Counted from the stretch's first letter, positions 1 through 64,000 are shown. The stretch is DNA of 64,000 bases from Phycisphaerae bacterium RAS1 (GCA_007859745.1 SMLU01000003.1:248001-312000), one strand, 5' to 3'. Numbers and translations are program-made. Notes: generated by a model from the letters alone, not told the origin.

Positions 1-1
1 C

Positions 2-595
2 GAGAATGCACAACCGCTCCCCTGGCCGCGGCGCGTCGAAATCTGCGTCGCCGGATCGGCCGGGCAGCGGATTCGCTCTGCGGTCGGGGTCATCGGCGAG
101 GTCGCGGTGGCCGGCGGGCTGCATGCGGCGCAGCTCGACGATTTCCCGATCACGGTGCGGCGCGGACACTCGATATCAAACTTGATCGTCGACCGCGATC
201 CGATCCTCTACGCCGGCGTCGATCACCCGGCGCTGGTGCTGATCCTCTCGGACGACGGCCTGAAGCGGCTCGGCGATCTGTCGGCGCTGGGGCCGGAGAG
301 TCTGCTCATCGCAGACGCGGGGCTGAGCCTGCCGGCGACGACGGCCCGCGTCATGCGGCTCGCGACCGGGGACATCGCGAAGCGCGTCGGGGCCGCGGCC
401 ATGGCGCTGGCGGTGCTGACAATCGGGCTGGTCCGCGGCGGGTGGATCGACGCGCGGTTGCTGGCGACCGCCGCTGAGCGGTCGCTGGGCGGCCGCTACC
501 GCGACGCGAATCTCAAGGCGATTCAAACGGGCATCGAACTGGCCGCGGCCGGCGCCGAGCGCGCCGCGCACGCGGTCCTGACCGTCAAGGAGTAA
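2..595 (+). CDS. 2-oxoacid:acceptor (ferredoxin) oxidoreductase gamma subunit, 5'-truncated
   Basis: The reading frame is open from the first bases of the window, so the gene begins upstream and only its C-terminal part (about 197 codons) is present. The sequence GSAGQRIRSAVGVIGEVAVA, then the dilysine-free stretch around FPITVRRGHSISNLIVD, matches the gamma domain of pyruvate/ketoisovalerate:ferredoxin oxidoreductases. This subunit transfers electrons from a 2-oxoacid decarboxylated on TPP to ferredoxin in the cytoplasm. Alpha/beta and delta partners would be expected just outside the window. An AAGGAG overlapping its last codons serves the next gene, suggesting co-transcription. The family is reasonably clear; the substrate cannot be told. 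Confidence 0.75.
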   Translation, partial: ENAQPLPWPRRVEICVAGSAGQRIRSAVGVIGEVAVAGGLHAAQLDDFPITVRRGHSISNLIVDRDPILYAGVDHPALVLILSDDGLKRLGDLSALGPESLLIADAGLSLPATTARVMRLATGDIAKRVGAAAMALAVLTIGLVRGGWIDARLLATAAERSLGGRYRDANLKAIQTGIELAAAGAERAAHAVLTVKE

Positions 596-600
596 CGACG

Positions 601-1209
601 ATGATTACGGAAACGCGCGTCGACAAAGCGGTGAATCGGCTCATGCGACACTTCGGCAAGCACGTCATGGTGCGCCCGCCCGCTTCCACGGGTGAGATGG
701 CGGAGCTCGAGGCCTTCGTCGGGCCGCTGCCGCGTGAACTGATCATTTTCCTGGCGACGACCAACGGCGTACGCGTCAACGTCGAGTGGACGGAGGAAGA
801 GCGGCACCTGTGCTGCATTCACGAAATCCTGAGCGAGCTGCGCGCGCCGGCCGGGCCGGGCGTGCCGCCGGCGCTGGTGCCCGTCCGCGGCCCGGCCGAC
901 GGGCAGCGTGACTGGCTGGTGCTGGAGACGGGCCCGCTCCACGGCATGGTGATGCGCTGGGAGCCGGGCATGCCGGGTGAGATGCTGCTGGCATCCTCTT
1001 TCGGGCACTACTTCGACGCCTGGGCGCACTACCTGATCGAGTTTTTCGACGTCAACGGCAAGCCCAACCGGCTCAGCCGTCCGCCGTTTGACGTGCAGTA
1101 CATCGCCAAGTACGACGCCGAGGTGCTGGAGCTGGCGGTGCGAGCGCCGGCGCGCGAGTGGCTGGCGGAGCTGGACCTGCGAGCGGCGGCCGGAGCGGAT
1201 ATGGAGTAG
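601..1209 (+). CDS. SMI1/KNR4 (SUKH)-like protein
   Basis: A 202-residue soluble protein starting at ATG 601, eight bases after an AAGGAG that overlaps the previous stop region. The N-terminal half has the SUKH-like pattern: acidic helix (EMAELEAFVG), PLPRELIIFLATTNGV, then a strand-rich part ending SSFGHYFDAWAHYL. SUKH proteins are often immunity proteins against polymorphic toxins, but many are lone proteins of unknown role. No toxin gene is adjacent; the neighbour is an oxidoreductase subunit, and the short gap suggests a shared transcript. Assignment is by fold-level motif resemblance only. Confidence 0.55.
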   Translation: MITETRVDKAVNRLMRHFGKHVMVRPPASTGEMAELEAFVGPLPRELIIFLATTNGVRVNVEWTEEERHLCCIHEILSELRAPAGPGVPPALVPVRGPADGQRDWLVLETGPLHGMVMRWEPGMPGEMLLASSFGHYFDAWAHYLIEFFDVNGKPNRLSRPPFDVQYIAKYDAEVLELAVRAPAREWLAELDLRAAAGADME

Positions 1210-1211
1210 GA

Positions 1212-1362
1212 GTAGGGTCCGCTGTGCGGACCATCCGCGGGTTTTGTAGATTTCGTAGGGTCCGCGGTGCGGACCGTCCGTGAAGATGGCGCCTTGCCGT
1301 CAATGGTCCGCACAGCGGACCCTACATCTACTTGCCGTCAATGGTCCGCACAGCGGACCCTG
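1212..1362. repeat. Palindromic repeat family A (GTAGGGTCCGC / GCGGACCCTAC)
   Basis: Four copies of a short palindrome built from GGTCCGC and GCGGACC arms lie between the convergent genes ending at 1209 and 1392. Two copies point one way (GTAGGGTCCGC) and two the other (GCGGACCCTAC), so the whole block can fold on itself. Copies of the same family occur at 4845-4982. Probably acts as a bidirectional terminator or is a REP-like mobile repeat. Confidence 0.75.
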
Positions 1363-1391
1363 CATCTGTTCGCCCGCGCTTTGCAGCCCAA

Positions 1392-4007
1392 TCATCCGCC
1401 CGAGAGCAGCGCCACGAATGGGTTGATATCCAGCACGTCCACGTTCCCGTCGTTATTCACATCGCCATTGTTGATGTCGCAGTCCGGGTACGCCGAAGCG
1501 TAACCCACCGGGTCGCTCAGCGCCAGGATGAAGGGGTTAATGTCGAGAATGTCGACCACGCCGTCGCAGTTCATATCGCCCGGCAGACCGGTCTCGCACT
1601 CGTCCGGAACCATGTTGCTATTGTCGTCGGCGCTGGCCGGCGTCGCGCTGCACGTGATCACGACCGTGATCCACGTCGGCGTGGCGCACTGCTCGCCCAC
1701 ATTGGCGTTCGGGACCATGTTCAGCGTCGCCGCGCCCGCCATATGGCCAATGGCATTGTTGTAGTCGGTCATGGCGACGTTCAGCACCGAGTTGCTGCCG
1801 GCGGCGGCACAGTCCTGCGCTCCGGTGACGAAGACGCTGCCCAGCGGCGAGCCGTTCAGATCGATGTTGATGAACTCGTTCGACAGGTTCACGTCAGCGA
1901 ACGCCTTGAATGCCATGGTCACCGCGCCGGTCGCCGGGCGCGCCGAATAAACGAACGCCTGCGGCGAAGTGGCGTTGATCGGCGTCATCTCCTGCGACGC
2001 TACGCGGAACGCGGTCGACAGGTCGCACTCGTCCGGCTGAAGGTTCTCGTTGCAGTCCTGCGACGTGCCCATGGCGATGTCCGTCGCGTCCGGCACGCCG
2101 TTGGCGTTGCAGTCCAGCATGGTCGAAAACGACGCCAGGGCCGGCGTAGCGTCAATTGAACCGGAGGCGTTCGTCGCCGTCATTTTCCAGTAGTAAGCGC
2201 GGCCCTGCTCCAACGTCATGGGCACGTTGTAGCTTGTCCCGGTAAGGCCGCTGATGTTCACTTCCGGATGCAGGAAGGTCGCGTTGTCATCCAGCATGAT
2301 CGCGTACGTCGCCGCGCCCGCCGAAGGCGACCATTGCAATTGCAGCGTCGTCGGTGCATCCGTCGACGCATCCGCCGGGCCGATCAGGTTGAACGGCCCC
2401 GGCGGTCCGGGCGGCAGCGGCACGAGCAGGAGCGTGTTGTTCGCGTTGACGAAGCCCCAGCCGTAGGTCGTGTCATACCCGGCGGCGCCCCGGTCTACGC
2501 AGCCCTGCTGCATGTAGCTCTCCACCTGGGCCGCGGTGAGCGTGCTGTTGCGCGAGAGCACCAGCGCCGCCACGCCGGCCGCGTAAGGCGAGGAGAACGA
2601 CGTGCCGTCCTGGAAGCCATAGTTGCCGCCGTAGTAGCCGGCCGCGCCGCTGCGGTCGGTGGTGTAGATCGTCTCGCCCGGGGCGGAGAAGTCGATTCCG
2701 GTTCCGAAGTTGCTGAAGCTCGAGCGGTTGCCGAAGCGGTTGAGCGAGCCGACCGCATTCACCTCGGCGATGCTGGCGGGGTAGTTGATCGAGCCGGCGC
2801 CGTCGTTGCCGGTCGAGGCGAAGTGCACCAGGCCGGCATTGCGCGTGTTGATGTAAGCCGACGTAATGCCGCCGCTGACGCCGTAGCTGAAACTGGAGTT
2901 TGTTACGCGGCACTGCGACGTGTCGCGCGCGTAGACCAATGCGTTGACCAGCATGGTGTCGGTCGAGCTGAACGTGCCGTCGCAGTTCGAGGTTCCGATC
3001 TTGTGCGAGACCGACTTGCAGCTCGGCGCAATGCCGACCACGCCCGAGACGTTGTTGATGATAGCGCTGACGCAGCCGGCCACGGCGGTGCCATGATTGT
3101 CGCAACTATTGAACGGCCCGCCGCCGACGGTGTTGTTGCCGGTGAAGTCCGCCCCGGCCAGCACGTTCAGATCGGGGTGATTCTGCTGGACGCCTTCGTC
3201 GAGAATCGCGACCTTGATCGTCGCCGCCCCGGTCGTGATGTCCCACGCTTCGGGGCCGTCCATGTCCTGATCGACCGTGCCGCCGGATTGCCCGGTGTTG
3301 TGAACGCCCCACAGAATCGAGAAAAACTGGTCATTCGGAATCAGCCGGGGAACGCCGCGGCGGAGCATGTCCGGCTCGGCGAAGCGCACTTCGGGCCGCT
3401 GTGCCAGCTCGTTGGCGCGGTCGAGCACATCGAAGCCGTTCTTGAACAGCGTGCGGACGCGGTAGACGCCGGCCATGCCGCCGTAATCGCGATCGAGAAC
3501 GAAGCCGCCCAGGTACTGGTCGAGCAGCGCCGCGGCGGCGACGGCGTCGAGCGAGTCGTCGAAGCCGACCAGGACGTCGCGCGTGATGATGACCGGCAGG
3601 TTGCGCTCGTCGATGAATACCGGTGAGACGAACTCCACGGCGGCATCGTCCGCCAGTTCGCCCACCAGCAGCTCCACGTCGGCGTCGCCGGCGACCGTCG
3701 AAACGGGCGACTTGAGCGTCGACCAGCCGCGGACGGATTCCTGGACCGCCTCGGCGGCCGACATGCCGCGGCGGTCGAGCGCCGCCGCCAGCCCGGCGTC
3801 GGCAGCGGCGATCGGCGAGGCGTCGTCGGTTCGCAGGCCGCGCAGCGCGATCTGCTCAGAAAACACGGCCAACTTGCCCGAATCGAGCCGCAGCGGGACG
3901 GGCTGTTTGAAATAGGTATGGACGTACGTCGCAGGCGCCTGCGCCACGGCGACGAGCGAAGTCGCCGCCCAGAACGCACCAGCCATCCAGCCGTTTCGCG
4001 TCGACAT
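1392..4007 (-). CDS. Secreted subtilisin-like (S8) serine protease with dockerin-type C-terminus
   Basis: 871 residues. A signal peptide (residues 1-26, hydrophobic core AGAFWAATSLVAVAQA) is followed by a propeptide-like region, then an S8 catalytic domain at about 225-530. The triad is visible: Asp270 in VAILDEGV, His305 in DNHGTAVAG and Ser470 in GTSFSSP, with the oxyanion Asn401 in STGND. After a proline-rich linker comes a fibronectin-III-like domain (about 545-635), a Ca-binding CNANG.PD..DI / CNEN.QPDEC stretch, and a C-terminal pair of dockerin-type Ca loops (NCDGVVDILDIN, NNDGNVDVLDIN). Dockerins bind cohesins in clostridia; in planctomycetes the partner is unknown. The start ATG has no strong ribosome site. 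An exported protease role is well supported. Confidence 0.93.
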   Translation of the reverse strand: MSTRNGWMAGAFWAATSLVAVAQAPATYVHTYFKQPVPLRLDSGKLAVFSEQIALRGLRTDDASPIAAADAGLAAALDRRGMSAAEAVQESVRGWSTLKSPVSTVAGDADVELLVGELADDAAVEFVSPVFIDERNLPVIITRDVLVGFDDSLDAVAAAALLDQYLGGFVLDRDYGGMAGVYRVRTLFKNGFDVLDRANELAQRPEVRFAEPDMLRRGVPRLIPNDQFFSILWGVHNTGQSGGTVDQDMDGPEAWDITTGAATIKVAILDEGVQQNHPDLNVLAGADFTGNNTVGGGPFNSCDNHGTAVAGCVSAIINNVSGVVGIAPSCKSVSHKIGTSNCDGTFSSTDTMLVNALVYARDTSQCRVTNSSFSYGVSGGITSAYINTRNAGLVHFASTGNDGAGSINYPASIAEVNAVGSLNRFGNRSSFSNFGTGIDFSAPGETIYTTDRSGAAGYYGGNYGFQDGTSFSSPYAAGVAALVLSRNSTLTAAQVESYMQQGCVDRGAAGYDTTYGWGFVNANNTLLLVPLPPGPPGPFNLIGPADASTDAPTTLQLQWSPSAGAATYAIMLDDNATFLHPEVNISGLTGTSYNVPMTLEQGRAYYWKMTATNASGSIDATPALASFSTMLDCNANGVPDATDIAMGTSQDCNENLQPDECDLSTAFRVASQEMTPINATSPQAFVYSARPATGAVTMAFKAFADVNLSNEFINIDLNGSPLGSVFVTGAQDCAAAGSNSVLNVAMTDYNNAIGHMAGAATLNMVPNANVGEQCATPTWITVVITCSATPASADDNSNMVPDECETGLPGDMNCDGVVDILDINPFILALSDPVGYASAYPDCDINNGDVNNDGNVDVLDINPFVALLSGG

Positions 4008-4161
4008 GAGTCATCCCATCCTTCGCGGCAGGAACCGCGGTTCGCGCATACTGACTTTAGCCCTGGGCCGGCGTTCCGGTCCAGCATCCCTATCATAGTG
4101 CCGCAATGCTTTTACTGGAAATAACTTACGGCGATTCGACGGCAGGCTCACCCAAACATTA
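4008..4161. other. Divergent intergenic region
   Basis: This stretch separates the minus-strand protease gene from the plus-strand CHRD gene. Apart from the promoter that follows it, nothing recognisable is seen; it should also contain the promoter of the protease gene. Confidence 0.4.
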
Positions 4162-4191
4162 TTGACACCCGCGGAACGGCCTGAGTAGGCT
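4162..4191 (+). promoter_or_regulatory. Sigma-70-like promoter
   Basis: A perfect -35 box TTGACA (4162-4167) and a -10-like TAGGCT (4186-4191) are separated by 18 bp, upstream of the CHRD/PEP-CTERM gene with a leader of roughly 95 nt. Predicted from sequence only. Confidence 0.5.
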
Positions 4192-4293
4192 GTCTGTGTT
4201 CGGGCCGACGAACATCTCCATGTTCGCCCGCGATCACCGCGACTCTCGCGACCCGGAGTTCGCGTTTCGTACGTGTTTTTAGGAGGTGGATGT

Positions 4294-4761
4294 ATGCGAA
4301 AGCTGCTTGCCGGCTGCGTTGTTCTCGCAGCGGCGTCGGGAGTCGCGTTTTCCGACTCCATGCATTTTCAGATTGTCGCAGATGGGTTGCAGGAGACGCC
4401 GCCGAATGCGTCGCCGGCGTCCGGAAGCGGCGTTGCGTTCCTCGACGCGGGGTCGAACACGCTGTCGATCGACTTTTCGTTCTCGGGTCTGCTTGGCCCG
4501 CAGACGGCGGCGCATCTGCACAACGCTCCCCCCGGCACTCCGGGCGGCGTCGTTGTCCCCCTGCCAAACGGCAGCCCGATCGTCGGCGACTTCATTCTCT
4601 CCGACTCGGTCGAAGCGGCCCTGCTCGCAGGGAACATCTACGTCAACATTCACACGACGGTCTTCCCCGGCGGAGAAATCCGCGGGCAGCTCGTCAAGGT
4701 TCCTGAGCCCAGCACGCTGGCGCTGCTGAGCCTCGCCGCGCTCGGCCTGCGTCGTCGCTAG
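4294..4761 (+). CDS. CHRD-domain PEP-CTERM secreted protein
   Basis: 155 residues from ATG 4294, chosen over an in-frame ATG at 4273 because an AGGAGG lies at 4281-4286, seven bases upstream. A signal peptide (RKLLAGCVVLAAASGVAFS) precedes one CHRD domain (LQETPP, then AAHLHN, then GGEIRGQL). CHRD domains were first named in chordin and occur in secreted bacterial proteins of unknown function. The C-terminus is a PEP-CTERM signal: VPEPSTLALLSLAALG followed by RRR, normally recognised by an exosortase that processes exported proteins. A strong hairpin terminator follows. Confidence 0.9.
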   Translation: MRKLLAGCVVLAAASGVAFSDSMHFQIVADGLQETPPNASPASGSGVAFLDAGSNTLSIDFSFSGLLGPQTAAHLHNAPPGTPGGVVVPLPNGSPIVGDFILSDSVEAALLAGNIYVNIHTTVFPGGEIRGQLVKVPEPSTLALLSLAALGLRRR

Positions 4762-4788
4762 ACGCCGCCGTTCTCACACACACGAATC

Positions 4789-4823
4789 ACGGGTCGGCCG
4801 CGCGAAAGCGCGGCTGACCCGTT
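4789..4823 (+). terminator. Rho-independent terminator
   Basis: A 15-bp stem with one G-T wobble (arm ACGGGTCGGCCGCGC), a GAAA tetraloop and a following GTTT end the CHRD transcript 28 bp after its stop codon. Confidence 0.8.
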
Positions 4824-4844
4824 TGGCTTTTGGGTTGGTAGTTG

Positions 4845-4982
4845 GTAGGGTCCGCCGTGCGGACTCATTCGTGTCGTGATTTCGTATGGCCCACTTTGCG
4901 AGCAAGCGGGAATTGGTCCGCACAGCGGACCCTACGAACTTTGCGAGCAAGCGGGAATTGGTCCGCACAGCGGACCCTACGA
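4845..4982. repeat. Family A palindromes, including a 45-bp tandem duplication
   Basis: One inverted copy (GTAGGGTCCGC at 4845) is followed by two exact 45-bp tandem units at 4893-4937 and 4938-4982, each holding ACTTTGCGAGCAAGCGGG and ending in a GGTCCGC..GCGGACC palindrome. The exact duplication suggests recent amplification. Confidence 0.85.
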
Positions 4983-5000
4983 ACTACGAACTGAGACCGC

Positions 5001-5030
5001 GGGAACGGGCGAGACGCCCGTCCCACCCCG
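5001..5030. repeat. Repeat family D half-copy (GGGACGGGCGAGACGCCCGTCCC type)
   Basis: A short palindrome of ACGGGCG and CGCCCGT arms, related to longer copies at 26413, 44818, 47986 and 50671. Confidence 0.65.
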
Positions 5031-5055
5031 AGAAAGAAAGCGATAAACTGGTGGC

Positions 5056-5649
5056 GTGGCCGAAACTCCCTCACCGGCGACGCCTCGGTCGCGGACGACG
5101 CAACTGCTGCTGCGCATGCGGCAGGGCGACGTGGACGCTGCGGGCGAGCTGCTGCCCCTGCTGTACGACGAGCTGCGGGCGCTGGCGGCTTCGTACCTGC
5201 GGCGCGAGCGGGCCGGGCACACGCTGCAACCGACGGCGCTGGTCCACGAGGTGTACCTGCGGCTGGCGGGCGGGGCGTCCGACGACTGGAGCGGGCGGGC
5301 GCACTTTCTGGCCGTCGCGGCCAAGGTGATGCGGAACACGCTGGTCAATCACGCCCTGGCCCGCAAGGCGGCGAAGCGCGGCGGCGGCGCCGAGCGCGTG
5401 CTGCTGGACGGCGCGACGCTGGCCGACAAGCCCGGCAACCTGGATTCGCTGGACGTGCACGAGGCGCTCGAGCGGCTTGCGGCCCTGGATGAACGAAAGG
5501 CGCGCGTCGTCGAAATGCGCTTCTTCGGCGGACTGACATCGGAGGAGATTGCGCACGTCCTGCACGTCTCGCTTTCGACGATCGAAGCCGACTGGCGCAT
5601 GGCGCGGGCGTGGCTGGCGGCGGAGCTGGAGGAGACGCGCGACGACTGA
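5056..5649 (+). CDS. ECF-type RNA polymerase sigma factor of the planctomycete kind
   Basis: 197 residues from a GTG start. Region 2 contains LLPLLYDELRALAASYLRRE and TALVHEVYLRLAG, region 4 contains DERKARVVEMRFFGGLTSEEIAHVLHVS followed by STIEADWRMARAWL, as in the sigma-70 ECF-like family that is expanded in planctomycetes and is often paired with Ser/Thr kinases rather than anti-sigma factors. No kinase is directly adjacent, but two large kinase genes lie within 14 kb. No clear ribosome site is seen for the chosen GTG, so the start is tentative. Confidence 0.88.
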   Translation: MAETPSPATPRSRTTQLLLRMRQGDVDAAGELLPLLYDELRALAASYLRRERAGHTLQPTALVHEVYLRLAGGASDDWSGRAHFLAVAAKVMRNTLVNHALARKAAKRGGGAERVLLDGATLADKPGNLDSLDVHEALERLAALDERKARVVEMRFFGGLTSEEIAHVLHVSLSTIEADWRMARAWLAAELEETRDD

Positions 5650-5667
5650 AGCAATCCCAGAAAGCCT

Positions 5668-5731
5668 TCCGAGCCGCGACCGTGAGAGAGCCGGGCCGGA
5701 GAAAACGCTCGCTCACGCGCGCGGCTCGGAT
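5668..5731. repeat. Repeat family C (TCCGAGCCGCGACCGTGAG)
   Basis: TCCGAGCCGCGACCGTGAGA is followed after about 25 bp by the inverted arm ending GCGCGGCTCGGA. It lies between the sigma factor stop and murJ. Other copies are at 7483, 15115, 18471, 41850 and 56301. Confidence 0.75.
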
Positions 5732-5811
5732 TCACACGCGCGGCGCGCCGGCCGCCCGTTCCGAACGCGCGCCACGCACAAATCCGCGCTCCCCCCGTAT
5801 CATCCGCCGCC

Positions 5812-7464
5812 ATGTCCGCAGCGCGCTCCGTGGTCTCTTCCGCCAAGCTGATCGCCGTCTGCACGCTGCTGTCGCGCGTGACGGGACTGGCGCGCGACAT
5901 TCTGCTCGTTCGCGTGTTCGCGCTTTCCTACGTGCAGGACGCGTTCAACTACGCCTTCGCGTTTCCCAATTTCTTCCGCCGGCTTTTTGGCGAAGGCGGC
6001 CTGACGCCGGTGTTCGTGCCGACGTTTACGCAGACGCTCGAACGCGAGGGACGCGAGGCCGCCTGGCGCGTCCTGGCGCAAACGCTCGCCCTGCTGACCA
6101 CGACCCTGCTGACACTGTGCGCCGCAATCGAGCTGGTCCTCGCGGCGCTCTGGCTCGCGGCGCCTCCCGCCCCCTCCCCCGACGTTGAAGCGCGGCGGCT
6201 GGTTCTCGGCCTGACCGGCGTCATGGCCCCGTTCATGGTGAGCATCTGTGTGCTGGCGCTGCTCTCCAGCATCCTCAACTGCCTCGGCAGTTTCGTCCCC
6301 GCCGCCCTGGCGCCGGTTCTGCTGAACGTCTGCATGCTCGCCGCCCTGCTCGGCGGGCCGGCGCTCGGATTCGGCTCGCCGCAATCGCACGTGTTTCTCG
6401 TGGCCGCGTCCGTGCTCGCCGCCGGCCTGCTCCAACTCGCCTTCCTCTACCCGGCGCTGCGACGGCACGGCGTTCGGCTCGGCTGGCGGCTGGAAACCCG
6501 CGACCCCGCGGTTCGGCAGATGCTGGTCCGTCTCCCGCCGGTGATTCTCGGGCAGAGCGTGCTCGCACTGGGCGTGCTGCTGGACGTTCAGCTTTGCTGG
6601 ATGTTTTCGCACCGGGATGGCGCGCCAAGTCAGGTGCACTGGCTGGGCTGGACCTTCACCTACCCGCTCCAGGAAGGCGCGCTCTCGGCCGTCACGGTGG
6701 CGCAGCGGCTGTACCAGTTTCCGCTCGGCGTGCTGGTGATTTCGATCGCGACCGCTGCGCTTCCCGCCTTCAGCCGCCTGGCGGCCCGCGAAGACTGGAG
6801 CGCCTGGGCGAGCGAAGTGCGGCAGTCGCTGCGGCTAGCGGTTTTTGAAGGTCTGATGGCCGGAAGCGTCATGCTGGTCGCGGCCGAGCCGATCGTGCGT
6901 TTCCTGTTCCAATACGGCGATTTCGGGCCGGAATCGACGCAGCGGACGCAGCGCGTGCTGGCCTGGTACGGGGTCGCGATGTGGGCGTTTTGCGCTCAGC
7001 ACATCGTCACGCGCGGCTTCTACAGTCTCGGCGACGTGCGCACGCCGCTGGTCATCGGCTGCGTGCTGCTGCCGGCCAATCTGCTGCTCAGCTTCCTTTT
7101 GCTCTGGGTTGACGCGATTCGCGAGTCGGCCTTTGCAATCAGCGCCTGCGTCACGTCGAGCCTGGCCGTCGTGGCCGGGCTGCAACTGCTGCGGCGACGC
7201 GTGCCGATCGCCCTTTTCACGCGGTCGCTCTTGCTCGCGCTGCTGAGAATGCTGCTGGCTGCGGTGGTGACGGCCGGCGTCGTCAGCGCCGTTCGTTGGA
7301 ATATCTCGTTCGAGGCGCTTCGGCCGGCGCTGGGGTCGCTGCTGGCAGCCCGCGGTCTGGAGACGCTCGTGCTGCTGGCGGCCGGCGTCGGAACGTTCCT
7401 GCTCACGGCTGCCGCGCTGCGGCTGAGCGAACCGCGGCAGTTGCTGCCGCGCCGCCGCGCCTGA
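5812..7464 (+). CDS. murJ: MurJ lipid II flippase
   Basis: 550 residues with about 14 hydrophobic segments. The N-terminal region SAKLIAVCTLLSRVTGLARD and FNYAFAFPNFFRRLFGEGG is the MurJ/MviN signature, and VFVPTFTQ follows as usual. MurJ moves undecaprenyl-linked peptidoglycan precursor (lipid II) across the inner membrane. With dapF and dapB in the same window this argues for genuine peptidoglycan synthesis. The gene stands alone; a perfect long hairpin follows it. No good ribosome site is visible at ATG 5812, but homology to the family N-terminus supports the start. Confidence 0.95.
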   Translation: MSAARSVVSSAKLIAVCTLLSRVTGLARDILLVRVFALSYVQDAFNYAFAFPNFFRRLFGEGGLTPVFVPTFTQTLEREGREAAWRVLAQTLALLTTTLLTLCAAIELVLAALWLAAPPAPSPDVEARRLVLGLTGVMAPFMVSICVLALLSSILNCLGSFVPAALAPVLLNVCMLAALLGGPALGFGSPQSHVFLVAASVLAAGLLQLAFLYPALRRHGVRLGWRLETRDPAVRQMLVRLPPVILGQSVLALGVLLDVQLCWMFSHRDGAPSQVHWLGWTFTYPLQEGALSAVTVAQRLYQFPLGVLVISIATAALPAFSRLAAREDWSAWASEVRQSLRLAVFEGLMAGSVMLVAAEPIVRFLFQYGDFGPESTQRTQRVLAWYGVAMWAFCAQHIVTRGFYSLGDVRTPLVIGCVLLPANLLLSFLLLWVDAIRESAFAISACVTSSLAVVAGLQLLRRRVPIALFTRSLLLALLRMLLAAVVTAGVVSAVRWNISFEALRPALGSLLAARGLETLVLLAAGVGTFLLTAAALRLSEPRQLLPRRRA

Positions 7465-7482
7465 GTCTGGTGCGGCGATCTA

Positions 7483-7555
7483 TCCGAGCCGCGACCGTGA
7501 GGGAGCGGGCTTTGATGATCAAGCGGCCACCGCTCCCTCACGGTCGCGGCTCGGA
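7483..7555. terminator. Family C long hairpin between convergent genes
   Basis: A 26-bp perfect inverted repeat (arm starts TCCGAGCCGCGACCGTGAGG) with a 20-bp spacer sits between murJ (ending 7464) and the convergent propeller gene (ending 7589). It could terminate both transcripts. It is also the cleanest copy of repeat family C. Confidence 0.7.
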
Positions 7556-7588
7556 TCGGGCAATGCACGGCAATTCAGGAGCGATTCA

Positions 7589-9016
7589 CTACGGTGCGGC
7601 GATGCAGTACAAGTGGCCGCCGCCGCGCAGGTAGAGCTCTTTCCCGGCGATCGCCGGCGTGGCGTCGAAGCTGTCATCCAACGAGTTCATCGCCAAAATC
7701 TCGAAGCTCGCGCCGTGCTTGAGCACCGCGACCTTGCCGTCGCGGGCCGCGATGTAGACCCGTCCTGCCGCCCCGACGATCGACGCGTAGATATTCTGCA
7801 TGCCTTCCAGCCGCTCCGGCCCCCAGAGCTTCTCGCCGGTGCGGGCGTTCAGGCAGGTCACGAGCGCCCGGTTGTTGTCCAGGAAATACAGTTTGTCGTC
7901 GTAGAGCAGCGGCGACGGGACATAGGGCGTGTTCTTGTCGTAGGTCCACACGACCGCCGACTTGTTCTCGTCCAGATTCCCCCGCGCGTCGGCCAGGCGG
8001 ATCGCCTTCAACGCGGCGCCGCGGAAGCCGCTGATGAAGTAGACCAGGCCGTCGGCGTACACCGGCGTCGGGATGACGTTTTCCGTCAGGCCGCCGCATT
8101 CCCAAATGACCTCGCCGGTGGCCAGATCGTAGCTGCGGCAGCGCTTCGCACCGGGCGTAATCACCTGCGGCTTGCCGCCGGCGGAGACGATCAGCGGCGT
8201 CGACCAGGATGTCGGCTCGTCGCGTTTCTGGCGCCAGATTTCCTTGCCGCTCCTGCGGTCCAGCGCGACGATGAAGTCGTCCTCTTCGTGGTCCCAGGTA
8301 ATGACGACCGTGTCTCCGAACACCGCCGGCGAGGCTCCTTCCCCGAAGCTGTTGCGCGTCTTCATGTCGCCGAAATCGACGTCCCACTTCACATTGCCGT
8401 CGAGATCGAGGCAGTAGAGACCCTCTGAGCCAAAAAACGCGTACAGATACTCACCGTCAGTGACACATGAGGCGGACGCGAAGGTCGAATCCGGATGCGT
8501 GCCGGCGTGCGGAGTTTTTTCGCGAACCGCCGTTTCCCAGATGATCCTGCCATTCTCGCGATCGAGCGCCAGCACGGTGTAGCGATAAGGCGAGGTCGGT
8601 TTCTCGGCGCGCGGTCCGCCGGCGCGCGGACGGCGCGCGCGTTCCGCGCCCGGTTGAGAAGCGGGCGGGCCGTCCTGCGCCTGCGGCCCCCGAACGATAG
8701 TTGTTCCACTCGAGCTGTCCTCAAGTGGATCAGCAGCCGCGCCGGCCTGCTCAACCTTCACCGCCGTCAGCAGGTAGATGCGGTCGTTCCACACAATCGG
8801 AGATGCGTTGCCGCGGCCGGGGATGGGCGTCTTCCAGCGGATGTTCTTGCCGTCGGCCCACTCCGTCGGCGGATCGGCGTGCGGCGCCACGCCCGTCGCG
8901 CTGGGCCCGCGGAATTGCGGCCACTGCCGCGACGCATCAACCGGTTCGGCGGCATGTGCCGCGTGTACGAGCGCGAGAGCAAGACCGGCCACCGACAAGG
9001 GACAAACGTAGTTCAC
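7589..9016 (-). CDS. Secreted PQQ-like beta-propeller protein
   Basis: 475 residues from a GTG start at 9016, chosen because GGAG lies seven bases upstream and the signal peptide (CPLSVAGLALALVHAAHAA) then begins at once; the frame itself is open to 9247. The mature part begins with WPQFRGPSATGVA, typical of a large planctomycete family of secreted proteins with PQQ-like blades; repeated W...D/G..G...W blade motifs occur (VLALDRENGRIIWE, IVALDRRSGKEIWR, YDLATGEVIWE, LNARTGEKLWG). No PQQ-binding enzyme residues can be confirmed, so it is better called a BamB-like/PQQ-like propeller of unknown ligand, acting outside the cytoplasm. Confidence 0.88.
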   Translation of the reverse strand: MNYVCPLSVAGLALALVHAAHAAEPVDASRQWPQFRGPSATGVAPHADPPTEWADGKNIRWKTPIPGRGNASPIVWNDRIYLLTAVKVEQAGAAADPLEDSSSGTTIVRGPQAQDGPPASQPGAERARRPRAGGPRAEKPTSPYRYTVLALDRENGRIIWETAVREKTPHAGTHPDSTFASASCVTDGEYLYAFFGSEGLYCLDLDGNVKWDVDFGDMKTRNSFGEGASPAVFGDTVVITWDHEEDDFIVALDRRSGKEIWRQKRDEPTSWSTPLIVSAGGKPQVITPGAKRCRSYDLATGEVIWECGGLTENVIPTPVYADGLVYFISGFRGAALKAIRLADARGNLDENKSAVVWTYDKNTPYVPSPLLYDDKLYFLDNNRALVTCLNARTGEKLWGPERLEGMQNIYASIVGAAGRVYIAARDGKVAVLKHGASFEILAMNSLDDSFDATPAIAGKELYLRGGGHLYCIAAP

Positions 9017-9105
9017 GTAGAGACTCCGCGAAACGGGGTGCAGCCCGGCCCGCCTGGCCGAACACATCGTGCGGATAGTGTAGTTGTTATCAGGCGCCGC
9101 ACAAC

Positions 9106-11511
9106 TCAGGGGCGCAGAAGAAGGCTCTTGGTCAGTGAAAACGACAGATAGGAATCGACCTCCGGCACCGAGAGCGCCGCGCGGCGCGAGGCCCGCAACG
9201 TTATCGACACCGGATCGACAACCGTCGGAACGCCGCGCTCGTCGCATTCCGTTTCGGCGGCGCGGGCGATGCGGATCGCGTATTCGCGCTGAGCCGAGGA
9301 CGCCGCGGCGGACTCGCCGAGCCCTCCCGCCGCGTATCCCTGCGAACCGCGCGGCCGGGCGGCGACCCTTCCGCCCGGATCGACCACCAGCGACGCAGAC
9401 CCGAGCAGCACTTCGCGCGCATCGCGCATTTCGAGGTCGAACGCCAGATAGGCGAACTGCTCCTGAAAGACGGCCCAGAGCTCCCAGTGCTCGGTCTCGG
9501 CGCGCGACGCCGGCACCCAGCGCAGGCTGGTGAATTCGATCTTGTCGGCGGTCGCCTGGGCCAGTCCGTCGTCCCGGATTTCAATGGGGAACTCGCGCAG
9601 CCCCTCGGTGACGGTGAACATGTGCGCCGGAATCGGGAGCGTGCATTCGCCGTAGACGCGCCCGGTGTCGAGCGTGCCGTCGAGCAACTTGCCGATGCTC
9701 CGTCCGACCGCCGTGCGGCTCGGATCGGTGCCGCGCTCGCAGAGCCGCACGCGCACCTGGCCGCCCAGTTCATGCGCTCCGCGGACGCGGCAGACGTCAT
9801 CGCCGCGGACCGGCCAGACGGCGGCGTACGACGATTCGCCTTGCGAGTAGAGCTCCATGACGCGATTGTCTTCGTCGACGACGGTGCGCCCATCCAGCGT
9901 CATCTCGGTTGAAACGACAATGCCAATGCCCGGAATCCAGAAATTCGGCCGCGTGCGGACTTCGAGCGAAAGAACCGGGTCGATCCCCACGCCCGTGATG
10001 CGCCGCCCGCGGCATTGCACCACCGTCAGGAGGCGGGTCAAGTCGGCCACGGCGGCCTCGTCCAGCTCGCCGGCCCGCAGCCGCTCGCCGAATTGCGGTA
10101 GAAATTCGCGCGCGGATCGGACGTGCGATTCGTCCAGCCGCTCGCCGGTGGCGATGCGCGCCAGGACCGACGTGAGCCGCTCGCGGTCGCGCACGCGATT
10201 CGAGCTTTCGAGGATGGCGCGCTCCTGTGCGGCCAGCCGGGCGCTGCGCTCGCCGGCGAGCCGGAAGGAGTAGAAGACGGCGGTCGCAAGCACGGCGACG
10301 GCGGCGGCGCCGGCCATGATGAGCTTCAGTCGCTGGCGGCGCAGCGACTTCTTGAGCACGTACCAGGCGCTTTGCCTTTTGGCCTCGATCGGCTCGCCGG
10401 CCAGGTAGCGATACACGTCGCGGGCCAGCTCGGCGGCGCCCTGGTAGCGATGCTCGCGCTCCTTGCGCAGGCACTTCAGGACGATCGTCTCGACTTCGTC
10501 GTCGATCAGGCGGCGGATTTCACGCGGCCGCACCGGCTCGGCCTCGCGGATGTTCTCCATCACCAGCGCCAACGGCCCGACGACTTCATACGGAAACCGG
10601 CCGGTGAGCATCTGGTAGGCGATCACGCCGAGCGAATACACGTCGGTCCGCACGTCGAGCTGATCCGGGTCGGCGACAATCTGCTCCGGGCTGGCCCAGG
10701 GCATCGAGCCGACGAATTGCCCCGTCACGGTGCGAACGCTGGCGTGCGCCGTCTCGTCGCTGCTGGCCACCTTCGCCAGGCCGAAATCCAGCACGTGCGG
10801 CTCGCCGGCCGCGTCGATGCGTATGTTGCTGGGCTTCAGGTCGCGATGAATGATGCCGCACAGGTGCGCGGCGGCGACGGCGTCGCAGATTTTCGCCAGC
10901 AGCCGCAGCGTCTGCTCGATGCTTCGCTCGCCGCTCGCCATGTACACATCGAGCGGCTGGCCGGCGATGAAATCCATGACGAAGAACGAGTTGCCGTCCG
11001 CTTCGCCGCTGTCGTGAATGGTGACGATGTTGGGGTGGCGGAGCTGGCCGAGAATGTGCACCTCGCGCTCAAACCGCGCCCGGTCGCGCGACCCGGCCAG
11101 CGGGCCTTCGCGCATCACTTTGATGGCGACGCTGCGCTTGGTCGCGAGCTGCACAGCCTGGTACACAACGCCCTGCCCGCCGCGGTGAATCTCCCCAACG
11201 ATCTGATAGCCGGGGAAGGAGTCGGGATGAGGCGCGACCCGGACGGGAACGCTCATCGATTCGGATGCGGCGAGCGTCGTGCCGCCGGGCCGCGAGGGGC
11301 GGCGGGCGTCGGCGCGGGCATGCTCGACCCAGCGCAGGTCTTCGAGATGCGGCGCGAGCTGCTGCGAGAGGGCGGCGTATTCGGCCAGAATTCGGGCGTC
11401 GGAAACGGACTCACCCTTCAGCCGGCGGGCGGCAAGCTCGGCGAGGACATCGACGATGCGATCGTCGGGCGACCGGGCGGCCTTGGCGTCCATCGGCTCG
11501 GGTGCAGACAT
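9106..11511 (-). CDS. Membrane-anchored Ser/Thr protein kinase
   Basis: 801 residues from ATG 11511, preferred over 11544 because GGAG is nine bases upstream. An N-terminal helical region is followed by a Pkn2/PknB-type kinase domain at about 102-375: glycine loop GEIHRGGQGVVY, catalytic Lys131 in AIKVM, HRDLKPSN with Asp224, DFGLAK with Asp242, and the SPEQ and DVYSLGV motifs. One transmembrane helix (about 398-419, MAGAAAVAVLATAVFYSF) separates this cytosolic part from a 380-residue extracytoplasmic region of no recognisable family, rich in beta strands. It is likely a sensor kinase. Substrate unknown. Confidence 0.92.
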   Translation of the reverse strand: MSAPEPMDAKAARSPDDRIVDVLAELAARRLKGESVSDARILAEYAALSQQLAPHLEDLRWVEHARADARRPSRPGGTTLAASESMSVPVRVAPHPDSFPGYQIVGEIHRGGQGVVYQAVQLATKRSVAIKVMREGPLAGSRDRARFEREVHILGQLRHPNIVTIHDSGEADGNSFFVMDFIAGQPLDVYMASGERSIEQTLRLLAKICDAVAAAHLCGIIHRDLKPSNIRIDAAGEPHVLDFGLAKVASSDETAHASVRTVTGQFVGSMPWASPEQIVADPDQLDVRTDVYSLGVIAYQMLTGRFPYEVVGPLALVMENIREAEPVRPREIRRLIDDEVETIVLKCLRKEREHRYQGAAELARDVYRYLAGEPIEAKRQSAWYVLKKSLRRQRLKLIMAGAAAVAVLATAVFYSFRLAGERSARLAAQERAILESSNRVRDRERLTSVLARIATGERLDESHVRSAREFLPQFGERLRAGELDEAAVADLTRLLTVVQCRGRRITGVGIDPVLSLEVRTRPNFWIPGIGIVVSTEMTLDGRTVVDEDNRVMELYSQGESSYAAVWPVRGDDVCRVRGAHELGGQVRVRLCERGTDPSRTAVGRSIGKLLDGTLDTGRVYGECTLPIPAHMFTVTEGLREFPIEIRDDGLAQATADKIEFTSLRWVPASRAETEHWELWAVFQEQFAYLAFDLEMRDAREVLLGSASLVVDPGGRVAARPRGSQGYAAGGLGESAAASSAQREYAIRIARAAETECDERGVPTVVDPVSITLRASRRAALSVPEVDSYLSFSLTKSLLLRP

Positions 11512-11632
11512 GGCGGCAGACTCCGGCCCGTGCGCGGTGCGCATTCGCGGTGAGCGTGCGCGTCCGTATACCCCCCGGAACGCGGAAATGCCAGATTTCT
11601 TTCCGCCGCGAGCCTCGGGTGGCGGCCCGGGA

Positions 11633-11719
11633 ACCGAGCCCCAAGCGCAAGCGCGTGGGCATTTTCAGCGTTGGACGACTCTCGCACAAACACCCGCGCG
11701 CTTGCGCTTGGGGCTCGGA
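11633..11719. repeat. Repeat family G inverted repeat (CCGAGCCCCAAGCGCAAGCG)
   Basis: Arms CCGAGCCCCAAGCGCAAGCG and CGCTTGCGCTTGGGGCTCGG flank a 46-bp centre containing a GTTGGACGACTCTCGC core, between the kinase and the next gene. A weaker relative is at 47207-47263. Confidence 0.75.
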
Positions 11720-11759
11720 TTGCGACGCGCGCCAGTGGTCTGGGGCGGCGGCGATCCGG

Positions 11760-13040
11760 CTAGCTTGACCACTCGCCCAGGCCGAAGCGCAGCGCCCAGC
11801 ATGCCTGAAGCAGAATCATGAACGTCAGCACGCCGTAGCGCGCTGCCGGCCGCCATTCCTTCGCCGTCCAGGCGCCCCAGACCAGCATCGCCGGCGCCGC
11901 GGCCGCCATGTAACGCGACATCGGCTGCACGCCGAAGGTCGCTCCGCCGGAGGCCAGGTAGGACTGAAGAAAGATGATCGGCCCGACCATCATCAGCGGC
12001 CTGAAGCTTCGCGGCACGCGTGGCAAGCCGGCCAGGCTGACGAACAGGATGAAGAAGTTGATCGGCATATTCCAGGCGAACGGGTCAGTCAACTCCACCA
12101 GGCTGCCGGGCAGACCGCGAAACGCCCGGCCGAAGTGCTTGAACTGATCCCACACGCGGGCCAGCGACAGATACTGGAACCAGTCGGCGCGGTGCTCGTC
12201 CGGCACCCAGCCGACGCGGAAATTGGTGAAATACACGAGCGGCGAGCCGAAGCGGTACGTCAGATAGCCGGCGTAGGCGAGAATGCCGATCGACGCGATC
12301 AAGCCGAGCGGAATCAGCAGTGTGAGGCGGCGGCGCGGGGCGGCGGCGCTGTTGAACCACCACGCCAGCGCGAAGACGGCGACCATGCCGGCGGCCGTGG
12401 GCCGGGTGGCCGTTGCCAGTCCGCACGCGAGCGCCGCTAGAGTGAATCGGCGCTGATCCATCAGCATCAGGGCCAGCGTCATTGTGAGAAGCGCGACGGC
12501 CTCGGCGTATCCGAAGCTGAGGTAGCAAGCCGAGGGAAGGCAGAGCGTGAACGTGACGGCCCACAGCGCTGATGGATGATCCACGCGTCGGCGCGTCCAG
12601 ATGTAGAGCGCGATGACCGCCGCCAGTGCGCATGCGTGCGACACCACGACCATCGCCGCCTGCGCGGACATCAGTCCGGTGAGCGGCCGGCAGAGCAGCG
12701 GGTAGAGCGGGAAGAAGGCGATGTTCTGCTGCCGGGCGCCGCGGTCGGAGGATTCGTCAACAACCACATACTGATAGCCGCCGTCGATGATGCTGCGGTA
12801 GTGCTGGCCGTCGAACTTACACAGCGGGAGAAAATCTCCCAGGATGCGCGTCGCGGATTTTGTGAGCGGGTCGTTCGGATCGGACGCCCTGGCGTAGAGC
12901 GCTTGGCGGTGCAGGTCGAACGGCGACGTCAGGTGATTCTGAATCCGGAAGTCGAGGAATGCCCCGGTGTACGCCGCGACCCAGGGAATCAGCCGTGTGA
13001 GCAGGAAGATCAGGACGATCAGAGCGATGCCGCGCGCCAT
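11760..13040 (-). CDS. Integral membrane mannosyltransferase, PIG-V-like
   Basis: 426 residues with about ten hydrophobic segments. The first loop carries DGQHYRSIIDGGYQYV and then NIAFFPLYPLLCRPL, the pattern of PIG-V/GT76-type dolichol- or polyprenyl-phosphate-dependent mannosyltransferases, whose loop-1 acidic residue is catalytic. It probably glycosylates an exported lipid or protein. ATG 13040 (MARGIALIVLIFLLTR) is chosen because the longer open frame runs back into repeat sequence; a TTG start about 30 codons upstream cannot be excluded. Confidence 0.75.
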   Translation of the reverse strand: MARGIALIVLIFLLTRLIPWVAAYTGAFLDFRIQNHLTSPFDLHRQALYARASDPNDPLTKSATRILGDFLPLCKFDGQHYRSIIDGGYQYVVVDESSDRGARQQNIAFFPLYPLLCRPLTGLMSAQAAMVVVSHACALAAVIALYIWTRRRVDHPSALWAVTFTLCLPSACYLSFGYAEAVALLTMTLALMLMDQRRFTLAALACGLATATRPTAAGMVAVFALAWWFNSAAAPRRRLTLLIPLGLIASIGILAYAGYLTYRFGSPLVYFTNFRVGWVPDEHRADWFQYLSLARVWDQFKHFGRAFRGLPGSLVELTDPFAWNMPINFFILFVSLAGLPRVPRSFRPLMMVGPIIFLQSYLASGGATFGVQPMSRYMAAAAPAMLVWGAWTAKEWRPAARYGVLTFMILLQACWALRFGLGEWSS

Positions 13041-13152
13041 GGACGCGGGCTGCGGTGATGCAAGCGCCGCGCCGGGCGAAGAATCGCGGCGGTCATCGAA
13101 AAGGAGCGTCGTCGCCAAATCTGCCTCTGTCCAGCTGTCCGCTGAAAAGCGC

Positions 13153-13345
13153 CGGTAGCGTTCGGACCTCAGCGTCCGACGGTGTGGCATCTGGCACTGG
13201 TTGGTTTTGGGTGCCATGCCCACGGCCTTTGCGTGGGCATGCCGACGCAAAGGTCCTCGGCATGGCACCCTGCGTCGGACCTCTGTGTCCGACGGTGTGG
13301 CATCCCGCGGAAAACTCCGTCGGACGCGGAGGTCCGACGCTACAA
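13153..13345. repeat. Nested inverted repeats of families F and E
   Basis: The 318-bp space before pgeF's 3' end is almost all repeat. Outer arms are of family F (GTAGCGTTCGGACCTCAGCG.. and CGGAGGTCCGACGCTAC). Inside, at 13209-13270, is family E: GGTGCCATGCCCACGGCC and the inverted CGGCATGGCACC with a GCGTGGGCATGCCGACGC centre. Family E recurs at 27041 and F at 60100. Confidence 0.8.
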
Positions 13346-13358
13346 GCCGATACCACAC

Positions 13359-14114
13359 TCAATCGCGCAGCGCTGCCATCAGCCCGAAGTGGCCGCAGCC
13401 GGCCCCCTCACGCCGATAGGAGAAGAACACGTCCGGGTGCGTCATGGTGCAGTAACCGGCGACTTCGATATTGCGCGGCTCGACGCCGGCGTCGATGAGC
13501 TGGCGTCGATTCGCTTCCCACAGGTCGAAGTATAGGCGGCCGGCGCGGCGCGGAAAGAGCCGCTCGCGATCCGGAAGCGTCCCCGCTGCCTGGTACACAT
13601 CATCCTGCACTACATACATCAACGGCCCGGCGCTGGGCCCGACGCCCGCGAACATCGCCGCCGGCCGCGAGCCGAACGCGGCCTGCATCTTTTCCACGAG
13701 CAGCCGGGTCGAATGTGCCACGGTGCAGCGCCAACTCGAATGCATCATTCCCAGCGCCCGCGCTTGCGGGTCGTAGATCAGCACCAGCGGGCAGTCCGCC
13801 GAGAACGTCATCAGCGCCGCCCCCGGCAGCGTCGTCAGCAATCCGTCGCAGTCCGCCAACGCCCCGGCCGGCGTGGAGGCATCCACCAGCGCCAGCCGTG
13901 GCTCGTGAACTTGAACGGTGTGATGGAGCCTCGTCGGGTCCAGCCCGAGGTCGCGGGCCATCTGCTCTCGCGCGGCGCGGCGCTCGGCGGCGCGCGCGTC
14001 AATGCGGACGGAAACATCCATCGGCCGCGTCGCGAAGGCGTGCACCAGCCCGGGCGCGTCCTTCAGCCGCGCGAACCGGGCGTAGCGGCGCGACTGAACC
14101 TGAAAGAAGTGCAT
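13359..14114 (-). CDS. pgeF: PgeF/YfiH-type multicopper-like protein (purine nucleosidase or peptidoglycan editing factor)
   Basis: 251 residues. Metal-site motifs of the DUF152/YfiH family are present: VQVHEPR, SADCPLVLIYDP and MMHSSWRCTVA (usually HAGWRG), then GPSAGPLMYVV and FFSYRREGAGCGHFG. The His/Cys/His zinc ligands are kept although the HAGWRG motif is altered to HSSWRC. Homologues act on purine nucleosides and in E. coli prevent wrong amino acids entering peptidoglycan. ATG 14114 overlaps the upstream stop as TGATG, which implies translational coupling; a GTG one codon earlier is possible. Confidence 0.85.
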   Translation of the reverse strand: MHFFQVQSRRYARFARLKDAPGLVHAFATRPMDVSVRIDARAAERRAAREQMARDLGLDPTRLHHTVQVHEPRLALVDASTPAGALADCDGLLTTLPGAALMTFSADCPLVLIYDPQARALGMMHSSWRCTVAHSTRLLVEKMQAAFGSRPAAMFAGVGPSAGPLMYVVQDDVYQAAGTLPDRERLFPRRAGRLYFDLWEANRRQLIDAGVEPRNIEVAGYCTMTHPDVFFSYRREGAGCGHFGLMAALRD

Positions 14115-15085
14115 CACGAACCCGACGGCCGGATGAAGATTTTCATGTTCTGCGGGTCGCGCGCGGCATCGAAGGCTTCCGGAGCGCGCTCCAGCGGAAA
14201 CGTCGCGCTGATCAGGTCGGTCGGGTCGACGCGTTTCTCTTCCAGCAGTCTCAGGGCCTGGTCAAACGGTCCGCAGCGGCTGCCGACGACGCGAATTTCG
14301 TGGATCACCAGCGGCGCCAAATCGATCGGCTGCGGCTCCGCGTAGGTGCTTTTCAGGATGATCGTGCCGCGCGGGCGGACGAGCCGCAGCGCCAGAACCA
14401 GGCCGTCCGGCGAGCCGCTGCAGTCGATCACCACATCCTGATTCGCAAGCGGCGCCGCCGAATCTGCCCGCACCGCGTGAATTCCGTGCGTTCGGCACAA
14501 CTCGAGGCCGCGCTCGCTGCGGCCGACGACCGTCAGCCGGGCCGGCGTGAGCGCCATCACGCGCGCGACGAGCTGGCCCAGGCGGCCCGGGCCGAGCACG
14601 GTCACGCGCGTGGCGGCATCGAGCGCGACCTCGCGCAGAACGTGCAGGGCCGCGGCCAACGGCTCGACGAAGACGGCCTGTTCGTCCGGCACCGAGTCCG
14701 GCACCAGGTGACAGTTCTCGATCGGGACAACCAGCCGCTCGGCGAAGGCGCCGTCGCGGCCGGAAATGCCCACGACCGTTCGCCGCCGGCAGTGCGTCGG
14801 CAATGCGGCCCGGCACATGTCACAGTGGCGGCAGACGCAGTTGATCTCCGCCACGACGCGGCGGCCGACCAGCTCCGGCGGGCCGGTTTCGACGGTCGCG
14901 ACGAATTCGTGTCCCGGGACGCCGCAAAACCCCATGTATCCACGGACAAGTTCGAGATCGGTGGAGCAAATGCCGGCGAGTCGCACGCGGAGCGTCGCTT
15001 CGTGGGGCGCGGGTTGCGGCTCAGGATAATCGCGGCGGAGCCGAGGGCGGTCGGGTTCGCGTTCATCCACCGTCAGCGCGAGCAT
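14114..15085 (-). CDS. Zinc-dependent medium-chain alcohol dehydrogenase
   Basis: 323 residues from ATG 15085; the frame continues upstream only into a family C repeat, so the longer form is rejected. The GroES-like part has CSTDLELVRGY (catalytic zinc Cys), PGHEFVATVE (His-Glu) and the structural-zinc cysteines in CVCRHCDMCRAALPTHC. The Rossmann part carries VTVLGPGRLGQLVA. It resembles threonine/sorbitol dehydrogenase-type NAD(P)-dependent oxidoreductases; substrate unknown. It is translationally coupled to the pgeF-like gene downstream. Confidence 0.9.
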   Translation of the reverse strand: MLALTVDEREPDRPRLRRDYPEPQPAPHEATLRVRLAGICSTDLELVRGYMGFCGVPGHEFVATVETGPPELVGRRVVAEINCVCRHCDMCRAALPTHCRRRTVVGISGRDGAFAERLVVPIENCHLVPDSVPDEQAVFVEPLAAALHVLREVALDAATRVTVLGPGRLGQLVARVMALTPARLTVVGRSERGLELCRTHGIHAVRADSAAPLANQDVVIDCSGSPDGLVLALRLVRPRGTIILKSTYAEPQPIDLAPLVIHEIRVVGSRCGPFDQALRLLEEKRVDPTDLISATFPLERAPEAFDAARDPQNMKIFIRPSGS

Positions 15086-15114
15086 GCGATGATCCGATGA
15101 GCCATGCGCGTCTT

Positions 15115-15177
15115 TCCGAGCCGCGCGCGTAAGCAAGCGGTATTCAAGATTCCGCTCCCTCACGGTCGCGGCTCGGA
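15115..15177. repeat. Repeat family C copy
   Basis: TCCGAGCCGCGCGCGTAAGC and CCGCTCCCTCACGGTCGCGG arms form an imperfect hairpin just upstream of the dehydrogenase gene. A short GTCGGCCACAGAGGGCCGAC palindrome follows at about 15196. Confidence 0.7.
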
Positions 15178-15229
15178 AAGCGAGCCGCGATCGCCGTCGG
15201 CCACAGAGGGCCGACGCTACGGGTCATTC

Positions 15230-16417
15230 CTACCCAAACCGTCCCCGCTCGCGCGACGTTCCGGCCTTGAAGAGCGGCTTCTGAAACGCGCCGATATAGC
15301 CTTCCTTCTGAAAATGCAGCATCGCTTCTTCGGTCGTCGTGAACACACGCGTCGCGGTCTCGGTGACGAACGGCGACGGCTCCGCTTTCGGCTGCCAGAC
15401 GACGTAGACTTCCTTTGTGCCTTCAAAGGCGTGCTGCAATTCGCGCTCCACGCCCGACGAAAGCCCCGGCTTGCCGCTGGGAAGCTCGGGAATGAAGCTC
15501 ACGATCATGTCCGACTGGTCGATCAACTTGAAATCGCGGGCGTAGATCTGGGCGTCGATGTCCTTGGCCACGCCTGTCACCTCGCGCACATCGAACACCA
15601 CGTCGCGGCCGTGCACCTTGACCGTGATCGTCAATTCGCCGCGCTGCGTCGCCGCTCCCGCGTCAAAGAGCAGCCGCTTCTCGTCCAGGTCGCCGGGGTC
15701 GAAGGTGATGAAGTGCTCGGTCATCGCGGCGCGGAAGGCGTCAATTTCCGCCAGCGTGTCGGGCAGATCCATCACGTGCGTCATGGGGAACGACGGATAG
15801 ACGCGCTTCACGTCGGGCTTGAAGATCAGGCGGTAGAGCGACTCGATGGCGCCGTCCTCGACCCCGCGGGCAAAGACGTAAAAACAGCCGTGGCCGCGCG
15901 TCGCGCTGGCCAGGATCTCCGTCGCCAGAATCTCCTCTTCGCGCCACACCAGAATGTCCTTGAGCGTGTGCGGCAGCGTATGCTCAAGCGTCAGCCGCTC
16001 GTGGACGGCGTCGAGGTTGTCCACCAGCGTGATGTAGAGGTCGGCGTCGAGCGTCGTCATCTGGTCGTGGTCGAACGCCGGAAACAGCCCGTGCTTCCAG
16101 CGGAAGCTCGCGTGCGTATTGACGATCACCGTCTCCGGGCCGTCCACCTGCGCCAGCACGTCCTTGAAGACCGACCGCCGCAGCGAGTTCAGCCGCAGCC
16201 GCGGAAGATCGAGAATGCGGCCGCGGACGACGTCCGGGGCCTCGGCGTACATCATGTCGCCGATGTGAAAGACGCGCGTGGCGTGGCCGCGCGACTGGGC
16301 CAGGCGGGCCAGGCGGTCGATGAAAGGCTTCTTGTCGACGCCGACCTGGCCGGTTATGACCACGCGGCGGTTCTCCTGGCGGCGGCCGAAAAGGCTGGAT
16401 TGCGGCTCGGGTGGCAT
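15230..16417 (-). CDS. P-loop-like protein of unknown function
   Basis: 395 residues from ATG 16417, ten bases after an AAGGAGG. The N-terminal domain begins RRVVITGQVGVDKKPFIDRL, which looks like a P-loop in which the usual GKS/T is replaced by VDKKP; later HIGDMMY, VIVNTHASF and ITLVDNL fit a nucleotide-kinase-like fold. The C-terminal ~150 residues include IYARDFKLIDQSDMIVSFIP and VYVVWQPKAEPSPFV, similar to nucleoside 2-deoxyribosyltransferase-like (YtoQ/toll-like) domains that test for foreign nucleotides. I do not recognise a named family. It lies 75 bp after dapF and may be co-transcribed. Confidence 0.6.
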   Translation of the reverse strand: MPPEPQSSLFGRRQENRRVVITGQVGVDKKPFIDRLARLAQSRGHATRVFHIGDMMYAEAPDVVRGRILDLPRLRLNSLRRSVFKDVLAQVDGPETVIVNTHASFRWKHGLFPAFDHDQMTTLDADLYITLVDNLDAVHERLTLEHTLPHTLKDILVWREEEILATEILASATRGHGCFYVFARGVEDGAIESLYRLIFKPDVKRVYPSFPMTHVMDLPDTLAEIDAFRAAMTEHFITFDPGDLDEKRLLFDAGAATQRGELTITVKVHGRDVVFDVREVTGVAKDIDAQIYARDFKLIDQSDMIVSFIPELPSGKPGLSSGVERELQHAFEGTKEVYVVWQPKAEPSPFVTETATRVFTTTEEAMLHFQKEGYIGAFQKPLFKAGTSRERGRFG

Positions 16418-16492
16418 GCGCGGCGGACCTCCTTCTCGCTGAAAGCATGATAGACGCTTTCGACGGTCGGGTCGCGTGCCCAAGCGCGCCGG

Positions 16493-17341
16493 TTACGCCG
16501 GCCAGACACCGTTGAAGACTTCCGTCGCCGGCCCGGTCATGAAGACGTGATTGCTCGCCTCGTCCCACTCGAGCTTCAGGTTTCCGCCCGGAAGCTGGGC
16601 GGTGATCGTCCGGTCGGTCTTGCGATTGAGCACTCCCGCGACGCAGACGGCCGACGCGCCCGTCCCGCAGGCCTGCGTCGCCCCGCTGCCGCGCTCCCAG
16701 GTGATCATCTTCACGAAGTCCTTCTTCACGACCTGAACGAAATGGGCGTTGATGCGCTGCGGAAAAAGAGGGTGCCGCTCAAGCTGCGGCCCCCAGGTCT
16801 GAAGCGGCACGCGGCGGATGTCGTCCGTGAAGAAAACCGCGTGCGGGTTGCCCATCGACACCGCCGTGAGCGCCAGCATCTGGTCCATCAGCGGCATCAT
16901 CGTGCCGACGATCCGCTCTCCGCCCAAAGCCACCGGGATCTTCTTCGGATCAAGCACCGGCTCGCCCATGTCCACGCGCACCTGCTCCACCTTCCCGGCC
17001 GCATCCAGCGTCAGATCGAGCGTCAGCACGCCCGCGTCCGTGGCGACGCGCATCGGGCTGCGCCGCGCCAGCCCGCGCTCATAAGCGAACTTCGCCACGC
17101 AGCGGATGCCGTTGCCGCACATCTGCGAGCGCGACCCGTCCGCGTTGTACATCTCCATGCGGCAGTGCGCGTCGCCGCCCTCCGGCGGGGCGACGAGAAT
17201 CAGCCCGTCGCTGCCGATGCCGCGGTGCCGGTCGCTGACGGCCTTGGCGAGCTTGCGCGCGTCGGGGACGGTCTGATCGAACGTGCTGATGTAGACATAG
17301 TCGTTGCCGAGGCCGTGCATTTTGGTGAAATTCAGCGGCAT
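16493..17341 (-). CDS. dapF: Diaminopimelate epimerase
   Basis: 282 residues. Both catalytic cysteines are seen in their motifs, MCGNGIRC and QACGTGASA, with GLGNDYVYI at the N-terminus and SMGNPHAV in the middle. The enzyme converts LL- to meso-diaminopimelate for lysine and peptidoglycan synthesis in the cytoplasm. dapB is 39 kb away. Length and start match the family. Confidence 0.97.
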   Translation of the reverse strand: MPLNFTKMHGLGNDYVYISTFDQTVPDARKLAKAVSDRHRGIGSDGLILVAPPEGGDAHCRMEMYNADGSRSQMCGNGIRCVAKFAYERGLARRSPMRVATDAGVLTLDLTLDAAGKVEQVRVDMGEPVLDPKKIPVALGGERIVGTMMPLMDQMLALTAVSMGNPHAVFFTDDIRRVPLQTWGPQLERHPLFPQRINAHFVQVVKKDFVKMITWERGSGATQACGTGASAVCVAGVLNRKTDRTITAQLPGGNLKLEWDEASNHVFMTGPATEVFNGVWPA

Positions 17342-17432
17342 CCGCGCTTCTCCTTCGGTCGCCGCGAATCATACCGCGCCGCGCGCGGTGCCGCGTGACC
17401 TGTAGGATGTGCCGTGCCCCGGCGCAGGTTGA

Positions 17433-18230
17433 TTACGACCGCCGTCGACAACGGCGCACGTGCCCCCACCGAAATCCACGCGCTTCCCATTTCTTGATTT
17501 GAGCCTGAAGCCAAACGCACCCGCCGACAGCGAGCGCCATCAAGGTGATCGCACCCGGTGTAACACCTACGCCTAACGACCTGGTCACCGCAAGCGCGAT
17601 GCAATCTGCACCGATGGCTCCGAGCAGGAGCCACACAACGGCGCGCGTTAGGCGTCGTCGCACATGGTGTCCGTCAACGCAGCGGCCGCGGTGAAGCGCA
17701 AGATAGACGAGACGCCATTCGGCGGGCGTCATGCGCGTGAACTCGTATTTCGCGTGCGACTCTCGGTCAAACTCGACCCAGCTCGGGCCGACGCTCCGCA
17801 TGTCCGACCAGCGATGAACGCGTTCGCTGCCGTCCGAGAGCTCGGCGTGAAGGTGCGTCGATGTCAGCCTAACGCGCAGCACGCGCGGCCGGCGCAGCCG
17901 CGAGACCACGTAACGCCAGTCCATCAACGCCGGCATCGCGAACATCAGCGGCAGCATCAGGAATGTCAGCGCCGACGTGGCGTAATAGACGGGCCACCAC
18001 GCCGCCGGGAGCAGCGCGTCGACGATTGGATCGCCCACGAGGCGTTCGGACTGTCGAATGGTCCACAGCGTGCCGCAAACGAGAAACGATGCCAGGAGTA
18101 ACAGGTGAATCGGCCAGACGCGCGGCATCACCAGCACGCAGTCCAGCCGGCCGGCGCGGAAATCCTGTCTCAGCGCCCGCGCTCGCAGCCTACGCGCCAG
18201 CGACAGCTTAAGACCGTCCAGGAACCCCAC
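17433..18230 (-). CDS. Hypothetical membrane protein
   Basis: 265 residues if started at GTG 18230; ATG 18128 (giving 231 residues from MPRVWPIHLLL) is the main alternative. It has two hydrophobic pairs: about residues 35-55 and 75-100, then a soluble PH-like stretch (RVRLTSTHLHAELSDGSERV, WSDMRSVGPSWVEFDRE), then two more membrane helices near the C-terminus. The arrangement resembles YcxB-like/bacterial-PH membrane proteins, but no family can be assigned. No ribosome site decides the start. Confidence 0.5.
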   Translation of the reverse strand: MGFLDGLKLSLARRLRARALRQDFRAGRLDCVLVMPRVWPIHLLLLASFLVCGTLWTIRQSERLVGDPIVDALLPAAWWPVYYATSALTFLMLPLMFAMPALMDWRYVVSRLRRPRVLRVRLTSTHLHAELSDGSERVHRWSDMRSVGPSWVEFDRESHAKYEFTRMTPAEWRLVYLALHRGRCVDGHHVRRRLTRAVVWLLLGAIGADCIALAVTRSLGVGVTPGAITLMALAVGGCVWLQAQIKKWEARGFRWGHVRRCRRRS

Positions 18231-18723
18231 GCGCCGCCGTCGCCCGGATCGGCCCTCCACGACACTAACGCAATATCCCGAAAACGAGCACTCTCGCCAT
18301 GTATATCGCCGCGCCGCGCTCTTCGCGCCGGCGACACACAGCGCGTCCAGTCGCAGCGTGCATCGCGCTCGTAACATGGGGCGCATTGTCGCGAGGACAC
18401 GTGCTCCCGACTATTACAAAAAGCCATCTCGTACCGAACGGAGGAAGCTATCCCTTAACCGCCGTTTCGATCCGAGCCGCGTGCGCAAACGAGCGCTTGT
18501 TAAGCCTCCGCTCCCTCACGGTCGCGGCTCGGAAAGAATTTCGGTCGCGGCTCGGAAGGAGTTCGGGAGCAACCTCACGGGCCAGCCCGCCGACGCCCCA
18601 GGAAACCCGTCATTCCAGCGGCCGCGGTTGCGAGCGCCGCGGACTTGTTGCAAACTGACCGAAAGTCGCAACGCCGCGCGTGTTCGAATCGTGCGGCTAG
18701 CGCGCCTGTCGTCGGATGCATGC
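18231..18723. other. Divergent intergenic region with family C repeat
   Basis: About 490 bp separate the membrane protein from the kinase-WD40 gene. A family C repeat occupies 18471-18558, with one partial extra copy of the TCGGTCGCGGCTCGGA arm. Although the plus strand is open from 18358 in the kinase frame, this upstream part is repeat-derived. No convincing promoter is seen. Confidence 0.5.
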
Positions 18724-21700
18724 TTGAACGCCGAGCAATTCCAGAAAATTGAGCAGGTCTTTCAGCAGGCGCGGCTGCGGCCGGCGGAGCAGCGCGAGGC
18801 GTTCGTCGCCCAGGCCTTCGGAGACGACGCACCCGCGCGGCAGCGCGTCATGCGCATGCTGCGTCACGACGCCCAGCCGCTCGCGACGCTCGACGCGCCG
18901 CTGGCCACGGCGGCGCGGCTGCTCGAGGAGGAATCGCTGCGCGAGGCGACCAGCGCCGCGGCCATGCCGCAGCGCATCGGGGCGTACCGCATCCTGAAAG
19001 TCCTGGGCGAGGGCGGATTCGGCATCGTCTACCTGGCCGAGCAGGAGAGCCCGCGGCGGACCGTCGCGCTGAAGGTGCTGCGGCGTGCGGCAGCCACGCC
19101 CGAGCTGATGCGGCGCTTTGAGTACGAGGCGCACGTGCTCGGGCGTTTGCAGCACCCCGGAATCGCCCAGATTTTCGAGGCCGGCGTCGCGGAGATTCCG
19201 CTCGACCCCTTGCGGCGCGTGCCCATCGGCGGTTCGACCATTCTGACGCGGACGGCCGCGCTGGACGCCCCCGGCGAGGCGCCCCGCGCGCAAACGCCGC
19301 TGCTGCGCCTCCCGTTTTACGCGATGGAGTACATCCGCGGCTCGAACCTGCTGGCCTACGCCGACGCGCCGGGTCCCGGCCGAACGCCGCTGGGCCTGGC
19401 CGAGCGGCTGGAGCTGCTGGCGCGCGTGTGCGACGCGCTGCAGCACGCGCATCGCCACGGCGTCATTCACCGCGACCTGAAACCAGAGAATATCCTGGTG
19501 GCGGACGAGCCCGAGGCGCAGCCGGGCGAAGGGAGTGCGCCCGAGGAGGGCGCGGCGGCTCTCTCTTCGGCGCTGCGCGTCCTGCAGCATGCGACGCCCA
19601 AAGTGCTGGACTTCGGCGTGGCGCGGCCGCTTTCGGACGGCGAGCAGAGCGCGACGTTTCAGACGCTGGCCGGGCAGCTCATCGGCACGCCCTCCTACAT
19701 GAGTCCGGAGCAGGTGCGCGGCGACTGGCGCCAGGTGGACACGCGCTCGGATGTGTACGCCCTGGGGGTCATCTTGTACCAGTTGCTGACCAACCGGCTG
19801 CCGTATGAGGTGACCGGGCGGACGATCCCCGAGATCATCAAGGCCATCACCGAACGCGAGCCTGCGCCGCTGCGTTCGACCGCGCGCGGCTCCACGATCG
19901 GCCGGCTCGACGGCGATATCGAGGCGATTGTGTCCCGGGCGCTGGCCAAGGACGTCTCGCGCCGATACCAGTCCGCCGCCGACCTGGCCGCCGACCTGCG
20001 GCGCTACCTGGCGGGCGAGCCGCTGGAAGCCAAGCGCGACTCCGCTTTGCACATCCTGAAGAAGAACCTGCGCCGTTACCGGGGCGCCCTCACAGCGACG
20101 GCGGCATTTGTGCTGCTGCTGACCGCGTTCGCCGTATGGGCCTCCTGGCAGGCGGGCGTCAACCATGACTTGGCCGAAATGGCCCGGCGATCCGAGCGCC
20201 TCGCGCTTTTGGCCCGCGATGACGCGCGGGCCAACGCCGAGCGCCTGGCCACGGAGCTGAGCTACACGAACATCGAGCGCGGGCGGCTGCTGGGACTCAC
20301 CGGCAACCCGTACGACGCGGAAAAGCTCCTCTGGGGCGCGTGCCTCGAACGGCCCGCGTCGGTCGCGGCGAACTGGGCGCTGCGCGAGTTGTATATGCGC
20401 TATCCGATCATGGCGGCGCTGCCGACAGGCGTCGGCGTCGTCAAGGCGGTCGCGCTCAGCGCCGACGAGCAAACTCTCGCGGTTGTGGGAGTGGACGGCG
20501 GCCTGGAAGTCTGGGACACGGAACGGCTGCGATTGGTGGGCCGTGCGCAGGTGCACCAGGGCGAAGTTCGCGACGTCGCCGCGAGCGCCGACGGCAAGTG
20601 GCTCGCCACAGCGGGGCTGGACGGGCTGATTTCGATCTGCGATCAGAGCTCCGCGACGCCGATTCGCACGATGGCGGCACACCCGGGCGGCGCCAGCTCC
20701 GTCTGCTTCAGCCCGGATTCGTCGCGGCTGGTGAGCTCCGGCTACGACAAGACCATTCGCCTGTGGCGGGTTGAAGATGGCGCCCTGCTGGCCGTCGTTC
20801 CGGCGCACACCGGCGTTGTCCACCGGGCGCGCTTCAGCCCGGACGGCCGCCTCATCGCCTCCGCCTCGCGCGACAGGACGGTCCGGCTGTGGGACACAGA
20901 AGGGATCGAGGCGATCGGAACCGACGCCGGCATCGCGTCCGCCCGCGTCAGCGACGCCTGTCTCGCCGTGCTGTCGGGACACGTCGACGAAGTGTGGGCG
21001 CTGGCGTTTTCGCACGACGGGCGGCGATTGGCGTCGGCCGGTCCGAACCAGGACCGCACGGTGCGCGTCTGGGATGTGGACAGCGGCCGGTGCGAGGCGG
21101 TGCTGCGCGTGCCGACCGGCGCTCCGGACGCGCTGACGTTTTCAGCCGACGACGCGACGCTCTACGCCGGCGGCTGGTTTGCCATCGACCTGTGGAGCAC
21201 CGCCGCGTACCAGCATCTGGGGCGCGTCGCCAGCCAGCGTTGCTCGTCGATTCTCTACAGCCGCACACGCAATCAACTGGTTGCGGCGACACTCAGCGGC
21301 GTCCGCCTCTGGGACGGCCGGCCGGCGTCGGCCATGATCGACCTCGGGGCCGAGTCGGGCCGCTCGGTGGCGTTCAGCCCCGACGGTCGCACGCTGGCAA
21401 CCAGCCAGTTCGACGACACGATCGTGCTGCGCGACATGCCGTCGGGCCGCGTGCGCCTGACGCTCCTGCCGCTGCGCGAAGCCCCGCCGCTGCCGCAGCG
21501 CCGCGAGCGGGTGCGACCGCTGGTATTTGACACAAGCGGCGCGCACGTGGCGGCGTGCACGGGGCGCGGATACATGCACCTCTGGGATGCGCACAGCGGC
21601 GACTGCGTTCTCACCGTCCCGGATGCCGGAATACCGGCGCAGCAGGCGATCGCCTTCAGCCCGGACGGAGAAACGTGGGGGCTGGCCCGCACCGACGAAC

Positions 21701-22296
21701 GGTTCTCGCTCTTCCGCGGATTGAGCGGCGTCGAGTTTTTCGACCTGCCCACACCCGGGACCGAGGCGCTCTCAATCTGCTTTTCGCCGGACGGCGAGAT
21801 GATCGCCACCGCGACGCGAGAAACGCGGATTCGCCTGTGGACGGCCGCCGGCGCGCCTCTGGGTAGCTTTGAGGCCTCGGGTACGCCGTGGGCCGTCCGT
21901 TTCAGCCCGGACGGGAAGAAGCTGGCTGTCACCAACTGGATGCAGACGATCGAAATCTGGGACGTGGCCAGCCGAACGCGCACCGACACGCTCGAAGGTC
22001 ACACTGCCGCCGTGTGGGGCGCGCAGTTCCGTCCCGGCGACGCGGACATTCTGGCCTCGCACAGCGGCGACGGAACGGTTCGGCTGTGGAGTTTGTCCTT
22101 AGGGAGAAACGTGGCGACGTTCGATGTATTTACCGGCGAGGAAGCGGTCGTCGCGGCGCTCAGCCCCAACGGCCGGCATGTCGCCGCCGCCTCCGCCAGC
22201 CGCGTCGTCCGACTCTGGGACCTGGACTTCGCCGAGGCGTGCGTTCGCGGCAATCGTGAATACCAGACCGCTCGCCGGGAGTCGCAGGGGCCGTAA
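18724..22296 (+). CDS. Ser/Thr protein kinase with WD40 double propeller
   Basis: 1190 residues from TTG 18724, chosen because family members begin (M)NAEQF..IE..F; no good ribosome site is seen and GTG 18691 is an alternative. Kinase domain at about 88-400: GEGGFGIVYLAEQ, VALKVL (Lys117), HRDLKPEN, DFGVARPL, SPEQVRG. One transmembrane helix (GALTATAAFVLLLTAFAVWA) follows. The C-terminal ~620 residues hold about fourteen WD40 blades, recognisable by endings such as LEVWD, IRLWR, VRLWD, VRVWD, IDLWS, MHLWD, IRLWT, IEIWD and VRLWS. Such receptors are common in planctomycetes; ligand and substrate are unknown. Confidence 0.9.
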   Translation: MNAEQFQKIEQVFQQARLRPAEQREAFVAQAFGDDAPARQRVMRMLRHDAQPLATLDAPLATAARLLEEESLREATSAAAMPQRIGAYRILKVLGEGGFGIVYLAEQESPRRTVALKVLRRAAATPELMRRFEYEAHVLGRLQHPGIAQIFEAGVAEIPLDPLRRVPIGGSTILTRTAALDAPGEAPRAQTPLLRLPFYAMEYIRGSNLLAYADAPGPGRTPLGLAERLELLARVCDALQHAHRHGVIHRDLKPENILVADEPEAQPGEGSAPEEGAAALSSALRVLQHATPKVLDFGVARPLSDGEQSATFQTLAGQLIGTPSYMSPEQVRGDWRQVDTRSDVYALGVILYQLLTNRLPYEVTGRTIPEIIKAITEREPAPLRSTARGSTIGRLDGDIEAIVSRALAKDVSRRYQSAADLAADLRRYLAGEPLEAKRDSALHILKKNLRRYRGALTATAAFVLLLTAFAVWASWQAGVNHDLAEMARRSERLALLARDDARANAERLATELSYTNIERGRLLGLTGNPYDAEKLLWGACLERPASVAANWALRELYMRYPIMAALPTGVGVVKAVALSADEQTLAVVGVDGGLEVWDTERLRLVGRAQVHQGEVRDVAASADGKWLATAGLDGLISICDQSSATPIRTMAAHPGGASSVCFSPDSSRLVSSGYDKTIRLWRVEDGALLAVVPAHTGVVHRARFSPDGRLIASASRDRTVRLWDTEGIEAIGTDAGIASARVSDACLAVLSGHVDEVWALAFSHDGRRLASAGPNQDRTVRVWDVDSGRCEAVLRVPTGAPDALTFSADDATLYAGGWFAIDLWSTAAYQHLGRVASQRCSSILYSRTRNQLVAATLSGVRLWDGRPASAMIDLGAESGRSVAFSPDGRTLATSQFDDTIVLRDMPSGRVRLTLLPLREAPPLPQRRERVRPLVFDTSGAHVAACTGRGYMHLWDAHSGDCVLTVPDAGIPAQQAIAFSPDGETWGLARTDERFSLFRGLSGVEFFDLPTPGTEALSICFSPDGEMIATATRETRIRLWTAAGAPLGSFEASGTPWAVRFSPDGKKLAVTNWMQTIEIWDVASRTRTDTLEGHTAAVWGAQFRPGDADILASHSGDGTVRLWSLSLGRNVATFDVFTGEEAVVAALSPNGRHVAAASASRVVRLWDLDFAEACVRGNREYQTARRESQGP

Positions 22297-22359
22297 ATGG
22301 CTGATGCGCCGCGGAGAGGGTGTGACCATGGTTCTTGGCAGGCTCGGAGGGCATTTCTA

Positions 22360-22458
22360 TCCGAACCCGCCGCGCCAAGCGGCGGGTCGACATCCCCGGC
22401 CTAAGGCCCGCCGCGCGCGTACGATCGGCAACCCGCCGCTTGGCGCGGCGGGTTCGGA
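22360..22458. repeat. Repeat family B (TCCGAACCCGCCGCGCCAAG)
   Basis: Arms TCCGAACCCGCCGCGCCAAG..CGGCGGGT and the inverse ACCCGCCGCTTGGCGCGGCG..TTCGGA surround about 40 bp. Further copies: 28861, 48610, 62251. This one lies downstream of the kinase gene and may end its transcript. Confidence 0.85.
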
Positions 22459-22582
22459 AATTCTGCCCGCGCCGCGAGTTTTGCAAAATAATCTGGCCAC
22501 CTCCAACGCCCGGCCCAACCATATGTTTCTCCCCCGGAAACCGCGTGTCTGGCTATACTCCGCGCACTTGGAGGAGTTCGAC

Positions 22583-24427
22583 ATGCGGCGACCGGCCCGA
22601 CTGCGACGGTGCGTGCGGTGCGGGGCGATGCTCCTGCTGCTGGCGGGGTGTTCCGACGGCACGTTCGATTTTGGCCGCAAACCGGCCGACCCGCCGTCGC
22701 CGCCCGCGCCGCGGCCCATCACGCAGGATCCGATCCTCGCCGACACGATCGCCGCGCAAGCGCTGATGACCTCCGCGACCGGTCTGCGCGTGCGCGGCTT
22801 CGGACTGGTGGAAGGGCTCGGCACGAACGGCTCCGGCGACTGCCCGCCGACCATCCGCGAGTACCTGGTCGAGTTCATGTCGAAGGAGTACTCCCCCACC
22901 GGGCCCGGCTCTCACAAGCACAATTTCTCGCCTGACAAGCTGATTGACTCGCCCGATACCGCAGTGGTCGAGGTGACGGCCGTCATTCCGGCCGGCGCGC
23001 CGCGCGGCACGATCGTCGATCTTCAGGTGCAGGCGATTCCGGGCACATCCACGCGCAGCCTCGAAGGCGGCCTGCTTCTGCCGTGCGAGCTGCGCATTTT
23101 CGACGCCAGCGCCAGCGGCAAGGGCATGCTGGCCGGCCGAGTCATGGCCCGCGCCAACGGGCCGATCTTCGTCAATCCTTTCGCCGGCGCCAGCGAAAGC
23201 CGAACCGGAACGAGCGATCCACGGCGCGGGTTCGTGCTGGGCGGCGGGCGCTCGATCGCCGAGCGCGAGGTGCAGCTCCAGCTCGTCGAGCCCTCCTACG
23301 CGATGGCCCGCCGCATCCAGGACCGCATCAACGCCCGCTTCGGGGCCGTGCCCCGGACGGCGGACGCGACCAGCAAGGGCTTCGTCACGCTGCACACGCC
23401 CGCCGTCTACATGCGCCGGCCGGAGCGCTTCCTGCAACTCGTGACGCACGTCTACCTGCCCGATGGCGACGCCTATCGGGATCGCGCGCTGCTCAACCTC
23501 TCGCAGCGCCTGGCGGAGCCCGACGCGCGCTACGACGACATTTCCCTGGCGTTCGAAGCCATCGGCAAGACAGCCATCCCGTCGCTGCAGCGGCTCTACA
23601 CGCACGAGAGCGAGCCGGTGAGCTTCTACGCGACGCGCGCCGGCCTGCGCCTGGGCGACGCCGTCGCGCTGGGCGTGATGAGCGAAATCGCGCTCGCGCC
23701 GCAGCATCCGCAGCGGCTGCCGGCGGTGCGCGAGCTGGCCGCCTGCAACTTCCCGCAGGCCGGGATCAAGCTCGCCCCGCTGCTCGAAAGCGATGACCAG
23801 GAGCTGCGCATCGCGGCGTATGAGGCGCTGGTCGAGCTGCGCCATCCGGCGGTGCACACGACCCCCTTCCGCAGCCTCCTGGACCAGAACCAGGTGAACG
23901 TCGTGCTGGACGTGGTGCAGTCCTCCGGGCGGCCGCTGATCTATGTCCGCCGCTCGCGCGTGCCGCGCATCGCCGTCTTTGGCGACGCCACGCCGGTGGC
24001 GACGCCCGTGTTCTACAGCCACCCGGATGACGAGGTGACGCTGGTGAGTGAGGAGGGGGCGACCGACCTGACCGTCTTCGCCCGCGGTCGCAAGAGCAGG
24101 CAGCTTTCAGAGAAGCTGCGCGTGTCGCCGCGCGTCGTGGACCTGATTTCCGCCATGGCGGATGTGCCGCTGAAGAATGAAGCGGGCCACACGCGCGGGC
24201 TGGGCCTGCCCTACGCGCGCGTCGTGCAGGTGCTTAAGACGCTGACCGACGACGGAAGCATTCCGGCGCGCTTGCTGCTGGAGCAGCCGACGCTGGTTGA
24301 GTTGCTCGGCCCGACGCCGGAAGTGGATCGCCCCGAAGCCGGCGAGCGGCGCGAGGCAGAGGCCGGCGCCGATCGGCCGGACAAGCCGACGTCGCGTCCG
24401 ACCGAGGCGGCGGCGCGACGCGAGTGA
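22583..24427 (+). CDS. FlgI (P-ring)-like lipoprotein with HEAT-like C-terminal half
   Basis: 614 residues from ATG 22583 with GGAGGAG six bases upstream. A lipoprotein signal is clear (MLLLLAGC, Cys23). Residues about 45-280 resemble the flagellar P-ring protein FlgI: GLRVRGFGLVEGLGTNGSGD, then VVEVTAVIPAGAPRGTIVDLQV and the RIQDRINARFG segment. The middle (about 300-420) is helical and repeat-like, with LRLGDAVALGVMSEIAL and DQELRIAAYEALVELRHPAV suggesting HEAT repeats. The C-terminal tail is charged. No other flagellar gene is in the window, so a P-ring role is doubtful; an envelope scaffold is as likely. Confidence 0.75.
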   Translation: MRRPARLRRCVRCGAMLLLLAGCSDGTFDFGRKPADPPSPPAPRPITQDPILADTIAAQALMTSATGLRVRGFGLVEGLGTNGSGDCPPTIREYLVEFMSKEYSPTGPGSHKHNFSPDKLIDSPDTAVVEVTAVIPAGAPRGTIVDLQVQAIPGTSTRSLEGGLLLPCELRIFDASASGKGMLAGRVMARANGPIFVNPFAGASESRTGTSDPRRGFVLGGGRSIAEREVQLQLVEPSYAMARRIQDRINARFGAVPRTADATSKGFVTLHTPAVYMRRPERFLQLVTHVYLPDGDAYRDRALLNLSQRLAEPDARYDDISLAFEAIGKTAIPSLQRLYTHESEPVSFYATRAGLRLGDAVALGVMSEIALAPQHPQRLPAVRELAACNFPQAGIKLAPLLESDDQELRIAAYEALVELRHPAVHTTPFRSLLDQNQVNVVLDVVQSSGRPLIYVRRSRVPRIAVFGDATPVATPVFYSHPDDEVTLVSEEGATDLTVFARGRKSRQLSEKLRVSPRVVDLISAMADVPLKNEAGHTRGLGLPYARVVQVLKTLTDDGSIPARLLLEQPTLVELLGPTPEVDRPEAGERREAEAGADRPDKPTSRPTEAAARRE

Positions 24428-24486
24428 ACTGACGGGCCAGCCTGTCGCTGCGAGTGCCGCCATTGGAAGAATGGGAGAGAATTAAC

Positions 24487-24515
24487 TTGACGATCGCGGG
24501 GCGGGGGGGTAGCGT
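24487..24515 (+). promoter_or_regulatory. Candidate sigma-70-like promoter
   Basis: TTGACG (24487-24492), 17 bp, then TAGCGT (24510-24515), about 40 nt before the cysteine-rich gene. The -35 is good and the -10 is weak. Confidence 0.35.
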
Positions 24516-24554
24516 CGCTGCGCAATCAGCCCCTCTTCCATTGGAGATTCATGT

Positions 24555-24959
24555 ATGCGAAGTTCAGGCATTCTCGCGATCGTCGCATTTCTGTGTGCAG
24601 CTCACCCATGTTCGGCGTGCGGATGCGGCACGCTGATCTACAAATCGTGCCCCGCTTGTGCCCCCACCGCGGGCAGCAATGTCTGTTTCTGCTATTCGCA
24701 GCTGACACCAAGATGCCGTGAGAGCGAGGAGTTACTTTACGTTGCTCCGACGGAGTGCTTCGTCGACTCTTGGAGTTGGAAGGTGAGCTGCACGCCGGAC
24801 CGGCTTTGGATTTGTCTGGATGACCTTTCGAGGAATTGCAGCAAGTATAAGCCTTGCTGGTCATACAATCCGTGCCAAGACACCTGTGACATACTCACCT
24901 GGCAGTATACTACGGAGTATCCTTACTACTCGGGAGGGTTTTGTTCATGCCCTGGCTAA
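24555..24959 (+). CDS. Small exported cysteine-rich protein
   Basis: 134 residues from ATG 24555 (GGAG eight bases upstream). A signal peptide (SSGILAIVAFLCAAHPCSA) is followed by about 110 residues with roughly 15 cysteines, e.g. CGCGTLIYKSCPACAP, NVCFCYS, and a terminal CSCPG. The composition (Trp/Tyr-rich, many Cys) suggests a disulfide-stabilised exported protein. No family is recognised. Its stop overlaps the next gene by 13 bp, and the same organisation (Cys-rich protein then a larger exported protein) recurs at 54535-56030. Confidence 0.7.
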   Translation: MRSSGILAIVAFLCAAHPCSACGCGTLIYKSCPACAPTAGSNVCFCYSQLTPRCRESEELLYVAPTECFVDSWSWKVSCTPDRLWICLDDLSRNCSKYKPCWSYNPCQDTCDILTWQYTTEYPYYSGGFCSCPG

Positions 24960-26380
24960 CAGCGATCCCGCTCCTGATGGCGTTCGCGCAAGAGGGAACC
25001 TCGGTTGTACCCGCCTCGCTGGTTCGTGCCATTGAGGCGCGACGAGCAATCGTCAGCGGTCACATGGAGTGGACGCTCCAGCGCGAGCTGCTCTTTCCGG
25101 GACGCATCTTCCGCTTCGAAAGCCGTTATGCATTCAGCGGCGACCGGCTCCTCAAAGCCTGGGGCGATCAGGACGGCTGGGTGGACTACAATCCCCTGAC
25201 ACAAGCGCCGCGACACAAGTTTCCGCTGAACTACCTGGTCAATTCGGACGGGGCCTGGGAGCACCCCGAAACGTCCGTCAAGGCGACTTTCTGGTCGACA
25301 GCGCCGGCCGCTTCCGAGGAAAGCACCATCTCGGTGCTCGATGAGCTGCTCGATCCGCGCAGCGTCGGCCTCTCCCCCTTCGGCCAGTCGTGCTTCGGGG
25401 TCAGCAAGGCCTTTGACGCGGACGCCGAGCGAATCGCCCTCGAGCTCCATCGCGCGCTCAACAAGCCCGCGTGGGAGGAGCGCCGCCTTGGCGACCGATT
25501 CGAGGTCGTCGCAAAACTGTATGATGGCGGCGAGGCGCATTGGTTCATCGACCCGCAGCGCGGATGGAGCGTCGAGCGCTGCACCGCGGATGGCCCGGGC
25601 GTCGGCCGAACGGAATGCACGCTGGAGCTTCGCGAACTGAACGGCGTCTGGTTTCCCCAGGAGGCGCGCTACACGCGCTACGGGAAACTGGACGTTCATT
25701 TCAAGGTCCAATCGGCCGAGATCAACAAGCCGGACGATCCGGACCGATTCAGTGCCAACGAGATCGGGATGGAGCCGGGGTTCAACATCGCCGTCCAACC
25801 CCGCGGCGGCGACGCCGGCGGCCCGCGAATCTGGGACGGCGAGCGCATGGTCTCGCAGGAAGACTGGTCCGCCGCCATGAAGCGCGGCGAGAAGACGCCC
25901 GGGCCGACGATGCAGGCGCGGCGTCGCGGCGAGCACAGCAAGTACATGACGCCGCACCAGCTTGACGACTGGAACAAGCAGCACGACGCGATGCACGCGG
26001 TGGCCACGTCGGATGAAATACAATCCGCCTGGCTGCTCTACACGACCAGCACCTGTGAGCGATTCGCTCTCGACGACGGGCAGCGCCAGAAGGCCATGGA
26101 CATTCTCGCCGACTGCCAGGAGCAGGCCGGCAAGGTCATGGGCGCCATCCGCGACGATCTCATGCGGCTTCAGATCGACCTGTCCGCCGCGCGGCGCAAG
26201 GGCGACGGCGAACAGACGACCGACGTGCAGCGGCGTATCCAGATGAAAACGCAGCCGATCGAGGACATCTACCAGAAGCAGCTTCGGCCAAGACTCGACG
26301 AGCTGCCGACGCGCCAGCAGAGGGAAGCGGCGGCGAGGCGCGCCGAGTCCCAGCCCGCGACGCAGGGCGCCGCGAGATAA
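24947..26380 (+). CDS. Exported protein with LolA/RseB-like N-terminal part and Spy-like helical C-terminus
   Basis: 477 residues from ATG 24947 with GGGAGG nine bases upstream; it overlaps the end of the preceding gene, implying translational coupling. After a short signal peptide (WLTAIPLLMAFAQ) the first ~270 residues are strand-rich, with WFIDPQRGWSVERC, LELRELNGVWFPQEARYTRY and a Cys pair, in the style of LolA/RseB-type sensors common in planctomycetes. Residues about 370-460 are long amphipathic helices (FALDDGQRQKAMDILADCQE...) like Spy/CpxP-type periplasmic proteins. Function unknown; an envelope stress or lipid-related role is inference. Confidence 0.65.
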   Translation: MPWLTAIPLLMAFAQEGTSVVPASLVRAIEARRAIVSGHMEWTLQRELLFPGRIFRFESRYAFSGDRLLKAWGDQDGWVDYNPLTQAPRHKFPLNYLVNSDGAWEHPETSVKATFWSTAPAASEESTISVLDELLDPRSVGLSPFGQSCFGVSKAFDADAERIALELHRALNKPAWEERRLGDRFEVVAKLYDGGEAHWFIDPQRGWSVERCTADGPGVGRTECTLELRELNGVWFPQEARYTRYGKLDVHFKVQSAEINKPDDPDRFSANEIGMEPGFNIAVQPRGGDAGGPRIWDGERMVSQEDWSAAMKRGEKTPGPTMQARRRGEHSKYMTPHQLDDWNKQHDAMHAVATSDEIQSAWLLYTTSTCERFALDDGQRQKAMDILADCQEQAGKVMGAIRDDLMRLQIDLSAARRKGDGEQTTDVQRRIQMKTQPIEDIYQKQLRPRLDELPTRQQREAAARRAESQPATQGAAR

Positions 26381-26412
26381 GGGGACTGCGCGCGTTGAGG
26401 GCGCGGCGCGCG

Positions 26413-26508
26413 CGTGGGACGGGCGTCTCACCCGTCCAAGGGGGGGTGCGGGCGTCCCGCCCGCGCCTGGGATGGCGGGGACGGGTGAGACGCCCGTCCC
26501 ACCCACAC
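26413..26508. repeat. Repeat family D, long copy
   Basis: Arms GTGGGACGGGCGTCTCACCC and GGGTGAGACGCCCGTCCCAC surround a second palindrome (GCGGGCGTCCCGCCCGC). It lies between convergent genes ending at 26380 and 26511 and may act as a bidirectional terminator. Confidence 0.8.
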
Positions 26509-26510
26509 AC

Positions 26511-26945
26511 TCACGTCGCGATCATCGGATTGACGCGACCGTGAAAAACGCACCAGTAGTACGAATACCAGCGCACCCCCACATAGAAACTCGCCGCCAG
26601 CAGGAACCACGACGCCAACTCGGCGACCGTGTAACGCCGCAGCCAGAGCAGGATGAACGAGCCCACTCCCAGCAGCGAGAATTTGTAGGCGTAAAGCACG
26701 TAATCCTTCGACCCGAGCAGGCGGGCCGCGATCGGGTTCAGCTCGTAGAAGCTCGGCGCCACCGATTCGAGCAGCGTGAACCCCAGGTCGAACACGTGCA
26801 GCACCCACACGCACGCCAGCGTCAGCAGCACGCGTCGCGATCGAACCAGCCAGGGCCGCGGCGCCGGGCGCGGCGCTGCCAGCACCGGCTCGAGGTCAGC
26901 GGCGCGCAGCGGTCCACCCAGGCCCAGTGACGGGATCGCGGCCAT
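26511..26945 (-). CDS. DUF5658-like small membrane protein
   Basis: 144 residues with three or four hydrophobic segments. The segment VLHVFDLGFTLLES followed by FYELNPIAARLL matches the DUF5658 pattern (D..FT....... E.NP), and FLLAASFYVGVRWYSYYW ends the domain. Function of the family is unknown. The N-terminal ~35 residues are proline/arginine-rich and cytoplasmic. No strong ribosome site. Confidence 0.7.
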   Translation of the reverse strand: MAAIPSLGLGGPLRAADLEPVLAAPRPAPRPWLVRSRRVLLTLACVWVLHVFDLGFTLLESVAPSFYELNPIAARLLGSKDYVLYAYKFSLLGVGSFILLWLRRYTVAELASWFLLAASFYVGVRWYSYYWCVFHGRVNPMIAT

Positions 26946-27040
26946 ATCCCTTGTTTCGGCGCGCCGCTGGGAGGCTTGAGTACGCCGAACGCGCGTAGTC
27001 CGTTAATCCAAGCCGTTCGGAACTGGTCAATCTGACGGTG

Positions 27041-27102
27041 GTTGCCATGCCGACGGCCATTGCGTCGGCATGCCCACGCAAAAGCCGTGGGCATGGCACC
27101 CA
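27041..27102. repeat. Repeat family E copy
   Basis: GTTGCCATGCCGACGGCC and the inverted GGCTT.. arm CCGTGGGCATGGCAACC-type (GCCGTGGGCATGGCACC) surround GCGTCGGCATGCCCACGC. Same family as 13209-13270. Confidence 0.75.
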
Positions 27103-27122
27103 AATCTAACCCGTTTCGGCGG

Positions 27123-27629
27123 CTACAGCTTCCGTGCGCACTCCAGCACCGCATCGTAATTCGGATGCTCGGCGATCTCCGGCACGTACTCGACGTAGCG
27201 CAGCGTGTCATCCTTATCCACCACGAACACCGCGCGGCAGTTGATCCGCAGGTCCGGCACGAGCGTGCCGTAGGCCATGCCGAAGGCTGTGTCCTTGTGG
27301 TCGCTGAGGACGTGCAGCTTCTCCGGATTGATCCCCTCGGCCCCGCAGAAGCGCTTCTGCGCAGGCGGGAGGTCGACGCTGATCGTGTAGAACTCGACGC
27401 CGCTCAGCTTCGCGGCTTCCTCGTTGAAGCGCTTGGTCTGCATCGCGCACACCGGCGTATCCAGCGAGGGGACGACGCTGAAGATGCGCGGCTTGCCGCG
27501 CGTGTCGCTGATCATCATCTCGCTGACGAGATCTTTCTTGAGTTTTGCGTCGGGCGCCTTGTCGCCGACTTTCAGTTGCGGACCGGCAAGATTCAGCGGG
27601 TTGCCCTTGAGCGTGGTAGTGCGTGCCAT
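27123..27629 (-). CDS. tpx: Thiol peroxidase (atypical 2-Cys peroxiredoxin)
   Basis: 168 residues from ATG 27629; the longer open frame is rejected because a GGAG sits six bases upstream of this ATG and family members start at this point. The peroxidatic cysteine is in PSLDTPVCAMQTKRF and the resolving cysteine in QKRFCGAEGI, as in Tpx of E. coli. It reduces hydrogen peroxide and organic peroxides using thioredoxin. Residues RINCRAVFVVDKDD and the end YDAVLECARKL fit the family. Confidence 0.96.
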   Translation of the reverse strand: MARTTTLKGNPLNLAGPQLKVGDKAPDAKLKKDLVSEMMISDTRGKPRIFSVVPSLDTPVCAMQTKRFNEEAAKLSGVEFYTISVDLPPAQKRFCGAEGINPEKLHVLSDHKDTAFGMAYGTLVPDLRINCRAVFVVDKDDTLRYVEYVPEIAEHPNYDAVLECARKL

Positions 27630-27761
27630 GGTTCGACTCCCATGAAGATGGCCGGGATTCGTGTAGATCAATGCCGCAGATTGTAGCCGCACGGCGCGGC
27701 GGGGCGAATTAGCGCGGGCATCCGCGCGAGTCCGTTGCTCGGCGGACGTCCTTTGGGGGCA

Positions 27762-27794
27762 CGGGGAGCATCGCCGTCCCGCCGATGCTCCCCG
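27762..27794. repeat. Repeat family I short copy
   Basis: ACGGGGAGCATCGCCGTCCC followed by GCCGATGCTCCCCG; a short version of the palindrome at 43162-43269. The rest of 27630-27928 shows nothing recognisable except the leader of the next gene. Confidence 0.6.
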
Positions 27795-27928
27795 AAAACG
27801 AGATCGTGACGACTTGCCCAATCACGCGGATGTTTTCGCTCTTTCACCCTGGCAGGACTCGCCGGCGGACGGCGGGCGACAAGAGGACCAGGGCGCCCCA
27901 GCGGGCGCGACCAGAAGAGGAGAACGTC

Positions 27929-28753
27929 ATGCGTAAGCTGATCACGAGTGCAATCGCGGCGGTGTGCGTCTCGGGTGTCGCGTCTGCGGCGACGATGGAC
28001 TTCAACATCACGCCGCCCCGGCGGGCCGGAACCGTGTTCGTGCAGGTGCGCGACTTCCTCGGCACCGGCGCGACCGTCGGGGTAAACGTGCCGATCACCG
28101 CCGCGGACACGGCCATCACGAAACGCAACAAGATTCGCGATGCGCTGGCCGCACAGGCCGCCGCCCAGGGAGTCCCGTGGACCTTCACCAATGTCGCCGG
28201 CCCCGCGGTCCGCGTCGGCAACCTCCCCGCCAAGGGCGTGACCGGTCTGTTTGTGCCGCGCGGCACGGGCGAGTATCGCGACGAGCTGTACATCAACGGC
28301 GGCTGCCCGGAGAACCATCCGCCGCGCGGCAAGATGGGCATGGAGCAGTCCAGCGCGTCGCTTTACGACGAAAACGGTCTGCCGGCTACTTTCACCGTCG
28401 GGATCAAGCACAACGGCGTTCCGATCGAAACGACCGTCTCGGGCGACGATGCGCGCTTCAACGGCCAGTCGAGCGTTTCGACCCACGAATTGATGGGGAT
28501 TCTCTACAACGACCTGAATCCGCTCGTGTCTGGCAGCGGCTACGGTAGTCTGTACTGGGGTCCGGGCAATCAGTACATCGACGTCAATTTCGCCTACTCC
28601 GGCTCGGATGAGAGCACCGGCAACGGCCTGATTTTCGGCACAACCTCGACCAGCGACGGACTGACGGGCGAAGGCACGTACGTGCCCGAACCCGCATCGC
28701 TGATGCTGCTGTCGCTGGCCGGACTCCTTATCCGGCGGCGCGGCGCGGCCTGA
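27929..28753 (+). CDS. PEP-CTERM secreted protein
   Basis: 274 residues from ATG 27929, with GAGGAGA seven bases upstream. Signal peptide (RKLITSAIAAVCVSGVASA), a mature part of no recognised family (motifs THELMGILYNDLNP and YWGPGNQYIDVNFAYS), and a C-terminal PEP-CTERM: VPEPASLMLLSLAGLLI followed by RRRG. A segment near residue 65 (ITKRNKIRDALAAQAAAQG) resembles residues of the dockerin protein at 58996 (SQKRDAFVAQINASG), suggesting a shared secreted module. An efficient terminator follows. Confidence 0.88.
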   Translation: MRKLITSAIAAVCVSGVASAATMDFNITPPRRAGTVFVQVRDFLGTGATVGVNVPITAADTAITKRNKIRDALAAQAAAQGVPWTFTNVAGPAVRVGNLPAKGVTGLFVPRGTGEYRDELYINGGCPENHPPRGKMGMEQSSASLYDENGLPATFTVGIKHNGVPIETTVSGDDARFNGQSSVSTHELMGILYNDLNPLVSGSGYGSLYWGPGNQYIDVNFAYSGSDESTGNGLIFGTTSTSDGLTGEGTYVPEPASLMLLSLAGLLIRRRGAA

Positions 28754-28787
28754 CAAGTCCCACGCCTCTCTGCTTCTCTCCAAGGCT

Positions 28788-28825
28788 GGCGCAGGCCGGG
28801 TATTGCCCCGGTCTGCGCCGTTTGA
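28788..28825 (+). terminator. Rho-independent terminator
   Basis: GGCGCAGGCCGGG pairs with CCCGGTCTGCGCC around a six-base loop and is followed by GTTTGATTT, 35 bp after the PEP-CTERM gene. Confidence 0.75.
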
Positions 28826-28860
28826 TTTCGGACCGGTTATCGGCGGAGGTCCGCGCTCTT

Positions 28861-28995
28861 TCCGAACCCGCCGCGCCAAGCGGCGGGCTATTTCGTCCGA
28901 ACCCGCCGCGCCAAGCGGCGGGGTGACGTCCTCGGCCTGCGCAGCGCCGATCGCTTACGGTCGTCAACCCGCCGTCTTGGCGCGGCGGGTTCGGA
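28861..28995. repeat. Repeat family B, copy with duplicated left arm
   Basis: The left arm TCCGAACCCGCCGCGCCAAG is present twice in direct orientation (28861 and 28896), and a single inverted right arm (ACCCGCCGTCTTGGCGCGGC) ends at 28995. Alternative hairpins are therefore possible. Confidence 0.8.
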
Positions 28996-29014
28996 AAAGC
29001 GGCGCAAAATCGTG

Positions 29015-29044
29015 TTGATTACCGGGCCGTCGATTCGCTACGCT
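29015..29044 (+). promoter_or_regulatory. Candidate promoter
   Basis: TTGATT (29015-29020), 18 bp, TACGCT (29039-29044), about 65 nt before the next PEP-CTERM gene. Confidence 0.4.
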
Positions 29045-29108
29045 GGTCTGTGATCACTTCGGTGCGGCGACGTTATTGTGCGCCTGCCGCGACGAGAGGA
29101 GGAGAGAG

Positions 29109-30026
29109 ATGAGACGGCTGCCCGCGCTCGCAATTTGTGTGGTAGTTGTTCCAGTCGCCACCGCGGACCTGATGATCCCTGACAGCGGCGCGGGGGACCG
29201 CGTCATGCTGTTCAGCGACGTCGACGGCTCGCTGCTCGACCAGAACTGGATCACCGACAGCGGCGCCGTCGGCTGGGCATTTACGACGCCCAAGGAAGCC
29301 GCCGTCGTCGGCAGCCAGATCTGGGTCAGCGACCAGGTTACCGACGCCATCCATCGATTCGACGCGAACCGGAACTTCCTGGGCAGCATCACCACGCATC
29401 CGGGCGGCGGGACGCTGGATAATGTCCGCGGCTTCGGCGTGGCCAACAACAAGGTCTACCTGACCGTATTCCACGGCACAACGAGCCTGCGCGGCGTGGC
29501 CTCCTACGACTCGAGCGGCGCGCCGCTCGGATTCTTCAACGTCAGCGCCAGTTTCTTCGATGCCGAGCCGATCGGTGACGACCTGCTGATTACCAACAGC
29601 ACCAACAACAACGTCGATCGCTACACCGCCACCGGCACGCCGCTGGCCCCGTTCGCGACCGGCGTGGTTTTCCCGCAGCAGGTCGCGATCCTCGGCGACG
29701 GCAGCGTCCTCGCGATCAGCTCGATCGCCTCGCCCGGGATTGAAGGAATCTACCACTACAACGCCGACGGATCGCTTCGCCGCTACATCAACACCGAGCC
29801 GGCGAAGATGCAGTTCGGCGAGATGGTCCCGCGCGGGGCGTACGTGCTCGGCAACGGCGACTATCTCTTTTCGACCAGCACCGGCGTCTACAAGTACGAT
29901 CCCGATTCGGACAGCTTCTCACAGATTCTGGCGGGGGTGGACGCGCAGTACATCAACTTCATCCCTGAGCCGGCTTCGATCGGGATGCTGGGCGCCGCCC
30001 TGCTGTTTGCGCGGCGGCGGCGCTGA
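29109..30026 (+). CDS. PEP-CTERM secreted beta-propeller-like protein
   Basis: 305 residues from ATG 29109; GAGGAGGAGAGA is just upstream. Signal peptide (PALAICVVVVPVATA), then repeated strand units such as QIWVSDQVTDAIHRFDANRN, LLITNSTNNNVDRYTATG and YVLGNGDYLFSTSTGVYKYD, which look like NHL/SMP-type propeller blades. The end is a PEP-CTERM: IPEPASIGMLGAALLF followed by ARRRR. It should be exported and cell-surface processed; function unknown. Confidence 0.85.
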   Translation: MRRLPALAICVVVVPVATADLMIPDSGAGDRVMLFSDVDGSLLDQNWITDSGAVGWAFTTPKEAAVVGSQIWVSDQVTDAIHRFDANRNFLGSITTHPGGGTLDNVRGFGVANNKVYLTVFHGTTSLRGVASYDSSGAPLGFFNVSASFFDAEPIGDDLLITNSTNNNVDRYTATGTPLAPFATGVVFPQQVAILGDGSVLAISSIASPGIEGIYHYNADGSLRRYINTEPAKMQFGEMVPRGAYVLGNGDYLFSTSTGVYKYDPDSDSFSQILAGVDAQYINFIPEPASIGMLGAALLFARRRR

Positions 30027-30392
30027 TCCGCCGCGGTTTGGTGCGTTCGCAATAACTGCGCTAAGCCGTTGCGTGAGCGACGTTAGCGTTCCAGATTTCA
30101 CTTGAAATAGCCGCCCGAACTGTATAGACTTTCCCGAATTCGGCGTGGGCGCTGCGCGCTGCGTGCGCGGTGTTGGCTCTAAGCCGATATCGATGAAGGC
30201 CTTACGTTCGCCGGCAGGATCGTCGGCGGCGTGGCGTCAATCAACGCCGGCCTGTGATTCCCAAGGTCGATTGAAAGCCGCAGCGCGGGTGCCCGTTTGG
30301 GTACCTCGCTATCGGTGTTCGAATGGCCCGCAGAGAATCGGATCGAGCGACCGTAAGTCTAAACGTGGAAGTCTCTTACAAGGCTGCATGAC
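30027..30392. other. Intergenic region with weak fusA promoter
   Basis: 366 bp without a gene. A promoter-like pair TTGAAA (30102-30107) and TATAGA (30123-30128) has a short 15-bp spacer. No repeat family or RNA gene is seen. A GC-poorer stretch around 30085-30135 fits a regulatory region. Confidence 0.35.
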
Positions 30393-32483
30393 ATGAACCC
30401 GCTGGCCAAGCTCCGGAACATCGGAATCTCCGCCCATATCGACTCGGGAAAAACTACTCTCACCGAGCGAATCCTGTTCTACTCCGGCCGCATTCACAAG
30501 ATGGGCGAGGTCAAGGGCGGCGGCGATGGCGCCACCATGGACCACATGGAGCTTGAGCGCGAGCGCGGCATCACGATCACATCCGCGGCAACGACCGTCG
30601 ATTGGCTCGATCACCAGATCAACGTTATCGACACGCCCGGCCACGTCGACTTCACCGTCGAAGTCGAACGCTCGCTGCGCGTTTTGGACGGCGCGATCCT
30701 CGTCCTCTGCGGCGTCGGCGGCGTGCAGTCGCAGTCGCTCACCGTAGATCGCCAGATGAAGCGCTACGGCGTTCCGCGGATCGCGTTCATCAACAAGCTC
30801 GATCGCGTCGGCGCCGACCCGGTGCGTGTCATCCGCGAAATCGAAGAGAAGCTCGGTCTCTCTCCTGTTCCGCTGCAGCTCAACATCGGCGTCGAGGCGG
30901 ATTTGAAGGGCATCATCGACCTGGTCGCCAACGACGCGGTCTTTTTCGAAGGACCGAAGGGCGAGGATGTTGTCCGCAAGGCTATCCCGGAAGATATGAA
31001 GGACGCGGCTGATCGCGCCCGGCACGCGATGCTCGAGACGCTCTCGCTCTACGACGACGAGCTGATGGAACAGCTCCTCGAAGGAAAGGAGCCGCAGGTC
31101 GAGCGGATTCACCAGATCATCCGCCGGCTGACCATCTCGCGCGACATCGTCCCGGTGATGATGGGCACCGCCTTCAGGAACAAGGGTGTGCAACTCCTGC
31201 TGGACGGCATCGTGCGCTACCTGCCGTCGCCGCTGGATCGCATGTACTACGCCCGCGACAACGACAACGACGGGGCCGAAGTGGCCATGACCGCCGACCC
31301 GGACGCGCCGGTGGTGTGCATGGCATTCAAGCTGGTGGATGAGAACTTCGGCCAGCTCACCTACACGCGCGTTTACCAGGGCACGGTGAAGAAAGGCGAG
31401 ACGCTGACGAACACGCGCTCGCGCCGCTCGGCCCGCGTCGGCCGCATGGTGCGCATGCACGCCAACGACCGCGAAGACGTGGATTCGGCCGGCGCCGGCG
31501 ACATCATCGCGTTCGTGGGCGTCGATTGCGCCAGCGGCGACACGTTCTGTGACGACAAATTGAACTACTCGCTCGAAAACATCTACACGCCCGAGCCGGT
31601 GATTTCGCTCGCCGTCGCGCCGAACAAGGGCGCCGACCGCGACAAGCTCAGCAAGGCGCTGCAGCGTTTCGTCCGCGAAGACCCGACCTTCCACGTCCGC
31701 ACCGACCACGACACGGGCGAGACGATCATCTCGGGCCTGGGCGAACTGCACCTGGACATCTACGTGGAGCGCATCAAGCGCGAATACGGCTGTGAGCTGA
31801 CCGCCGGCGCGCCGAAGGTCAATTACAAGGAAGCGCCGACCGTCGTCTCCGAGTTCAACTACAAGCACAAAAAGCAGACCGGCGGCTCGGGTCAGTATGG
31901 CCACGTCGTCGGCAAGCTGGAGCCGCTACCGCCGGACGCCGAGCATGATTACGTGTTCGAGAACAAGGTCTTCGGCGGGCGCATCCCGTCTGAGTACATT
32001 CCGTCCTGCGACAAGGGCTTCCAGTCGGCCCGGCAGAAAGGCCCGTTGGCGGGTTATGAAGTGGTGCGCACCAAGGTCGTGCTCGAAGACGGCTCATCGC
32101 ACTCGGTCGACTCGTCCGACATCGCCTTCCAGATCGCCGCGCGGGATGCGTTCAAGGAGGCCTACCTCAAGGCCAAGCCGGCGATCCTCGAGCCGATCAT
32201 GAAGCTCGAAGTGGAAGTTCCCGCCGATTTCCAGGGGCCGGTCGTTGGTGACATCAACAGCCGCCGCGGCATGATCATGGGTACCGACGCCAAGGCGGAT
32301 GCGACCATCATCACGGCCGAAGTGCCGCTGTCGGAAATGTTCGGCTACGCCACCGACCTGCGCAGCATGACGCAGGGCCGCGGCACGTTCAGCATGGAGT
32401 TCGGCTACTACCGCCAGGCCCCGCGCGACGTGCAGGAAGAGGTCGTGGCGAAGGCGAAGGCGGCGGCGCTGGCGAAGAAGTAA
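30393..32483 (+). CDS. fusA: Elongation factor G, mitochondrial/spd-like type
   Basis: 696 residues. GTPase motifs: G1 [20 protein letters not shown]2 [14 protein letters not shown]3 DTPGHVDF, G4 [10 protein letters not shown]. The Ser in AHIDSGKTT (most bacterial EF-Gs have AHIDAGKTT) and the [15 protein letters not shown] segment are typical of the spdEFG/mitochondrial EF-G1 group found in spirochaetes, planctomycetes and delta-proteobacteria. All five domains are present; the end [13 protein letters not shown] is lysine-rich. It translocates tRNA-mRNA on the ribosome. No str-operon partners (rpsL, rpsG, tuf) are adjacent. Confidence 0.96.
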
Positions 32484-32524
32484 CTCTGCGCAGTCCCGCG
32501 CGGGCCGACCATATCCGTGCCTGT

Positions 32525-32547
32525 GGTATGGGCTTCCAGCCCGTACC
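32525..32547. repeat. Short hairpin (GGTATGGGCTTCCAGCCCGTACC type)
   Basis: A nine-bp stem GGTATGGGC/GCCCGTACC around TTCCA, 42 bp after fusA. May aid termination. Confidence 0.5.
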
Positions 32548-32580
32548 TACTTGGTCACCGCATACGATTGAGCTCGTCGG

Positions 32581-32754
32581 TCAGCTCCCCAGGATCACGT
32601 CGACAAACGGATTAATGTCCAGCACCGTCACCGCCCCGTCTCCGTCAATGTCGCCGTTCAGAATGTCGCAATCGGGGAAAAAGGCGTGGTATGCCGCCGG
32701 GTTGATGATGGCCAGCACATACCAATTGGTGTCAAGCACGTTCACCTCCCTTAC
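32581..32754 (-). pseudogene. Headless dockerin-type C-terminus
   Basis: About 57 codons encode VREVNVLDTNWYVLAIINP, then PDCDILNGDIDGDG and VTVLDINPFVDVIL, i.e. one and a half dockerin-type Ca loops as at the ends of the proteins at 1392 and 58996. The upstream part is lost: the first loop begins abruptly at REVNVLD and within 90 bp comes tRNA-Arg. No start codon or signal peptide is available. It appears to be the remnant of a secreted dockerin protein gene. Confidence 0.65.
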
Positions 32755-34345
32755 CGCGCCGCCGGCTCGCGTCAGATTCGCGTCGCGCGTGCAATCTCGC
32801 GCGCTTCGGAGATAATCCGGAGAAGCCGCGTCGCGCGGCGCGATGCGCCCGTAGCTCAGCAGGATAGAGCAGCGGTTTCCTAAACCGCAGGTCGGAGGTT
32901 CGAATCCTCTCGGGCGCGTTTGAAGTTTCGTCCGCATTCTGTAGCGTTTTCCCCTTGTTTTTCAGGCTTTCCCGGCCGGTTGTCAATTCGCAATCGCGCT
33001 CGTTTTCGTCGCGCCGCGTCGCGCCAGAATGCACCGATTCGCGCCTCAACTGCTGGCAGTATTGCTGATAGCGCGCGTCGCCCGTTTTGGCGTCGTGCGC
33101 GTCGCCGATCGGCCGGTCATCCGTCCCGGTCCGCAGCGCCGCCGCTCGCTCCGATTCCGTCCGGTCGGGCGTCAGGGTCGGCAGTGCGTCCAAAGCGCCC
33201 GCCAGGTCATGCACGCCCAGCCGCGTGTACGTGTTCAACGTGAGCGACGGGTCGGAGTGCCGGGCGAGCGTCTGCGCGACTTTCACCGACGCCCCGCTCT
33301 TGACCAGCAGCGTGATGTAGCTCGTGCGCAGCCCGTGGAAGTCGGCCACGCGGCCCGCAGCGTCGTCCACACTCAGAAATTCGTCGTCGCGCCGTCGGCG
33401 TCGCTCGGCGCGGTTCGCCGTTTCGCGAATCCACGCGGCTTTTGCACGGCGCAGGTCCGAGCGGAACATTTCGGCCGTGCGCTCGGGCATCGACGCAAAA
33501 ACAGGCTCGGCGTCGGGTCGGTTGACAAGCCACGTGCGGAGCGCGTCCGCCAAGTCCCGGCGGATCGGCTGCCGATCCTCGCGCCGCCGCTTGGAGTTCG
33601 CCGCCTGTAGCACGATCGCCGGCGGGTCGTCGTCAATCTGAAAGCTCGCGGGCGTCAGGCTGCGCAACTCGCCGGCACGAAAGCCCGTGGACGCCGCAAC
33701 GAAATACAACCGCGCCCGATCCGGGCCGGACATTCCGTGCCACGTCGGCCCGGCTTCGGCCGCGGCAATCAGCCGGGCGAGTTCGTCGGCGTCCAGCGCC
33801 CGCCGCTCATAGCGCCGGTCGGCGTCGGCGTTGTAGCCGCTCAGGTGCGCCAGCGCGTCGGCCCGCGTGCGCCCGTCGCGAAACGCCCAGCGGCTGAATT
33901 GCTTGACGGCCCGCAGGTAGTGTTGCCGTGTCTGCGCGCTCGCCTGTAGCTCGCCGATCCGCGCTTGCACGTCCGACGCCGTGATATCCTGCAATCGCTC
34001 CACGCCCGCCAGCAGCGCGGCGACGCGCATCGTCAGCGTGGCGACTTGCTTGCCCGTCACGCCGCGCGATTCGAGCGACGCCCGCCAGTTGGCCAGGTGT
34101 TCGGCCAGCGGCCGGCGTCCCTCAGCGGTGTAGCGGTCGGTGCGCGCGTCAATCACGCCGTCGCGCCGCAACGCGGTATCGGCCACGTGCTTCGACAGGA
34201 TTCGCTCCGCCGCGGCCCGGTCGGTCGTGCGCGTGGATTTCTCACGGCGCTTGCCGTCCGCGCCGAACCAGCTCACGCGCCACGGTCCGCCGGTCGTGCG
34301 CTTGAACAGTGTCCCGCTTCCGCGGCTGCGCTGCCGTCGCGCCAT
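32732..34345 (-). CDS. int: Tyrosine integrase (integrated-state reading frame, foreign C-terminus)
   Basis: 537 codons from ATG 34345. SAM-like N-terminal core-binding domain about 75-165, catalytic domain 180-390 with Arg223 (TGFRAGE), Lys252, His337-x-x-Arg340 (FHGLR), His363 (LARH) and Tyr373 (NTYTRL). Residues 479-493 (ERIRTSDLRFRKPLL) are encoded by the attL core, ending exactly at its boundary (32867). The last 44 residues are read from the antisense of the tRNA 5' half and chromosomal DNA and are arginine-rich. At the other end of the element the same frame continues from the core for 104 codons (see 40206-40520). So the protein made from the prophage state differs at its C-terminus from that of the excised circle. 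Confidence 0.93.
   Translation of the reverse strand: MARRQRSRGSGTLFKRTTGGPWRVSWFGADGKRREKSTRTTDRAAAERILSKHVADTALRRDGVIDARTDRYTAEGRRPLAEHLANWRASLESRGVTGKQVATLTMRVAALLAGVERLQDITASDVQARIGELQASAQTRQHYLRAVKQFSRWAFRDGRTRADALAHLSGYNADADRRYERRALDADELARLIAAAEAGPTWHGMSGPDRARLYFVAASTGFRAGELRSLTPASFQIDDDPPAIVLQAANSKRRREDRQPIRRDLADALRTWLVNRPDAEPVFASMPERTAEMFRSDLRRAKAAWIRETANRAERRRRRDDEFLSVDDAAGRVADFHGLRTSYITLLVKSGASVKVAQTLARHSDPSLTLNTYTRLGVHDLAGALDALPTLTPDRTESERAAALRTGTDDRPIGDAHDAKTGDARYQQYCQQLRRESVHSGATRRDENERDCELTTGRESLKNKGKTLQNADETSNAPERIRTSDLRFRKPLLYPAELRAHRAARRGFSGLSPKRARLHARRESDASRRRGKGGERA
32845..32918 (+). tRNA. tRNA-Arg (anticodon CCT)
   Basis: Acceptor GCGCCCG/CGGGCGC, D-arm GCTC..GAGC, anticodon stem GCGGT/ACCGC with loop TTCCTAA (anticodon CCT), T-arm GGAGG-TTCGAAT-CCTCT, discriminator G. 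No CCA is encoded. The 3' part from 32867 on is one end of the 54-bp duplication that bounds the integrated element, so the element keeps the tRNA functional. A GATAAT sequence near 32807 could be its -10 box. Confidence 0.95.
32867..32920 (+). repeat. attL: 54-bp core direct repeat
   Basis: Begins GAGCAGCGGTTTCCTAAACC and ends CTCTCGGGCGCGTT; covers the D-stem end, anticodon arm, T-arm and acceptor 3' strand of tRNA-Arg. Compared with attR it differs at two positions, which pair with each other in the T-stem. Confidence 0.95.
33049..33074. repeat. Direct repeat near attL, possible arm-type integrase site
   Basis: ACTGCTGGCAGTATTGCTGA.. (26 bp) matches 24 of 26 bases at 40449-40474, in the same orientation. 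It lies 129 bp inside attL; the partner lies 46 bp inside attR, so in the circle they flank attP on both sides. Confidence 0.6.
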
Positions 34346-34348
34346 ACG

Positions 34349-34612
34349 TCACCGTACCTTTCGTCGGGTCGTGCCCGCGGCCTTGCGAGCCGCCGGCGTC
34401 GCGTTTCCGCCCGGCTTCACGCGGACCAGCCGGCATTCGACGCCGAGCGCCGCGCAGATACCGTCCGCCGTTTCGACCGTCACGCTTCGCATGTCGCGCA
34501 TGAAGCGGCCAATCTGTGCCTTGTCGCAGCCGGCCGCGTTCGCAATCGCGACCCACGTCCGGCCGTCCGCCTCAATCGCCCGTCGAAGCGCCATTGTCAT
34601 CGTCGCTTTCAT
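34349..34612 (-). CDS. Small XRE-like helix-turn-helix protein
   Basis: 87 residues. The region TWVAIANAAGCDKAQIGRFMRDM followed by VTVETADGICAALGVEC has the lambda-repressor-type helix-turn-helix layout (helices 2-3 with AGCDKAQIGRF). The C-terminal tail is basic. It ends three bases before the integrase start, so the two are probably co-translated, and it may control integrase or excision. No dimerisation or cleavage domain is present. Confidence 0.75.
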   Translation of the reverse strand: MKATMTMALRRAIEADGRTWVAIANAAGCDKAQIGRFMRDMRSVTVETADGICAALGVECRLVRVKPGGNATPAARKAAGTTRRKVR

Positions 34613-34643
34613 ACCTGATAGAGTAACACGGAATCCGCAGTTG

Positions 34644-36674
34644 TCAATTGTCGCTTTCGCTTTCCGCTCCCGGCTCGCCGCGCTCCAGGTCGATGATGCG
34701 GCCCGTCGCAGGATGCCAGCGCAGTTGAACCACGTTGCCCCGCGACGCCGCTCCGCTGAATCGCGTTTTGAGCGCCCGCAGCTTCACGATGCCCGTCGGC
34801 TCGCAGCCGCGGCCGTTGTCGGCTTGCTCGCTATCGACCGCGAAGACGTTTTGTGCGTCGTAGACGATCCGCCCCGCGCCGCGAACGTCGTCAAGAGAGA
34901 CCGGCGCTTTGTCATCGTCGCCTTTCTTGAAGTTTGCGGCTTTCCGCAGGTCCGCGACGGCCAGCAGCGCCAGATTGTGCGTCCGCGCGATCCGCCGCAA
35001 CGCCGCGGAGTTCGCACAATCGGCCGTGTACTCGCCAGCGTCATCGGCTTCGGCAGCCAGCAGCCCGATGTAATCGAGAATGAGAATCTTCCAGCCGAAG
35101 CGCTTCACGCCGTCGGCCACGACGTCGGCCAAGCGCGAGCGCGTCAGCGGCTCGCCCCAACGGTCATCGTCGCAAAGCGTGAGCGGGAGCCTTTCGAGTT
35201 CGGGCAGCGCGGATTGAAACCGTGCGCCGGGTTCGCCGTAGGCGCGGCCGTGCGTGAAAATGGATCGGTAAACGTCGGCCACGTTCGCCGCGATCAGGTG
35301 CGCGAGCTCGCGCCGTGACATTTCGAGCGACACGACGCCGACCGGCACGCCCGCGCGCGCCGCGTTCAACGCGACTTGCACCGCCGTTTGTGTTTTCGCG
35401 CGGCCCGTCTTGCCAACGAAAAGCGTCACGCCGCCGACGCGCAGCCCGCCGCCGAGCGCGTCGTCAAGCTCGCTGAATCCGGTCCGCACGTGTTCGACCG
35501 GCGTCCACGTCGCCGGGTCGTGAAGGATCGCGCCGAGCGTGAACGGCCGCCACGGGTCGCCGCGCTCATATGCCGCGTCAAGCTCCGCCGCGATTTCGGC
35601 CGGCTCTTTCCCGTCGCCGATCCGCTCCACGATCAGGTCGCCCACGTCTTTCAACCCGGCCGCCTTGCTCAATCCACAATCGACGATTCGCGCGTCGATG
35701 CCCGCGGCCGTGAGCGTTTCGAGCGACTTTGCCGCCCAGCGCCGCCCGGCGTCGTCGTCGTCGGCCACGATCGCCACGGGTCGGCCGTGGACAAGCTCGC
35801 CCAGCCCGTCGGGCAGGTCGGCCGATTCGCCGGCGGTAATTCCGATCGCGGCGCGCCCGCACGCCGCGACGGCCAGCGCTTTGAGTTCGCCAGGGCAAAG
35901 CCAAACCGGCCCGGCCGCGCCCAGCGCGACGGGAAACAGTTGCCGCGAGTTCACGCCGCGGGGCGTCCAGTAGCTTTTCGGGCCGTCGCCGTCCGGGTCG
36001 GCGCGATGCGCCTTGACGGCCACGACACGCCCGGCCGGGTCGGTCACGCCAAACGTCCAGTGCCGCGCGTCCACCGTCACGCCGACGCCGAAGCGCTCCG
36101 CCGTCGCCCGGTCGATGCCGCGTGTTGTGAAAAGCCGGTCCAGCGCCGCCGGGTCGCCTTGCAATCGGGTCGCGCAGCTCGCCGCCAGCGCCGCCGGGTC
36201 ATCCGCGACGCCCCGTCCGTTGCCGCGCACCGCGTCGTCATCGCGCCGCGTCGCGCCACGATGCGCCGTGTTCCGCGACGCGATTAGAGCCGCTTGGCGC
36301 GTTTCGGGGGTATCTCGGGTAGGGGCGCGGCCGTTTGCGCGGCGTGGCGCGGCGCTTCCGGGCGATTCTGGCGGGGCGTGGATTCCTAGCTCGGCGAGCG
36401 CGTCGCGAAAACCTATCCCGCGAGATCGCCGAATCACGTCGAACACGTCGCCGGTCCGCTTGTCGCCGTTCCACGTGCAAGCTTGGCACGTGAAGTACCA
36501 GCGGCCGCGGTGTTCGTGAATCCCGCCGCTCGCGTGCGCGTCGGCGTGAAACGGGCATTTGAGCGACGCCGTGCCGTTCACCGTCGCCCGGGCGTCGGTC
36601 AACACCTTGACCAGCGCGGCCCGGTCGGCCCGAATCGCGTCAAGCTTGGCGCGGTCGATGCGGGCCGCGGTCAC
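34644..36674 (-). CDS. CHC2 zinc-finger/TOPRIM primase fused to RecA-like (DnaB-type) helicase
   Basis: 676 residues. N-terminal zinc finger: Cys40-x-x-His43 and Cys63-x-x-Cys66 (CPFH, CQAC) with HEHRGRWYF between. TOPRIM at about 255-345 (GELKALAVA with Glu262; VADDDDAGRRWA, Asp304-307). Helicase from about 395: TGFSELDDALGGGL, Walker A GKTGRAKT (420-427), Walker B ILILDYIGLLA. This is the T7 gp4-like layout for replicating mobile DNA. It overlaps the winged-helix gene upstream by 4 bp (ATGA). Residues 137-150 (HRGATRRDDDAVR) resemble a stretch in the integrase. Confidence 0.93.
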   Translation of the reverse strand: MTAARIDRAKLDAIRADRAALVKVLTDARATVNGTASLKCPFHADAHASGGIHEHRGRWYFTCQACTWNGDKRTGDVFDVIRRSRGIGFRDALAELGIHAPPESPGSAAPRRANGRAPTRDTPETRQAALIASRNTAHRGATRRDDDAVRGNGRGVADDPAALAASCATRLQGDPAALDRLFTTRGIDRATAERFGVGVTVDARHWTFGVTDPAGRVVAVKAHRADPDGDGPKSYWTPRGVNSRQLFPVALGAAGPVWLCPGELKALAVAACGRAAIGITAGESADLPDGLGELVHGRPVAIVADDDDAGRRWAAKSLETLTAAGIDARIVDCGLSKAAGLKDVGDLIVERIGDGKEPAEIAAELDAAYERGDPWRPFTLGAILHDPATWTPVEHVRTGFSELDDALGGGLRVGGVTLFVGKTGRAKTQTAVQVALNAARAGVPVGVVSLEMSRRELAHLIAANVADVYRSIFTHGRAYGEPGARFQSALPELERLPLTLCDDDRWGEPLTRSRLADVVADGVKRFGWKILILDYIGLLAAEADDAGEYTADCANSAALRRIARTHNLALLAVADLRKAANFKKGDDDKAPVSLDDVRGAGRIVYDAQNVFAVDSEQADNGRGCEPTGIVKLRALKTRFSGAASRGNVVQLRWHPATGRIIDLERGEPGAESESDN

Positions 36675-37237
36675 GATGCACCGCCCTTCGCCCGATCGCC
36701 GGGTGTCTGACGGACAAGCTCGGCAATCGAAATCGTCGGCTCGCCCGGCTTCGGCTCTTCGTCCTCTACACGTGGCGCACGTGGCGCTTTTCCCGCGTGA
36801 GCGGCGGCGGGTGCCGTCGCCTCTTTCCGAGAGGCGGCGGCGGTCCCGCCTCTCTCTGTAAGAGAGTCTTGGGGCGTTGAACGCCCTTTACCCTTGGGGC
36901 GTTGAACGCCCTCTACGGCGCGTGCCCCCGTACGGGGCGTTGAACGCCCTCTACGGCGCAACGCGATTCGCAGCAGCGTCGCCGTCTGCCGCCCTCCGAC
37001 CTTGACCGGCACGTGAACGCGGTCAATCCAGCCCGCCGATTCCAGCAGCGTCAGCGCTGCGGATACGCTCTTGAAGTTCGCCCCGGATCGCTGCGAAAGC
37101 TCGTCGCGCGTCGGCGTCACGACGGCCGACTTCCGCTCTTCGGCCATGTCGGCCAGTGCGAACCAAACGGCCACGGCGCAGGGGCGGCGCTTGTAGACGG
37201 CCGCGAGCGTCATCACGTGTCGCCGCCGACGTTTCAT
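36671..37237 (-). CDS. Winged-helix protein, probable replication initiator or loader
   Basis: 188 residues. An N-terminal winged-helix domain at about 10-90 is seen: VWFALADMAEERKSAVVTPT, DELSQRSGANFKSVSAALTL, LESAGWIDRV, then the wing. The C-terminal half is low-complexity, basic and proline/alanine-rich. The linker coding region holds three copies of a 15-bp palindrome. Position directly before the primase-helicase, with ATGA overlap, suggests it recognises the element's origin, like other small winged-helix initiators. No catalytic motif. Confidence 0.7.
   Translation of the reverse strand: MKRRRRHVMTLAAVYKRRPCAVAVWFALADMAEERKSAVVTPTRDELSQRSGANFKSVSAALTLLESAGWIDRVHVPVKVGGRQTATLLRIALRRRGRSTPRTGARAVEGVQRPKGKGRSTPQDSLTERGGTAAASRKEATAPAAAHAGKAPRAPRVEDEEPKPGEPTISIAELVRQTPGDRAKGGAS
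36872..36949. repeat. Three iteron-like palindromes, candidate replication origin
   Basis: GGGCGTTGAACGCCC occurs exactly at 36872-36886, 36897-36911 and 36935-36949; copies 2 and 3 share the flank CTCTACGGCG. A further palindrome CTCTCTCTGTAAGAGAG lies just before at about 36850. The array is inside the winged-helix gene. Confidence 0.7.
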
Positions 37238-37425
37238 CGGTCCGCCCCCTCTTGCTTGTCGGCTTGCTTGCGAAGCGTGCGGACGCGCACCGCTCGCAGC
37301 CCGAAGTTGCGAAGTAGTCGCTTGAGCGCGACGCGCAGCCGATACACTGGATCGCGACCGAAAACATCGACGCCCGCCGGCTCGGCTCGGAGTTCCAAGA
37401 GAAAATCAGGGCCGCGCCGTTTCAT
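37234..37425 (-). CDS. Small basic protein of the element
   Basis: 63 residues from ATG 37425. Sequence features: GPDFLLELRAEP, then VYRLRVALKRLLRNFGLRAVRV; strongly basic. Small proteins with an R..LK..LR..GLR.. core are common in planctomycete integrative elements, without known function. It overlaps its downstream neighbour by 4 bp (ATGA) and its upstream neighbour likewise. Confidence 0.65.
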   Translation of the reverse strand: MKRRGPDFLLELRAEPAGVDVFGRDPVYRLRVALKRLLRNFGLRAVRVRTLRKQADKQEGADR

Positions 37426-37610
37426 CCGCCGCCCCCGATCCGCGCGAACAGCGCGACGCACGCTTCGCAGAAGCGAAGCGGCAAGTCGTATGCCGCCAGG
37501 TCGCGCCAGCGCCGCCAGCGCCCGCAGACACCGCAGCGGAAATCGCGCGGCTTGCGGCGCGCCTTGAAGCGCGCGGCGCAACGCGGTATGCTAGGAAAGC
37601 TCGAAAGCAT
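37422..37610 (-). CDS. Small zinc-ribbon-like protein
   Basis: 62 residues from ATG 37610. Two Cys pairs, FRCGVCGRW and RFCEACVALF, are spaced as in a zinc ribbon; the N-terminus is basic. The start is uncertain because no clear ribosome site exists. It overlaps the next gene by 4 bp. Possibly DNA-binding. Confidence 0.6.
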   Translation of the reverse strand: MLSSFPSIPRCAARFKARRKPRDFRCGVCGRWRRWRDLAAYDLPLRFCEACVALFARIGGGG

Positions 37611-37654
37611 TGATTCTCTCGATCGCGCCCCGCTCGCAACGGGGCGTTTCGTTT

Positions 37655-37885
37655 TCACCGGCCGCGCGCCGCCTGCCGCTCCAGGAAGTCGCGCAGCTCG
37701 TCCACGCGGTAGCGCACGGCGCGGCCGATCCGAACGCACCGGATCGCGCCGCAGTTCGTGAGTTCCCACAATTTCCGAACGCCGATTCCGAGCGCTTCGG
37801 CCGCCTCGCGCGGTCGCAGCGCAAGCCGCGGCGTCGCGTCGGGTTCGGGCGGGAGCGAAGCGAGGCGTGCGTTATCGGTTCGCAT
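37655..37885 (-). CDS. AlpA/excisionase-type helix-turn-helix protein
   Basis: 76 residues from ATG 37885. LALRPREAAEALGIGVRKLWELTNCG then IRCVRIGRAVRYRVDELRDFLE is the classic MerR-like HTH_17 fold of excisionases and AlpA regulators. Such proteins bend DNA at attachment sites or turn on integrase expression. Overlaps the preceding gene by 14 bp. Confidence 0.85.
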   Translation of the reverse strand: MRTDNARLASLPPEPDATPRLALRPREAAEALGIGVRKLWELTNCGAIRCVRIGRAVRYRVDELRDFLERQAARGR

Positions 37886-38066
37886 CGGCCGCCCCCTTCT
37901 CCGCCATTCCCGTGGCGGATGCGGCGTCAAGCGCGCGTCGGCGTGCCTGCCGCCGCGCCACGCGGAGCATCGCTTTCAGTTCGTCGGCCCGCGCAAGCGT
38001 CCGATCAAGCTCGCGCTCAATGTCGGCGGGAGCCGGAAGGTTCGGAAGTCGAATGTTGCGTTTCAT
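37872..38066 (-). CDS. Small coiled hypothetical protein
   Basis: 64 residues from ATG 38066. IERELDRTLARADELKAMLRVARRQARRR predicts one long charged helix. No family is recognised, but its tight overlap with the AlpA-like gene supports its being real. Confidence 0.6.
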   Translation of the reverse strand: MKRNIRLPNLPAPADIERELDRTLARADELKAMLRVARRQARRRALDAASATGMAEKGAADANR

Positions 38067-38150
38067 GCCCCCTTTGTAGACAGGTCCGCCGCCGGTGTCA
38101 TATGGCAAACAATGTCAGAGTATGGCAGAGAATGTCAGGTGTAGCGCGTG

Positions 38151-38657
38151 CTACAGTTCGATGCGATACCCTTCGCGCCCGCCCTTGCGCGATGGTCGCT
38201 TGACAAGCTCCTGAATCGGCTTCGGCAAGCGCTTATAGATTCGGTCGGGCCGTTCCATCTTCCCGGCCAGTACATTCGCGAGCATGGGCTTTCCATTGCG
38301 TTCAAGCAGGGCTTGCAGAAACTTCCCATCGTCCGTGCCGCGGAGCGAAAATCGCTTGCCGTCCAGAATTGCAATCGCCCCGTCGCCGTCGGCTTCGACG
38401 CACAGCCGCGGCGCTTTGCCGGGCGCTGCGGCGGGAAGCGGAGTCGCAGCATCGGCCACGCGCAAGATAGCATCTTCGACTTCACGTTGTCGTTTGGCTT
38501 TCGCGGCGTTCATGGCGTCGATTCTGTCGCAAATGTCCGCAGCTTCAGCTATCTGCCGGGCGTGGGTCGCGCGAATGGTATCCGCCAGCCCGTTTGTCCC
38601 TTGTGGTAGCTGCTCTCGAATGAATGCTTGCAGGTCGTCAAACGTGAAATCTGGCAT
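38151..38657 (-). CDS. Hypothetical protein with winged-helix-like C-terminus
   Basis: 168 residues from ATG 38657. N-terminal helical part (DDLQAFIREQLPQGTNGLAD), alanine-rich linker, and a C-terminal domain (LDGKRFSLRGTDDGKFLQAL, then MERPDRIYKRLPKPIQELV, ending KGGREGYRIEL) that looks like a small winged helix. No named family. Ribosome site weak. Confidence 0.6.
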   Translation of the reverse strand: MPDFTFDDLQAFIREQLPQGTNGLADTIRATHARQIAEAADICDRIDAMNAAKAKRQREVEDAILRVADAATPLPAAAPGKAPRLCVEADGDGAIAILDGKRFSLRGTDDGKFLQALLERNGKPMLANVLAGKMERPDRIYKRLPKPIQELVKRPSRKGGREGYRIEL

Positions 38658-38789
38658 GATGCACCATCTAATCGGGATGCCGCACAACGCGACGCGGCCA
38701 ATGGTGCAAAGCCGCGCGCGTCGTGCCGCTCGGCGGGCAATTACTCCGCCGATCCCGATGCCGCGATGCTACTGCGGTACGCCCCGCGG

Positions 38790-39437
38790 TCAAGCCGAAT
38801 CTGGCTTCCCCCGCTGCGCCTCGCGCGCTCCCTCTTCCCGTCGCCAGCGTACGAAATCGTCCGCGTCGTTGTCCTGAATCGCGTCAAGCGCGACACGATC
38901 CATTTGTGCCCGTTCGGCGTCGGCCGCTCTTGGCGGTTGCTCCGATTCCCACTGCCTACGTTCGTCGAACGTCGCTGGTCGTGCCTTGCCGGTTGCGAGC
39001 GTTTCGCTGCAGCGCGTGCAGCGTATTTCGCGCGGCCCAGCGGCGAAGACTTGCGCCTGTCCGCAAACCGGGCAGAACAACACGACGATCGTTCCTGCGG
39101 TCGGCGGCGCGGCCGCCCGCGGGATAGGCCGTGTCCGTGAAGCGGGTGGAGCCGGCGCGCTTGCACGCTCGCGAAGTGCATCAAGCTCGCTCGCAACTCT
39201 GCCCGATGCGGGTGAAAGCGGCGCGCCGATTTCGCGAGGATACGCGGGCGGCGGAGCGGTTAGGCTCCAAACCAGCGCGACAACCCAGCCGACAAACGAC
39301 CATCCAAGCAGCAGATTCAGCGCAAATATCGCCGTCGTGTTGTAGTGGTTTCGGTGGACCGCGACGATTGTCGGCAAGAAGTAGACGAACAACCCGATGA
39401 TAACGAGTGCGCAGCCGAACAGGCCGAGCATTTCCAC
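38790..39437 (-). CDS. Superinfection-immunity (T4 Imm-like) membrane protein with zinc ribbon
   Basis: 215 residues from GTG 39437, favoured by GGAG eight bases upstream (ATG 39431 is possible). Residues 1-62 carry two membrane helices: LFGCALVIIGLFVYFLPTIV, the loop HRNHYNTTAIFALNLLLG, and WSFVGWVVALVWSL. This matches the Imm_superinfect family, which includes T4 Imm, a protein that blocks entry of further phage DNA. Then a linker, a zinc-ribbon-like CPVCGQ..CTRC at about 122-143, and an acidic C-terminal tail. In this element it is the best candidate for a host-benefit or anti-competitor gene. Confidence 0.8.
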   Translation of the reverse strand: MEMLGLFGCALVIIGLFVYFLPTIVAVHRNHYNTTAIFALNLLLGWSFVGWVVALVWSLTAPPPAYPREIGAPLSPASGRVASELDALRERASAPAPPASRTRPIPRAAAPPTAGTIVVLFCPVCGQAQVFAAGPREIRCTRCSETLATGKARPATFDERRQWESEQPPRAADAERAQMDRVALDAIQDNDADDFVRWRREEGAREAQRGKPDSA

Positions 39438-39524
39438 GGCAGTCGCTCCACGGGAGTGCCAACGTCCGATTCGCGGTGCGACGGAGATGCTTTGCGCGCC
39501 GCAAGAATCACGACAAACGTCATT

Positions 39525-39863
39525 CTACGATTCTGATCGCCCGGAAGGAAGCGCATCGTCCGATGGTGCGGTCGCTTCGCGCTCGCGCCGCATCGTTTCC
39601 AGCCGGCGCATCCCCGCATCGTCCCCGTCGAGGAATGCCGCAATGACGGCTTCGCGCGGCAGTCCCACAAATGGCGATGGGCTGTCCGGGAATGCCGATT
39701 CGACTCGCTCCGCCCCCAGCGACGCCGCCCCGACCGTCCGCAGCGTCATGTCGGCCAGCATTGCGGCAAGCTCGCGGCGTGCTTCGGGTGAGTCTGCGCG
39801 CCCGCTCCGCTCGCGTGCGGTCAGCTTGGCGTCAAGCCGCGTCAGTCGATTGTGCACGGTCAT
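39525..39863 (-). CDS. Hypothetical protein of the element
   Basis: 112 residues from ATG 39863. Starts VHNRLTRLDAKLTARE, a helical segment, and ends in a polar low-complexity tail. It overlaps the end of the DUF5681-like gene by 32 bp. No family recognised. Confidence 0.6.
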   Translation of the reverse strand: MTVHNRLTRLDAKLTARERSGRADSPEARRELAAMLADMTLRTVGAASLGAERVESAFPDSPSPFVGLPREAVIAAFLDGDDAGMRRLETMRREREATAPSDDALPSGRSES

Positions 39864-40209
39864 GCGTGATGCTCCCGTCCAGTGCGGCCGCCCGCGCTTC
39901 GAGCGATTCCAGGCGTTCAATCAGGTCCGCTTCGACCGGACGCCCCAACGTGTATCCCAGCAGCACGCGAGCCGCCAGCGTGTCGCCTTCGCGTGCCTTG
40001 GCAACTAGCCCCTTCGCAATCGCCCGAATGTCGCGCACAGTGACGGCTTCAATCAGCGCCGCCCGCAGCTTGGCAACGGCCGGCCCGAGCGGATTCCCCG
40101 GTCCGCCCGGATTGCCCGTCGCGAACCGCCCGCGCCCGTCGCGTCCGCCCCCACTAACCGGGCCAACCGCGCCCCCGCCGTCATCGCCGTTTGTTGACGG
40201 TGCGGTCAT
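39832..40209 (-). CDS. DUF5681-like protein
   Basis: 125 residues from ATG 40209. GRDGRGRFATGNPGGPGNP is the DUF5681 signature (GRF..GN.GGPGNP), followed by a helical part LRAALIEAVTVRDIRAIAKG and GDTLAARVLLGYTLGRP. Related proteins lie near small terminase genes in phages and in integrative elements. Its start overlaps the stop of the integrase tail (ATGA), which means the tail is a genuine upstream cistron in the circle. Confidence 0.75.
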   Translation of the reverse strand: MTAPSTNGDDGGGAVGPVSGGGRDGRGRFATGNPGGPGNPLGPAVAKLRAALIEAVTVRDIRAIAKGLVAKAREGDTLAARVLLGYTLGRPVEADLIERLESLEARAAALDGSITHDRAQSTDAA

Positions 40210-40520
40210 CGGTCCCTCTTGCCCGTCACGTCGCCGGCCCCCGCCGCCCGGATCAGCGCCAGGGCAGCCGCTCGAATCGCCGCCGGCAGCGTCGGCCACG
40301 CCCGCGCCACTTCGGCAAGCTCCGGGTCGGTCGGCGTCCGGTCGGCAAGCTCCCGGTCTTCGGGCGTCGGGCCGGCGTTTGTCGGCGTCCGGTTCGGGGC
40401 GTCGGAGCCGCTCCGGGGCGCGTGGGGAATTGCTGATTCCGGGCGCGTACTGCTGGCACTACTGCTGATAGCGCCGCCGGGCGTGTTGTAAGTGTTGTCC
40501 GCAGCGTCGCTTGCGGAATC
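40206..40520 (-). pseudogene. int: Detached integrase C-terminal tail
   Basis: 104 codons in the frame that runs out of the attR core: DSASDAADNTYNTPGG.., a Pro/Thr/Ser-rich linker and a terminal helical module ELAEVARAWPTLPAAIRAAALALIRAA. Such a W..LP..IR..ILA.. end is common on planctomycete integrases. The first codon begins exactly at the core boundary (40520) and the stop overlaps the next gene by ATGA. Joined through the core to residues 1-493 of the integrase it would make a 597-residue protein. In the integrated state there is no start or promoter in front of it except whatever reads across attR. Confidence 0.8.
40449..40474. repeat. Direct repeat near attR, possible arm-type integrase site
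   Basis: ACTGCTGGCACTACTGCTGA.., 24/26 identical to 33049-33074 and in the same orientation, 46 bp from the attR core. Confidence 0.6.
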
Positions 40521-40574
40521 GAGCAGCGGTTTCCTAAACCGCAGGTCGTAGGTTCGAATCCTATCGGGCGCGTT
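40521..40574 (+). repeat. attR: 54-bp core direct repeat (partial tRNA-Arg)
   Basis: Same sequence as attL except G to T and C to A in the T-arm (GTAGG..CCTAT). It lacks the acceptor 5' strand and the D-arm 5' half, so it is not a tRNA gene. Confidence 0.95.
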
Positions 40575-40636
40575 TTCGTCTTCTGCCGTGTTCCGCCGGC
40601 GAGGAGCGCTAAAAAGCGCGATCACCCCGCGCCCCC

Positions 40637-41671
40637 CTACTTGCTCTTCAGCGCGCTCGACTCCGTCGCCTCGATCAGCGTCACCGCGCGAACGTTCACC
40701 GGCCGCAGCGGACGGTCGCGGCGGTCGGTCGGGACGCCGCCGATCTGCAGCAGCGTGCGCAGGCTCTCGTCGTCTTTCGCCCGGCCGATGACCGAGTACT
40801 GCCCGTCGAGGTCCGGCAGCCGCGCCAAGGCGATGAAGAACTGGCAACTGGCCGAGTCCGGCTCGGACGGCTTGCGCGCCATGGCGAGCGTTCCGAAGTC
40901 CACCTTGTAGTCGTGAAATTCCGCCGGGACGGTCTGGCCGTCGGGCCGCAGGCCCTTGCCGTCGCCCTTGGGGTCGCCGCCCTGCACGAGGAAATTCGGC
41001 ACGATGCGGTGGAACGTCTTGCCGTCGTAGAAACCGCCGCGGGCCAGGTCGAGAAAATTCTCCACGTTGCGCGGCGCCTGCTCGTACATCAACTCGAATG
41101 TCACCTTGCCCAGGTCGGTGATGATCACGACATCCTTGCGCGTGTCGATGCGAAAAGTCGCGACGCCCGGACCGCTGCGCGTCGCCAACGGCCGCCATTC
41201 CACCCGGTACACGCCGGGATGCCGCACGTCGCCGATAGCGGCCAGATCCACCTCCGCCCCGACACAGCCGCGCGGCGCAAGGCGGAGCGACCCGGGGCGC
41301 GGCGAAGGCGAAGGCGCCGGCGCGACGGCGACGAGCTTGTCCTGCTCCAGGCCGACATGCAGACAGGGCTTTCCCGGCGCACCGGTGACCAGTGACATCG
41401 GCAGGCCGATTGAATCCGCCGCCGGCGACAGATCGTCGACCGGGATTTCGATCGCCTGGTCGCTGGAGTTGATCAGCGCGAAGCGCAGCCAGATCGGCCG
41501 GCCGGGCGCGGTCAGGCCGCGGAGTGGCGTGACTTCGAGGCGAACGGCGTCGGTGAGCGCCGCCCGGGAGGGGTCGACTTCCTGCGCATGCAGAAGCGCG
41601 CTTCCCGCCAGCAACCCGTGGACCGCGAGGGAAAGAAGGCCGATGCGCTGGCGGCGAACTGTTCTCAACAT
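40637..41671 (-). CDS. Secreted cyclophilin-type peptidyl-prolyl isomerase
   Basis: 344 residues from ATG 41671; upstream codons run into repeats. Signal peptide (IGLLSLAVHGLLAGSALLHA), an N-terminal ~180-residue beta-rich domain of unknown family (VRLEVTPLRGLTAPGRPIWLRFALIN), and a C-terminal cyclophilin domain of about 150 residues: DLGKVTFELMYEQAPRNVENF, GKTFHRIVPNFLVQGGDPKGDG, FFIALARLPDLDGQYSVIG. The catalytic Arg (FHRIV) is present. It would speed proline isomerisation of exported proteins. It is the first host gene after attR. Confidence 0.93.
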   Translation of the reverse strand: MLRTVRRQRIGLLSLAVHGLLAGSALLHAQEVDPSRAALTDAVRLEVTPLRGLTAPGRPIWLRFALINSSDQAIEIPVDDLSPAADSIGLPMSLVTGAPGKPCLHVGLEQDKLVAVAPAPSPSPRPGSLRLAPRGCVGAEVDLAAIGDVRHPGVYRVEWRPLATRSGPGVATFRIDTRKDVVIITDLGKVTFELMYEQAPRNVENFLDLARGGFYDGKTFHRIVPNFLVQGGDPKGDGKGLRPDGQTVPAEFHDYKVDFGTLAMARKPSEPDSASCQFFIALARLPDLDGQYSVIGRAKDDESLRTLLQIGGVPTDRRDRPLRPVNVRAVTLIEATESSALKSK

Positions 41672-41794
41672 GCACCTTGTACCGGCGAGGATCGCCCTGG
41701 TTTCAGATCGGCAGCGTAGCAGACCGCAACTGCGCCGTTCGAACCCCACGCCGGCCGTCGACGGCCGGAGCGTCTTCGCGCTGGTGGCGGCGCG

Positions 41795-41901
41795 GCGACT
41801 ACGGCCGGCACGGGGGTCGGCCGCTACCAAGCGAAAGCCCGGACGAACCCGCTCCCTCACGGTCGCGGCTCGGAAACACGGCACAGGGGCCGGCCGCTAC
41901 C
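41795..41901. repeat. Families J and C repeat block
   Basis: CGGCCGGCACGGGGGTCGGC, then a right arm of family C (CGCTCCCTCACGGTCGCGGC) without a left partner, then GGGGCCGGCCGCTACC. Fills most of the 231 bp between the isomerase and the dehydrogenase. Confidence 0.6.
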
Positions 41902-41902
41902 G

Positions 41903-43102
41903 TCAGACCAGCGCCCGCAATTCCAAGTGTAGCACATCGGGCAGGGCGCGAATAGCGTCGAGCGCCTCGCGGCTGGGCCGCTCGTCAATCGCGATGATGC
42001 AGGAAGCCGCCTTCGCGCCGGTGAAGACGCGGCTGGTGATCTCCTCCGCGTTAATGCCGTCTGCGCGAATCGCGTCCAGGATCGAGGCCATCACGCCCAC
42101 CTGATCGCGCACGCGCAGCACCAGTTGCCAGGTTGCGGGCGTGCGGTCCAGCAGGTTCAGGCAGTTGGCGCACTCTCCGGACACGAGGAACTTGCGGATC
42201 ACGCGAACGGCCTCGGCGGCGGTGGCGTCCCGGGCCTGGTCCGTGAGGGCCCCGATGTGCTGCGTGCCGATCACCCCCGGCAGGGCCAGGAGCGAACTGG
42301 TGAAGCGCGCCACGTCGGCGGTTGGTTCGGCGGCGTGGCTGTCGATCGCAACGCGGAGATGTCGCGTGCGGACAGCCTCCGCCAAGGCCGCTGCATCAAC
42401 GACGCCGGGCGGCCCGAGGTGCACAAACGCAGCGCCGGGTCGCATGGCAGCCAGGAACTCCGCATCGACGATGACTTCGTCGTGGCCTTCCACGGCCGGC
42501 ATCAGCATCACCGCATCGCTGCCGCCGGCCAGCTCGCGGGGCCAGTTGCAGTGCTCAATCTCGCTGTCGTGTGCGTCGGCGACGTTGCCGCCGGATTCCC
42601 AGGCGATCACGTTCATGCCAAAGCCGTGCGCCCGCTGCGCCGTCATTCGCCCGGCGGCCCCGTAGCCCAGCAGGCCGAGCGTCCGTCCGCAGAGGCCGCG
42701 AGCGGCCGCCAGCTCAGCCCGGCTCCAGCGGCCTTCGCGCAGCGCGAGCGTGTTCTCGACGATGCGCCGGTCGAGCGCGATCAGCAGCCCCAACCCCAGC
42801 TCCGCGACCGCCGTCGCGTGCTGTTCGTTGCAGTCGGCCACGAAAACGCCCTGCGCCGAGGCTTCTTCGACCGCGATATTGGCCGGCCCCGCCCCCCGAC
42901 GCACGATCAGTTGCAGCGAATGTGCGGAGGAAATCAGGTCAGCCGAGACGCGGCCGGAACCGACGACGAGAATGCCCGTGTCCGCCAGCGCCATCCGCAG
43001 GGCGTCGGCGGCGAGGTTCGGCTTGTAGACGGTTTCGCACCCCAGCGCTCGAAGCTGGTCCAGCGCGAAATCCGGCATCTCGCAGATGACGAGGATTTTC
43101 AT
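41903..43102 (-). CDS. serA: D-3-phosphoglycerate dehydrogenase-like 2-hydroxyacid dehydrogenase with ACT domain
   Basis: 399 residues from ATG 43102. Substrate-binding half: SLQLIVRRGAGPANIAVEEA; nucleotide-binding loop GRTLGLLGYGAAGR; catalytic region LRVAIDSHAAEPT and TQHIGALTDQARDATA with the catalytic His. The C-terminus (LVLRVRDQVGVMASILDAIR, then INAEEITSRVF) is an ACT domain, as in SerA, which starts serine synthesis and is feedback-inhibited by serine. The active-site motifs are somewhat degenerate (GALTDQA instead of GASTEEA), so another hydroxyacid substrate is possible. Confidence 0.8.
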   Translation of the reverse strand: MKILVICEMPDFALDQLRALGCETVYKPNLAADALRMALADTGILVVGSGRVSADLISSAHSLQLIVRRGAGPANIAVEEASAQGVFVADCNEQHATAVAELGLGLLIALDRRIVENTLALREGRWSRAELAAARGLCGRTLGLLGYGAAGRMTAQRAHGFGMNVIAWESGGNVADAHDSEIEHCNWPRELAGGSDAVMLMPAVEGHDEVIVDAEFLAAMRPGAAFVHLGPPGVVDAAALAEAVRTRHLRVAIDSHAAEPTADVARFTSSLLALPGVIGTQHIGALTDQARDATAAEAVRVIRKFLVSGECANCLNLLDRTPATWQLVLRVRDQVGVMASILDAIRADGINAEEITSRVFTGAKAASCIIAIDERPSREALDAIRALPDVLHLELRALV

Positions 43103-43161
43103 AAGCTGCTCGCGGAGTGTACGCGATGCGGCGCGGCTTTTCACGCCTGATCGCTTGGGGG

Positions 43162-43269
43162 GTACTGGTCAAGTTTGAACCCGGCGCGGGGAGCATCGGC
43201 GTCCCGCCAGTGCGAGTGCAGAATTGCACCGGCGGGACGCCGATGCTCCCCGCAAACTTGACCAGTACT
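43162..43269. repeat. Large palindrome, family I
   Basis: Outer arms GTACTGGTCAAGTTTG and CAAACTTGACCAGTAC are perfectly inverted; inner arms GGGGAGCATCGGCGTCCCGCC-type repeat the pattern of 27762-27794. Total 108 bp, lying 60 bp upstream of serA. Confidence 0.85.
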
Positions 43270-43273
43270 GTTT

Positions 43274-43341
43274 GGGGGACCGGCTTCCGGCCGGCCTCGT
43301 TCCGGGCGAAGCGGCAAAGACCGGCCAGAGGCCGGTCCCCC
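43274..43341. repeat. Repeat family H (GGGGGACCGG...CCGGTCCCCC)
   Basis: Arms GGGGGACCGGCTTCCGGCCG and CCGGCCAGAGGCCGGTCCCC. A second copy is at 60201-60289. Confidence 0.75.
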
Positions 43342-43584
43342 ACGCTCGCAATTCGCGCGTCTTTGCAGTCCCATAACGACGACAGAGAGATGCGCTCCCG
43401 CGTTTCGACTGGAATTCGGCGCCCATTTCGTTACTATTACTCGCGATGTGGAGGGCGGCCGATGCTGGGATGCGGGTCGGAATACGGAATCCACAGGATG
43501 GGTTATAGCGTAACGAGGGTGCCCCGACGCCACGCGGTGTGAGCGAGCGGCGCACGAGTCCACAATCCAATCGAGGTCTGACAA

Positions 43585-44442
43585 ATGAAGAAACTGGCTT
43601 CTGCTCTCCTGCTGTGCGCCTTTTTTGCCGGCGCCAGCGCGCTCGCGGGTGACAAATGTTGCGCCAAACCTGGTGAGGCGAAAGCCGGCGAGGCCAAGGC
43701 TGGCGAGGCCAAGAAGTGCTGCGCGTCGGCCGGCGAGAAGGCCGGCTGCACGTCGGGCGACAAGGGTAACGTCGCCAAGACCGGCGCGTCCGAAGGCGGC
43801 GCGTCCTGCCATGCCGGCGACAAGACTGCGGCCGGCGACAAGGCCAAGTGCTCGGCCGGTTCGGCCAGCGCGGGCTGCAGTGACATGCCCTGCATCAAGT
43901 ACGTCGTCGGCGAGAAGAGCACCTGCTGCCCGGATGAAGCCAACAAGCTCGCCAACGGCGACCAGAAGCTGATCAAGTACATCGTCGCCGAGAAGAGCTA
44001 CAGCGACGAAGCCGAAGCCGGCAAGGCCTACGCTGACGTCCTGAACAAGCACCTCGAGAGCATGATGCAGGTCAAGTTCGCGGTCGGCGACGAGTGCGTG
44101 GCCTGCCCGATGACGGCCAAGGAGCTGGCCACCAAGAATAACAAGAAGGTCATATACCGCGTGGCCAAGTTCGACTTCGCCGAGCAGGCCAAGGCCGAAG
44201 AGGCCATCAAGCACGCCAAGGCGGCGGCTGAGAAGGTCTCGATGAAGATGATGGTCGGCGACAAGTGCGTCGGCTGCCCGGTCGAGGCCAAGCAGGTCGC
44301 TGAGAAGGAAGGCAAGAAGGTCGAGTACGTGGTCGGCGAGAAACGCAGCTGCTGCGAGACCATGGGCAATGTCGAGCTGGCGAAGGCCCGCATCATGGCG
44401 GCCGTCAAGGCCCTTGAGGCGGATGCCAACCCCGGCGCCTAA
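43585..44442 (+). CDS. Exported cysteine-rich repeat protein, possible metal binder
   Basis: 285 residues. Signal peptide (KKLASALLLCAFFAGASALA), then a Cys/Lys/Gly-rich stretch with tandem EAKAG units (CCAKPGEAKAGEAKAG). From about residue 100 there are two long repeats built of Y.VG.K..CCP..A..LA (KYVVGEKSTCCPDEANKLA, KFAVGDECVACPMTAKELA, KMMVGDKCVGCPVEAKQVA, EYVVGEKRSCCETMG), alternating with acidic helical units (FDFAEQAKAEEAIKHAKAAA). CC and C..CP pairs suggest metal or redox chemistry in the periplasm. No family is named here. Confidence 0.75.
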   Translation: MKKLASALLLCAFFAGASALAGDKCCAKPGEAKAGEAKAGEAKKCCASAGEKAGCTSGDKGNVAKTGASEGGASCHAGDKTAAGDKAKCSAGSASAGCSDMPCIKYVVGEKSTCCPDEANKLANGDQKLIKYIVAEKSYSDEAEAGKAYADVLNKHLESMMQVKFAVGDECVACPMTAKELATKNNKKVIYRVAKFDFAEQAKAEEAIKHAKAAAEKVSMKMMVGDKCVGCPVEAKQVAEKEGKKVEYVVGEKRSCCETMGNVELAKARIMAAVKALEADANPGA

Positions 44443-44460
44443 TCTCCCTAGGTGACGCGA

Positions 44461-44584
44461 GGAAAGTCCCGCTCAGCGAGACGCAGCGGGCCGCACCGGA
44501 ATCACGAGCCGGTGCGACACACGAGTCTTTCGTGGCGCTAGAGGCAGGCCGAGGCCGGAAGTCGAGAGACTCCCGGCTTCGGCC
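44461..44584 (+). ncRNA. Run of four hairpins, possible structured RNA or terminator array
   Basis: After the Cys-rich gene follow stems CCCGCT/AGCGGG (44467-44488), GCACCGG/CCGGTGC (about 44493-44516), CACGA/TCGTG (about 44519-44534) and a 17-bp stem with one mismatch at 44547-44584 (GGCCGAGGCCGG... GAGA loop). The sequence GAGGAAAGTCC at 44458 recalls RNase P RNA but the rest of that RNA is absent. It may be the 3' end of the upstream transcript or the leader of the 27-codon gene after it. Confidence 0.35.
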
Positions 44585-44681
44585 GTTCTATTGGGATGCC
44601 GATAGGACAAGCCAGTGGGCGTCGGGTGCGGCGGCTGCGATGCCGATCCCGCGCCCTGCCGGCGATCACAAGGAGTCGAGC

Positions 44682-44765
44682 ATGTTCTGGGCAGCTTTTG
44701 CAGCAGTGCTGGCGGCGATGTTCGGAGCGCTATTTGTCTGGGGACCGACCGAGCCGACGGTCTAA
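44682..44765 (+). CDS. 27-residue single-pass membrane peptide
   Basis: ATG 44682 with an AAGGAG six bases upstream encodes MFWAAFAAVLAAMFGALFVW followed by GPTEPTV, one hydrophobic helix with a polar end. The good ribosome site argues that it is translated. No family is known; such peptides are often missed. Confidence 0.5.
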   Translation: MFWAAFAAVLAAMFGALFVWGPTEPTV

Positions 44766-44817
44766 CTGGCGGGGAACGCAGTTGGGAAGTACGGATGTCT
44801 GGCCTGTGAGTTTGTTC

Positions 44818-44880
44818 GGGTGGAACGGGCATCTTGCCCGTTCCTGAGACCGCAGGGACGGGCGAGACGCCCGTCCCACC
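44818..44880. repeat. Repeat family D copy
   Basis: GGGTGGAACGGGCATCTTGC..CCGTTCC palindrome, then GGGACGGGCGAGACGCCCGTCCC palindrome. The arrangement is the same at 47986-48048. Confidence 0.75.
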
Positions 44881-44954
44881 CACATATTCACTGGCTCTCC
44901 GGCCCCCGTCCGCGCGGGCGGGATGCGCGCACTCCCTGAACAAATAGCGAGACG

Positions 44955-45182
44955 CTAGTCGTCATCGCGGCGCCAGTCGTCGTCATCTCGATCGTCGTCG
45001 TCAAATCCGAACAGCCGGTCGAAGAAACTCCCCTCTCCGTCACCGTCAAAGTGCGGAAATGACCCCGGCAGGTTGACCTGCGCATAGCCCGGAACGGGCA
45101 CCAGCACCGTGCAGCCCTGATACAGCGTTCCCGCCAGCAGCACCGGGCCCAGCACCGCCAGTCTTCGTGTCAAGCGATTCAT
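44955..45182 (-). CDS. Small exported protein with poly-aspartate tail
   Basis: 75 residues from ATG 45182 with AAGGAG five bases upstream. A hydrophobic signal (LAVLGPVLLAGTLYQGC) leads into PGYAQVNLPGSF and a very acidic end (FDDDDRDDDDWRRDDD). The Cys after the signal hints at a lipoprotein but the lipobox is not standard. Function unknown; the tail could bind Ca or basic partners. Confidence 0.65.
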   Translation of the reverse strand: MNRLTRRLAVLGPVLLAGTLYQGCTVLVPVPGYAQVNLPGSFPHFDGDGEGSFFDRLFGFDDDDRDDDDWRRDDD

Positions 45183-45380
45183 CGTCACTCCTTGCCCACG
45201 CCGTCCGGCGGCGGGCCACCGTTCCGGACCACTCGTGCCCAGACACGCGCCGCCAGATGCCGTTAGTGTAGCGGCCGCGACGGTCGAGTGTCGGATTCCG
45301 TGAGATTCTGTGGGCGGACCGGCGCCGCATGCTATGATGGAATCGGCATTGGGGATCGCAACGTGTGCCGGCCCGGGACC

Positions 45381-45413
45381 GAAGGCGACGCCTGAGTATG
45401 CGGCGTCGCCTTC
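45381..45413. terminator. 12-bp perfect hairpin
   Basis: GAAGGCGACGCC and GGCGTCGCCTTC around a nine-base loop, 100 bp upstream of the hydrolase start. No T-run follows, so it may be a regulatory leader hairpin rather than a terminator. The rest of the 330-bp gap shows only a TATGAT at 45333. Confidence 0.45.
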
Positions 45414-45515
45414 CTGCCGCCCTTTCCGCGTGGTCTACGGATCAGGGACCGATCCAGGTGTCGGGAAGTGTCGGGAAAACTTCCGGCCGCGGGGCCGCGC
45501 CACTACCTTTCCCGC

Positions 45516-47174
45516 ATGAATACGAAACGAACGCGATCGCGGCTGCCGTTCCTGGGCGTCTTCATCGGGTCCGCCATAGCCCTCAGCAACGCCGACTCGA
45601 TCCAAGACGACGTGAAAGAGCACATCCGCCGGCGCGTCGACGACGGCGGCGCTGCGGGAATCGTGCTCGGCGTCGTCACGCCGGGCGGGACCGATTTTTT
45701 CTGCTACGGCGTCACGGCCAGGGACGGGGCGAAACTTGACGCGGACTCTGTTTTTGAGATCGGCTCGATCAGCAAGGTTTTCACGTCGATGCTGCTGGCG
45801 GACGCGGTTCTCGCGGGCCGGCTGAAGCTGGACGATCCGGCGGCGAGCCTCCTGCCGGCTTCCGTCAAGACGCCGCAGAAGGACGACACGACGATCACGC
45901 TGGAGCATTTGGCGTCGCACCGTTCCGGCCTGCCGCGCATGCCCGACAATTTCGCGCCGAAGGATGAGTCGAACCCCTACGCGGACTACGGAAAAGAGCA
46001 GCTATACGAGTTTCTAAACGGGTGCAAGCTGGTATCGGCGCCGGGCGAGAAGTACGCGTATTCCAACCTTGGCGCCGGGCTGCTCGGACATGTCCTCTGC
46101 CTGAAATCGGCGAAGACCTACGATGACCTGCTGGCCCAGACCATCTGCGGGCCGGCGGGCATGAAGCACACGGCCTGCAAGCTCTCCGCGGACATGAAGA
46201 ACCACCTGGCGCTTGGCCATTCGGGCGGCAAGGCGGTTTCAAACTGGGATCTCGATTGCCTCGAAGGCGCCGGCGGCATTCGCTCCACGGCGCGCGACAT
46301 GGCCGCTTTCGTGAAGGCCTGCATGCTCAGCGACGGCAAGCTCGCTGCGCTGGTCGCCCGGTGCGTCGAGAAACGCTATCCGGCCGGCGGCGACAAGATG
46401 GACATCGGCCTGGGCTGGCATATCGACAAGCGCTACGAACAGGAAACCACGTGGCACAACGGCGGAACCGGCGGCTATCACAGCTATTGCGGCTTCCGCG
46501 CCGATCGCAAGCTGGGCGTCGTGGTGCTCACCAACTGTGACGAGGATATCGACGACATCGGCGAGCACGTCCTGAGCGCCGCCGCGCCGCTGAGCAAGAT
46601 CCGCCGCGTGCTGTGGCTCGAACCAGCCAAGCTGGACGAATATGTCGGATACTACGAGCTGCGGCGGGGCGTACTGCTGCACGTCGCCCGCGACGGCGCC
46701 GGTCTCACGGCACAACTGACGGGTCAGGAGGCCGTTCCGCTGCTGGCCGAGGCGGAAGACCGACTCTTCGTGAAGGTCGTCGACGCGCAGCTTTCGTTCG
46801 CGCGCGGGGACGACGGCAAGGTGAAGTCGGCCACGCTGCACCAGGGCGGCCGCGATCAGGAGGCCCGGCGGCTGGCCAAGGAGGAGGAACCCAGGCCGCG
46901 GACGGAAGTGGCGGTCGACCCGAAAATCCTGGCCGAGTACGTCGGGAAATACGCGCTCGGGCCGGCGACATTTGACATCAAGCTGTCGGACGGAAAGCTG
47001 ACCGCGCAGCTCACCGGCCAGCGGCGTTTTCCCGTTTTCGCGGAATCGGAAACGAAGTTCTACTACAAGGTCGTCGACGCTCAGCTCACGTTTGTGCGCG
47101 ACGACGCGGGCAAGGTGGCCGCGCTCATTCTGCATCAGAACGGGATGGACCAGCGGGCGGAGCGCGTGGACTGA
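45516..47174 (+). CDS. Exported class-C beta-lactamase-family serine hydrolase with two DUF3471-like domains
   Basis: 552 residues. A hydrophobic N-terminus (LPFLGVFIGSAIALSNA) exports it. Catalytic motifs: S-x-x-K at about residues 84-87 (SISK), Y-S-N (KYAYSNLGAG) and a HNGGTGGYHS loop replacing KTG. The last 170 residues are two repeated domains (LDEYVGYYEL..LTAQLTGQEAVPLLAEAEDRLFVKVVDAQLSF and LAEYVGKYAL..LTAQLTGQRRFPVFAESETKFYYKVVDAQLTF). It probably cleaves D-amino acid peptides or esters in the periplasm, not beta-lactams. No strong ribosome site. Confidence 0.9.
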   Translation: MNTKRTRSRLPFLGVFIGSAIALSNADSIQDDVKEHIRRRVDDGGAAGIVLGVVTPGGTDFFCYGVTARDGAKLDADSVFEIGSISKVFTSMLLADAVLAGRLKLDDPAASLLPASVKTPQKDDTTITLEHLASHRSGLPRMPDNFAPKDESNPYADYGKEQLYEFLNGCKLVSAPGEKYAYSNLGAGLLGHVLCLKSAKTYDDLLAQTICGPAGMKHTACKLSADMKNHLALGHSGGKAVSNWDLDCLEGAGGIRSTARDMAAFVKACMLSDGKLAALVARCVEKRYPAGGDKMDIGLGWHIDKRYEQETTWHNGGTGGYHSYCGFRADRKLGVVVLTNCDEDIDDIGEHVLSAAAPLSKIRRVLWLEPAKLDEYVGYYELRRGVLLHVARDGAGLTAQLTGQEAVPLLAEAEDRLFVKVVDAQLSFARGDDGKVKSATLHQGGRDQEARRLAKEEEPRPRTEVAVDPKILAEYVGKYALGPATFDIKLSDGKLTAQLTGQRRFPVFAESETKFYYKVVDAQLTFVRDDAGKVAALILHQNGMDQRAERVD

Positions 47175-47206
47175 AATCCGCGTGCGCGAGTCGGCGACAC
47201 GTTTCA

Positions 47207-47263
47207 GAACGCGAAGCGCCAGCGAGCGCCCACGCGACGCGCGCTCGCTTGCGCTTCGCGTTC
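47207..47263. repeat. Repeat family M inverted repeat
   Basis: GAACGCGAAGCGCCAGCGAG and CTCGCTTGCGCTTCGCGTTC arms, 40 bp after the hydrolase; likely termination signal and a relative of family G. Confidence 0.65.
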
Positions 47264-47385
47264 CCGACGGCGGCGCGGAACTGTACGCCGCCGCCGGAGC
47301 GGTACAAGTCCGGCCGATTTCTGTAACGCGGCAATACTCGCCGCGCCAGCCGAGAATTCATTGACGCTGACGCCGGCGTCAGGAT

Positions 47386-47458
47386 GGTGCGGGAATCCGT
47401 TCTCGCTGGTGCGAGAATCCTTTCTCGCTCTCGCTGGTGCGAGAATCCTTTCTCGCAC
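47386..47458. repeat. Three direct repeats GGTGCGAGAATCCTTTCTCGC
   Basis: Units at 47386 (one variant GGTGCGGGAATCCGTTCTCG), 47408 and 47436, spaced about 22-28 bp, each itself a GCGAGAA..TTCTCGC palindrome. They lie directly before the ABC remnant and could be operator sites. Confidence 0.65.
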
Positions 47459-47491
47459 ACTCACCGAAAACCCCACTGGAGAACCCGCACG

Positions 47492-47919
47492 ATGCTGACG
47501 CTCCAGAATATCCGCAAGCAGTTCGGCAAGACCGTGGCGGTCGACGACCTCTCGCTTTCGATCAAGCGCGGCGAGATTTTCGGCCTGCTCGGCCCCAATG
47601 GCGCTGGAAAATCGACCACTGTCAGATGCTGCTGGCGACGCTGGGAACGACCGAGCAATCCGCGGGCGGCATTGCCTGGGCCGTGCTGACGATGCTCGCC
47701 ATGATCGGCGGCGGAATGGTGCCCACCTTCGTGATGCCGCCGTGGATGAAGTCGCTCTCGGGCGTCAGTCCGATCAGTTGGGCGATTCTGGCGTTCGAAG
47801 GCGGCATCTGGCGTGATTTCACGCCGATGATGATGGTTCAGCCCTGCGCGATTCTGCTGGCGGTGGGGGCGGGGTGTTTCGTGCTGGGGATGAGATTGAT
47901 GAAGTGGAGCGAAGCGTAA
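47492..47919 (+). pseudogene. ABC exporter remnant: ATPase N-terminus fused to ABC-2 permease C-terminus
   Basis: From ATG 47492 the frame encodes [20 protein letters not shown] and the Walker [11 protein letters not shown], then breaks at about 47625. Immediately after, in another frame, comes the last part of an ABC-2 permease: [40 protein letters not shown], ending FVLGMRLMKWSEA to 47919. A deletion of some 1.5-2 kb joining the first ~45 codons of the ATPase to the last ~90 of its permease partner explains this. No functional transporter remains. The three direct repeats upstream may be its old control region. Confidence 0.85.
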
Positions 47920-47985
47920 GCGGAGAACGCCGAGAAAAGCGGGGCAAGACCAGGGATTGCGGGCATCCGAGCCTAAGCGCTTTTT

Positions 47986-48048
47986 CGGGTGGAACGGGCA
48001 TCTTGCCCGTTCCTGGTGCGGCCGGGACGGGCGAGACGCCCGTCCCAC
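47986..48048. repeat. Repeat family D copy
   Basis: Nearly identical in layout to 44818-44880: GGGTGGAACGGGCATCTTGC.. then GGGACGGGCGAGACGCCCGT... It lies between the ABC remnant and the convergent PEGA gene. Confidence 0.75.
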
Positions 48049-48092
48049 ACAATTCTCTCCCAAGCTCTGAGCGCCGTTCCACCCACGGCCTC

Positions 48093-48509
48093 CTACGGCC
48101 TGTCGCCGTAGATCGCCTCGTCCCGCAGCTCAACCGCGCGATCGACGACATCCGCCACGGCCGGCTGCGACGCCGGTGCCAGCGTCAGCCGCGGAACGCT
48201 GCGCTCGTCGCGAATCGTGCCGGGCGTCAGAAGCTCGGCGAAGAAATCAATCGGCGGCCACTGGTACCATGGCGCGTCCACTTTGTAGTGCGTCTTGAGC
48301 GTCTCGTAGCCTTTCTTGCGGACGATGATGTCGTAGTCGCCGTACCAGGTGAATGAGAACTTCACCGGGCTGAGGCCCACCTCTTCGTCGTTGATCAACA
48401 CGGTCGCCCCCGGCGGCTCGGTTTCCACCTTCATAATCCGTTCGACGCAGCCGCAGACGCCGCCGAGCGTGATCGCCGCGACCATCGTCAGACAGAATCG
48501 AGCTCTCAT
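48093..48509 (-). CDS. PEGA-domain lipoprotein
   Basis: 138 residues from ATG 48509. Lipoprotein-type signal (LTMVAAITLGGVCGC), then KVETEPPGATVLINDEEVGL and FSFTWYGDYDIIVRKKGYET, the PEGA-domain pattern found on bacterial surface proteins. A polar tail follows. Probably membrane-anchored outside the cytoplasm; role unknown. A longer open frame upstream is repeat-derived and rejected. Confidence 0.85.
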   Translation of the reverse strand: MRARFCLTMVAAITLGGVCGCVERIMKVETEPPGATVLINDEEVGLSPVKFSFTWYGDYDIIVRKKGYETLKTHYKVDAPWYQWPPIDFFAELLTPGTIRDERSVPRLTLAPASQPAVADVVDRAVELRDEAIYGDRP

Positions 48510-48609
48510 GGGCAGGGATTGTAGCCGGGCCGCGGCGACGCGGTAGGCCCGGCCAAAACCCCGACGCGGCGAGTGTGCCCAGGAATCCGGGCAAACCCGC
48601 TCTGGCCTG

Positions 48610-48728
48610 TCCGAACCCGACGCGCCAAGCGGCGGGGTGACGTCCGAGCGCGTTCGCGGCAGCGCGTCATAGATTGACGCTGAGCGCCGCGCGCACCTCG
48701 ACCCGCCGCTTGGCGCGGCGGGTTCGGA
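48610..48728. repeat. Repeat family B copy
   Basis: TCCGAACCCGACGCGCCAAG.. and the inverted arm ending GGCGCGGCGGGTTCGGA, 119 bp overall. The remaining 350 bp to the next gene show no recognisable feature. Confidence 0.8.
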
Positions 48729-49088
48729 AAGACAAGCCGCCCGCCCGGAAAAATGGGGACGCCCGCCGTGGCGCGGGGCCGACGCAGCATCAACTATTCG
48801 CGGACGCGCGGCGCGATCCCTCCGACGCGCGGCCGCTGCCTTGCTCACGGCACAGTGAAGTCGCTCCGCGACCGCGACGAAGTAACTCTGCGTATTTGCA
48901 CGAGGCGCGCGGTCCGCGCGCGGCGGCGCCTGCAGTTGCATGCATGATCGGACGGTCGGCGCTTGCCCCTTGTTTTGCAAAAGACCGAAGCGGTTTGGAC
49001 TATTTTCATTGACGGCGTCGCGAGCTGTCGTCGGTGCGCCAGCGGCGCGGGAGCCGACCGACATCAGACCTTGGATGAGGGTCACCGC

Positions 49089-49814
49089 ATGCAAGCAGTA
49101 CTGGACCTGAGCCCCCGCCAGACCACGCGCGTGCTCGAGCAGGCGGTGCGGCTGCGCAGCACATTGCAGATCGAGCCGCGCGTCTGGACCGGCAGCGAGT
49201 CGGTCTGGGCCATCCTGGAGCAGCGCGACGGCCGGCTGCTGCGGGCCGCGCTGCGCGAGCCGGTCCGCGAGTGGCCGCTGGCTTCGCTGGTCGGCAGCGC
49301 CTGCGACGTCCGCATGCTGCTCGACGGAGACATGTACATCTTTTCCACGCATGTCGTCGAGGCGTCCGACGCCACCGTCCCCCACCGCATCGCCCTGGAG
49401 CTGCCCGCCGGCGTCGTCGTCGCCAATCGCCGCCGATTCTCGCGGCGGGCGCCGCGCCAGCCGCTCGAAGTGCGCGTCTGGCCGGCGGAGTCGGAGCTGC
49501 CGCTGATCTGCCAGGTGCAGAATCTCGGCAGCGAGGGCGTCGCCTGTTGCGGAGCCGCGGCGGACCTGGACGAAGCGCTCTTCGTGGGCGACCGCGTGCG
49601 CGTCGCGTTCGAGTTCGCCTGGTCCGGCGAGACGTTCGAGCTGCCCGCGACGCTGTGCACCAAGGCGAACCAGCGCGGCAGCGATCAGCAGGCGCTCGGC
49701 ATTGAATTCGCGCCCGATCCGGGCGACGGGCAGCAGGCCGACCTGCTGCTCCGGCTGCGCACGATACTCAACGACGATCTGGAAAACTTCGTAGACCTGG
49801 AGGGCGGGGCATGA
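49089..49814 (+). CDS. PilZ-domain protein (YcgR-like), first of a pair
   Basis: 241 residues from ATG 49089. The N-terminal half is a YcgR-N-like beta barrel (WPLASLVGSACDVRMLLDGD). The PilZ part carries the c-di-GMP loop RRRFSRRAPR and VQNLGSEGVACCG (in place of D/N-x-S-x-x-G), then LGIEFAPDPG. Such proteins bind cyclic-di-GMP and alter motility or polysaccharide export. The gene overlaps its neighbour by 4 bp. Confidence 0.8.
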   Translation: MQAVLDLSPRQTTRVLEQAVRLRSTLQIEPRVWTGSESVWAILEQRDGRLLRAALREPVREWPLASLVGSACDVRMLLDGDMYIFSTHVVEASDATVPHRIALELPAGVVVANRRRFSRRAPRQPLEVRVWPAESELPLICQVQNLGSEGVACCGAAADLDEALFVGDRVRVAFEFAWSGETFELPATLCTKANQRGSDQQALGIEFAPDPGDGQQADLLLRLRTILNDDLENFVDLEGGA

Positions 49815-50602
49815 GACCGCGACGGATATCTTCCTGCGACCACGAAATCGAGCTGTTTGACGAGGCCATTCGCGAACACGCCCTGGCCGTCGTCACCGCG
49901 CATGACGGCGCCACCTGGCACACGTTCAAGTCGCGCTTCCTCGAACGCGACCCGAAGCGCCAGTTCTTTGTGCTCGACTACCAGTCGGTCACAGGACAAC
50001 CGCTGCCCGAGTTGCTCACCGGTCAGTTCGTGGGCGTCACCTTCCGCAGCCGCAGCCGGAAAATCCTCTTTTCGACCTGCGTCGAGGCCAAGGGGCACTA
50101 CGTGCTCGATGCCAAGACCAGCGTCGCCGCCGTCCGCTACCGCTGGCCGGAGTCGGTCACGGAAATGCAGCGCCGCGCGTATTACCGCACCCCCATACCA
50201 GCGCCACAGGCCGTCCCCGCCACGCTCTGGGCAGGTGGGCTGGCGGCCCGCGGCGGCGGCGGCGCGCTGCCGGCGGACGCGACGCACGGGCAGCTCGCGG
50301 ATATCTCCTGCGGCGGCGCGATGGTGCGGCTGAACGCGCTGCAGGCGCCGAGCTGGACCGAGGAACAGGTGTTGGGGGTCGAGCTTCATCTGCCCGACAG
50401 CAAGGGACCGGTCGCGGTGGACTGCTACTTCCGCGGTGTGCGCGCGGACGGGCAAGGCCAGACCGCGGTCGCGATTCAGTTTGTCGGGCTGGAAATGTCG
50501 GTGGATGGCAGGCTGGTGCTGGAGCGGCTCGTCAACTGCGTGCAGCGCTTCGGGCGAATGGCGATGCCGATGGTCGATTCGCGCCTGCGGTCTACCGGGT
50601 AG
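49811..50602 (+). CDS. PilZ-domain protein (YcgR-like), second of a pair
   Basis: 263 residues, start ATG 49811 inside the previous stop (ATGA). The N-terminal domain (FLERDPKRQFFVLDYQSVTG) is YcgR-N-like; the PilZ loop is EMQRRAYYRTPIP, followed by GQLADISCGGAMVRL, which keeps the D-x-S-x-x-G motif, and VAIQFVGLEMS. The two partners probably act together in one cyclic-di-GMP response. Confidence 0.82.
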   Translation: MRPRRISSCDHEIELFDEAIREHALAVVTAHDGATWHTFKSRFLERDPKRQFFVLDYQSVTGQPLPELLTGQFVGVTFRSRSRKILFSTCVEAKGHYVLDAKTSVAAVRYRWPESVTEMQRRAYYRTPIPAPQAVPATLWAGGLAARGGGGALPADATHGQLADISCGGAMVRLNALQAPSWTEEQVLGVELHLPDSKGPVAVDCYFRGVRADGQGQTAVAIQFVGLEMSVDGRLVLERLVNCVQRFGRMAMPMVDSRLRSTG

Positions 50603-50670
50603 GGACCGAGCCGGTCGGGGAGCGGGGGCGTCCGGCCCGGCGTGACGTGGGCCCGAGAGTTCGTGAACAT

Positions 50671-50737
50671 TCGGGTGGGACGGGGGTCTGCCCGTCCCCG
50701 CGGACTCAGGGACTGGCGAGACGCCCGCTCCATCCGA
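50671..50737. repeat. Repeat family D copy
   Basis: GGGTGGGACGGGGGTCTGCC..CCGTCCC and GGGACTGGCGAGACGCCCG.. arms, partly degenerate. The other 330 bp before thrS show nothing recognisable. Confidence 0.6.
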
Positions 50738-51000
50738 ATAAGGTCACACGCTCAGACCTCACGCTCCCCACGATCCGACCATTACCCCACCATTCCCCAG
50801 CACATCGCCGAATTCCAGTTGACTTCCTTCCTGCAGCCGATAGATTGAGAGTATCGGCGCTTGCCGCCCAGGCGCTGACGGCGAGTCCGTCGGCCCAGAG
50901 GGCGCAAGAACCGCGCCGACCAGGCATCAGGGATCGTTTTTGCCGATGAACTTACACGCCCGCCCGTCCGGCTCGCTCCTGTCATGAGGCGCCTGTCCCC

Positions 51001-53163
51001 ATGATTCGAGTGAAGCTCCCGGACGGAAAAGTCGTTGAACATCCCGATGGCGTCACCGTGGCGGACGTGCTGCGCGCCATCGGACCAAGATTGGCCCGTG
51101 ACGCGCTGGCCGCCGTCGTCGACGGCGCGACCGTTGATCTCGCCGCGCGCCTGACGAAGCCGGACGTGTCGCTCTCGGCCCTGCTGCCGGGAAACGCCGA
51201 CGCGCTTCCCGTGATGCGGCACAGCGCGGCACACGTCATGGCTGAGGCCATCTGCTCGCTCTGGCCGCAGACCAAGCTGGTCTACGGTCCGCCGGTCGAG
51301 AACGGCTTTTACTACGACATCGACCTGGATCACAACCTGACGCCCGAGGATTTCGTCGCCATCGAAAGGAAGATGGCGGAGATCGTGGCCCAGGACCGCC
51401 CCTTCACGCGTTACGAGATGTCGCGCGCCGAAGGCATGACGAAGCTGCAGCGCGAGGGGAACGAATACAAGATCGACAACGCCGAGCGGGCCGAAGGCGA
51501 TGTGCTCAGCTTTTACGTCACCGGCACGCGCGACTCGGGCTGCTGGGAGGATCTCTGCCGCGGGCCGCACGTGCCCAGCAGCGGGCGCATCGGCGCCTTC
51601 AAGCTCATGCAGGTGGCCGGGGCCTATCACCACGGCGACGCCAGCAAGAAGATGCTGCAGCGTGTCTACGGCACGGCCTGGGCGACGAAAAAAGACCTCG
51701 ACGCGCACCTGACGCAGCTTGAAGAGGCCCGCAAGCGCGATCATCGCAGGATCGGGCCGGAGCTGGGTCTGTTCGCGGTGGACAGCCTGGTGGGCACCGG
51801 GCTGATCCTCTGGAAGCCGCGCGGCGCAGTCGTGCGATACTGCCTCGAGTCGTTCATCCGCGAGGAGCTGATCCGCCGCGGCTATCAGCCGGTGTATACG
51901 CCGCACATCGGCAGGCTCGAGCTCTATCGCACGAGCGGTCATTTTCCGTATTACAAGGACTCGCAGTACCCGCCGCTGTATGAGAGCGACCGCGCCCGCG
52001 AGTTGAACGCGCTGTGGGAAGTCTGCCGGGCGAGCAACGCGGCGACGGCCGATGCGGCAGAGATCGAGTTATTCAATCGCATCGCGTCCAAGCATGAGGA
52101 CTTGAAGAAAGCCGGCTATCCGGCCGACCTGCCGATGGAAGAGCGGCTCAAGCGCATACGCAACTGGCTGGCCGTCGAGGACGGCTACCTGCTCAGGCCG
52201 ATGAACTGCCCGCATCACATCCGCATCTACGGATCGGAGGCGCGCAGCTATCGTGACTTGCCGATCCGCCTGGCTGAGTTCGGCACGCTTTATCGTTACG
52301 AGCAATCCGGCGAGGTGGGCGGGCTGACGCGCGTGCGCGGGATGACGCAGGACGACGCCCATATTTTTTGCACGCCCGAGCAGGTGCATGACGAGCTGCG
52401 GGGCTGCATCGACATGGCCAAGCTCGTGCTGGACGTGGTCGGCCTGAGCGACTATCGCGTCCGCGCCAGCCTGCGCGACGACAGCGACAAGTACGTCGGC
52501 TCGACGGAAAACTGGGAAAAAGCCGAGGCCGCCATCGTCGATGTGTGCAAGTCTTCGGGAATGGAGTGGTTCATCGGCCGCGGCGAGGCGGCTTTCTACG
52601 GACCGAAGATTGACTTTCTGGTGAAAGACTGCATCGGCCGCGAATGGCAGCTTGGCACGGTGCAGTGCGACTACAATCTGCCGGAACGGTTCGACCTGAA
52701 GTACATCGGGGCCGACAACCACGAGCATCGCCCGGTGATGGTGCACCGCGCCCCGCTGGGGACCCTCGAGCGATTCGTCGGGATTCTGATCGAGCACTTC
52801 GCCGGGGCCTTCCCGCTCTGGCTGGCGCCGGTGCAGGCCGTGGTCTGCACGGTGAGCGACAAGTCGGCCGAGTATGGCCGCGGCGTCTTTGCCGCCCTGC
52901 AGAAAGCCAACCTCCGCGTGGAATGGGACGACTCGAACGAGCGCATCGGCTCGAAGATCCGCAACGCCACGCTGATGAAAACGCCTTACATTCTCGTGAT
53001 CGGCGAGCAGGAAGCCGCCGCGGGAACCCTGAACGTCCGCACGCGTGACGGCCGGCAGCTCGGAAGCTGCTCATTGGCCGAGTTCCTGGCCGCGTGCGCT
53101 GTTGAAATCGCGACTAAAGGCCGCACTCCGGCCGTCGGCGCCGCCCAGGCGGCGGCCGGTTGA
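51001..53163 (+). CDS. thrS: Threonyl-tRNA synthetase
   Basis: 720 residues. TGS domain at 1-62 (VKLPDGKVVEHPDGVTVADV), editing domain with HSAAHVMAEAI and CRGPHVPSSG, and the class II core: motif 1 near the RTSGHFPYYKD segment, zinc Cys in RPMNCPHHIRIYG, motif 2 TLYRYEQSGEVGGLTRVRGM, motif 3 APLGTLERFVGILIEHFAG. There is an insert of about 60 residues between YYKDSQYPPLYESD and DGYLLRPMNCP that most ThrRS lack. It charges tRNA-Thr. infC follows within 18 bp. Confidence 0.96.
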   Translation: MIRVKLPDGKVVEHPDGVTVADVLRAIGPRLARDALAAVVDGATVDLAARLTKPDVSLSALLPGNADALPVMRHSAAHVMAEAICSLWPQTKLVYGPPVENGFYYDIDLDHNLTPEDFVAIERKMAEIVAQDRPFTRYEMSRAEGMTKLQREGNEYKIDNAERAEGDVLSFYVTGTRDSGCWEDLCRGPHVPSSGRIGAFKLMQVAGAYHHGDASKKMLQRVYGTAWATKKDLDAHLTQLEEARKRDHRRIGPELGLFAVDSLVGTGLILWKPRGAVVRYCLESFIREELIRRGYQPVYTPHIGRLELYRTSGHFPYYKDSQYPPLYESDRARELNALWEVCRASNAATADAAEIELFNRIASKHEDLKKAGYPADLPMEERLKRIRNWLAVEDGYLLRPMNCPHHIRIYGSEARSYRDLPIRLAEFGTLYRYEQSGEVGGLTRVRGMTQDDAHIFCTPEQVHDELRGCIDMAKLVLDVVGLSDYRVRASLRDDSDKYVGSTENWEKAEAAIVDVCKSSGMEWFIGRGEAAFYGPKIDFLVKDCIGREWQLGTVQCDYNLPERFDLKYIGADNHEHRPVMVHRAPLGTLERFVGILIEHFAGAFPLWLAPVQAVVCTVSDKSAEYGRGVFAALQKANLRVEWDDSNERIGSKIRNATLMKTPYILVIGEQEAAAGTLNVRTRDGRQLGSCSLAEFLAACAVEIATKGRTPAVGAAQAAAG

Positions 53164-53181
53164 ACAAAGGAAGGTGTCCGA

Positions 53182-53871
53182 ATCCACCAGAATCTGCGTT
53201 GCAACGAACAAATCCGCATTTCGCCGGTGCGCGTGATCAACGAAGCCACCGGCGAGCAGCTCGGCGTCATCCCGACGTTCGAGGCGCAGCGCATCGCGCG
53301 CGAGCAGGGGCTCGACCTGGTCGAAGTCGCTCCCACCGTCCGTCCGCCCGTGTGCAAGATCATGGACTACGGCAAGTGGAAGTATCAGCAGAAGAAGAAC
53401 CAGAAAAAGCACCACGAGCAGCAGCTCAAGGAAGTGCGCCTGCGCCCCAAGACCGACGACCACGACCGCGACATCAAGATCGCCAGGGCGATCCAGTTCC
53501 TGCGCGAGGGGGACAAGGTGCAGTTCACCATGCAGTTCCGCGGCCGCGAACGCTCGCACCGCGAGATCGGCATGGAGACCTTCCGCGAAATCCTGACGGA
53601 GTTCGGCGAGCATGTGAAGATCGAGCGCCCGCCGTCCATGGAAGGCAAGAACATGGTCATGATCGTGTCGCCGGGCAAGGTGTCCTTCCCGGCGAAAGCC
53701 GGCGAGGCGAAGCCGCCTGCGAGCGGGGCGGCCGGGAAGCAGACCGGCGTGGGAGAGGACAAGGCACCGCGTGACGCGAGCAGCCAGCCCGATGAGCCGG
53801 CCGATCCGTCTCCCAGTGAGCGTACCTCGCCGACGCCGGTGGCGGCGGTCATCGACTCGCGTCCAGGCTAG
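53182..53871 (+). CDS. infC: Translation initiation factor IF-3, AUC start
   Basis: 229 residues if started at ATC 53182. The conserved N-terminus NEQIRISPVRVINEATGEQLGV is open only from upstream of the first GTG (53227); the only well-placed start is ATC 53182, seven bases after AAGGAAGG (53167-53174). infC of E. coli starts at AUU and that of Myxococcus at AUC, which lets IF-3 repress its own synthesis. Motifs DYGKWKYQQKKNQKK and KVQFTMQFRGRE fit IF-3 N- and C-domains. The last ~45 residues are a low-complexity, acidic/proline-rich extension. rpmI and rplT, often next to infC, do not follow. Confidence 0.9.
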   Translation: MHQNLRCNEQIRISPVRVINEATGEQLGVIPTFEAQRIAREQGLDLVEVAPTVRPPVCKIMDYGKWKYQQKKNQKKHHEQQLKEVRLRPKTDDHDRDIKIARAIQFLREGDKVQFTMQFRGRERSHREIGMETFREILTEFGEHVKIERPPSMEGKNMVMIVSPGKVSFPAKAGEAKPPASGAAGKQTGVGEDKAPRDASSQPDEPADPSPSERTSPTPVAAVIDSRPG

Positions 53872-54000
53872 AGAATAGCAAGTTCTGAGGGAGGGGGGCC
53901 GGCCGCCAGTCGGTCTTGCGCGGTGGAAGGCGATTCGAGGGCTGGAAACCGCGTCTTGGCATGCTACGCTAGCATTCTCTTGCGTTTCTTTCGGTTTTGC

Positions 54001-54028
54001 TTGACTTTTCGAAGTCGTGTGCTATCTT
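54001..54028 (+). promoter_or_regulatory. Promoter of the MauE-like/Cys-rich operon
   Basis: TTGACT (54001-54006), 16 bp, TATCTT (54023-54028), in an AT-richer stretch. The leader would start near 54035 and run about 95 nt. Confidence 0.6.
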
Positions 54029-54042
54029 TTCTCATGGGAAGA

Positions 54043-54102
54043 GCAGCAGTTCCGTGCCGGCCGCAGCAGTTCCGTTCCGGCCGCAGCAGTTCCGTGCCGG
54101 CC
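54043..54102 (+). repeat. Three tandem 20-bp repeats in the leader
   Basis: GCAGCAGTTCCGTGCCGGCC three times (54043, 54063, 54083), the middle one with T for G. They lie between the promoter and the MauE-like gene. Confidence 0.9.
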
Positions 54103-54130
54103 GCGCGTTTCGTCAGCGCGGAGTTTGGCG

Positions 54131-54577
54131 ATGTGGTGGGTCGTTCCGACAACGGTCTTCACGGCGGCGGCGGTTCTCGGCATCTTCAGCGGAGAACTTT
54201 CACGCTATCTCTCCGAGTCAGGAGTCCTGTCGCCGACGGCTGCTGTCTTGGTATCGCGGGGCATGTTTCTCAGTTACATCGTGACGGCGATGTTGCTTTC
54301 GTCGGCCGCATGGCGTCAGGCCGGTTGGACGATGACGGCTGGAATCGCTGCCGGCTGCGCGCTCCTTTATTTGGTTGAGCTGACGACCGGCGGCAGTCGG
54401 CCATGCGGTTGCCTGTTGGTCGATCTTGTCGTCGCAAGAGGGATGGAACACATCGCTGGACTGGTCATGGCACTGGTTTTGGTCTACCTGTCATTTGCGG
54501 CGCCGCAGGCTGCAGCGCCGCGCGGGAGGTTCCGATGGTCCGCGCTCTGGCTATTGTTCGGATCGCGTGCTTCGTAG
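54131..54577 (+). CDS. MauE/DoxX-like redox membrane protein
   Basis: 148 residues from ATG 54131 (GGAG eight bases upstream). Four hydrophobic helices: VVPTTVFTAAAVLGIFSG, RGMFLSYIVTAMLLSSAA, TMTAGIAAGCALLYLVEL and AGLVMALVLVYLSFAA. After helix 3 comes TGGSRPCGCLLVD, comparable with the PCGCFG motif of MauE-type proteins. MauE is needed, with MauD, for making disulfide-rich methylamine dehydrogenase small subunit in the periplasm. The gene overlaps the next, a cysteine-rich exported protein, by 43 bp, which supports a disulfide-related role. Confidence 0.65.
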   Translation: MWWVVPTTVFTAAAVLGIFSGELSRYLSESGVLSPTAAVLVSRGMFLSYIVTAMLLSSAAWRQAGWTMTAGIAAGCALLYLVELTTGGSRPCGCLLVDLVVARGMEHIAGLVMALVLVYLSFAAPQAAAPRGRFRWSALWLLFGSRAS

Positions 54578-54900
54578 GGCTGGCCACTTGGTGCGGCGCG
54601 CCGATTATCATCGAACAATTTCGGTGCGTTTATCTGGAGCCGTGCGGGGCCGTCAGCCAGTCGTGTTGGGCGCCACCGCACATTTGGGGATCGACTACGT
54701 GCACGTACTGCACAGGCGACCAACAACAAAGTCTCTGTGAGCGATGGGAAAACACCTCCTGCAATTACACCGGGGTCAACCAGAAATGCGGACGCCGGAT
54801 GAGCGGAACCTGCATTCCGGGAACCCACCCCGGCGTCAACGTGGGAACGTGCATGAATGGGACTGACATCGGCCCGGGTTGCACGGTGCCCATGTGCTAA
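54535..54900 (+). CDS. Small exported cysteine-rich protein
   Basis: 121 residues from ATG 54535, with GGGAGG five bases upstream. Signal peptide (RALAIVRIACFVGLATWCGA) then about 100 residues with 12 or more cysteines spread evenly: FRCVYLEPCGAVSQSCWAPP, TTCTYCTGDQQQSLC, SCNYTGVNQKCGRR, and a terminal GCTVPMC. It is likely fully disulfide-bonded. No family is recognised. It resembles the protein at 24555 in size, signal, Cys density and genetic context. Confidence 0.7.
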   Translation: MVRALAIVRIACFVGLATWCGAPIIIEQFRCVYLEPCGAVSQSCWAPPHIWGSTTCTYCTGDQQQSLCERWENTSCNYTGVNQKCGRRMSGTCIPGTHPGVNVGTCMNGTDIGPGCTVPMC

Positions 54901-54920
54901 CCGTCGTCTTGGAGCTCCCC

Positions 54921-56030
54921 ATGATCTCGATGCTGATTCTGACCGCCTCACTGGCGCAGCCGCTTGACGCGACGGGAATGAGAGAGGTCATTCGCGGCAG
55001 GCTCGCCCGGCTTGATCGGGTGGTCGTCGATATCGAATGCCGCGGGTACAAGTCTCCGGTGGGCGCGGACCCGCGCGACGTGTCATTGTGGCGAGATTAT
55101 GCTCCGGGTGACGTTCAGCCTTTTCGCGTCACCGTCATCCGCCCCAACGCGCTGCTGGAGAAACTCCGAGACGAGCCTGAGGAGGGCTATGTTCCCGTTG
55201 CGTACAACCTGTGGAACGGCGCAGTCGTGTCGCGGCATCTGCGGCCGGACAAGAATGGGCGCGCCGCGTACAGCGTGGTGAACGACGCGTACCGCGCAAC
55301 CGGACTGTCAACCTGGCCGGTCCTGCAGATGCTGGACGTGCAGATTCACGATTCTCTGGTTTCTCAACTGAACGCGCTGCGCCTGTTCGAGGAGCAGCCT
55401 GTTGAGCTTCAATGCGCGGTGGGCGATGACGGCGTCGGGCGATACTCGGTCACGATGCGATCGCCCTACCACCTTGCCTGGCACGATTACGAAATGGACA
55501 TTGCGCCGGACGGTGCTATCGTGCGCATGCATCACAGGACGCGGCCCGATGTGCCGGGCCTTCAGGCGATGACGCAGGAGATGATCGTCCTCCATTTCGT
55601 AGACGTGAACGGCGAGCGAATGCCGTCCGAAGTGATTCACACCGTCGTCAATCCGAACGTGCTGGCGGAACTGAACCTGACCGAGTATCAGATCTGGCAT
55701 CTTCAAGCGGTGGGAATCCGCAGTGCGCCGGAACTCCGCGAGACGGACATCCGAATCGAGCCGGAGTATCGCAACTCCAACGTCACCGAGTATCGGAGCG
55801 ACGGAAGCTCGCTGAAGCGCTTCTACGACAACGAGGGGCGGATCGTCTACGAGGCCGACTTCTACGCCGGACGAAACGCCGGCGCGCCGAATCGGGCGTC
55901 GGCCGCTGGTTCGACGATGCCGACGTGGCGGGCCTATCTTCCATTGAGCGCGGTGCTGGCCGGGCTCGCGATTGGATTCCTGCAACGGTTCGTTGTGCGT
56001 CGCGCTGCGCGAACGACGCGCGCCGGGTGA
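54921..56030 (+). CDS. Exported protein with C-terminal membrane anchor, LolA/RseB-like style
   Basis: 369 residues from ATG 54921 (GGAG six bases upstream). A short signal (ISMLILTASLAQ) is followed by a strand-rich domain (MREVIRGRLARLDRVVVDIE, then YEMDIAPDGAIVRMHHRTRP and VLHFVDVNGERMPSEVIHTV) and a C-terminal helix LPLSAVLAGLAIGFL followed by RRAARTTR. The last features mean it is anchored with its body outside the cytoplasm. The ...DVNGERMPSE... block parallels ELNGVWFPQE in the protein at 24947, so both may belong to one distant family. Confidence 0.65.
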   Translation: MISMLILTASLAQPLDATGMREVIRGRLARLDRVVVDIECRGYKSPVGADPRDVSLWRDYAPGDVQPFRVTVIRPNALLEKLRDEPEEGYVPVAYNLWNGAVVSRHLRPDKNGRAAYSVVNDAYRATGLSTWPVLQMLDVQIHDSLVSQLNALRLFEEQPVELQCAVGDDGVGRYSVTMRSPYHLAWHDYEMDIAPDGAIVRMHHRTRPDVPGLQAMTQEMIVLHFVDVNGERMPSEVIHTVVNPNVLAELNLTEYQIWHLQAVGIRSAPELRETDIRIEPEYRNSNVTEYRSDGSSLKRFYDNEGRIVYEADFYAGRNAGAPNRASAAGSTMPTWRAYLPLSAVLAGLAIGFLQRFVVRRAARTTRAG

Positions 56031-56076
56031 GCAATCAGCGGGGACGCGGCCCTCCGCAAGGCGGCCGCACAGGCGG

Positions 56077-56108
56077 ACGACGGCCGGCACGGGGGCCGGC
56101 CGCTACCG
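56077..56108. repeat. Repeat family J
   Basis: ACGACGGCCGGCACGGGGGC..CGGCCGCTACC; related to 41795-41901. Confidence 0.55.
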
Positions 56109-56209
56109 GAAATCGGCACGGATTGGTCAAGCCGCTGGCACGGGCAGATGCGCCGTTGCGCCCGCTCCCTTCCAACACGCTTTGTATCAGCCTAGAATGC
56201 TCCGACCTT

Positions 56210-56283
56210 GGTGGCGTGCCCGAGTGGTCCAAGGGGACGGATTGCAAATCCGTTTGTCATGGGTTCGAATCCCATCGCCACCT
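56210..56283 (+). tRNA. tRNA-Cys (anticodon GCA)
   Basis: Acceptor GGTGGCG/CGCCACC, D-stem CCC/GGG, anticodon stem ACGGA/TCCGT with loop TTGCAAA, T-arm ATGGG-TTCGAAT-CCCAT and discriminator T, the base required by CysRS. No CCA is encoded. A TAGAAT at 56193 may be the -10 box. Confidence 0.95.
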
Positions 56284-56300
56284 TTCCCGTTCGCGGCGGT

Positions 56301-56362
56301 TCCGAGCCGCGCGTATGCATGGGGTTCTCAAGCCTCCGCTCCCTCACGGTTGCGGCTCGGAA
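56301..56362. repeat. Repeat family C copy
   Basis: TCCGAGCCGCGCGTATGCAT.. and CCGCTCCCTCACGGTTGCGG arms, 20 bp after tRNA-Cys and before the convergent small gene. Confidence 0.7.
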
Positions 56363-56382
56363 AGAGCTGTGTGCCGCACGCG

Positions 56383-56616
56383 CTATTCTCCGCGCACATC
56401 CTCGTACTGATTCTCCAGCACGCTGATCATCCGCCGCCGCGCCTGCTCCTGCGAAACACCATAGAACCGCGGCGCCACGGCCGCGTCGAGCGGCTCGCCG
56501 CGCTCGTTCAGTTTCCGCAGCGTGCTGGTCCATGTCTGCCCATCCTGAAACACGTCCAGCAAATAGCGCGTTGTGCGCCCGTCTACGGCGGTCGCCACCA
56601 GAATTTCAGTCGGCAT
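56383..56616 (-). CDS. Small conserved-looking hypothetical protein
   Basis: 77 residues, ending the dapB operon, eight bases after the dapB stop. Features: VATAVDGRTTRYLLDVFQDG, WTSTLRKLNERGEPL and a C-terminal acidic end. No family is known, but spacing suggests co-translation. Confidence 0.65.
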   Translation of the reverse strand: MPTEILVATAVDGRTTRYLLDVFQDGQTWTSTLRKLNERGEPLDAAVAPRFYGVSQEQARRRMISVLENQYEDVRGE

Positions 56617-56624
56617 CGCTCATC

Positions 56625-57422
56625 TCACAGTCCGAGCACGTCCCTCATCGAATAGGCGCCGGCCGGCCGGCCGGCCAGCCACTTTGCCGCGCGCAGCGCC
56701 CCGGCCGCGAACGTGTCGCGCGACAGCGCCCGATGCGAGAGCGTCAGCAATTCGCCGCCGGCACAGAAATGCACGTCGTGGTCGCCGACGATCTCTCCCA
56801 ATCGTAGCGCGTGCAGGCCGATCTCGCCCGCGCCGCGCTTGCCGCTGTCCGGCCCGCGCCCGAACCGCGCCACGTCCGCTGCGCGCCGTTGCCGCCCTTC
56901 GCAGACCGCCTCCAGCAGCGCCTTGGCCGTGCCGCTGGGCGCGTCGGCCTTGTGCCGGTGATGCGCCTCACTGATCTCGATGTCCCACGATTCGTCCAGC
57001 CGCGCCGCCGCCTGCTTCACCAGTGCCAGCAGCAGATTCACTCCCACGCTCATGTTCGCCGCCCACAGCAGCGGACACCGTCGCGCCGCGTCCGCCATAG
57101 CCGCCCGATCCGCATCGCTCAGCCCGGTCGTCCCGCTCACCAGCGCCACGCCCCGCGCCGCGCACCACTCCGCCCACGCCCGGCAGCCCGCCGGCGTCGT
57201 AAACTCGATCACGACGTCCGCCGGCGCCGCGAGCGACGCGGAAATCGCCACTCCCAGCGCCTCCCCGCCGGCGGCCACGCTCGCGTCCGTTCCCAGAAGA
57301 GCGTCTGATTCAATTGTCACCGCCCCCACCACGCGCAGCCCCGCATCCGCCGACGCCAGCCGCACAAGCGCCCGCCCCATGCGCCCCGTGCAGCCGGCGA
57401 TTGCCACGCGCACCGGCGTCAT
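56625..57422 (-). CDS. dapB: 4-Hydroxy-tetrahydrodipicolinate reductase
   Basis: 265 residues. NAD(P)-binding loop VAIAGCTGRMGRALV, VIEFTTPAG, VSGTTGLS, the active-site ISEAHHRHKADAPSGTAK with its His and Lys, and HRALSRDTFAAGALRAAKWL. It acts in the DAP/lysine pathway with dapF, in the cytoplasm. It overlaps the TPR gene by 4 bp and is part of a four-gene operon (58765 to 56383). Confidence 0.96.
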   Translation of the reverse strand: MTPVRVAIAGCTGRMGRALVRLASADAGLRVVGAVTIESDALLGTDASVAAGGEALGVAISASLAAPADVVIEFTTPAGCRAWAEWCAARGVALVSGTTGLSDADRAAMADAARRCPLLWAANMSVGVNLLLALVKQAAARLDESWDIEISEAHHRHKADAPSGTAKALLEAVCEGRQRRAADVARFGRGPDSGKRGAGEIGLHALRLGEIVGDHDVHFCAGGELLTLSHRALSRDTFAAGALRAAKWLAGRPAGAYSMRDVLGL

Positions 57423-57727
57423 GACGCGGTATCCAGAAGGCTCTGCATTTCTTCCGCCGTGTGCCAGTCGCCCGCGGCCCGCGCCACTTCCATTCCGCGT
57501 GTGAGCGTCGCGCGCGCGTCCTCCAGCCGTCCGCCGCTGATCAGGGCGCGCCCCTTGTGGTAATACGCCGATGAGTATTTCGCATCCGCCGCGATCGCGC
57601 CGTCAAACGCGGCGGCGGCGGCGTCCCATTCTTCGAGATTGACGTACTCCAGGCCGAGTCCGTAGTGCGACATCGGATCGGCCGGATCCAGCTCCACCAG
57701 TTTTCGAAGCTGCTCGAGTCGGGACAA
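57419..57727 (-). CDS. TPR-repeat protein
   Basis: 102 residues from ATG 57727. DPADPMSHYGLGLEYVNLEE and AKYSSAYYHKGRALISGGR are two TPR units, and a third follows (ARAAGDWHTAEEMQ). Helical adaptor protein; partner unknown. Coupled to dapB by a 4-bp overlap. Confidence 0.85.
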   Translation of the reverse strand: MSRLEQLRKLVELDPADPMSHYGLGLEYVNLEEWDAAAAAFDGAIAADAKYSSAYYHKGRALISGGRLEDARATLTRGMEVARAAGDWHTAEEMQSLLDTAS

Positions 57728-57736
57728 ATCGCGCTC

Positions 57737-58765
57737 CTACGGCTGCTTCATCACCCGCGTATAGCACTGGTCAAACGCAAACCCGTACGTCTTGGCGAAA
57801 TCCGACCCGAGCTGCCGCACGCGGTTCTTCAACTGCGTCCGCTGCTTCTCCGCCGCGGAGCGCGCCGCCGCGTCCTTCTGCTTCAGCAGAAACGCCTCGC
57901 TGCACACCAGCGTCAGCTCCCGCCCGCGCAGCAGCACGCAGTCGATCCCGTTGGACTTCAGAAACGCCTCAGCCGCTTCGGCCGCGTCCTTCTGCGCCCG
58001 CGTGAAATGCTGCACAATCAGGTACTCGTAGCCCGGTTTGAAATCGAATTTCGCGCCCGCACTCTCATCCGGCTCGGCCGGCGCCGCCGGCTTGGGCTCC
58101 TCCGTTTTCGGCGGCGGCTTGGCCGCCGACGCGCCCGGATCAATGGGACGATGTTCCGCGCCGAGCGGCGGCGCCTCAGCCGGCGGAGCGGCACCTTTTG
58201 GCGCCGGCCTGGCAGCGTCCGTTTTGGCATCCGGCTTCACGGCCGGTTTCGTCGGTGCGGCGCCGCCGGGCTTGGCCGCGTCGCGCGGCTCCGCGCCCGC
58301 GGATGGACTGGGGGCCGGGGCGCCGGTCTTCGACCCTGACATCAGCGACCCGGCCTGAAACGCGAACGCCAGCGCCAGCAGCAGCGTGACCAGCACCGTC
58401 GCGACGCCAGCCCACGACAGCGTCAGCACGACGCCGTCTTTGTCCATCTGCAGCGCGGGCACAGCCTCAGCCGCGGCCGACTCCGCGGCGCTACTTTGAA
58501 ACGGCTCGGGTACCAATCGCCCAGTTACACCGCCGGCGGTCGACTCCGCCACATCGCCGCTATCGATCGGCGCGCTTTCGGCAACCGCGCCGCCGGGCGG
58601 CCCGGGCTCGGCCTCCGGTGCGTCCGGTTTTCCAGGCTCGGGCTTCGCGGCGGAGTCGCCTCGATCGGCGGTCCCGCCGGTCCATCGCTTCCAGATCGGC
58701 TCGCGCGCCCCGCGGCTGCGCGCGATGACTTCGTAGAGCACCGGACGATTCTTGCGGGGGGACAT
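57737..58765 (-). CDS. Single-pass membrane protein with SPOR-like C-terminus
   Basis: 342 residues from ATG 58765, with AGGAGGG eight bases upstream. N-terminal ~110 residues are cytosolic and Pro/Ala-rich; one helix (WAGVATVLVTLLLALAFAF) follows; then a long Pro/Ala/Lys linker and a C-terminal ~90-residue domain (YEYLIVQHFTRAQKDAAEAAEAFLKSNGIDCVL) which looks like a SPOR-type peptidoglycan-binding fold. It starts the dapB operon, consistent with a cell-wall role. The SPOR assignment is inferred from layout. Confidence 0.65.
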   Translation of the reverse strand: MSPRKNRPVLYEVIARSRGAREPIWKRWTGGTADRGDSAAKPEPGKPDAPEAEPGPPGGAVAESAPIDSGDVAESTAGGVTGRLVPEPFQSSAAESAAAEAVPALQMDKDGVVLTLSWAGVATVLVTLLLALAFAFQAGSLMSGSKTGAPAPSPSAGAEPRDAAKPGGAAPTKPAVKPDAKTDAARPAPKGAAPPAEAPPLGAEHRPIDPGASAAKPPPKTEEPKPAAPAEPDESAGAKFDFKPGYEYLIVQHFTRAQKDAAEAAEAFLKSNGIDCVLLRGRELTLVCSEAFLLKQKDAAARSAAEKQRTQLKNRVRQLGSDFAKTYGFAFDQCYTRVMKQP

Positions 58766-58881
58766 GCACGCACCCTCCTGGCTTCGTTCGCGACTCCGTT
58801 CCCGACTCGGCCCGTCGGCGTCGGCCGCCACGGACGGGATTCTATCCCCGCACTTCCACGTCCGCGACATCACGCGCAATC

Positions 58882-58914
58882 GGTGGGTTTCGCTTCGCTC
58901 AACCCACCCTACCC
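58882..58914. repeat. Short palindrome GGTGGGTTTCGC..AACCCACC
   Basis: A small inverted repeat between the divergent/adjacent genes; GTGGGTTTCGCTTCGCTCAA core. Possible terminator of the following dockerin gene's 3' side. Confidence 0.5.
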
Positions 58915-58995
58915 ACCCGACCCATTAATGGCAGGCGGCCCTCCCGCCGCCGAAGCGAGCGAGAAGGCCGCGCGACTCTGAGGAGGAGGATCGCT

Positions 58996-59913
58996 TCAGT
59001 TGCCGAGCTGGGCAATGAACGGGTTGATGTCGAGGATGTTCACAACGCCATCGCCGTTCATATCGCCGTTCAGGATGTTGCAGTCCGGATACAGCGCGGC
59101 GTAAGCGGCCGGGTTGCTGATCGCCAGCAGAAAGGCGTTGATATCGAGAATGTCCGTCCGTCCGTCGCAGTTCATATCGCCGTTCCCGGTCGGCGGCGCG
59201 GTCGGCACAAGCACGCTGCCGCCGCAGCCCTGTGAGGGTGAGCCCGTTCCAAAAATAATGCCGCCCTGGGTCACCGTGTACGCCGGATCGAAATAGACTT
59301 CGAGCCGGTCGCCGGCGTAATTGATCTGGGTGCCGTACTGCGGGGCCCGCGGCGCAAGACGCTGAAACAGGGCCTGGCAGATGATCGGCCCGTCCGTCTG
59401 GAAGTTCAGCTCCTGAGCCGAGACGGTTGCCGTAAGCTCGCCCACGTCCGTCACGATGCCGGCCGTGAAGATCGCCGGCTGGTGGAGCGTGTCAAGCGGC
59501 TCGAAAACGCCTCGGAATTCGACCAGGGCCGCCGGCGCCGCGGCGACGACGATCTTGTCGAGCTGCTCGCACGTCCCACCGTCCGTCCACTTCAGCGTCG
59601 ATCCCGGCGCGAGCCCCTGAACGGTGAACTTATCCGGACCCGCGGCGGCGACGGCGGAGTGCCCGCTCGCATTGATCTGCGCGACGAACGCATCGCGCTT
59701 CTGCGAGACGGTCATGCCCGGCATGATCATGACATTGACGCCCCACATGCTGCTATCCGGCAGTGTGACGCTGAGCATGACTGGCTTGGGAACCGTATTT
59801 CGTGGCTGGCTGACCGTGCACGTCGCGTTCGCGGCGCTGGCCGGCGCGGCGGCAATCAGCAGGCCCGTGATCAGCAGAAGGTTCAGGACGCTCTTCGAGC
59901 ACTGGGTCAACAT
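58996..59913 (-). CDS. Secreted dockerin-type protein
   Basis: 305 residues from ATG 59913, where GGAG is seven bases upstream; the much longer open frame is repeat-derived. Signal peptide (SVLNLLLITGLLIAAAPASA). The mature middle is unknown, with SQKRDAFVAQINASGHSAV and VQGLAPGSTLKWTDGG. The end is a pair of dockerin-type Ca loops (NCDGRTDILDINAFLLA, MNGDGVVNILDINPFIA). Exported and possibly surface-complexed. Its KRDA.. block recurs in the PEP-CTERM protein at 27929. Confidence 0.88.
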   Translation of the reverse strand: MLTQCSKSVLNLLLITGLLIAAAPASAANATCTVSQPRNTVPKPVMLSVTLPDSSMWGVNVMIMPGMTVSQKRDAFVAQINASGHSAVAAAGPDKFTVQGLAPGSTLKWTDGGTCEQLDKIVVAAAPAALVEFRGVFEPLDTLHQPAIFTAGIVTDVGELTATVSAQELNFQTDGPIICQALFQRLAPRAPQYGTQINYAGDRLEVYFDPAYTVTQGGIIFGTGSPSQGCGGSVLVPTAPPTGNGDMNCDGRTDILDINAFLLAISNPAAYAALYPDCNILNGDMNGDGVVNILDINPFIAQLGN

Positions 59914-60099
59914 GACGCTTCTCCATTCCTCAGATTCGGCCGGCCGCAGCCCGCGAACGATGCGGGCCGCCAACACCAGCGGGCAGCTCGGGAACCGGAT
60001 CGCCCGAACAATGGAGAAGACGCACGAGCCGCACCCGCGGCGGTTTCGAGCGACGGTTTCGAGCGACGGAATGAAGCGATGGAAACGGACCGCGTGCTG

Positions 60100-60289
60100 T
60101 AGCGTCGGACCTCCGTGTCCGACGGTGATTTCAGCCTCGGACGCCAAGGTCCGCTGCAAAAGCAGACCAGAACCGCGCTGAAGGCTGGCCAATAACCGTT
60201 GGGGGACCGGACTCCGTCCGGTCTTCGTCCCGACCCCGTGTTTCGGGTATTCGCACGCGCGCCGAGACCGGCCAGAGGCCGGTCCCCCA
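60100..60289. repeat. Repeat families F and H
   Basis: At 60100-60155 family F: GTAGCGTCGGACCTCCGTGT and CGGACGCCAAGGTCCGCTGC. At 60201-60289 family H: GGGGGACCGGACTCCGTCCG and CCGGCCAGAGGCCGGTCCCC. The rest of the 394-bp gap (59914-60307) shows only the leader of the dockerin gene. Confidence 0.75.
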
Positions 60290-60307
60290 GAATTCGGGAT
60301 GGCCTTT

Positions 60308-61417
60308 TTAGAGCTGGGCCAGGCGGACGCCGCCGAGCGGCGGATCGTCAATTTCGTGCGGCGGGTGCGGCAGGCCGGCCAAAGACGTGTTCAGCGGCAC
60401 CTTGACTTCAAGAAGCGACACGTCGCTGATGGTCTCGACGCGTGTTTCCGCGTCGTCGGCCGGAAGGAGAAGCGTGTCGCCGGCGCGAAACTCGCACTGC
60501 CACTGCGCCCGACTCAGCACACCCTCGCCGCGCAGCACGATCCAGACCGCCATTTCTCCGAGCGGCGCCGCCTGCGACAGGCCGGCCGAGAGCCGGACGT
60601 GATCGATCAGAAACCGCTCGCAGCGGACCAGCCGGGTCACGGTCGCAAAGGCGCCGGCGACGTGCGAGCGCGGCTGGACAATCGCGTCTTCCGGAACTTC
60701 GATGAGCAGGTTCGCCAGGGCCTGTTCGATGTGCAGCTCGCGCGGCCGGCCGCGCTCGTCGACGCGCTGCCAGTCGTACAATCGGTACGTGATGTCCGAC
60801 GGCGTCTGCACCTCGGCTACGACGATCCCGGCGCCCAGCGCATGCACGACGCCGCTGGGCAAGTAGTAGCACTGGCCCGGCTTCACCGGCCGGCGCTGGA
60901 GCATCTCAGCCAGTTCGGGCGTGTTGGCGGCGCGGGCCACGTCGGCCGCCGTTACGCCGCGGCGCAACCCAACGAAAATCTCCGCGCCCGGCGCGGCGTC
61001 GACGACATACCACGCCTCGTTCTTGACGCCCGGCTGAAACGCGCCGGCCGCACGCGACTGTTTCGGATGCACCTGCACGCTGAGATGCTCACGGGCGTCC
61101 AGGAACTTGATCAGCAACGGAAAGCGGCCGTCGATCAGCTCCGCGCCCGGGAGTGCCGGGCCCTCGGACGATGCTTCGCGGCCGCCGAGCAGCTTCGCCC
61201 CCCACTCCTGGACGAGCTCAGAAATTGTGCGGCCAGCGTGCGGGCCGCGGGCCACGCGCGATTCATCACTCGGCAGGCTGACCAGCTCCCACGACTCGCC
61301 GATCCGCTTTCCGTCGGGAAGCGATTTGTGAAACAGACGTGCCAGTTCGCACCCGCCCCAGGGTTTTTCCTTGAGTAGCGGCGCGAACACCACCGGCATG
61401 GGCGGGGCGAGACTCAC
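60308..61417 (-). CDS. manA: Class I mannose-6-phosphate isomerase
   Basis: 369 residues. Zinc ligands of the cupin site: VQVHPKQ (Gln, His), NEAWYVV (Glu) and GVVHALG (His), with EKPWGG at the N-terminus and LLIKFLDAREHLS before the first. It interconverts mannose-6-P and fructose-6-P, supplying GDP-mannose. ATG 61417 overlaps the stop of the ComEA-like gene by 4 bp. Confidence 0.93.
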   Translation of the reverse strand: MSLAPPMPVVFAPLLKEKPWGGCELARLFHKSLPDGKRIGESWELVSLPSDESRVARGPHAGRTISELVQEWGAKLLGGREASSEGPALPGAELIDGRFPLLIKFLDAREHLSVQVHPKQSRAAGAFQPGVKNEAWYVVDAAPGAEIFVGLRRGVTAADVARAANTPELAEMLQRRPVKPGQCYYLPSGVVHALGAGIVVAEVQTPSDITYRLYDWQRVDERGRPRELHIEQALANLLIEVPEDAIVQPRSHVAGAFATVTRLVRCERFLIDHVRLSAGLSQAAPLGEMAVWIVLRGEGVLSRAQWQCEFRAGDTLLLPADDAETRVETISDVSLLEVKVPLNTSLAGLPHPPHEIDDPPLGGVRLAQL

Positions 61418-61869
61418 GAACCGGACGCCTCGCGGCCGGCGGCGCCCGTCGCACCTGGAAACGACAGCAGCGGCGCGATCTTCTGGATTGTCGCCGGACC
61501 GATGCGTGGGATGGGGTCGAGGTCCTCGGCTTGAAGAAACGCCGGATGGCGCCCGCAGCCCTCGCGGTATTCAATAATACTCTGCGCGAGTTTCGGGCCA
61601 ATTCCGGGCAGGAGCATCAGTTCGTCGGCGCTGGCGGTATTCGGGTCGACGCCAAACCGCACCGCCGCAAGCAGTGCGCGTTGATCCGCTTGCGGCGCGT
61701 CCGGAGCATTGCCGACGAGGGCGCCCACGGACCACAATTGTGATGCACCGAGAATCGCGAGCAGAGCGACCTGCGCGCTGCGGCGCGGCGAGTGGGCCGC
61801 AGGCGCGCCCACGATTTGACGCGCCGCGGAGACGCCGTCGTTGACCTCCGCGTCTCGATCAACGTTCAT
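61414..61869 (-). CDS. ComEA-like helix-hairpin-helix protein
   Basis: 151 residues. One hydrophobic segment (ALLAILGASQLWSVGALVG) and a C-terminal helix-hairpin-helix pair: VDPNTASADELMLLPGIGPKLAQSII and LDPIPRIGPATIQKIAPLL. Proteins of this kind bind DNA at the cell surface in competence or serve other DNA roles. It starts six bases after the DUF2934 stop and is coupled to manA. Confidence 0.8.
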   Translation of the reverse strand: MNVDRDAEVNDGVSAARQIVGAPAAHSPRRSAQVALLAILGASQLWSVGALVGNAPDAPQADQRALLAAVRFGVDPNTASADELMLLPGIGPKLAQSIIEYREGCGRHPAFLQAEDLDPIPRIGPATIQKIAPLLSFPGATGAAGREASGS

Positions 61870-61875
61870 GCCGGG

Positions 61876-62103
61876 CTACCGCCGCTCGGCCAGGAGTTCG
61901 CGCTCTGCCGTCAGCCAGTCTGCGGTCGGGTCGCCCGGCCCGCCGTTTCGCCGCAAGTAGATTTCGTAGGCGCGCTTGCGAATCTGGTCGGCCGAGATTG
62001 GTCCGGACGAGCTGCCCGGCGCGGGTGCGGCCTGAATCCTGGAGACAGGCTGCGCCGTGGATGTCGCCGGCGCAGTCGGGTTTTTCTTCGCTGCCTTGGC
62101 CAT
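61876..62103 (-). CDS. DUF2934-family small protein
   Basis: 75 residues from ATG 62103, preferred to 62118 because GGAGG is eight bases upstream. ISADQIRKRAYEIYLRRNGG then DPTADWLTAERELLAE is the DUF2934 motif. It begins an operon with the ComEA-like and manA genes. Function unknown. Confidence 0.85.
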   Translation of the reverse strand: MAKAAKKNPTAPATSTAQPVSRIQAAPAPGSSSGPISADQIRKRAYEIYLRRNGGPGDPTADWLTAERELLAERR

Positions 62104-62250
62104 CTTGAGCACCTCCATGCGTTCGTCGCGTGAACCGCCAGTTTATCGCCCGCCGCCACGCGTGAGAATAGCGTAACCGCTTAATAGAAAAAGTCTTAGC
62201 CCTTTGGGCGCGCGGCGTGCGATGGTTGAAACACGCGGCGGGAGTTTTTT

Positions 62251-62349
62251 CCCGAACCCGCCGCGCCAAGCGGCGGGTTGACAATCGTCGGCAAGCGGCA
62301 CCTCGTAGGCCAGTTACGTCAACCCGCCGCTTGGCGCGGCGGGTTCGGA
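62251..62349. repeat. Repeat family B copy
   Basis: CCCGAACCCGCCGCGCCAAG..GGCGGGTTGAC and the inverse GTCAACCCGCCGCTTGGCGC..TTCGGA, separated by 40 bp; the most complete copy in the window. It lies between divergent genes. Confidence 0.85.
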
Positions 62350-62433
62350 CAGATATGCCGGCCAAGACTGCCAACACCTATGGACAATCGGGCTCCAGCC
62401 GCCCAAGCCCCCAGGTTTTGTTGCTCGCCGCAC

Positions 62434-62461
62434 TTGCAACATCCGCCCGCGCGGTTACGAT
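62434..62461 (+). promoter_or_regulatory. Candidate kdsB promoter
   Basis: TTGCAA (62434-62439), 16 bp, TACGAT (62456-62461), 36 nt before the kdsB start. Confidence 0.45.
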
Positions 62462-62497
62462 CGCCCCGCGGTATCCGTTCTCGATTCAGGACGCCGC

Positions 62498-63259
62498 ATG
62501 CAGGTTCTGGCCGTCATCCCCGCCCGCTACGGTTCGTCGCGCTACCCCGGAAAACCTCTCCTTCGCCAGACCGGCAAATTTCTGATTCAACATGTGTACG
62601 AACGGGCGCAGGCAGCCGCTCGCGTTGACCGCGTTCTGGTTGCGACTGACGACGAGCGCATCCGCGCGGCGGTGGAGAGCTTCGGCGGAATGGCGGTGAT
62701 GACGCGCGCCGACCACCCCAGCGGCACGGACCGTATCGCCGAGGTCGCGCGCAAGCACGACGGCCCGCCGGATCAGATCATCCTTAACGTGCAGGGGGAC
62801 GAGCCGGAGATTGACCCGGCGCACCTGGATCGGTTGGTGGACCGGATGGAGGCGGACGCGCTCGCGCCGATTGCGACGCTGGCGTGCCCCTTCGCGGCCG
62901 ACGGCGACCCGCGCGATCCAAACAGCGTGAAGGTGGTCTGCAATCGCGCCGGTCGGGCGCTGTATTTTTCCCGTTCGCTGTTACCATATCCGCGTGACGC
63001 CGGCGGGCAGGTTGCTGACCCCGCCGGCTGGCTGCTGCATCTCGGAGTTTACGCCTATCGCCGGTCCTTTCTATTGGAAATGGCCGGCTGGCGTCCTACG
63101 ACGCTGGAACAGACGGAAAAGCTTGAGCAGCTTCGCGTGTTGGAACATGGGCACGCGATCGCGGTGGAGATTGTTGAGCGTGCGGCGGTCGGCATTGACA
63201 CGCCGGCGGATTATGAGCGGTTCTTAGAGCGTTATTCGGTTTCGCAGCGTACTAATTGA
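62498..63259 (+). CDS. kdsB: 3-Deoxy-manno-octulosonate cytidylyltransferase
   Basis: 253 residues. VIPARYGSSRYPGKPLL is the nucleotide-binding start, then VLVATDDERI, TRADHPSGTDRIAEV, LNVQGDEPEI and HLGVYAYRRSFL, all of the KdsB family; end VGIDTPADYERF. It makes CMP-Kdo for LPS. Evidence for an outer membrane with Kdo. Start ATG fits the family. Confidence 0.96.
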   Translation: MQVLAVIPARYGSSRYPGKPLLRQTGKFLIQHVYERAQAAARVDRVLVATDDERIRAAVESFGGMAVMTRADHPSGTDRIAEVARKHDGPPDQIILNVQGDEPEIDPAHLDRLVDRMEADALAPIATLACPFAADGDPRDPNSVKVVCNRAGRALYFSRSLLPYPRDAGGQVADPAGWLLHLGVYAYRRSFLLEMAGWRPTTLEQTEKLEQLRVLEHGHAIAVEIVERAAVGIDTPADYERFLERYSVSQRTN

Positions 63260-63260
63260 A

Positions 63261-63385
63261 CCACGGAGTCACGGAGGCACGGAGAATGCGAGGAGAAGGG
63301 ATCCGTGGGACGCGAACCGGCGCGCCCTTGATCCCTCGGTCCCTCGATCCCTTCTCGTCTTCTCTGTGTCTCCGTGACTCCGTGG
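63261..63385. repeat. Repeat family L (CCACGGAGTCACGGAGGCAC)
   Basis: CCACGGAGTCACGGAGGCAC and GTGTCTCCGTGACTCCGTGG arms, with GAAGGGATC..GATCCCTTC arms nested inside. A widespread type of direct/inverted bacterial repeat between kdsB and the pyrG start. Confidence 0.85.
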
Positions 63386-63407
63386 TGAACACTCGCCGGT
63401 GAGGCCA

Positions 63408-64000
63408 ATGGACAACTACTCGCTGCTGAACACCATTCGCGACCAGTCGGGTGAGACCGAGTTCTACCTGCCGCTTCCCGCCGGGTATAAGCCCGGCAGC
63501 ACAAAGTACGTCGTCGTCTTCGGCACGGTGATGAGCGGGCTGGGCAAGGGCATCTTCAGCTCGTCGCTGGCCAAGTGCCTTCAGGACAAAAGCCTGTCGG
63601 TCGCCCCCATCAAGCTTGAAGGCTACCTGAACATCGACGCCGGTACGCTCAATCCGTTCCGTCACGGCGAGGTTTTCGTGCTCGACGACGGGACCGAGTG
63701 CGACATGGACCTGGGCACGTACGAGCGCGCCCTGGACATGAACGTCACGCAGCTCAATTTCTGCACCAGCGGCCAGATTTACCGCCGCGTGCTGGAGCGC
63801 GAGCGCGTCGGCGGCTACCTGGGCCGCGACGTGCAGATGATCCCGCATGTGACCGGCGAAGTGAAAAACCGGCTGCGCGAGCTGGCGGTCGCCACGCGCG
63901 CGGAAGTGGTGTTCGTGGAAATCGGCGGCACGGTGGGGGACGTGGAAAACGCGCACTATATCGAGGCGATGCGGCAGCTCGCGTTTGAGGAGGGGCCGCG
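63408..64000 (+). CDS. pyrG: CTP synthase-like protein, 3'-truncated, divergent
   Basis: Open to the window end (about 197 codons). GAGG lies just upstream of ATG 63408. About 30 residues precede the usual start; then KYVVVFGTVMSGLGKGIFSS is the ATP-binding loop of CTP synthase (usually VTGGVVSSLGKG). Later LEGYLNIDAGTLNPFRHGEV replaces the usual [20 protein letters not shown], followed by DMDLGTYERAL, GQIYRRVLERER and VEIGGTVGD. The enzyme would amidate UTP to CTP. The glutaminase half lies outside the window. It may be a paralogue rather than the main PyrG. Confidence 0.85.
   Translation, partial: MDNYSLLNTIRDQSGETEFYLPLPAGYKPGSTKYVVVFGTVMSGLGKGIFSSSLAKCLQDKSLSVAPIKLEGYLNIDAGTLNPFRHGEVFVLDDGTECDMDLGTYERALDMNVTQLNFCTSGQIYRRVLERERVGGYLGRDVQMIPHVTGEVKNRLRELAVATRAEVVFVEIGGTVGDVENAHYIEAMRQLAFEEGP

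What the first reader, a model, noticed from the sequence alone, without database searches (positions are those of the whole stretch)
32732..40520. Integrase whose coding frame crosses the attachment core and loses its C-terminal tail on integration
The integrase frame runs into attL so that residue 493 ends exactly at the core boundary (32867). At the other end of the element the same frame leaves the attR core and continues 104 codons to a stop at 40206, which overlaps the next gene by ATGA. In the circle these join into a 597-residue protein ending with the W..LP..IR..AL module seen on planctomycete integrases. In the chromosome the last 44 residues are replaced by antisense-tRNA sequence. 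Integration would therefore change the enzyme and uncouple it from the downstream operon: a built-in switch that could favour stable integration and make excision depend on the truncated form.
Basis: partly seen in the sequence, partly recalled or inferred. Interest (0 to 1): 0.9.

Follow-up and report, generated by a model that had tools for sequence, protein, structure and literature searches.

The report
Integrase gene split by its own integration
A small mobile element in this planctomycete carries its DNA-joining site inside the gene for the enzyme that does the joining, so each integration cuts a conserved tail off the enzyme; the same arrangement, with the same tail, recurs in mobile elements across the planctomycete phylum.

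Summary
The window holds a 7,654-bp element in tRNA-Arg(CCT). The integrase frame reads through attL. The matching frame at attR continues 104 codons to a helical W..LP..IR tail. The two halves join in frame wherever in the core the crossover falls. In 40 integrase/tail pairs with a direct-repeat core of at least 18 nt, 38 join in frame, although the tRNAs are read in all three antisense frames and in sense. The tail module is detectable in 255 of 397 genomes of the class and in two integrase families. Two viral contigs carry the unsplit int-core-tail gene as one intact ORF. Element-specific arm-type repeats flank the core inside the CDS (27 of 33 elements), so the whole attP lies within the gene. 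AlphaFold gives a folded integrase, a disordered attP-encoded linker and a folded two-helix hairpin. Myxophage Mx8 and archaeal SSV integrases are known precedents for an integrase gene that spans attP. New here are the conserved planctomycete tail, its spread across the phylum and the fully embedded attP. What the tail does is inferred and untested.

The parts
32867..34345 (-). Integrase, element-encoded part up to the attL core boundary (493 codons)
   Evidence: Pfam PF00589 2.2e-15 over residues 183-376; PHROG integrase 8.7e-34
33218..33799 (-). Tyrosine recombinase catalytic domain
   Evidence: PF00589 residues 183-376; catalytic columns R210, H337, R340, H363 and Y373 invariant in 16 relatives
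32732..32866 (-). Host-derived 44-codon C-terminus in the integrated state (about 8 codons antisense tRNA, the rest host flank)
32844..32919 (+). tRNA-Arg(CCT), rebuilt at attL; target gene
   Evidence: ARAGORN
32867..32894 (.). attL core, exact 28 nt
40521..40548 (.). attR core, exact 28 nt, followed by the displaced tRNA 3' half
33049..33074 (.). P-side arm-type repeat ACTGCTGGCA-GTATTGCTGATAGCGC inside int
   Evidence: D9; permutation test
40449..40474 (.). P'-side arm-type repeat inside the tail-side frame, 92% identical to the P-side copy
40206..40520 (-). [quoted passage not shown]
   Evidence: in frame with int for any crossover in the core
40224..40340 (-). Conserved two-helix tail module (DPELAEVARAWPTLPAAIRAAALALIRAA)
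   Evidence: 48/294 genomes of the phylum by single sequence; 255/397 genomes of the class by profile; hairpin in the AlphaFold model of the unsplit relative
39832..40209 (-). Next gene, DUF5681-like, overlapping the tail stop by ATGA
   Evidence: PF18932 E 0.002, below cut-off
34349..34612 (-). HTH_3 repressor-like gene, intact after integration
   Evidence: PF01381 1.6e-5
34644..36674 (-). Primase-helicase
   Evidence: DnaB_C 3.4e-19; PHROG DNA primase/helicase 1.4e-47
36671..37237 (-). Replication-initiation O-like winged-helix protein
   Evidence: phrog_391 3.9e-5
37655..37930 (-). Excisionase-like HTH_17 protein
   Evidence: HTH_17 1.8e-10; TIGR01764 'excise' 1.7e-7
38790..39437 (-). Superinfection-immunity-like protein
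   Evidence: PF14373 1.7e-18; phrog_1039 9.5e-23

Best explanation
The element's attachment site (P-side arm repeats, tRNA core, P'-side arm repeats) is embedded in the 3' third of its own tyrosine-integrase gene. In the free element one ORF encodes the arm-binding and catalytic domains, a disordered linker that doubles as attP, and a conserved C-terminal two-helix hairpin. Site-specific integration into the tRNA gene splits this ORF in the core. The catalytic part stays intact at attL with a short host-derived C-terminus, and the tail is left without its start at attR. Excision restores the full gene. SHOWN by sequence: gene anatomy, in-frame joining across many elements, unsplit copies in viral contigs, tail conservation, repeats on both sides of the core within the CDS. 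INFERRED: the repeats are integrase arm sites; the hairpin is an assembly or regulatory module (probably protein-protein contacts in the Int complex) that serves the circle-to-chromosome reaction, so that enzyme made from the free element is integration-proficient, while enzyme made from the prophage lacks the tail and is biased against re-integration or depends on the element's Xis for excision.
For: Any crossover in the core gives the 597-aa frame. 38 of 40 int/tail pairs with a core of at least 18 nt are in frame, although all three antisense tRNA frames (17/6/6) and sense (4) are used; with a conservative per-pair match probability of 0.43 I get about 3e-12. 68 of 80 relatives read into a tRNA and none stops before one. 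A tRNA T-arm motif lies upstream of 49/57 tails against 7/57 in control stretches, 47 of the 49 in the tail's open frame. Unsplit int-core-tail ORF of 492 aa in L312 and L317, with phage structural genes on one side and a primase-like gene on the other; fused int+tail also in L245. Element-specific repeats flank the core within the CDS: mean score 15.8 against 7.3 for mispaired controls, 27/33 at p<0.02. Post-core dN/dS 0.063/0.216 for L108/L109. AlphaFold: linker residues 402-464 pLDDT below 50, hairpin helices 466-477 and 480-491 near 85. 12/33 tails have no start codon between core and motif, 26/33 no ATG.
Against: No experiment, transcript or circular-junction read was available. L103 has the tail but its int is frameshifted before the core, and L118 (int broken by stops) has no tail. 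Several other unsplit copies (L282, L291) have broken int genes and may be relics or tandem-array hybrids. L312 and L317 overlap but are not a closed circle. Nothing tests the tail's biochemical role.
Confidence: 0.8

Rival explanations
1. The gene spans attP only for compactness (attP travels with its integrase) and the tail has a housekeeping role such as stability or coupling to the next gene; both forms of the enzyme are equally active.
For: ATGA or TGATG/TAATG coupling to a downstream gene in 12 of 33 elements; relatives persist as integrated elements with the tail cut off.
Against: The tail is conserved across the phylum at protein level, shared by two integrase families and predicted to fold, which is more than coupling needs; most elements do not show ATGA coupling.
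Confidence: 0.2
2. Loss of the tail inactivates the enzyme ('suicidal' integration as in archaeal SSV types); excision needs an integrase supplied by another element.
For: SSV-type integrases behave this way (PMC8371274); the own genome holds four such tails and several elements.
Against: Here the catalytic domain is left whole, unlike SSV; a Xis-like gene is present; Mx8 integrase stays active after its 3' end is replaced (PMC6070905).
Confidence: 0.12
3. The tail is a degradation tag or inhibitor active only in the free element (as in integration-dependent immunity of BPs-like phages), and integration stabilises the enzyme.
For: Known logic for mycobacteriophage repressors (PMC10865867 summarises it).
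Against: The extreme C-terminus varies, while the conserved part is a W-containing hairpin, unlike a short tag.
Confidence: 0.08
4. Coincidence: the attR frame is an unrelated open frame or a separate small gene.
For: High-G+C DNA has long open frames in all six frames.
Against: 38/40 in-frame joins, unsplit viral ORFs and tails without start codons.
Confidence: 0.02

Closest known systems
Myxococcus phage Mx8 integrase IntP/Int (and Mx9)
   Same: attP inside the int coding sequence; integration gives a recombinant 3' end while the catalytic domain stays whole; antisense-tRNA-like core visible in the protein (STGLEPVLLGSF); described as a molecular switch (PMC6070905).
   Different: Mx8's tail does not match the planctomycete tail profile (score -0.1). 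Mx8 is a single phage of another phylum; here one shared tail module recurs across Planctomycetota and in two integrase families.
Archaeal SSV-type 'suicidal' integrases
   Same: Recombination site within the integrase gene; gene partitioned on integration (PMC8371274).
   Different: SSV integration separates the N-terminal part from the catalytic domain. Here only linker and tail are lost and the catalytic domain is intact. The review calls self-disrupting integrases exclusive to Archaea.
Integration-dependent immunity of mycobacteriophages (BPs, Brujita)
   Same: attP inside an ORF, product changed by integration (cited in PMC10865867).
   Different: There the split gene is the repressor; here it is the integrase, and the HTH repressor-like gene 34349-34612 is intact.
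Lambda-type tyrosine integrases with arm-type sites
   Same: Catalytic fold (Foldseek to lambda Int 1z1b, E 9.5e-10); direct arm-like repeats on both sides of the core.
   Different: Lambda attP lies outside int; here the arm-like repeats and core are coding sequence.

Membership tests
Tyrosine recombinase / phage integrase | PF00589 domain with R..HxxR..H..Y catalytic residues | tested here: met
   PF00589 2.2e-15 above cut-off; invariant R, H337, R340, H363 and Y373 columns
Integrases whose gene spans attP (Mx8-like architecture) | int frame continues across the attP core into a C-terminal segment lost on integration, catalytic domain intact | tested here: met
Integrases whose gene spans attP (Mx8-like architecture) | tail homologous to the Mx8 tail | tested here: not met
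   tail profile A4 against Mx8 Int: no significant match
Integrases whose gene spans attP (Mx8-like architecture) | altered enzyme remains active with changed specificity or efficiency | not testable with these tools
   needs recombination assays
SSV-type suicidal integrases | integration separates the N-terminal part from the catalytic domain; PF16795 domain | tested here: not met
   catalytic domain lies entirely on the attL side; no PF16795 hit
BPs/Brujita integration-dependent immunity | attP within the repressor gene | tested here: not met
   core lies in int; HTH gene 34349-34612 is away from it

The most novel reading that the evidence does not exclude
Planctomycete mobile elements share a dedicated integration-state switch. 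An attP wholly embedded in a disordered linker of the integrase makes a conserved helical-hairpin tail available only in the free element, so the tail acts as a built-in, self-deleting directionality or assembly factor used by distinct integrase families across a phylum.
Probability: 0.5. Interest if true: 0.85.

Novelty: new variant of a known kind. Interest (0 to 1): 0.75.

Why it matters
A recent review states that recombinases which disrupt their own gene occur only in Archaea (PMC8371274); Mx8 was already a bacterial case. These data show that integrase genes containing their own attP are the rule in one integrase family of a large bacterial phylum, and that they share a tail module. That opens a testable route to how tyrosine integrases control direction. 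It also explains planctomycete integrase frames that end in antisense tRNA and the small orphan frames at attR (GLEP.. or RTRTCDP.. followed by W..LP..IR): they are the two halves of one gene, and pairing them marks exact element ends.

Tried and rejected
Coincidental open frame: rejected by 38/40 in-frame joins. Tail as a separate gene: unlikely, since 12/33 tails have no start codon between core and motif and 26/33 no ATG. Frame dictated by the tRNA: rejected, because all three antisense frames and sense are used, and two elements in tandem at one tRNA (L082+L138 and L068) use different frames. Phage and plasmid record collections gave no relative of the joined protein and only chance hits to the tail. 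IMG/VR relatives L143-L147 end 0-43 aa after the catalytic domain and carry no tail. Whole contigs with unsplit genes (G473:C250, G636:C289, G599:C25, G415:C161) show no end overlap, and int is broken in G473:C250 and G636:C289, so they are not proof of free circles. L312 and L317 were tested as circular permutations and proved to be overlapping fragments instead. The primary Mx8 papers are not held.

Full report
OBSERVATION. The tRNA-Arg(CCT) gene lies at 32844-32919 on the + strand. A 63-nt direct repeat at 92% identity, with an exact 28-nt core, lies at 32867-32894 and 40521-40548, offset 7,654. The core occurs nowhere else in the 5.5-Mb genome. Just after the exact block the two copies differ at two T-stem positions, G/T and C/A, a paired change. 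This places the crossover in or before the 28-nt block. The integrase ORF (34345-32732, minus strand) is open through the core. Reading the same phase from attR gives 104 codons to a stop at 40206-40208. Any crossover position in the core gives the same 597-residue frame. The tail stop overlaps the next ORF as ATGA. The one correction is that most of the 44 replaced residues are host flank, not antisense tRNA.

THE ELEMENT. Besides the integrase (PF00589, 2.2e-15) it carries an HTH repressor-like gene, a primase-helicase, an O-like replication protein, an excisionase-like HTH_17 gene, a superinfection-immunity-like protein and a DUF5681-like protein. No capsid genes were seen among the genes searched. 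It looks like a phage satellite or small integrative element (inference).

THE TAIL IS CONSERVED. A search with 39 residues of the tail found matches in 48 of 294 genomes of the phylum. A profile of 35 tails matched 255 of 397 genomes of the class, 188 of 275 genera. In 57 tail loci with enough flank, a tRNA T-arm motif lies within 400 nt upstream in 49, and in 47 of these it lies in the same open frame as the tail; two control stretches of equal length gave 7 each. At least five of the remaining eight show tRNA-derived peptides by eye. So the tail typically sits at attR, directly behind a displaced tRNA piece.

BOTH HALVES PAIR UP IN FRAME. Tails were paired with integrases by searching for a direct repeat between the DNA upstream of the tail and the DNA downstream of the catalytic domain, without regard to frame. 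Starting from tails, 21 of 21 pairs with a core of at least 18 nt are in frame. Starting from integrases, 17 of 19 are in frame. The exceptions are L103, where the tail is present but int is frameshifted just before the core, and L118, where int is broken and no tail was found. L114 is in frame with a divergent tail that the profile misses. Across 33 elements the antisense tRNA is read in all three frames (17, 6, 6) and four read it in sense. A conservative chance of agreement per pair is therefore about 0.43, and 38 of 40 has a probability near 3e-12 (my arithmetic; a few elements are related, so this is approximate). Of 80 GTDB relatives, 68 integrase frames run into a tRNA, none stops before a detected tRNA, and 12 have no tRNA found, several at contig ends.

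UNSPLIT COPIES. Two IMG/VR contigs, L312 and L317, hold one intact 492-codon ORF: integrase, linker, antisense tRNA core (GGAGTGGGATTCGAACC), linker, tail. Phage portal- and head-like genes lie on one side and a primase-like gene on the other (assignment by reading the translations). The contigs are identical over 26.3 kb but overlap rather than form a closed circle. This integrase belongs to a second family, and three chromosomal pairs of that family are also in frame, one of them in the window's own genome. L245 is a first-family integrase with the tail in one ORF and no tRNA nearby. Other unsplit copies are partly decayed and were not counted as proof.

THE WHOLE attP IS CODING. The window has a 26-bp repeat at 33049-33074 and 40449-40474 (92%), that is, on both sides of the core inside the joined frame. 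For 33 elements the best match between the P-side and P'-side coding stretches scores 15.8 on average against 7.3 when sides are mispaired; 27 of 33 exceed 98% of controls. Many are tandem units of about 11-12 bp, as in L317 with GGCGCA at 7495, 7507, 7518 and 7530 and again at 7714 and 7726 around a core at 7655. These look like arm-type integrase sites. That they bind integrase is inferred.

STRUCTURE. An AlphaFold model of the unsplit L245 protein (70-row alignment, mean pLDDT 84) has a confident integrase, a disordered stretch at residues 402-464 and a confident two-helix hairpin at 466-491. Foldseek matches are tyrosine recombinases (Brujita Int, lambda Int, Tn1549 Int). The disordered stretch corresponds to the part that elsewhere encodes attP.

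SELECTION. Between two related elements (L108, L109) the post-core segment has dN 0.063 and dS 0.216. Twelve of 33 tails have no ATG, GTG or TTG in frame between core and motif, and 26 have no ATG, so in those twelve the tail can be made only as part of a longer frame.

MECHANISM. Shown by sequence: free element, one gene; integrated element, catalytic part with a host-derived end at attL and a tail without its start at attR. Inferred: the tail is an assembly or regulatory module for the integrative reaction, and its loss biases the integrated state. By analogy, Mx8 integrase is altered but not inactivated by the same event (PMC6070905). Rivals are compactness only, self-inactivation and a degradation tag; they are ranked in the rivals section.

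KNOWN KIND AND DIFFERENCE. Mx8 and SSV are the accepted cases of integrases that extend across attP (PMC4383910). The Mx8 tail is not homologous by profile. SSV splits off the catalytic domain, which does not happen here. A 2021 review regards self-disrupting integrases as exclusive to Archaea (PMC8371274). I found no paper describing this in planctomycetes in the held library, which does not cover most subscription journals.

Noticed in passing
36871-36959: Three near-identical copies of GGGGCGTTGAACGCCC(TCTACGGCGC), each containing a short palindrome, within the O-like replication gene; possible iterons or replication origin of the element.
   Followed up: no
L315:5198-5261: Type II hammerhead ribozyme (Rfam RF02276, 54 bits) in a viral contig that carries the integrase tail at its attR end.
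   Followed up: no
32895 and 32909 versus 40549 and 40563: The element-supplied tRNA 3' half differs from the displaced host half by a compensatory T-stem pair change, suggesting the element came from a host with a different tRNA-Arg allele.
   Followed up: partly
L082+L138 and L068 (G231:C18): Two elements in tandem at one tRNA gene read the same core in different frames, each in frame with its own tail.
   Followed up: partly
integrase residues 406-407 (within the ATGT/RTGT motif), window about 33125-33130: A short TG motif about 33 residues after the catalytic tyrosine is nearly invariant (G407 invariant, T406 at least 90%) across 16 relatives; role unknown.
   Followed up: no
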